A DNA stretch of 20,286 nucleotides, from positions 1 through 20,286 of the IMG/VR virus record IMGVR_UViG_3300032011_000174. One strand, given 5' to 3'. The stretch comes from a virus. Of the stretch, positions 1-20,286 are shown in pieces. Both the position numbers and the translations under genes were made by a program. The notes beneath the pieces were generated by a model. The model ran no database searches. It worked only from the letters and a program-made list of their open reading frames with translations, and had not been told where the DNA came from. The number at the start of each line of letters is the position of its first letter. The stretch's first letter is position 1.

Positions 1-189
1 CAGAAGTACCATATATATAAAGTTTCTTTCAAGTGTAAACAGTTGATCGCGAGAATGTACCGTATAATGTTAGGGGAAGAGGATATTCCTGAAACTACTA
101 GATCTAATTCAATTATGAAGAGATCTAGCTATAGTGATAAAGTATTATCCACTTCCATAACTTATTTAAATAAAGATAAAACAAGATAA
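1..189 (+). CDS. C-terminal end of an unidentified phage protein (5' truncated)
   Basis: The reading frame is open from base 1 and ends at TAA 187-189, leaving the last 62 residues of a gene that starts upstream of the window. The visible part is basic and polar, with several Lys, Arg and Ser residues. It contains RSNSIMKRSSYSDKVL near the middle and finishes NKDKTR. No membrane segment or recognisable motif is seen. The next gene starts one base after the stop, which fits the tight packing downstream and supports this as the true end of a coding region. I do not recognise the family. The frame is convincing mainly because of that junction and the lack of stops. Confidence 0.6.
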   Translation, partial: QKYHIYKVSFKCKQLIARMYRIMLGEEDIPETTRSNSIMKRSSYSDKVLSTSITYLNKDKTR

Positions 190-190
190 T

Positions 191-604
191 ATGGCAATGA
201 CAGATGATGAAGCGAAAACCGCGTGGCAAGTATATGATGTAGTTCATGGAATTGGATCATCTATGCTTGGAGGCGAAGAAGGCTTAGGTGGTTTAGTAGG
301 AATGGGAACTTCAGCTGGAATGGAATCTCTAGTTGGAAAAGATCCTAGAAAAGTAGATCCTAATACAGGGAAAATAGATCCAACAGTGAATAACACTATT
401 CCTGGAAACGTTAGCGCTGCACCAGGTGTTGGAGGTAATAACAAAGATGGAGTTGGTTTGGGTAATGAAATTACCAATGTCAATGGAAAATCTTTATCTA
501 CAATGTCACCCTCTTCTAGTGACGGAAACAACTGGAGTCAAGGAGTTTCTAACATTGCTAACCCGTACATCTCACATGATGAAAACACACAAGACTACGC
601 TTAA
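191..604 (+). CDS. Gly/Ser/Asn-rich hypothetical protein (137 aa)
   Basis: The function is not recognised. The N-terminal ~20 residues are acidic and helical-looking (TDDEAKTAWQVYDVVHGIG). Next comes a glycine-rich stretch with small hydrophobics (GGEEGLGGLVGMG, about residues 28-40) that resembles a glycine zipper. The C-terminal ~80 residues are low-complexity and rich in Gly, Asn, Ser and Pro, so probably disordered. There are no cysteines and no clear transmembrane helix. ATG 191 lies one base after the upstream stop; ATG 197 is a possible alternative start. The protein at 1370-1798 has a similar build (short helical or hydrophobic head, long disordered tail), so both could be minor virion or accessory proteins. 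That is only an inference from composition. A long antisense ORF here is judged a shadow. Confidence 0.7.
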   Translation: MAMTDDEAKTAWQVYDVVHGIGSSMLGGEEGLGGLVGMGTSAGMESLVGKDPRKVDPNTGKIDPTVNNTIPGNVSAAPGVGGNNKDGVGLGNEITNVNGKSLSTMSPSSSDGNNWSQGVSNIANPYISHDENTQDYA

Positions 605-613
605 ATAAATATT

Positions 614-787
614 ATGCCAAAACAAGGATATAAACAAACACCGGCTGGAAGGCCTAATCCAATACCTGCTAAAAAGGTTTTAGGAAAAAGACAAATGGTT
701 GCTAACAACACAGCAGTTAAATCAGTATGTGTAGCAGATGCTATACCTTATAAAGGTAATGCAGTGCTGAACGCCAACAAAGGTTAA
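614..787 (+). CDS. Small basic hypothetical protein (57 aa)
   Basis: This short gene runs from ATG 614 to TAA 785-787. The start is preceded by TAAATAAATATT, the A/T-only leader type seen before many genes here, which is the best support for it being real. The product is basic, begins MPKQGYKQTPAGRPNPIPAKK, has one cysteine (in VKSVCVADA) and ends NAVLNANKG. It shows no membrane segment or known domain. It lies between the Gly-rich gene and a small membrane protein just before the endolysin. The function is unknown; its place in the lysis region does not by itself show a lysis role. Confidence 0.6.
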   Translation: MPKQGYKQTPAGRPNPIPAKKVLGKRQMVANNTAVKSVCVADAIPYKGNAVLNANKG

Positions 788-788
788 A

Positions 789-962
789 GTGGAACTTGCT
801 GATAGTGTTAAACTATATGCTGTAAACACGGGAGCGTTTGCTGCTAGTTGTTGTGACTGGATGGAGCCAACATTAAAGATATTACTTTTAGGAGCTACTT
901 TAGGTTACACCTTACATAAATGGTATTTACTAAAGAAAGGTAACAATGAGGCAAATAAATAA
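789..962 (+). CDS. Small single-pass membrane protein upstream of the endolysin; possible holin or spanin-like
   Basis: This 57-aa ORF begins at GTG 789, the only plausible start after the in-frame stop at 768-770, and ends at TAA 960-962. The start lies one base after the preceding stop and five bases after AAAGG. The product has a polar N-terminus, a CC pair followed by DWMEP, and then one hydrophobic segment (KILLLGATLGYTLHKWYLL, about residues 30-48). A positive tail (KKGNNEANK) follows. It overlaps the endolysin start by 17 nt, suggesting coupled translation. A small membrane protein next to an amidase fits a holin or other lysis accessory, but a stronger holin candidate lies at 2964-3440. 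The role is inferred; the membrane segment is directly visible. Confidence 0.6.
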   Translation: MELADSVKLYAVNTGAFAASCCDWMEPTLKILLLGATLGYTLHKWYLLKKGNNEANK

Positions 963-1359
963 AATTATAGTACACTGCTCAGCTACGCGTGATGGTCAAG
1001 ATGTATCAGTTGATACTATCAGGAAATGGCACGTAGAAGGTAGAGGGTGGTCCGATATAGGGTATCATTTTTATATAGATATTTTTGGGAGAATTCACAA
1101 AGGTAGAGATATAGCAAAAATGGGTGCTCATTGTAAAGGATATAATAGAAACTCGATAGGAGTTTGTTATGCGGGTGGAGTCGAAGAAGACGGGAAAACA
1201 CCAGCAGACACAAGAACATTTGAACAAGAAGAAGCATTATTATGTGTTCTTCGAACACTAAAAGCAATGTATCCAAATGCGGTAATTCACTCGCATAGGG
1301 ATTTTGCAAACAAAGCATGTCCATCATTTGATGCGACAGAAGAATACAAAAACATATAA
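946..1359 (+). CDS. Endolysin: N-acetylmuramoyl-L-alanine amidase, T7 lysozyme-like (Amidase_2)
   Basis: This enzyme hydrolyses the amide bond between N-acetylmuramic acid and L-alanine in peptidoglycan, lysing the cell from the periplasm once the inner membrane is breached. The 137-aa length is close to T7 lysozyme (151 aa) and covers one Amidase_2/PGRP-type domain. The expected residues are visible. Zinc ligands by comparison with T7 are H10 (in IIVHCSAT), H117 (in HSHRDF) and C125 (in KACPSFD). Catalytic residues are Y40 (in GWSDIGYHFYI) and K123. The block NRNSIGVCYAGG (residues 67-78) is also typical. There is no signal peptide, so export depends on a holin. ATG 946 sits inside the end of the small membrane-protein gene and follows AAAGG with a 5-nt spacer. 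Confidence 0.95.
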   Translation: MRQINKIIVHCSATRDGQDVSVDTIRKWHVEGRGWSDIGYHFYIDIFGRIHKGRDIAKMGAHCKGYNRNSIGVCYAGGVEEDGKTPADTRTFEQEEALLCVLRTLKAMYPNAVIHSHRDFANKACPSFDATEEYKNI

Positions 1360-1369
1360 TTTAAAAATT

Positions 1370-1798
1370 ATGGCAAAAACAGCAAGAACAACAACATCAG
1401 CAATGAAAGGTGTTGAAGCAATTATGGGTGGGGCAGAAGCTATGAATGTAGCAAAAGGAGCAGTTATTACTCCATCTCCAGCAACTAGATTAGACACACC
1501 AACACCAACTCCAAATACACCAGTTGGAATACCGGCTATTACTAGTGTTGATCAATTTCGCAGTGACGCCCCGAAAAGAGCTGGTGGATATGATGGAGAT
1601 CCAGGTGAAAAAGGTGGTCCTACAGGCGGTGAAAAAGGCGGCAACGAGAAACTTATTGGCGGGATTGGGAAATTCTTACAAGCAAATCTTAAAGCAGCAC
1701 AACGAGCTGTAAAAGCACATAGCGGAGGGAAGTCAACAAGTAAGAAATCAAAGCCAAGTGAAAAAAATGGCGACAAAGACAAGTATAAAAATGGATAA
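1370..1798 (+). CDS. Low-complexity hypothetical protein with Gly-X-Y stretch and basic tail (142 aa)
   Basis: ATG 1370 is chosen over the in-frame ATG 1304 because 1304 lies inside the endolysin gene, whereas 1370 follows the endolysin stop and an A/T leader (TTTAAAAATT). The product has a helical Ala/Met/Gly-rich head (about residues 10-30). A Thr/Pro-rich linker follows (TPTPTPNTPVGIP, about 45-57), then a glycine-rich part with a few Gly-X-Y triplets (GYDGDPGEKGGP, about 73-84). The C-terminus is strongly basic (KKSKPSEKNGDKDKYKNG). It is probably largely disordered. I do not recognise the family. The composition would suit a virion-associated or DNA-interacting protein, but that is a guess. 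The overlapping +1-frame and antisense ORFs are shadows. Confidence 0.7.
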   Translation: MAKTARTTTSAMKGVEAIMGGAEAMNVAKGAVITPSPATRLDTPTPTPNTPVGIPAITSVDQFRSDAPKRAGGYDGDPGEKGGPTGGEKGGNEKLIGGIGKFLQANLKAAQRAVKAHSGGKSTSKKSKPSEKNGDKDKYKNG

Positions 1799-2006
1799 AT
1801 ACGAAGACAAGGAAGCGTCTATGGACGACTATTCGCATGAAAAAAAACTGGGTGCTGACGGAAGGTATGATTTAGAACATGGGCATAAGTCATGGGCTAA
1901 GAATGATTTTGATCACGCTCACGCTTTAAAAGACGATGCTCACGATGACGCATATCACAGACATTCTAGAACTAAGGTTTTGAAACATATGGGTAGTCGC
2001 GCATAA
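1791..2006 (+). CDS. Histidine/aspartate-rich small protein (71 aa), possible metal binder
   Basis: The function is unknown. Nine of about 71 residues are histidine, mostly paired with Asp: DLEHGHKSW, DFDHAHALKDDAHDD and YHRHSR. This looks like a low-specificity metal-binding stretch. It has no cysteine and no hydrophobic segment. Start choice is uncertain. ATG 1791 overlaps the upstream gene by 8 nt and follows AAGTATAAAA; ATG 1767 (in frame, 8 residues longer) and GTG 1758 would overlap it more. I prefer 1791 because overlaps here are usually short. The next gene begins 9 nt after the stop with its own A/T leader. Metal binding is inferred from composition only. Confidence 0.6.
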   Translation: MDKYEDKEASMDDYSHEKKLGADGRYDLEHGHKSWAKNDFDHAHALKDDAHDDAYHRHSRTKVLKHMGSRA

Positions 2007-2015
2007 AATAATATT

Positions 2016-2183
2016 ATGAAATCAAAAGGACTAGGTGACACTATTGAAAAATTTACTACCAGAACAGGTATTAAAAAATTAGCAGATAAAATTCCAGGAG
2101 GATGTAATTGTGACTATCGAAAAGATTGGTTTAACAAAAACTTTCCTTATAAGAATACTAAGTCTGGTCCTTTACATAAATAA
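2016..2183 (+). CDS. CxC/FPYKN microprotein, copy 1 (55 aa)
   Basis: This short ORF starts at ATG 2016 after AAATAATATT and ends at TAA 2181-2183. The product reads GLGDTIEKFTTRTGIKK near the N-terminus, then GGCNCDYRKDWFNK and FPYKN. It is clearly related to the 67-aa product of 2795-2998, which carries the same order: GLGDTIEK, T-x-TGIKK, C-x-C, RK, NK and FPYKN. Conservation of two copies in one genome shows it is a real gene. The CxC pair followed by basic and aromatic residues could bind metal or form a disulfide, but with only two cysteines a full zinc site would need a partner or dimer. I recall similar sequences in flavobacterial phages, with no known function. Confidence 0.75.
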   Translation: MKSKGLGDTIEKFTTRTGIKKLADKIPGGCNCDYRKDWFNKNFPYKNTKSGPLHK

Positions 2184-2189
2184 ATAATT

Positions 2190-2402
2190 ATGGCTAGATT
2201 ATCATCAGAACAAAGAAAAAAAATGAAAGCTAGTGCTTTCTGTGGACCTGACCGATCTTTTCCAGTTCCTGATTGCGATCATGTTATTGCTGCAAGGCGA
2301 ATGATAGATCGATATAAAGGTGAAGGAAGTAAAGAACGTATCATGGCTTGCGTAGAAAGAAAAGCCAAAACAATGTCTTGTAAAACTAAATCAGATAAAT
2401 AA
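2190..2402 (+). CDS. Conserved small Cys-containing protein, FCGPDRSFP...DCDH motif (70 aa)
   Basis: The 70-aa product carries a motif I recall from many phage proteins: SAFCGPDRSFPVPDCDHVIAA (residues 15-35), followed by RMIDRYKG and a C-terminal block RIMACVERKAK. In other phages this segment often stands alone or at the end of a larger structural or protease-region protein; its role is not known to me. Four cysteines (in FCGP, PDCDH, MACV and MSCK) plus the DH pair could form a zinc site, which is an inference. The gene starts at ATG 2190 after TAAATAATT, and its TAA shares one base with the next ATG (TAATG), so translation is probably coupled. Confidence 0.75.
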   Translation: MARLSSEQRKKMKASAFCGPDRSFPVPDCDHVIAARRMIDRYKGEGSKERIMACVERKAKTMSCKTKSDK

Positions 2403-2617
2403 TGGCACATCATAAAAATCTAGTAGAAAAATTAACTCCTGGTCAACAAATAATGCTAGGTCAATCACCGTTTCCGAAAACACAGATTAACTCACCAAGG
2501 TATAATGACATGCAAAAAGCGGCAAGCACAGTGCAAGATTTAAAAAAAATGGAGCTTTATAGACCAAACAAAGGTAGTTCAAGAAGAAAAGCTTTTGAAG
2601 AAAAATTAAACAGTTAG
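2402..2617 (+). CDS. Small basic hypothetical protein (71 aa)
   Basis: It starts with the last A of the preceding stop codon (TAATG) and ends at TAG 2615-2617. The product is basic and hydrophilic: MAHHKNLVEKLTPGQQIMLGQ at the start, SPFPKTQINSPRYNDMQKAAST in the middle (split here as SPFPKTQ and INSPRYNDMQ), and a Lys/Arg-rich end (SSRRKAFEEKLNS). No cysteine, membrane helix or known domain is seen. The tight coupling to 2190-2402 suggests that the two are made together. The function is unknown. Confidence 0.65.
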   Translation: MAHHKNLVEKLTPGQQIMLGQSPFPKTQINSPRYNDMQKAASTVQDLKKMELYRPNKGSSRRKAFEEKLNS

Positions 2618-2621
2618 CAAA

Positions 2622-2783
2622 ATGGATAAGATAAAAATAGTAATTAACTCACCGTTGTTTAGAACGGGAATGTGTGTAGCTATTGGTATAGCATTATTGA
2701 TTGAAAATCATCTAATGTATTCTGGCATGGCACTAGGAGTAGGATTAAGAGAGTTTTTCTTAGCATTTAAAGAAGGAGAATAA
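2622..2783 (+). CDS. Small hydrophobic membrane protein (53 aa)
   Basis: This short ORF begins at ATG 2622, four bases after the preceding stop, and ends at TAA 2781-2783. It has a short polar head (MDKIKIVINSPLFR). One or two hydrophobic segments follow: GMCVAIGIALLI (about residues 16-27) and MYSGMALGVGLREFFLAF (about 32-49). The end is charged (KEGE). This pattern suggests a hairpin or single-pass inner-membrane protein and would fit a small holin, antiholin or other lysis regulator, since the endolysin and a 3TM-type holin are nearby. The membrane character is visible; the lysis role is inferred from location. Confidence 0.6.
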   Translation: MDKIKIVINSPLFRTGMCVAIGIALLIENHLMYSGMALGVGLREFFLAFKEGE

Positions 2784-2794
2784 AAAAAAATATA

Positions 2795-2998
2795 ATGGAA
2801 TCAAATGAATCAAAAGGATTGGGAGATACAATCGAAAAAATAACCACTGCAACTGGAATAAAAAAAGTAGTAGATACAGTAAGTAAAGTTACAAAGAAAC
2901 CATGTGGTTGTGGTAAAAGGAAAGAAGCTTTAAACAAAGCATTTCCTTATAAAAATGCTAATAATGAGCAAACAGAAGAAACCAAGAAAGAAGTTTAA
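2795..2998 (+). CDS. CxC/FPYKN microprotein, copy 2 (67 aa)
   Basis: This is the longer paralog of 2016-2183. It shares KGLGDTIEK, T-x-TGIKK, a C-x-C pair (here CGCGKRKEALNK) and FPYKN in the same order. It adds a VDTVSKVTKK spacer and an acidic/basic tail (NEQTEETKKEV). The two copies are separated by three unrelated small genes, so they arose by duplication with later insertion, or by an old tandem duplication that diverged; DNA identity is only partial. The C-terminal 35 nt overlap the start of the holin gene. The role is unknown. The position just before the holin hints at lysis or late regulation, but nothing in the sequence proves it. Confidence 0.75.
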   Translation: MESNESKGLGDTIEKITTATGIKKVVDTVSKVTKKPCGCGKRKEALNKAFPYKNANNEQTEETKKEV

Positions 2999-3440
2999 AG
3001 AAACTAAAGTTGGGATATTTTTAAAAGAAAAAGGTCCTAAAATTTTAGATACTATTGGAGACGTTCTTCCAAGCAATGGGGTTTATGGAGTTGTAAAAAA
3101 CTTGATATCTCAAGATGAAGAAATGGATCCTGTAGATAAAGATTTAGTTTTGAAAATGATTGATCAAGACATTGCAGAGATGAATAGTGTTTCTGAAAGA
3201 TGGCAATATGATATGCAATCTGATTCTTGGTTAAGCAAAAATACAAGACCGTTAGCTTTAATATACCTAACAGTATGTATGACTTTATTTATAGTATTTG
3301 ACTCTATACAGTTATTGTTTGACATGAAAGCTGCTTGGATCGATTTATTACAAACATTATTAGTAACAGTATATGTAGCTTACTTTGGCTCTAGAGGAGC
3401 TGAAAAAGTATTTATAAATAAAAATAAAAACAAACAATGA
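2964..3440 (+). CDS. Holin, 3TM gene-transfer/phage holin family-like (158 aa)
   Basis: This is the likely holin that forms the inner-membrane lesion and frees the amidase. A basic N-terminus (MSKQKKPRKKFKETKVG) and a helical region with IGDVLPSNGVYGVVKNLI come first. Next is the block SVSERWQYDMQSDSWLSKNT (about residues 75-94), then RPLALIYLTVCMTLFIVF (TM1, about 95-115) and WIDLLQTLLVTVYVAYFG (TM2, about 125-142), ending GSRGAEKVF. The SDSWLSKNxRPL-TM-TM-YFGSRGxEK layout is what I recall for the 3TM holin family found in flavobacterial phages; only two strong membrane helices are obvious. ATG 2964 is preferred over in-frame ATG 2955 because homologs, as remembered, begin MSKQKKPRKKFK. It overlaps the upstream gene by 35 nt and the downstream gene by 4 nt (ATGA). 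Confidence 0.8.
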   Translation: MSKQKKPRKKFKETKVGIFLKEKGPKILDTIGDVLPSNGVYGVVKNLISQDEEMDPVDKDLVLKMIDQDIAEMNSVSERWQYDMQSDSWLSKNTRPLALIYLTVCMTLFIVFDSIQLLFDMKAAWIDLLQTLLVTVYVAYFGSRGAEKVFINKNKNKQ

Positions 3441-4114
3441 GTTTAATAGGAACGATGTACAAAGAACCTAGAGTATTTGCACATGATGCATATGCTCTAA
3501 GTGCCTTAGAAGCGCAATATGGTATTATAGACCCACCTCCATACTCTTTAAATATAAGAAGTGCAGGTCTTGAGTATTATTGTGCTAATGGAGCTACAGA
3601 TGTAAGAACACAAGGTGGTAGTGGTAGCGGCTTAACTGTAGATTTGACAGTAAATATGGCAAATGGTGTAATTGGAAATGCTGCTGTAAATAACCAAGGG
3701 TTTGGATACGTACCAGGGGATATAGTTAGTGTTGATGCTGAATGCGGGAACAATACCGGAACTTTAATTATCAACGCAGTTGATATAGTAACACCAATAG
3801 CTTGGGCCTATGGAGATCCTTTAACTATAAAACCTGGACCAAAAACAGATATTGGGTACTTCAAAGAAAAAACACAATATAGTTATACTTATGGGAAAAA
3901 CAATTATGTAAACCCAGGTCCTCCAGCGGCTTTATATATTGCAGCTGACATGGACATAACTGTAATAATGGAAGCTTCTAATGATATTTTCACTGGAGTA
4001 ACAAAGCAAACACAATTTAAAGGTGTGAAAGCCGGAACAATATTACCATTTTCAGTGCTAACAGTAACAAACATATCTGCTGGAACTTTTGATGATGTTG
4101 TAGCTCTTTGGTAA
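3437..4114 (+). CDS. Probable beta-rich virion or fibre-associated protein (225 aa)
   Basis: The product is rich in Gly, Thr, Val and Asn and looks mostly beta-stranded. About residues 60-102 hold a unit, GGSGSGLTVDLTV then GNAAVNNQGFGYVPGDIVSV, of a type I know from phage fibre and other surface proteins (Gly-rich strand, then GxGY-x2-GD). The C-terminal part (AADMDITVIMEASND, then AGTILPFSVLTV and SAGTFDDVVALW) resembles the end of small phage structural proteins. The N-terminal segment (EPRVFAHDAYALSALEAQYG) is not recognised. The start overlaps the holin stop by ATGA. It may be a decoration, spike or fibre-adaptor protein; which one is unclear. No signal peptide or membrane helix is seen. 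Confidence 0.65.
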   Translation: MSLIGTMYKEPRVFAHDAYALSALEAQYGIIDPPPYSLNIRSAGLEYYCANGATDVRTQGGSGSGLTVDLTVNMANGVIGNAAVNNQGFGYVPGDIVSVDAECGNNTGTLIINAVDIVTPIAWAYGDPLTIKPGPKTDIGYFKEKTQYSYTYGKNNYVNPGPPAALYIAADMDITVIMEASNDIFTGVTKQTQFKGVKAGTILPFSVLTVTNISAGTFDDVVALW

Positions 4115-4150
4115 TGATAGGAAATTCTAATATAAATTAAATAAAATAAA

Positions 4151-4411
4151 ATGAAAAAAATAAAATCAGAGCAATTAAAAGTTGTCCAAGAACAACAAAC
4201 AAAATTAAATGAAATATTAAATCAAGTTGGTTATTTAGAAGCTCAGAAGCATGGACTGTTGCATCAATTTGGTGAGATTAACATGGAGGTAGAAAAATTT
4301 AAACACGACCTAGAAAAAGAATACGGATCTATAAATATTAATGTAGAAACTGGAGAGTATAAGGAAATTGAAAAACCTCAACTTGAAGCGGAATTAAGTA
4401 AAGTAGATTAA
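4151..4411 (+). CDS. Small coiled-coil protein with YGSININVETGEY motif (86 aa)
   Basis: The gene starts at ATG 4151 after an A/T-only leader. Residues 1-55 are a long charged helix with regular hydrophobic spacing (for example KLNEILNQVGYLEAQKHGLL), likely a coiled coil. It ends in the block EKEYGSININVETGEY (about residues 55-70). A helix followed by a short (Y)G-x-(V/I)NI-x3-(T/D)GEY strand is a type of small protein I recall in marine and flavobacterial phages, without an assigned function. The gene is followed after one base by another small conserved gene. A role as an assembly or chaperone-like accessory is possible but not shown. Confidence 0.65.
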   Translation: MKKIKSEQLKVVQEQQTKLNEILNQVGYLEAQKHGLLHQFGEINMEVEKFKHDLEKEYGSININVETGEYKEIEKPQLEAELSKVD

Positions 4412-4412
4412 G

Positions 4413-4643
4413 ATGGTTAATAAAATAAGAAAAATAAGTATAGGTTCCGATTACAAAAACGAGGCTATGCATTATGCAGTAGGTCAAAACGTATATGGAG
4501 GACATACTATTTCTGATATCTTAGAACCACAGCATGGGGAGTATATGATATATATACAGAAAGAAGATGAAGTTTTACCATGGAAAAAATTTAACTCAAA
4601 TATGGCTATTGCTGTAGAATTCGACTTAGAATATAGTGAATAG
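4413..4643 (+). CDS. Conserved small phage protein, ISIGSDYKN family-like (76 aa)
   Basis: The 76-aa product has the pattern KISIGSDYKNEAMHYAVGQ (residues 7-25), GGHTISDIL (about 29-37), then MIYIQKEDEVLPWKKFN (about 46-62) and a beta-like end (MAIAVEFDLEYSE). I recall this small family (ISIGSDYK-x-AMHY-x-VGQ, IYI-x-KDNEV-x-WK-x-F) in many marine phages next to the packaging genes, with no known function. The start, one base after the preceding stop, and the 8-nt overlap with the next gene suggest coupled translation. No membrane or metal-binding feature is seen. Confidence 0.7.
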   Translation: MVNKIRKISIGSDYKNEAMHYAVGQNVYGGHTISDILEPQHGEYMIYIQKEDEVLPWKKFNSNMAIAVEFDLEYSE

Positions 4644-5346
4644 TTTATATGACTTTATTGTTGAACCTGCAGGAGAAAGATATAACAACACAAAGAAATT
4701 AGGAAGTAGAGAACTAATAGTTAATACTAAAATAGAGGAGTATAAAGCTGTGAACAAAACAGCGAGAGTAATAGCTCTTCCTAAAGCGTTTACTACCGAA
4801 ATCAAAGTGGGTGATATTATAGCTGTTCATCAAAATGTGTTTAGAAGATTTTATAACATGAAAGGCAAAGAGCAAAATAGTAGATCTTACTTTAAAGAAG
4901 ATATGTATTTTTGTTCTTTAGATCAAGTTTATTTTTATAAAAGAAATGGACAATGGAAAAGTGTATATGATAGGTGTTTAGTTAAACCTATTAAATCTTT
5001 ATCTAACTATGTCAATAGGCAAGCTGAACCACAAACAGGTGTAGTTAAAGTGGTTAATAAAAAATTATTAGAATTAAATATAGCAGTAGGAGATTTAGTT
5101 AGTTTTCCACCTCAAGCTGCTTGGGAATTCATTTTAGATAGTGAATTATTTTATTGTATGAAATCAAGTAACATTACCTTAAAACATGAATATAAAGGAG
5201 ACGAAGAAGAGTATAATCCAAGCTGGGGCAATGGCGGTCAACGAGTTGATAAAAGTAGCGAAGGAACCGATTGTAGATACAGGGGAGGATGTAACTGCGG
5301 ACCGACTCAAGAACGCAGCTGCCACCAAGAAGTTAGCGATTTTTGA
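4636..5346 (+). CDS. GroES-like co-chaperonin with two Cpn10-type modules (236 aa)
   Basis: This is probably a phage co-chaperonin, analogous in role to T4 gp31, that caps the host chaperonin during folding of virion proteins. Two modules are visible. The first (about residues 40-120) has KVGDIIAVHQNVFRR and EDMYFCSLDQVYFYK, then FVKPI-like CLVKPI. The second (about 134-184) has VGDLVSFPPQAAWEFILDSE and LFYCMKSSNITL. This second block matches the GroES pattern GDxVxF...(E)F-x2-D-x-E-x-Y-x2-M-x3-DI well. The body ends at EEYNPSW (191-197). The last 39 residues are Cys/Gly/Arg-rich and are read out of frame over the next gene, so they look like read-through sequence. GTG 4636 is the only suitable start and overlaps the previous gene by 8 nt. 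Co-chaperonin activity is inferred. Confidence 0.7.
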   Translation: MNSLYDFIVEPAGERYNNTKKLGSRELIVNTKIEEYKAVNKTARVIALPKAFTTEIKVGDIIAVHQNVFRRFYNMKGKEQNSRSYFKEDMYFCSLDQVYFYKRNGQWKSVYDRCLVKPIKSLSNYVNRQAEPQTGVVKVVNKKLLELNIAVGDLVSFPPQAAWEFILDSELFYCMKSSNITLKHEYKGDEEEYNPSWGNGGQRVDKSSEGTDCRYRGGCNCGPTQERSCHQEVSDF

Positions 5347-5464
5347 TGCTTTTGAGATTCTGCAAAGAATAGAAGAAGAAGAAACCTTACTAAGTGGTAA
5401 ACCTAAAGAAGAGATAAAAACTCAACGACCATTCAAGGGGTTTGCAGAAAGTAGATCATCATGA
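5231..5464 (+). CDS. Small helical protein in the TerS position (77 aa)
   Basis: The product is all-helical in appearance: MAVNELIKVAKEPIVDTGED, then ADRLKNAAATKKLAIFDAFE (about residues 22-41), then charged LQRIEEEETLL and a basic end (GFAESRSS). I recall ADRLKNAAATKKLAIFDAFEIL-type sequences in small proteins just before TerL in marine phages. The place, size and helical nature fit a small terminase subunit, which binds DNA and starts packaging, but no helix-turn-helix is certain. ATG 5231 is preferred over ATG 5186, which would extend the overlap with the GroES-like gene to 161 nt. Even from 5231 it shares 116 nt with that gene. The stop overlaps the TerL start by ATGA. Confidence 0.55.
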   Translation: MAVNELIKVAKEPIVDTGEDVTADRLKNAAATKKLAIFDAFEILQRIEEEETLLSGKPKEEIKTQRPFKGFAESRSS

Positions 5465-7689
5465 GTTATAAGCAAGCACTTTGGAAAGAGATTAAAGACG
5501 TAGTTAACCCAAAAATTCTTAAAAAGAAAAATAGATTTAAGAAATGGGAATATGGTTATGATCCAGAATACGATTTTGTTTGTATAAGTAAAACAGGTAA
5601 AATTGGACAAATAATTGAACTTCAAAATTTACGTATAGCTTTACCAGCAGTTAATGATCCTTTTAAACGAGATGAAGATAAAAAAGAACAGTACTGGGAA
5701 CAAGCTGAATATCCTAAAGTTTTAAGTAAAATCAAAAGTAGGTTTGATTGGGAAAAGTATCCTCAAGATTTTAGGGAAGAATGGTGGGATTATATAGATG
5801 AAGAATTTAAAAGAAGAGATGAAGGATTTTGGTTTTATAACAATGGCAAACCTACTTATATCACTGGTACTCATTACATGTACTTGCAGTGGTCAAAGAT
5901 TGATGTGGGAGCACCAGATTACAGAGAATCAAATAGACTATTCTTTATCTTCTGGGAGGCTTGTAAAGCCGACACTAGGTGTTATGGGATGTGCTACCTT
6001 AAAAATAGACGATCTGGATTTTCCTTTATGTCGTCCGCTGAACTGGTTAATCAAGCAACCATATCATCCGACAGTAGATACGGGATTTTATCTAAGACTG
6101 GTGCAGATGCTAAAAAAATGTTCACAGATAAAGTTGTACCAATCTCGGTTAACTATCCGTTTTTCTTCAAACCAATCCAAGATGGTATGGATCGCCCTAA
6201 AACCGAATTGGCATACAGGGTTCCGGCATCTAAACTTACACGTAGAAAATTGGAGGTCAATGAAGAGCTTAGAGAATTAGAAGGATTAGATACCACTATA
6301 GATTGGAAAAACACTGGCGATAATAGTTATGATGGTGAAAAGCTAAAACTACTAGCTCATGATGAAAGTGGTAAATGGGAAAGACCAGATAACATATTAA
6401 ACAACTGGAGAGTTACAAAAACCACCTTAAGATTAGGATCAAGAATTGTAGGTAAATGCATGATGGGTTCAACATCCAACGCTTTAGATAAGGGTGGAGA
6501 TAACTTTAAAAAACTATATTATAATTCAGATGTCTCAAAAAGAAATAGAAATGGACAAACAGCTTCAGGCCTCTATAGTCTATTCATTCCTATGGAATGG
6601 TCCTACGAAGGATACATTGATATGCATGGAGTTCCTGTGTTCGACACTCCAAAAAACCCCGTACGAGGTATTGATAGATCACTTATCAGAATTGGAGTTA
6701 TTGAGCATTGGGACAACGAAGCTCACGGTTTAAAAGATGACCAAGATGCGTTAAACGAATTTTACAGACAATTCCCCAGAACTGAAAAGCATGCGTTTAG
6801 AGATGAGACTAAAGCTTCTTTATTTAATTTAGTTAAGATATACGAACAAATAGATTACAACGAAGAATTAAATAACAAAGCGGAAATAACAAGAGGCAAC
6901 TTCCAATGGGAGCACGGTGTTAAAGATACTAGAGTAATGTTTTTTCCTAACAATCAAGGTAGATTTTTTGTTTCATGGGTTCCACCTAAAGAATTGCAAA
7001 ATCAAGTGATTATAAAAAATGGGATTAAATATCCTGGTAATGAGTGGATTGGAGCTTTTGGATGTGATAGTTATGATATATCTGGAACAGTAGATGGTAA
7101 AGGGTCGAAAGGATCACTACATGGGTTGACTAAATTTTGTATGGCAGACGTTCCTCCTAACAAGTTTTTTTTAGAATATATAGAAAGACCTCCTACTGCT
7201 GAAATATTTTTTGAAGATGTATTAATGGCTTTGCATTTTTATGGTATGCAGATATTAGCAGAAAACAATAAACCTAGATTGTTATACTACTTAAAAAGAA
7301 GAGGATATAGACAGTTCAGTATGAACAGACCTGACAGAGTTTGGAACAAACTGTCTGTAACAGAAAAAGAAGTAGGAGGAGTACCTAACTCTAGTGAAGA
7401 TATGAAACAATCTCACGCAGCTGCTATTGAAACTTATATTGATACTTTTATTGGTCAAACAGATATGGGCTACGGAGACATGCATTTCCAACGAACATTA
7501 GAAGATTGGGCGAGATTTGATATAAACAATAGAACTAAACACGATGCCTCTATAAGTTCTGGATTAGCCTTAATGGCTTGTCACAAAAATAGATATAAAC
7601 CTACTGCACCAAGAACAATGAAAAAAATGCAGCTAGGACTAGTAAAATATAATAACGATGGTAATATGTCAAAAATAAATTTCAAATGA
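5461..7689 (+). CDS. terL: Terminase large subunit (TerL; packaging ATPase and nuclease)
   Basis: This is the DNA-packaging motor and nuclease that acts at the portal. At 742 aa it is longer than most TerLs but in the range of crAss-like ones. The ATPase domain has K181-N-R-R-S-G-F-S-F, a deviant Walker A in which the usual lysine is replaced and K181 lies upstream, much like lambda gpA (KSARVGYSK). This is followed by GILSKTGADAKKMFTDKVVP. The Walker B carries D301-E302 (LLAHDES), and GSTSN (about 340) fits a coupling motif. The RNase H-like nuclease shows FGCDSYDIS (D536, D539) and KHDASISSGLALMA (D695) as likely metal-binding acids. It overlaps TerS and portal by 4 nt at each end (ATGA). 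The 5798-6280 ORF inside it is a shadow. Confidence 0.93.
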   Translation: MSYKQALWKEIKDVVNPKILKKKNRFKKWEYGYDPEYDFVCISKTGKIGQIIELQNLRIALPAVNDPFKRDEDKKEQYWEQAEYPKVLSKIKSRFDWEKYPQDFREEWWDYIDEEFKRRDEGFWFYNNGKPTYITGTHYMYLQWSKIDVGAPDYRESNRLFFIFWEACKADTRCYGMCYLKNRRSGFSFMSSAELVNQATISSDSRYGILSKTGADAKKMFTDKVVPISVNYPFFFKPIQDGMDRPKTELAYRVPASKLTRRKLEVNEELRELEGLDTTIDWKNTGDNSYDGEKLKLLAHDESGKWERPDNILNNWRVTKTTLRLGSRIVGKCMMGSTSNALDKGGDNFKKLYYNSDVSKRNRNGQTASGLYSLFIPMEWSYEGYIDMHGVPVFDTPKNPVRGIDRSLIRIGVIEHWDNEAHGLKDDQDALNEFYRQFPRTEKHAFRDETKASLFNLVKIYEQIDYNEELNNKAEITRGNFQWEHGVKDTRVMFFPNNQGRFFVSWVPPKELQNQVIIKNGIKYPGNEWIGAFGCDSYDISGTVDGKGSKGSLHGLTKFCMADVPPNKFFLEYIERPPTAEIFFEDVLMALHFYGMQILAENNKPRLLYYLKRRGYRQFSMNRPDRVWNKLSVTEKEVGGVPNSSEDMKQSHAAAIETYIDTFIGQTDMGYGDMHFQRTLEDWARFDINNRTKHDASISSGLALMACHKNRYKPTAPRTMKKMQLGLVKYNNDGNMSKINFK

Positions 7690-10085
7690 TTTATACTAAT
7701 ACGAGAAGTTCATTTCCTGATCAGGTGGTACCGCAGGAAGAGAAAGAATCCTTGGAGTATGGATTGTTAGTTGCTAGAGCTATAGAAGGAGAATGGTGGA
7801 GTACCGGCATGGGTGGTATGAGATATTCTAACAACTATAACATTTTTCACAATAGACGATTATACGCTAGAGGAGAACAGAATATTCAAAAATATAAAGA
7901 TGAATTAGCTATAAATGGAGATTTATCTTATTTAAATCTAGACTGGCAACCAGTTCCGATTATACCTAAATTTGTAGATATAGTTGTTAATGGAATGAAT
8001 GAAAAGATTTATGACATTAAAGCCTACGCACAAGATCCAGCTTCTCAAAAAACGAGAACGGATTACGCAAGAAAATTACATAAAAACATTAAGATTAGAG
8101 AGTATGTTAATACTCTTCAAGAACAGCTAGGAGTTGACATCTCAGAAGTTAATCAAGAAGAAGCTCCTCAAACTGAACAAGAATTAGAAATTCACTTGCA
8201 GCTAGACTACAAGCAATCTATTGAAATAGCGGAAGAAGAATTAATAAATAACGTTTTAGATAGAAACAAGTTTGAACTTGTAAAAGGAAGATTTAATAAA
8301 GATATTGTCGAGCTAGGAATAGGGTCAGTTAAAACAAATTGGAACGCTTCTAATGGCGTTGTAGTAGATTATTGTGATCCTGCTAATTTAGTATGGTCAT
8401 ATACTACTGATCCTAATTTTGAAGATATTTATTATGTAGGAGAAGTGAAAAGCGTAAGTCTTCCAGAACTGAAAAAAGAATTCCCTAACTTAACTAATGA
8501 AGAGTTAGAGACTATTCAAAAATTTCCAGGTAATCAAAATTATAGTAGAAATTGGACAGGAAGATACGACAATGATACGGTTCAAGTTTTATATTTTGAA
8601 TATAAAACCTACATGGATCAAGTTTTTAAGATTAAGCAGACAGAAACTGGTTTAGAAAAAGCTTTGGAAAAACCTGATACTTTTAATCCACCCGAAAACG
8701 ACAACTTCGAAAGAGTAAGCAGATCAATAGAGGTACTATATAGTGGAGCTAAAATATTAGGACATCCTATAATGTTAAAGTGGGAAATGGCACGTAACAT
8801 GACACGCCCAAAGTCAGATTTAACAAAAGTTAAAATGAATTACGTTTTGTGTGCACCTAGTATGTATAAAGGAAGAATTAATTCTTTAGTTGAAAGAATG
8901 ATGCCTTTTGCAGATATGATTCAAATAACATCTCTAAAGCTACAACAAGTTTTATCTCGCATGGTCCCTGATGGGATATATTTAGATGTAGACGGGTTAG
9001 CTGAAGTAGACTTAGGTAATGGTACACACTATAATCCTAAGGAAGCATTGAATATGTATTTTCAAACTGGTAGTATTGTAGGTAGATCTATGACACAGGA
9101 TGGAGATATGAACCCAGGTAAAGTGCCTATTCAAGAGTTACAATCTTCAGCTGGACAAGCTAAAATACAGTCACTGATACAAACATATCAGTATTACCTT
9201 CAAATGATCAGAGATGTCACCGGATTGAACGAGGCGAGGGATGGCAGCCAGCCGGATAAAGATGCGTTATTAGGATTGCAAAAATTAGCTGTAGCTCAGT
9301 CTAATGTAGCAACAAGAAACTTGTTAGATGCGAGTTTGTATTTAACGCTAAGAGCTTGTGAAAACGTAGCACTAAGAGTTGGTGATAGTTTAGAATATGC
9401 TTTAACTAGAGAAGCTTTAATTAACAGCATAAGTTTATATAATGTAGCCACTTTAGAAGAAATAAAAGATATTCATTTGTATGATTTTGGTATATTCTTA
9501 GAACTAGAACCTGACGAAGAAGAAAAAGCTTTACTCGAGCAAGATATTCAAATCGCTTTAAAAACTCAAACTATAGGACTAGAAGATGCTATAGATATAC
9601 GAGAGATCAAAAACTTAAAACTAGCAAATCAGCTTCTTAAAATTAAACAAAAGAAAAAGAGAGAAGCAGATAACAAACAGCAAGAGAAAATGATCCAAAT
9701 GCAAGCACAGGCCCAAGCTGAAACAGCTGAAAAAACCGCCGCTGCTGAAGTTCAAAAGCAACAAGCTATTGCTCAAACCACATTGCAAATAGAACAAGGT
9801 AAAGTTCAGTTTGATATTCAAAAAATTCAAGAAGAATATAAACTAAAAATGCAAATGGCTCAAAAGAAGTTTGAATACGATATGGAGTTAACTAAAGCAG
9901 ATATACAAAAAGACTTAGATAGAGAAAAATCTATCGAAGATAGAAAAGACAAAAGAAGTGCTCAAGAAGCTAGTCAACAGAGCTGGATGATAGAGCAAAG
10001 AGAAAAAGGATTATTACCGAGAAATTTTGAGTCTCAAGGTGATTTAAGTGCAAATACAAACTTAAACCCTATGAATCCTGTTTAA
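7686..10085 (+). CDS. Portal protein with long C-terminal coiled coil (799 aa)
   Basis: This protein forms the dodecameric ring at the unique capsid vertex through which TerL packs DNA. Evidence is its position directly after TerL (4-nt ATGA overlap), its length, and typical portal text. Examples are RLYARGEQNIQKYKDEL, then NLDWQPVPIIPKFVDIVVNG (about residues 75-110), and IQSLIQTYQYYLQMIRDVTG (about 490-510) followed by RDGSQPDKDALLG. The block FLELEPDEEEKALLEQDI then KTQTIGLEDAIDIREIKNLK (about 602-645) is one I recall in Bacteroidetes phage portals. Residues about 650-770 are a Gln/Lys/Glu-rich helix, probably the coiled-coil barrel or crown. The end (LNPMNPV) is followed by a 21-nt A/T-rich gap. 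Confidence 0.88.
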   Translation: MIYTNTRSSFPDQVVPQEEKESLEYGLLVARAIEGEWWSTGMGGMRYSNNYNIFHNRRLYARGEQNIQKYKDELAINGDLSYLNLDWQPVPIIPKFVDIVVNGMNEKIYDIKAYAQDPASQKTRTDYARKLHKNIKIREYVNTLQEQLGVDISEVNQEEAPQTEQELEIHLQLDYKQSIEIAEEELINNVLDRNKFELVKGRFNKDIVELGIGSVKTNWNASNGVVVDYCDPANLVWSYTTDPNFEDIYYVGEVKSVSLPELKKEFPNLTNEELETIQKFPGNQNYSRNWTGRYDNDTVQVLYFEYKTYMDQVFKIKQTETGLEKALEKPDTFNPPENDNFERVSRSIEVLYSGAKILGHPIMLKWEMARNMTRPKSDLTKVKMNYVLCAPSMYKGRINSLVERMMPFADMIQITSLKLQQVLSRMVPDGIYLDVDGLAEVDLGNGTHYNPKEALNMYFQTGSIVGRSMTQDGDMNPGKVPIQELQSSAGQAKIQSLIQTYQYYLQMIRDVTGLNEARDGSQPDKDALLGLQKLAVAQSNVATRNLLDASLYLTLRACENVALRVGDSLEYALTREALINSISLYNVATLEEIKDIHLYDFGIFLELEPDEEEKALLEQDIQIALKTQTIGLEDAIDIREIKNLKLANQLLKIKQKKKREADNKQQEKMIQMQAQAQAETAEKTAAAEVQKQQAIAQTTLQIEQGKVQFDIQKIQEEYKLKMQMAQKKFEYDMELTKADIQKDLDREKSIEDRKDKRSAQEASQQSWMIEQREKGLLPRNFESQGDLSANTNLNPMNPV

Positions 10086-10106
10086 CAAATTTTATAATAT
10101 CATATT

Positions 10107-11336
10107 ATGTCAGAAACACAAGAAGAAATAACCACCGGAAAAGATGGTGTGTTAGAGCAAGGAGATTTTAAAGTAAAGAAAAAACCTAAAAATCTAGGTA
10201 ATACTAAAAAAGATCCTCCGAAAATGGTTATTAAAAAAGACGCAGAAAAACCTGACGTTGCAAAATTAGAATTTAAAAAAGAAGGAGATGCCGTTTCAGA
10301 GTCAAAACCAGTGCACGTGGATGAGAATAAACAAGCCGGAAATGTACAAAAGGTGGAAAGCGGAGTATCCGAATCAGGACTGCAAGAAATTACCCAAGAG
10401 AAAAAAGAAGAAAAGCAAGAAGAGAGTGGGTCGCCAATCCAAGAAATAACCGGAGAAGAAACAAAAGAAATTATACCACCTATTGAAAACAAGATTGAAT
10501 CAAGTCCTGAGGTTAAACTGCCAGAAGGTGTTGATAAACTAGTAAGTTTCATGGAACAAACTGGTGGTAATATAGAAGACTACATCAGATTAAATGCTGA
10601 TTATAGTAGCGTAGATGATGACACCTTATTAAGGGAGTTCTACACACAAACAAAATCCCACTTAGAGGGAGATGATGTTAATTTTTTAATGGAAGAAAAT
10701 TTTGGTTATGATGCAGATTATGACGATGAAAAAGTAGTCCGTAGAAAAAAATTAGCGAAAAAAGAAGAAGTTCAAAAAGCAAAGAAGTTTTTAAACAAGC
10801 TTAAAGATGATTACTATACTGAAATCAAGTTGAGACCAGGTGTAACACAAGAGCAACAAAAAGCAACTGAGTTTTTTAACCGATACAACAAAGAACAAGA
10901 AACAGCTAAACAAAAACACGAGGTTTTTAAACAAACGACTAATAATTTTTTCGGAGAGGGTTTCAAAGGTTTTGAGTTTAACCTTGCCGATAAAAAGTTT
11001 AGATACGGAGTTAATAATCCTCAAAAGATAGCAGAGAAGCAAGCTGATATCTCTAATGTTATAAAGACGTTCTTAAACGACAAAGGAGAAATAACAGATT
11101 ATGCTGGTTATCACAAAGCTATGTACGCAGCAGGTAATGCTGATAAAATAGCTAAACATTTTTATGATCAAGGGATTGCTGATGGTACTCGAAGTATGAT
11201 TAGTAATTCTAAGAATATAAGCAACAACGCCCGTGCAACTCAAGCTCCAGATGATGGTATATACCTTAATGGAATGAAGCTTAAGGCGGTTTCAGGTGTG
11301 GACAGTTCTAAACTAAAAATCAAAAAAAGGAAATAA
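10107..11336 (+). CDS. Probable capsid scaffolding protein (409 aa)
   Basis: It lies between the portal and the major capsid gene, the usual scaffold place. The first ~150 residues are Lys/Glu-rich, low in hydrophobics and likely disordered. The middle (about 200-290) is a charged helix with KKEEVQKAKKFLNKLKDD and QETAKQKHEVFKQT. The C-terminal part has FGEGFKGFEFNLADKKFRYG, then IKTFLNDKGEITDYAGYHKA and a basic end (SSKLKIKKRK). Acidic/helical composition and a basic C-terminus are typical of scaffolds, which are lost or cut from mature heads. No protease motif (Ser-His) is seen. ATG 10107 follows an A/T leader. The long antisense ORF at 10100-10552 is a composition shadow. Confidence 0.7.
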   Translation: MSETQEEITTGKDGVLEQGDFKVKKKPKNLGNTKKDPPKMVIKKDAEKPDVAKLEFKKEGDAVSESKPVHVDENKQAGNVQKVESGVSESGLQEITQEKKEEKQEESGSPIQEITGEETKEIIPPIENKIESSPEVKLPEGVDKLVSFMEQTGGNIEDYIRLNADYSSVDDDTLLREFYTQTKSHLEGDDVNFLMEENFGYDADYDDEKVVRRKKLAKKEEVQKAKKFLNKLKDDYYTEIKLRPGVTQEQQKATEFFNRYNKEQETAKQKHEVFKQTTNNFFGEGFKGFEFNLADKKFRYGVNNPQKIAEKQADISNVIKTFLNDKGEITDYAGYHKAMYAAGNADKIAKHFYDQGIADGTRSMISNSKNISNNARATQAPDDGIYLNGMKLKAVSGVDSSKLKIKKRK

Positions 11337-11338
11337 AC

Positions 11339-11365
11339 TTTTTTTAAACTTAAAACTATACAATT
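11339..11365 (+). promoter_or_regulatory. T-tract leader before the major capsid gene
   Basis: The 27 nt before the capsid ATG begin with a run of seven T, then TTAAAAC, ATACAA and TT. The same arrangement, also 27 nt, precedes the next gene (12830-12856). No -35/-10 or Shine-Dalgarno match is visible. It is probably a translation-enhancing leader or a phage-specific late promoter; which one cannot be decided from the sequence. Confidence 0.4.
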
Positions 11366-12829
11366 ATGGCTGGTGCTTTTACAGTACAAAATGCAGGTTT
11401 ACTACCTGCTCAGGATATGGTGGTTTTGCAGTCTAACTATTTACAGTGGACAGATGCAGCTGGAGGAAACTTCGCTGATTTCGCGCAACAATACCTTCCT
11501 GAATTATACGAACAAGAAGTAGAAAGATTTGGTAATAGAACCTTATCTGGCTTCTTAAGAATGGTTGGTGCAGAAATGCCAATGACCTCAGATCAAGTAA
11601 TCTGGTCTGAACAAAATAGATTACACGTAGGATATGACAACGTTACTTATGTAGCGGCTGCTGCTCCTGATACTATTAATATTGTTCTTCCTGCTGGTCA
11701 AGGAGAAAATGTTATTAGACCAAATCAAACTATTGTACTTTTTGATCCTGCAACTAACACAACAGTAAAATGTTTGGTTATTGATTCAGATGCTACAAAC
11801 GCTGCTTTAGCTACTTCATTAACTGTAGCTTCTTATACTACCGCTTCTATTGCAGCTGCGGGTATTCCTGCAGGAACTGCTGGTTTAAGAATCTTCGTTT
11901 ACGGTTCTGATTTCGCAAAAGGAACTCAGGGAATGATAGGTGGAGTTAATCCTTCTTTCACTCAATTTCACAACAAACCAATCATTATCAAAGATAGATA
12001 CGAAGTGTCTGGATCTGATACTGCTCAAATTGGTTGGGTTGAAGTTGCCACTGAAGATGGAACATCTGGATACTTATGGTATATGAAGGCTGAATCTGAA
12101 ACTCGTTTGAGATATGAAGATTACCTTGAAATGGCCATGGTTGAAGGTGAATTAGCTGCTGCTGGTTCTGCTGTTGGTACAGGTGTTGGTTTATCTGGTA
12201 CTGGTACTCAAGGTTTATTTGCTGCTCTAGAGGATAGAGGTAACGTATACCAAGGTTTTGCTGGTGCTGCTAACCCAGGTTCTGGTGCATTAGAAGATTT
12301 CGATACTATTCTACAATGGTTGGATTTCCAAGGTGCAATTGAAGAAAACATGCTTTTCTTAGACAGATCTACTGCTTTAGATTTCGATGACATGATCGGA
12401 GCTATGGCCGGTGGAGGTTACAATCAAACTAACGCTGCTTCTTATGGTCTTTTTGACAATGAAGCTGACATGGCGTTAAACTTTGGTTTCTCTGGTTTTA
12501 GAAGAGGTTCTTATGACTTCTACAAAACTGACTGGAAATATTTAAACGATGCTTCTACTAGAGGTATGGTGAACAATATTACTGGAGTTTTAGTACCTGC
12601 TGGTACATCTACAGTATATGATCAAATGTTAGGTCAAAATATCAGACGTCCATTCTTACACGTTAGATATAGAGCTTCTGAAACAGATGATAGAAGATTA
12701 AAATCTTGGATCACTGGTTCCGTTGGAGGTGCTTACACTTCTGATTTGGATGCGATGGAAGTTCATTATCTTTCTGAAAGATGTCTTTGTGTACAAGCGG
12801 CTAATAACTTTGTATTGTTTACTGCGTAA
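11366..12829 (+). CDS. Major capsid protein, HK97-fold (487 aa)
   Basis: This is the main head subunit. Evidence is the place after the scaffold, the 487-aa length, composition rich in Ala/Gly/Ser/Thr, and sequence of the crAss-like/Bacteroidetes capsid type. It begins MAGAFTVQNAGLLPAQDMVV, followed by a helix ending YLPELYEQEVERFGNRT (about residues 43-59). Inner blocks are FHNKPIIIKDRYEVSGSD (about 201-218) and WYMKAESETRLRYEDYLEMA (about 237-256). The end is MEVHYLSERCLCVQAANNFV. No recognised protease cleavage site is evident. Codon use favours GGT, GCT and TCT, as expected for a highly made protein. A distinctive leader lies upstream, and a terminator lies after the following gene. Confidence 0.85.
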   Translation: MAGAFTVQNAGLLPAQDMVVLQSNYLQWTDAAGGNFADFAQQYLPELYEQEVERFGNRTLSGFLRMVGAEMPMTSDQVIWSEQNRLHVGYDNVTYVAAAAPDTINIVLPAGQGENVIRPNQTIVLFDPATNTTVKCLVIDSDATNAALATSLTVASYTTASIAAAGIPAGTAGLRIFVYGSDFAKGTQGMIGGVNPSFTQFHNKPIIIKDRYEVSGSDTAQIGWVEVATEDGTSGYLWYMKAESETRLRYEDYLEMAMVEGELAAAGSAVGTGVGLSGTGTQGLFAALEDRGNVYQGFAGAANPGSGALEDFDTILQWLDFQGAIEENMLFLDRSTALDFDDMIGAMAGGGYNQTNAASYGLFDNEADMALNFGFSGFRRGSYDFYKTDWKYLNDASTRGMVNNITGVLVPAGTSTVYDQMLGQNIRRPFLHVRYRASETDDRRLKSWITGSVGGAYTSDLDAMEVHYLSERCLCVQAANNFVLFTA

Positions 12830-12856
12830 TTTTTTAACCTTTAAAACATACAAGTT
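12830..12856 (+). promoter_or_regulatory. T-tract leader matching the one before the capsid gene
   Basis: It starts right after the capsid stop with six T, then TTAAAAC, ATACAA and GTT before the ATG. With a single-base gap on each side, about 22 positions match the capsid leader. Shared between two adjacent head genes, it looks like a deliberate expression signal rather than chance A/T-richness, though the latter is not ruled out. Confidence 0.4.
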
Positions 12857-13333
12857 ATGAGTTTATATATAAAAGTAAAAAAGACAGATGGTAGCACATT
12901 GATTGCTCAATCAACTACTATTGCACCTACATCTTGGTCATATGACCCAGATTTACAGTGCGATACTGATGACAATGCAAATTCAATTATCATACCATTG
13001 AACGATGATGCAACTCCAGATTATTTGAAGTTGACGATACCTGCAGCTCACCAACATAATACAGACTGCATGGCTGGTGCTTCGCCTGTAGGTTGTGCTG
13101 AAGCAGACGAGCAGTCGACTGTATTCTGGAATAAAGCTGTTGGTGAAGTTATTGCTGACGCTTTAGAGCGTGATGATAAAACTGCACATATATCTGTTAT
13201 GAGTACTCAATGTACTTGTGTAGGTGGTGCTGGTAGTAAAGAATGCTCAGCCGAAGTTGCAGCAGGCGATGACGTTAATGAGAACTATTACAATCACATT
13301 TTTGACAATGTGAGTATTGGTCCCGTAGCATAA
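12857..13333 (+). CDS. Small head-module protein with six cysteines; possible decoration protein (158 aa)
   Basis: The family is not recognised. It directly follows the capsid gene, shares its leader type, and is closed by a strong terminator, so it is probably made in large amount with the capsid protein; a decoration (cement) role is therefore inferred. The product is acidic and Ala/Asp-rich, with cysteines at 35, 71, 80, 119, 121 and 130, the last three in STQCTCVGGAGSKEC. The middle has HQHNTDCMAGASPVGC and FWNKAVGEVIADALE, and the C-terminus NENYYNHIFDNVSIG. The cysteines may bind metal or, in a mature particle, form disulfides. No membrane helix or signal peptide is visible. Confidence 0.65.
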   Translation: MSLYIKVKKTDGSTLIAQSTTIAPTSWSYDPDLQCDTDDNANSIIIPLNDDATPDYLKLTIPAAHQHNTDCMAGASPVGCAEADEQSTVFWNKAVGEVIADALERDDKTAHISVMSTQCTCVGGAGSKECSAEVAAGDDVNENYYNHIFDNVSIGPVA

Positions 13334-13342
13334 TAATAACTC

Positions 13343-13374
13343 AAGAGACTCCCTTTAATTAGGGAGTCTTTTTT
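13343..13374 (+). terminator. Intrinsic terminator after the capsid/decoration genes
   Basis: AGACTCCCT pairs perfectly with AGGGAGTCT across a 6-nt loop (TTAATT), giving nine base pairs plus extra weak pairs at the base. A run of six T follows (13369-13374). This is a typical Rho-independent terminator shape. The next ATG is at 13387, so no room for a normal promoter remains and part of the transcription must read through. Confidence 0.8.
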
Positions 13375-13386
13375 AAAATTGAAAAT

Positions 13387-13836
13387 ATGAAATATATAGA
13401 AATGTGTTATTATTCAAAACCTCCAGGAGATGGTGTGGAGACTAATAGCCAAGCTTTAGAACCAAGGTTTCCATTAGTTTATGGAATACAGGACGATCTA
13501 AAGGTAGATGTAATAGATCTTAAGTCACAATCAGGAAGGTTTTTTGCCTGGACTCTTAAGTTTAAAAAAATGAATGGCGGAGCTTTAGATGTGGGAGATG
13601 TTGAAACTATTAAAGTAGAAGCTAGCATTGGAGATCAAGATAGCGCGCCTAGAAGTTTATCAGCTTTTGACGAGGTATTGGTAAAAAGTGTAGAAAGAAT
13701 AAATACGGATTTAATTACATTTGGTAAAACATATTTAACTTTTGAAGTAGCTGGAGAAGCTGAAGCGGATGGTGTTAAACCATTGTGGAATTGTACTTGC
13801 TTTACAAGTACTGAAATTACAACAAAAGGAGCGTAG
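13387..13836 (+). CDS. Conserved-looking hypothetical protein of the head module (149 aa)
   Basis: It starts at ATG 13387, 12 nt after the terminator T-tract, and ends at TAG 13834-13836. The product is beta-rich and acidic: MKYIEMCYYSKPPGDGVETN at the start, then LKVDVIDLKSQSGRFFAWTL (about residues 38-57), LDVGDVETIKVEASIGDQD (about 67-85) and a C-terminal strand FGKTYLTFEVAGEAEADG followed by WNCTCFTSTEI. The compact beta pattern could fit a decoration, head-fibre or head-completion protein, but I do not recognise the family. Context between capsid and neck genes supports a virion role. No motif proves it. Confidence 0.6.
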   Translation: MKYIEMCYYSKPPGDGVETNSQALEPRFPLVYGIQDDLKVDVIDLKSQSGRFFAWTLKFKKMNGGALDVGDVETIKVEASIGDQDSAPRSLSAFDEVLVKSVERINTDLITFGKTYLTFEVAGEAEADGVKPLWNCTCFTSTEITTKGA

Positions 13837-13871
13837 TTAAATTTTAATTAATAATTATATTATATTATATT
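13837..13871 (+). promoter_or_regulatory. 35-nt leader with no G or C
   Basis: The whole gap between 13387-13836 and the next ATG consists of A and T only. Its end holds three repeats of ATATT. It probably keeps the ribosome-binding region of the following gene unstructured, as other A/T leaders here would do. A promoter is possible but no clear motif is seen. Confidence 0.3.
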
Positions 13872-14642
13872 ATGGAAGAAACAACAGCCCCAATTAGTAT
13901 TGAAACTGGTTGGGAAATTAAAGATAGAAATTACTATCTATTGAGAGATATGTCTCCATTGACATATACTTTACCATCTAAACACACAAGAAGGTTCCCA
14001 TTATTACATTTTGATATGGAATCAGGAAAACAACGTGAAATTAGATTTGCCACTAACCAATCTTCAGTTTTTGTTGATGAACAAAAAGGACAAGTAACTT
14101 TAGCGCATATTGTATTTAAAGAAGGAGTGTTATTCGTTCCTAAAGAAATGCAAGCTTTGCAAAAATTATTAACACTTTACCATCCAGACAAAAACAAAAG
14201 ATACGCAGAACTTGATCCTCAAAAACAAGCTATTAATGAAGTTGATGTATTAGAAACACAACTTGATGCAATGAACCTAGCTAGAACAATGGAAGTTGAA
14301 ATGCTAGAAGCTATATTAAGAGTTGAAATAGGTTCAGAAGTATCTAAGATGTCAACTAAGGAATTGAAGAGAGATGGTTTGCTTTTTGCAAAAAATCAAC
14401 CTCGTACTTTTATTGCTTTAGTTAACGATGATAATGTTCAACTTAGAAACTTTGGGATTAAAGCTGTTGAAGCTTCAATAATTTCATTAGCTCAAGATCA
14501 AAGAACATTTAAATGGGCTAGTAATGGTAAAAAATTAATGACTGTTCCTTTTGAAGAAAACCCATACTCAGCTTTAGCTGCGTGGTTTAAAACAGATGAA
14601 GGTGTGGAAGTTTATAAGTCAATAGAGAAAAAACTCTATTAG
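13872..14642 (+). CDS. Conserved phage structural-region protein of unknown function (256 aa)
   Basis: I recall this family from many marine phages as a conserved unknown near the capsid and neck genes. Seen here are SPLTYTLPSKHTRRFPLLHF (about residues 28-47), REIRFATNQSSVFVDEQKG (about 56-74), VLETQLDAMNLARTMEVEML (about 126-145), ALVNDDNVQLRNFGIKAVEA (about 182-201) and a C-terminal NPYSALAAWFKTDEGVEVYK. The N-terminal quarter looks beta-rich and the rest helical. ATG 13872 follows the A/T-only leader. The stop is followed by a GC-rich terminator hairpin, so the gene ends a subunit of the operon. A head-completion or chaperone role is possible; none is shown. Confidence 0.7.
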   Translation: MEETTAPISIETGWEIKDRNYYLLRDMSPLTYTLPSKHTRRFPLLHFDMESGKQREIRFATNQSSVFVDEQKGQVTLAHIVFKEGVLFVPKEMQALQKLLTLYHPDKNKRYAELDPQKQAINEVDVLETQLDAMNLARTMEVEMLEAILRVEIGSEVSKMSTKELKRDGLLFAKNQPRTFIALVNDDNVQLRNFGIKAVEASIISLAQDQRTFKWASNGKKLMTVPFEENPYSALAAWFKTDEGVEVYKSIEKKLY

Positions 14643-14660
14643 TATGTGATAGTATTAGAT

Positions 14661-14686
14661 AGGCGGCCATGCGCCGCCTTTCTTTT
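14661..14686 (+). terminator. GC-rich intrinsic terminator
   Basis: AGGCGGC pairs with GCCGCCT (7 bp, 6 of them G-C) across a 5-nt loop (CATGC), followed by TTCTTTT. This is a strong stem in an otherwise A/T-rich window. The next start codon is at 14704, after an A/T-only stretch. It likely lowers transcription into the neck genes, unless it also serves as an RNA stabilising 3' end. Confidence 0.75.
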
Positions 14687-14703
14687 ATAATAAAAATAAA
14701 ATA

Positions 14704-15513
14704 ATGGCGATAAACGTAAACACTGTATATCAAACTGTGTTGTTAATTTTAAATAAAGAACAAAGAGGTTATATTACACCAAACGAGTTTAACAAAATAG
14801 CAACGCAAGTCCAATTAGAAATCTTTGAACAATACTTTGAGGATCTCAATCAACAATGGCGTATTCCTAGAAACGATAGTGAATTTGCAGATAGAGTACA
14901 AAATATAGAAAATAAAATCGCGCTATTTAAAGAGTATACTGACGCATCATACTATAATCAAGATCCTAGTGGTCCAATAATAGATCCCTATTTCTACTTA
15001 CCTGAAAATCTACACAGGTTGGGAGCTATTATATATAAAGGAGAACAAGAGTTACAAGCTACGAACCGTAGTGAATTTCTCCATTTAAACATGTCTAAAC
15101 TAACTCGTCCTACTACTAATTACCCTATATACATATTTCAAGGAACAGTTACTCCAGAAGATCCACTTAACCCTGGTGTATTTTTATGTGAAGACTGTGA
15201 TAGAATATTTGTGTACCCTGAAGAGATAACGTCACAGATATCTGTGTCTTATATTAGAAAGCCTAATGATGTAATCTGGGCGTATGTTCAAGATCCTAGT
15301 AATGGAGTATATGTTTGGGATAAAAGTATTATTTTACCTCCTGGCGCTATTGTTCCAGCAAGTGGATCTGTCAATTTTGAAATTGATGCAACTGAGCAAA
15401 CAGAAGTTATTTTAAGAATATTAATGTACGCTGGTGTGGTAATTAGAGATCCACAAATAATTCAAGCTGCAGCTGCGCAAGTTCAAGCTGAAGAACAAAA
15501 CGATAAATCCTAA
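14704..15513 (+). CDS. Probable neck/ring (tail-adaptor) protein 1 (269 aa)
   Basis: The N-terminus, MAINVNTVYQTVLLILNKEQ then RGYITPNEFNKIATQVQLEIFEQYF (split here; residues 1-45), is a helical block I recall in a conserved neck/tail-adaptor-type protein of marine and crAss-like phages. Later parts include QDPSGPIIDPYFYLPENLHR (about residues 86-105), CEDCDRIFVYPEEI (about 162-175) and ISVSYIRKPNDVIWAYV (about 179-195). A helical, Gln/Ala-rich end (IQAAAAQVQAEEQNDKS) follows. The place after the capsid block and before another probable ring protein fits a connector ring below the portal. The assignment rests on remembered families and order, not on a proven motif. The start follows an A/T leader after the terminator. 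Confidence 0.65.
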   Translation: MAINVNTVYQTVLLILNKEQRGYITPNEFNKIATQVQLEIFEQYFEDLNQQWRIPRNDSEFADRVQNIENKIALFKEYTDASYYNQDPSGPIIDPYFYLPENLHRLGAIIYKGEQELQATNRSEFLHLNMSKLTRPTTNYPIYIFQGTVTPEDPLNPGVFLCEDCDRIFVYPEEITSQISVSYIRKPNDVIWAYVQDPSNGVYVWDKSIILPPGAIVPASGSVNFEIDATEQTEVILRILMYAGVVIRDPQIIQAAAAQVQAEEQNDKS

Positions 15514-15519
15514 TAAATT

Positions 15520-16836
15520 ATGGCAAATTCTCCAAATGGTGGTTTGATAAACGAAACTAACCAACAATATTACGTAGGTACTCAAAACAATATAGTGAGT
15601 TACACAGGTGGAGTTATTGATTCAATGGTATATACTTTTGATGAAGTACTAAGTTTAGGATCTAGTACTTCGTGGGACCCTAACGACTATGAATATCACT
15701 TAAACAACTTCTATTTAGAAACAAGTCCTACAGGGTTACATCCATGGACTTTATGGGACGGTGTTGGAGGTAACGTAGCTTCTGGACCAGCTGGTACTGG
15801 TGGTGGTTTTACTATATCTAAATTCTCAAACATTCACGACTTCAGTGTAGTAAAGTTTAACAATCCAGATGCTGTAGAAGACGGTTACTATGTAAGAGTT
15901 AGACTTAAGTCTGATCTTGTAGACGGAGCTCCTAACTATGGTGATTATCAATATATATCCCTATTTGACGTTGTAAATAATTTTATGATAGGTTATGTGG
16001 GTGAAGGCAAATTAATACCAAGTTGTAAGAGAACAGATGTAATGTTTCACGCTAAGAGAGGATTACAAGAATTCTCTTATGACACTTTACCTAATATAAA
16101 ATCTCAAGAATTAACTATACCTCCAAATCTCTCTGTTATTATACCACAAGATTACGTGAACTACGTTAGTTTGTCGTGGGTTGATGAAGCTGGTGTAAAA
16201 CATCCAATATATCCTACAACTCTAACTAGTAATCCAACTAATTCTCCTTTACAAGATACTAACATAACTACTTCTCCGTTTGGATTTAATTTTCCTAGTT
16301 CTGGGTATGGAATACCTATGCAAGATCAGTTTGGTGAAAATTTAGAAGGCACATCTTTGACTGAGGAAAAATGGGCTAATATACCACCATTTGAAAACGT
16401 TCCAATAGAACCTATTATATATAGTGGATTAGGTTGGAGTTATTATGGTTGGAGAGACGCTTATTTATTAGGTCAAAAGTATGGTTTAGAACCAGAGTTG
16501 GCTAATAAAAATGGGTGGTTTACTCAAAACACTAGAGAAGGAAAGTTTTCTTTTAGTAGTAATCTTGCTATGAAGTTGATTATATTAGAATACATATCTG
16601 ATGGATTGGCTTATGAGGAAGACACTAAGGTTCCTAAAATGGCAGAAGAAGCAATGTACATGCATATTGCTTATTCTATTCTAGCAGGTAGAGCTAATGT
16701 AAATGAATATGTAGTTCAGAGATTTAAAAAAGATAGAAGAGCAGCTTTGAGGAATGCAAAAATAAGACTACAAAATATTAAACCTAGTGAATTTGTTCAA
16801 GTTATGCGAGGTAAATCTAAATGGATTAAACATTAA
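15520..16836 (+). CDS. Probable neck/ring or tail-stabilisation protein with extra N-terminal beta domain (438 aa)
   Basis: The core (about residues 145-438) has YISLFDVVNNFMIGYVGEGK, then KRTDVMFHAKRGLQEFSYDT, LTIPPNLSVIIPQDYVNYVS and HPIYPTTLTSNP. A C-terminal helical part (RFKKDRRAALRNAKIRLQNI) follows. I recall this core as a widespread marine-phage virion protein in the neck region. Residues 1-140 form a Gly/Ser/Tyr-rich beta-like segment beginning MANSPNGGLINETNQQYYVG, with LNNFYLETSPTGLHPWTLWD, and may be a separate surface domain. Six nt separate it from the preceding gene and five from the next, with an ATTATGG-type start. Its exact place (ring, adaptor or tail tube) cannot be decided from sequence alone. 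Confidence 0.65.
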   Translation: MANSPNGGLINETNQQYYVGTQNNIVSYTGGVIDSMVYTFDEVLSLGSSTSWDPNDYEYHLNNFYLETSPTGLHPWTLWDGVGGNVASGPAGTGGGFTISKFSNIHDFSVVKFNNPDAVEDGYYVRVRLKSDLVDGAPNYGDYQYISLFDVVNNFMIGYVGEGKLIPSCKRTDVMFHAKRGLQEFSYDTLPNIKSQELTIPPNLSVIIPQDYVNYVSLSWVDEAGVKHPIYPTTLTSNPTNSPLQDTNITTSPFGFNFPSSGYGIPMQDQFGENLEGTSLTEEKWANIPPFENVPIEPIIYSGLGWSYYGWRDAYLLGQKYGLEPELANKNGWFTQNTREGKFSFSSNLAMKLIILEYISDGLAYEEDTKVPKMAEEAMYMHIAYSILAGRANVNEYVVQRFKKDRRAALRNAKIRLQNIKPSEFVQVMRGKSKWIKH

Positions 16837-16841
16837 ATTAA

Positions 16842-19800
16842 ATGGCAGAAAGTAAGAATACTTTTATCCAGTCCAAAATGAATAAAGATTTGGATGGGAG
16901 GATATTACCTAATGGTCAATACAGGGATGGGCAAAATGTTCAAATTAGTAGATCAGAAGGAGATGATGTAGGTGCATTAGAGAATGTTTTAGGTAATCTA
17001 ATGCTAACCGATTTTGGGTTAACTAACGAAAACTTAGAAAGTATTGGGTATTATATAGATGATACTACTAATACTATATTTTCTCTATTAACTGATTATA
17101 CTGATACTTCTGCAAGTAAACTTAGTCACCCTATAGCCGGTGCAGCAACAGGTGAGTGTTATATAGTTTCCTATAATATAAAAAACCAAAACTTTAAAAT
17201 CTTAGTAGAAGGTAATTTTTTAAATTTTTCTAAAACACATCCAGTAACTGGAATTAATCTGATAGAAGGTTTACTTTTTTGGAGCGATAATAGAAATCAA
17301 CCTAGAAAAATAAACGTAAACTTAGCTATTCCTGGATACTACACTCACGAAGACCACGTTTCTGTGGCTAAATACTACCCCTATACAGCACCTTTATTAT
17401 TAAATGAACAACCCTCTTCCAGCGATACGTTAAGGTGGAAAGGAAAGTGGTTATCTTCTATGAAAGATGTAACTAGCGAATATTTACCTATTCACGCAGC
17501 TGCTAAAGTGCAATCTATAGACGCTGGACCTGGTGAGTTTAAGTTAGATGGAGAATACTTTAATATTAGACCTGCCGTTGGTGGTTTAAATAATGGAGAT
17601 AAAATAACTGGAGCAAACATACCTAAAGAGATTAATGTTACTGTGGATCAAGTTGTCATGGATGTCAATGCAGCTCCTATTCCATGGACTAAAATATACG
17701 CTACTCCTAGTAACTCTATTCCAGATTTAAGTGTAGGAGATATAGTTTATTTCCAACGTCAAAACCCACTGTATGACGCTAATTGGTCTGGTGATAAAAA
17801 CTATTTAAAAGAAAAGTTTGTTAGATTTAGTTACAGGTTTAAGTTTGACGACAATGAATACTCGTTAATAGCTCCATTTACTCAAATAGCGTTTGTACCT
17901 GAACAAGATGGATATTTTATTGGAACTAATGCTACGGACGATACCGTTGTAGTAGGGCAGGAGGGAGAAACTTTTGACAGTACCGTTGTTAAGTTTATGC
18001 AAAATAAAATAAATGATGTTGGTATTACTATCATTGCGCCAACTCAAGGTAATGATTATGAACCTATATTGTTTAGCGAGTTAGCAGAAAAACTTCATGT
18101 AACTGAAATTGATATTGTATATTCTGAAGCTGGATCTCCTAAGTTAACTGTAGTTGATACGTTAACTGTAGATGATTTTGGAAGCATAAATGATAAATAT
18201 TATACGTATGATTATAAAAGTAAAAAACCTTGGAAAACTTTACCAGAAAATGAAGTAACAAGAAATACAGATATAATTCCTGTTAGAAATCTTGCACAAG
18301 AATCTTCTGGAAATAGAGTTATTTATGGAAATTATATAGATAAACATACTTCACCTTTACATTTAGAGTATGAAATATTGGTGTCAGAAAAAATAGATTT
18401 ACCGGAGCCTACTGAAGCTTCTACTGATGAAGGACTAAATCCTAACAACTATGTTAGAATGGAGTATCAAAATCATACTCTTAAACAGAATAGAACTTAT
18501 CAAGCTGGCGTGAGATTAACTGATAGATACGGAAGAAGTTCTGATATTATTCTTTCTAATTTAGAAAGTAATGATGGTACTAAAGCTTCTACTTTCTATC
18601 ATGATTATAAGTCTGTTGAAGATCCTATGATACTAGACAAATTTGGTATTTATGATGGAGATCCATGGGTGTGTCCAACACCAGAAAAACCTGAAACATG
18701 GGCTGGTGATATGTTAAATGTTCTTTTTAAAAATATTATACCCAAGCAAGGACCAGAAGGTTATCCAGGTATATACTCAGAAGCTAACGGAGCAGTTTGT
18801 GGCTTAGTAAATGTGGAAACACAGGTCCCATTTACTACAGCTCCATGTGGTCCTATTTCTATGACCGCTCTTACTAAAAGTGGAACCCCTGGAATTACGG
18901 TACAGTTTGAAGTAGATGCAAGTGGGAATGTTGATCCTGCAACTATTGTTATTACTAGTAGTGAATCTGAGTGGAATTATAATAATGGTGACACTGTATT
19001 TTTTAGTTATACTCCTTTAGATCCACTACCCTACCCATGTGGAGACGGAGCATGGAAAGCTACAGTAGTTACATGTCCTTACAATCCATTAGGATGGCAT
19101 TCTTATCACATCGTAGTAAAACAAACTGAACAAGAATATTATAATGTATATTTACCAGGAGCTTTAGCCGGATATCCATGTAATCAAGAAGGTACTGAAG
19201 AAACTACAGAAGATAGTAACAACACTTTAGGTACACCTAACACTGTTACCACTGTTTTTAGTAACCCTACTTTAACCTATCCAAAAAACACAGAGAATAA
19301 TACATCTCATATAGTATTGTTTGGGGATAATATAAACAAAGTCCCTAGAGATTTGCAAGAAGTTGGGCCATTAGATGAAAAGTTTAGGAGTTCAGTGGTA
19401 ATGTACCAAAGAGTTAATCCTATTTTATGGATTCCAAGTGGTGGCGGAAGAAGCTATCTCAATGAGCAAGTAAATCCTGGTCAAGAATGGGACATCGCGG
19501 TTGAGGTTGGAAGAATGAATGATTTAAAATTAGGAGATACAGTAACAAATCCCGTAGCTCCTACTGTTCCTGCTATATTCTACAAAGCTGAAACAAATCC
19601 AAAAATAGCAAGGATAGAAACCTTCAATAAATTTGGAATAGAATTAGGACCAGGTCCCTTGAATGGCATATGTAACCTTACTCCTCCACCCACCGGACCA
19701 TACGAAACAGATGATTATAGAGGTTGGCCTTCTGGTCCTGGCTTAGCTATATATGAAACAAAACCTGTAGAATCTAAATTAGATATTTATTGGGAAACTT

Positions 19801-20286
19801 CTACATCTGGTCTAGTTGGTGAGTTAAATTATTTAATTTTAAATGAAGACAATACTATTGGAACTCAATTAAGTAATACTAGTATAACATTTAGAGAAGG
19901 AGATGATTTCAATTTGCCTATTTCTTCAACGTTCTTTGTAGAAAACGATCAAGGTTTAAGCTTGCAACTTCAATACGATATAGAATTAATCAGCGTTTTA
20001 GATTTAAATAATATAGATAGAAGTAATTTATTTAAACTAGAAAACCCAGCACAAGGTCTTTATGAGATCTGGACAAACGATTGGCCGGTTAATCAAGGTG
20101 TTGCATCTTCCGCAGATGAAAATGAAAACACTTTTACTTTTGAATTTCTACTTACAAGATTGGCAGATGGTAGCACTACTACAGTTTATGAAAATGGCCA
20201 ATTATTTAATGACGTACCTGAGGAAAGAAACTATCCAGACAGGGAAGTTATTAAAAAACTAGTAAGAAGATATGATACAGATGAGT
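16842..20286 (+). CDS. Very large tail/muzzle-type virion protein (3' truncated by window end)
   Basis: The frame is open from ATG 16842 (after TTAAATTAA) to the end of the window, at least 1148 residues. The start holds FIQSKMNKDLDGRILPNGQY and RDGQNVQISRSEGDDVGALE (residues 8-47), a pattern I recall from large tail proteins of marine phages. Further blocks are LLFWSDNRNQPRKIN (about 144-158), VRFSYRFKFDDNEYSLIAPF (about 327-346), GWHSYHIVVKQTEQEYYNVY (about 751-770), IVLFGDNINKVPRDLQEVGP (about 824-843) and KLDIYWETSTSGLVGELNYL (about 978-997). The last lies in an Ig/fibronectin-like stretch. The protein is beta-rich. By place after the neck genes it likely forms the distal tail nozzle (muzzle) or tail stabiliser of a podovirus-like particle. 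Function is inferred; its C-terminus is not in view. Confidence 0.75.
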   Translation, partial: MAESKNTFIQSKMNKDLDGRILPNGQYRDGQNVQISRSEGDDVGALENVLGNLMLTDFGLTNENLESIGYYIDDTTNTIFSLLTDYTDTSASKLSHPIAGAATGECYIVSYNIKNQNFKILVEGNFLNFSKTHPVTGINLIEGLLFWSDNRNQPRKINVNLAIPGYYTHEDHVSVAKYYPYTAPLLLNEQPSSSDTLRWKGKWLSSMKDVTSEYLPIHAAAKVQSIDAGPGEFKLDGEYFNIRPAVGGLNNGDKITGANIPKEINVTVDQVVMDVNAAPIPWTKIYATPSNSIPDLSVGDIVYFQRQNPLYDANWSGDKNYLKEKFVRFSYRFKFDDNEYSLIAPFTQIAFVPEQDGYFIGTNATDDTVVVGQEGETFDSTVVKFMQNKINDVGITIIAPTQGNDYEPILFSELAEKLHVTEIDIVYSEAGSPKLTVVDTLTVDDFGSINDKYYTYDYKSKKPWKTLPENEVTRNTDIIPVRNLAQESSGNRVIYGNYIDKHTSPLHLEYEILVSEKIDLPEPTEASTDEGLNPNNYVRMEYQNHTLKQNRTYQAGVRLTDRYGRSSDIILSNLESNDGTKASTFYHDYKSVEDPMILDKFGIYDGDPWVCPTPEKPETWAGDMLNVLFKNIIPKQGPEGYPGIYSEANGAVCGLVNVETQVPFTTAPCGPISMTALTKSGTPGITVQFEVDASGNVDPATIVITSSESEWNYNNGDTVFFSYTPLDPLPYPCGDGAWKATVVTCPYNPLGWHSYHIVVKQTEQEYYNVYLPGALAGYPCNQEGTEETTEDSNNTLGTPNTVTTVFSNPTLTYPKNTENNTSHIVLFGDNINKVPRDLQEVGPLDEKFRSSVVMYQRVNPILWIPSGGGRSYLNEQVNPGQEWDIAVEVGRMNDLKLGDTVTNPVAPTVPAIFYKAETNPKIARIETFNKFGIELGPGPLNGICNLTPPPTGPYETDDYRGWPSGPGLAIYETKPVESKLDIYWETSTSGLVGELNYLILNEDNTIGTQLSNTSITFREGDDFNLPISSTFFVENDQGLSLQLQYDIELISVLDLNNIDRSNLFKLENPAQGLYEIWTNDWPVNQGVASSADENENTFTFEFLLTRLADGSTTTVYENGQLFNDVPEERNYPDREVIKKLVRRYDTDE

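Follow-up and report, generated by a model that had tools for sequence, protein, structure and literature searches.

Genes of the window

The window, i.e., the whole stretch of DNA that was analysed, is a linear IMG/VR virus record of 20,286 bases that carries on its plus strand genes for an amidase, a holin, the terminase large subunit, a portal protein and virion structural proteins (Table 1). Two small genes with related products, designated copy A and copy B, lie downstream of the amidase gene and are separated by exactly three open reading frames (g8, g9 and g10). If the ATG at 2964 is used, the start of the holin gene overlaps the end of copy B by 35 nt. Neither tRNAs nor known Rfam RNA genes were found in the window, and no anti-phage defence genes were detected with PADLOC. 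Pfam matches of copy B to PDC10_C (E 0.046) and of g10 to Pardaxin (E 0.17) were below cut-off and were taken as chance.

Table 1. Features of the window in order of position
Feature	Position	Strand	Description
N-acetylmuramoyl-L-alanine amidase	946..1359	+	PF01510, E 7e-13; PHROG 822, E 7e-56
Copy A	2016..2183	+	55 aa; short form, A-subtype (WFNKNFPYKN); C-x-C is CNC; slot 1, ahead of g8, g9 and the membrane-protein gene
g8	2190..2402	+	70 aa; PHROG 16160 (unknown function), E 1.3e-11
g9	2402..2617	+	71 aa; no library match
g10	2622..2783	+	53 aa; apparent single membrane helix (own reading); divides slot 1 from slot 2
Copy B	2795..2998	+	67 aa; short form, B-subtype; C-x-C is CGC; slot 2, immediately 5' of holin
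Holin	2964..3440	+	PHROG 3427, E 1.2e-18
Terminase large subunit	5461..7689	+	PHROG 6681, E 2e-164
Portal	7686..10085	+	PHROG 6547, E 1e-146; PF16510 over cut-off

Homology of A and B and conservation of the family

The products of copies A and B were 58% identical (29/50 amino acids, E 3e-18 in a single BLASTP comparison) and had in common, in this order, SKGLGDTIEK, TT-x-TGIKK, C-x-C, RK, NK and FPYKN. Relatives of A were encoded on at least 576 IMG/VR stretches and relatives of B on 558; the best 80 of each set were analysed. Given these hundreds of stretches, the homology of A and B is not attributable to chance. Hosts, where visible, were mostly Bacteroidota. Across 166 aligned domains, a set that includes three copies of the window's own A/B pair, the residues G, GD, T, TG, C-x-C, N and PY were invariant in 165–166. 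The core G-x-GD...TG...C-x-C...N...PY was also present in a longer type of protein described below, and A, B and these long forms make up one protein family by this shared core.

Retention of the cysteines was assessed with homologues found by a DNA pattern on the N-terminal half of the gene, which left the cysteines outside the pattern and returned at least 120 loci; among the matches listed, C-x-C was encoded downstream in 119 of 120 homologues, the sole miss being cut by a contig end. Pairwise omega values (Nei-Gojobori, 39 conserved codons, each copy against its 14 closest relatives) were 0.05–0.23 for the A lineage and 0.03–0.14 for the B lineage where dS was finite; several comparisons were saturated, and such values do not single out what happened along the A and B branches of the window once the two were joined. 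Judged by these values, both lineages appear to be under purifying selection.

Matches to the family in the libraries were limited to unnamed PHROGs, i.e., PHROG 27568 for A (E 8e-7) and PHROG 32048 for B (E 6e-7), the latter being also matched by long forms down to E 5e-12. No Pfam match above cut-off, NCBIfam match or PADLOC match was obtained. Environmental phage contigs encode hundreds of members of this family, which none of the libraries searched has named. The first-pass annotation, made from the sequence of the window alone, had described two products with the same ordered motifs, split by three small genes and belonging to a family without a known function, and had proposed retention of the C-x-C and purifying selection on both copies as checks; the results above agree with it on each of these points.

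Short and long forms of the protein

Members of the family fell into two types. The short form, to which A and B belong, was 46–70 amino acids long in nearly all cases, and the long form, of about 117–162 amino acids, consisted of the same core followed by a C-terminal domain with a second Cys pair. ORFs that agreed in their last 150 nt were merged, which reduced 376 to 316, and L238 (truncated at a contig end), L265 (a fragment from the C-terminal part) and L281 (a zinc-ribbon fusion) were left out. This gave 101 long and 215 short forms, A and B being among the 215; of the long forms, 67 had been obtained with the long-form profile and 32 with the pattern search. A second Cys pair was present in 101/101 long and 0/215 short forms. 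The commonest long-form pattern (90/101) was CxC, a Cys shortly after the core and then CxxC. Four cysteines in one chain were thus absent from the short forms including A and B, each of which has one pair.

The predicted structure of B consisted of three helices (mean pLDDT 77, tail below 50) and that of a long form of six helices plus one N-terminal helix (mean 83). Searches of the PDB with Foldseek and VIA-align gave no convincing fold match for either. In sequence searches, no PDB relative of B was found, and the best match of the long form, ATP synthase subunit b at E 0.042, was not convincing; a search of BFVD returned unnamed phage proteins alone. Judging by one of them, A0A6J5MNJ9 (77 aa, E 3e-3, TM 0.80 by target), the C-terminal domain of the long form may also occur as a protein of its own. 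In named phages, a tblastn search with the C-terminal half gave one chance-level match (E 0.7).

Two members with unusual N-terminal stretches were noted. At L281:2313-2564 (minus strand) the family core followed a stretch with two CxxC pairs that was zinc-ribbon-like, with Pfam matches below cut-off, and by our own reading a lysozyme-like ORF lay nearby. In the long form at L186:7064-7531 (minus strand) the N-terminal stretch resembled a helix-turn-helix (HTH_40, E 0.001, below cut-off).

Copy number and origin of the two-copy state

Exactly one family copy was found in 139/139 other phage records searched whole, i.e., the records behind 49 A-relative, 50 B-relative and 40 long-form loci, most of which are fragments in which some second copies may be missed. 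Within the fetched stretches, one copy was likewise present at 160/160 other loci. Three named phages had one copy each, the single gene of phage P12024S being matched as two pieces. The two copies in the window are therefore an exception and not the normal state of the family.

Differences between A and B were those between two subtypes. The spacer from TGI to the second Cys was 16 residues in 78/215 short forms and 20 in 113/215. In a tree of 36 sequences, A fell in the WFNKNFPY clade (support 98/91), whereas B grouped with the other subtype (100/99). The hypothesis that A and B are sisters was rejected on this tree (p-AU 1.2e-6), which ruled out a recent tandem duplication; on a quick 123-row tree of 47 columns it was not rejected (p 0.54).

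The arrangement of genes around the copies was informative as to how the two came to lie together. A recognisable counterpart of the membrane-protein gene g10 was present in 23 relatives, with the family gene before it in 13 and behind it in 10, and in 9 of these 10 the family gene abutted the holin gene. Thus, relatives fill either slot singly while both are filled in the window. In its backbone DNA (positions 1-198 and about 744-1372), the window was nearest to L082 and L084 (81–91%), each of which has one B-type copy. L014 and L019 also had g8 immediately after an A-type copy, and in L014 the DNA similarity to the window spanned both genes. A third locus, L081, had a copy 97% identical to B and the same order of g8, membrane-protein gene, B and holin as the window; this contig begins just upstream of g8, and its first bases match the window and include the last 7 nt of the A reading frame, which hints that the L081 phage also carries A.

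Taken together, these arrangements make it probable that A and B are long-diverged alleles of one normally single-copy gene and that the window has an L082/L084-like backbone with an acquired A-g8 cassette. In relatives the single gene would occupy a place either before the small membrane-protein gene or directly before the holin gene; on the L082/L084-like backbone, B before the holin gene would be native, and a cassette of A plus g8 would have been imported beside it into the amidase-holin interval. That interval behaves as if it were a hot spot for cassette swapping, and the two-copy state of the window illustrates how diverged versions of a gene can be brought together in a gene-swapping hot spot between endolysin and holin. 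The first-pass annotation had called the pair duplicated, had suggested a count of copies per genome and had proposed that A and B might combine their cysteines in a four-cysteine site; on the present results the pair is better described as diverged alleles in alternative slots, two copies are the exception, and an A-B heterodimer cannot be something the family needs, as single copies are found elsewhere. The four-cysteine idea is not supported for an A-B heterodimer and finds an unexpected echo in the two Cys pairs per chain of the long forms.

Between the amidase and holin genes (window 1370-2783; L001-L084) each relative had a different set of tiny genes, often Lys-rich and Cys-bearing. By our own reading, a FCGP...PV pattern like that of g8 was present in ORFs of L082–L084 in the same interval.

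Genes adjacent to long and short forms

The long form was found beside a sigma factor gene with a regularity not seen for the short form. Thus, among loci with at least 700 bp of upstream sequence, an ECF-type sigma gene lay directly upstream (-150 to 400 nt) of 84/89 long forms and 0/198 short forms, as counted with a profile built from 18 of the neighbours counted and therefore circular for those. A sigma gene was present somewhere within the stretch for 88/89 long forms; the exceptions to direct adjacency were L191, without a sigma gene, and L288, L332, L346 and L366, with one at 438–660 nt. The identity of the neighbour was indicated by matches of the profile to RpoE (E 1.6e-5), SigW and SigL in the PDB, covering regions 2 and 4 of ECF sigmas, by matches to TIGR02937 (E 6e-9) and PHROG 1740 and by PF04542, which was over cut-off for P12024S_33, although many single sigma-neighbour proteins scored below Pfam cut-offs. 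On these matches, the upstream neighbour appears to be an ECF sigma factor with regions 2 and 4 and without the large region 3.

The immediate upstream neighbour belonged to the sigma cluster at 77/91 long-form loci, compared with 32/96 for the largest downstream cluster, 13/91 for the next gene and 30/84 for the gene before sigma, so that the pair is kept together more than its surroundings. The adjacency could nonetheless be an inherited linkage within one phage group. The pair was also found on the chromosome of the cultured bacterium Galbibacter pacificus CAA-3, where a sigma ORF (L171:7086-7580, E 7.7e-16 to the profile) that was not recognised by Pfam alone lay 301 nt upstream of a long form. 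These results provide a first functional lead for the family, in that the gene for the long form is kept as the partner of phage genes for ECF sigma factors. By our own reading of the sequence, a ParB-like ORF lay downstream of the long form in L191, L229, L242 and L255.

Short forms were more variable in position. With the two window loci (L161 and L162) left out, 25/213 short forms lay directly at the holin gene (from a 31 nt overlap to a 5 nt gap), 18/213 between the amidase and holin genes, 59/213 upstream of the holin gene with the amidase gene not in view, 39/213 in the structural module after g23 and 72/213 elsewhere. Given the last two groups and the location of long forms by sigma genes, no constant association with holin or amidase held across the family. 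In the short-form phage record MW202828.1 (L164:2181-4071), groEL and a 10 kDa chaperonin were annotated near the family gene, and GroEL-like ORFs were also noted upstream in L005 and L174 (own reading).

A different sigma-70 of about 250 aa (PF04542 at 27.1 bits against a cut-off of 24; PHROG 351, E 3e-22) was encoded away from the family gene in 9/35 short-form records of at least 40 kb and in 0/15 long-form records. Among its carriers was L083 (E 5e-121), whose backbone is closely related to that of the window. The remaining 26/35 short-form records, several of them 60 kb or longer, were without a second sigma, and co-occurrence with sigma is thus not general for the short form. Genes for this protein lay away from the late region at L379:449-1201 (minus strand) and at equivalent places in L378 and L380–L386, and two copies were noted in the L137 record.

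Possible function and alternative explanations

The reading that we prefer joins the above account of the origin of the two copies to a role in transcription, and as a whole we give it a probability of roughly 0.45. Its functional part, in which the conserved C-x-C core of three helices would serve phage transcription as an accessory, either a partner or a modulator, is put forward tentatively and at rather less than even odds. A role in transcription control would be well grounded for the long form, which from its gene neighbourhood behaves like a dedicated sigma partner; for the short form we infer such a role from homology to the long form. The long form, made up of the core and a C-terminal three-helix domain with the second Cys pair, would be the partner of an ECF-type sigma and might serve as an anti-sigma factor or as a co-activator. 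It would probably hold a metal through its Cys pairs. In the window, the short form would correspond to the core by itself, expressed from the late/lysis region, and its target might be RNA polymerase or a sigma factor whose gene lies elsewhere, with a possible effect on late or lysis genes. Comparison with solved sigma partners gave no fold or sequence match for either form. A broader proposal, which seems to us rather improbable, is that the C-x-C three-helix domain defines a new class of metal-binding transcription accessories widespread in Bacteroidota phages, in which long forms would work with an ECF sigma and short forms on RNA polymerase or another sigma, their metal site being completed by dimerization. 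If true, the two alleles of the window phage would provide it with a pair of such regulators that differ in specificity.

The location of short forms among lysis or structural genes fits roles in lysis or in the virion equally well, and both were considered. The short protein could be a cytoplasmic regulator of lysis timing that acts on holin or amidase, its translation being partly coupled to that of holin; two copies would then tune the time of lysis. Abutment or overlap with the holin gene at the 25 loci noted above and a place upstream of that gene, with other genes between, at 77 more are what such a regulator would lead one to expect; the short forms in the structural module and elsewhere, the attachment of long forms to sigma genes and a predicted fold of three short helices with no evident membrane segment (own reading) are not, and this explanation appears rather doubtful. 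A minor virion or morphogenesis protein, i.e., a small head or packaging-associated component from the late operon, would account for the 39 short-form loci between g23 and the structural genes g24/g25 (PHROG 14543 and 13977) and for the terminase genes that follow in P12024S and other long-form phages. The position of the gene differs between phages, however, the long forms pair with sigma and not with one structural gene, and no match to structural families was obtained, which leaves this role unlikely.

Two further explanations concern the pair in the window. Copy A could be a decaying passenger, i.e., a functionless fragment from another phage, or could have been joined to the rest in assembly, and the uniqueness of the two-copy state among the records examined, together with the high variability of the amidase-holin interval, would be in keeping with either. 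Yet A retains the family-invariant residues, its adjacency to g8 recurs in L014 and L019, and L081 reproduces the order from g8 to holin along with the last 7 nt of the A frame, so that the join of any chimera would need to lie near the A/g8 border; we regard this account as quite unlikely. An obligate A-B heterodimer with one four-cysteine metal site appears highly improbable, since the family works in single copy elsewhere and the A and B lineages live alone in other records, even though the C-x-C is universal and the two Cys pairs per chain of the long forms make a four-cysteine site possible in principle. The proposed role in transcription can be tested directly, the pair of sigma and long form being present in a cultured phage, P12024S, as well as in the G. 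pacificus CAA-3 chromosome.

Comparison with known systems

The two PHROGs that match the family, 27568 and 32048, are unnamed, and neither describes the split into short and long forms, the second Cys pair or the linkage to sigma; no occurrence of these numbers or of the core motif strings was found in the literature searched. Nor was the sigma and long-form module found among the titles and abstract openings of the literature on phage sigma/anti-sigma pairs.

According to a review, anti-sigma factors are often co-transcribed with their sigma (PMC4598750), and the ECF anti-sigmas described there, including the zinc-binding ZASD proteins such as RsrA, resemble the long form in that a small protein with Cys pairs is encoded directly behind an ECF sigma gene. 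This position next to a sigma gene was shared by the long form (84/89) and not by the short form (0/198). The HisXXXCysXXCys motif of ZASD was, however, missing from the family (0/101 long and 0/215 short forms), by which membership among ZASD anti-sigmas was ruled out. The family also differed in that it had no fold match and that its short forms are without an adjacent sigma.

A second likeness is to T4 late transcription, in which gp55 is responsible for promoter recognition and gp33, of 112 residues, is a co-activator (PMC2988020). In both cases a sigma-type protein of the phage would have a small companion, and the analogy is one of working only. The sigma profile here spans ECF regions 2 and 4, and no solved structure was found to resemble the family in sequence or fold.

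A further counterpart is in the cultured Nonlabens phage P12024S, in which gene 33 (Sigma-70 region 2) and gene 35 form the same sigma and long-form module in the same order. The P12024S module differs in that one small gene lies between genes 33 and 35 and that the core of P12024S_35, annotated as hypothetical, has CxxC instead of CxC.
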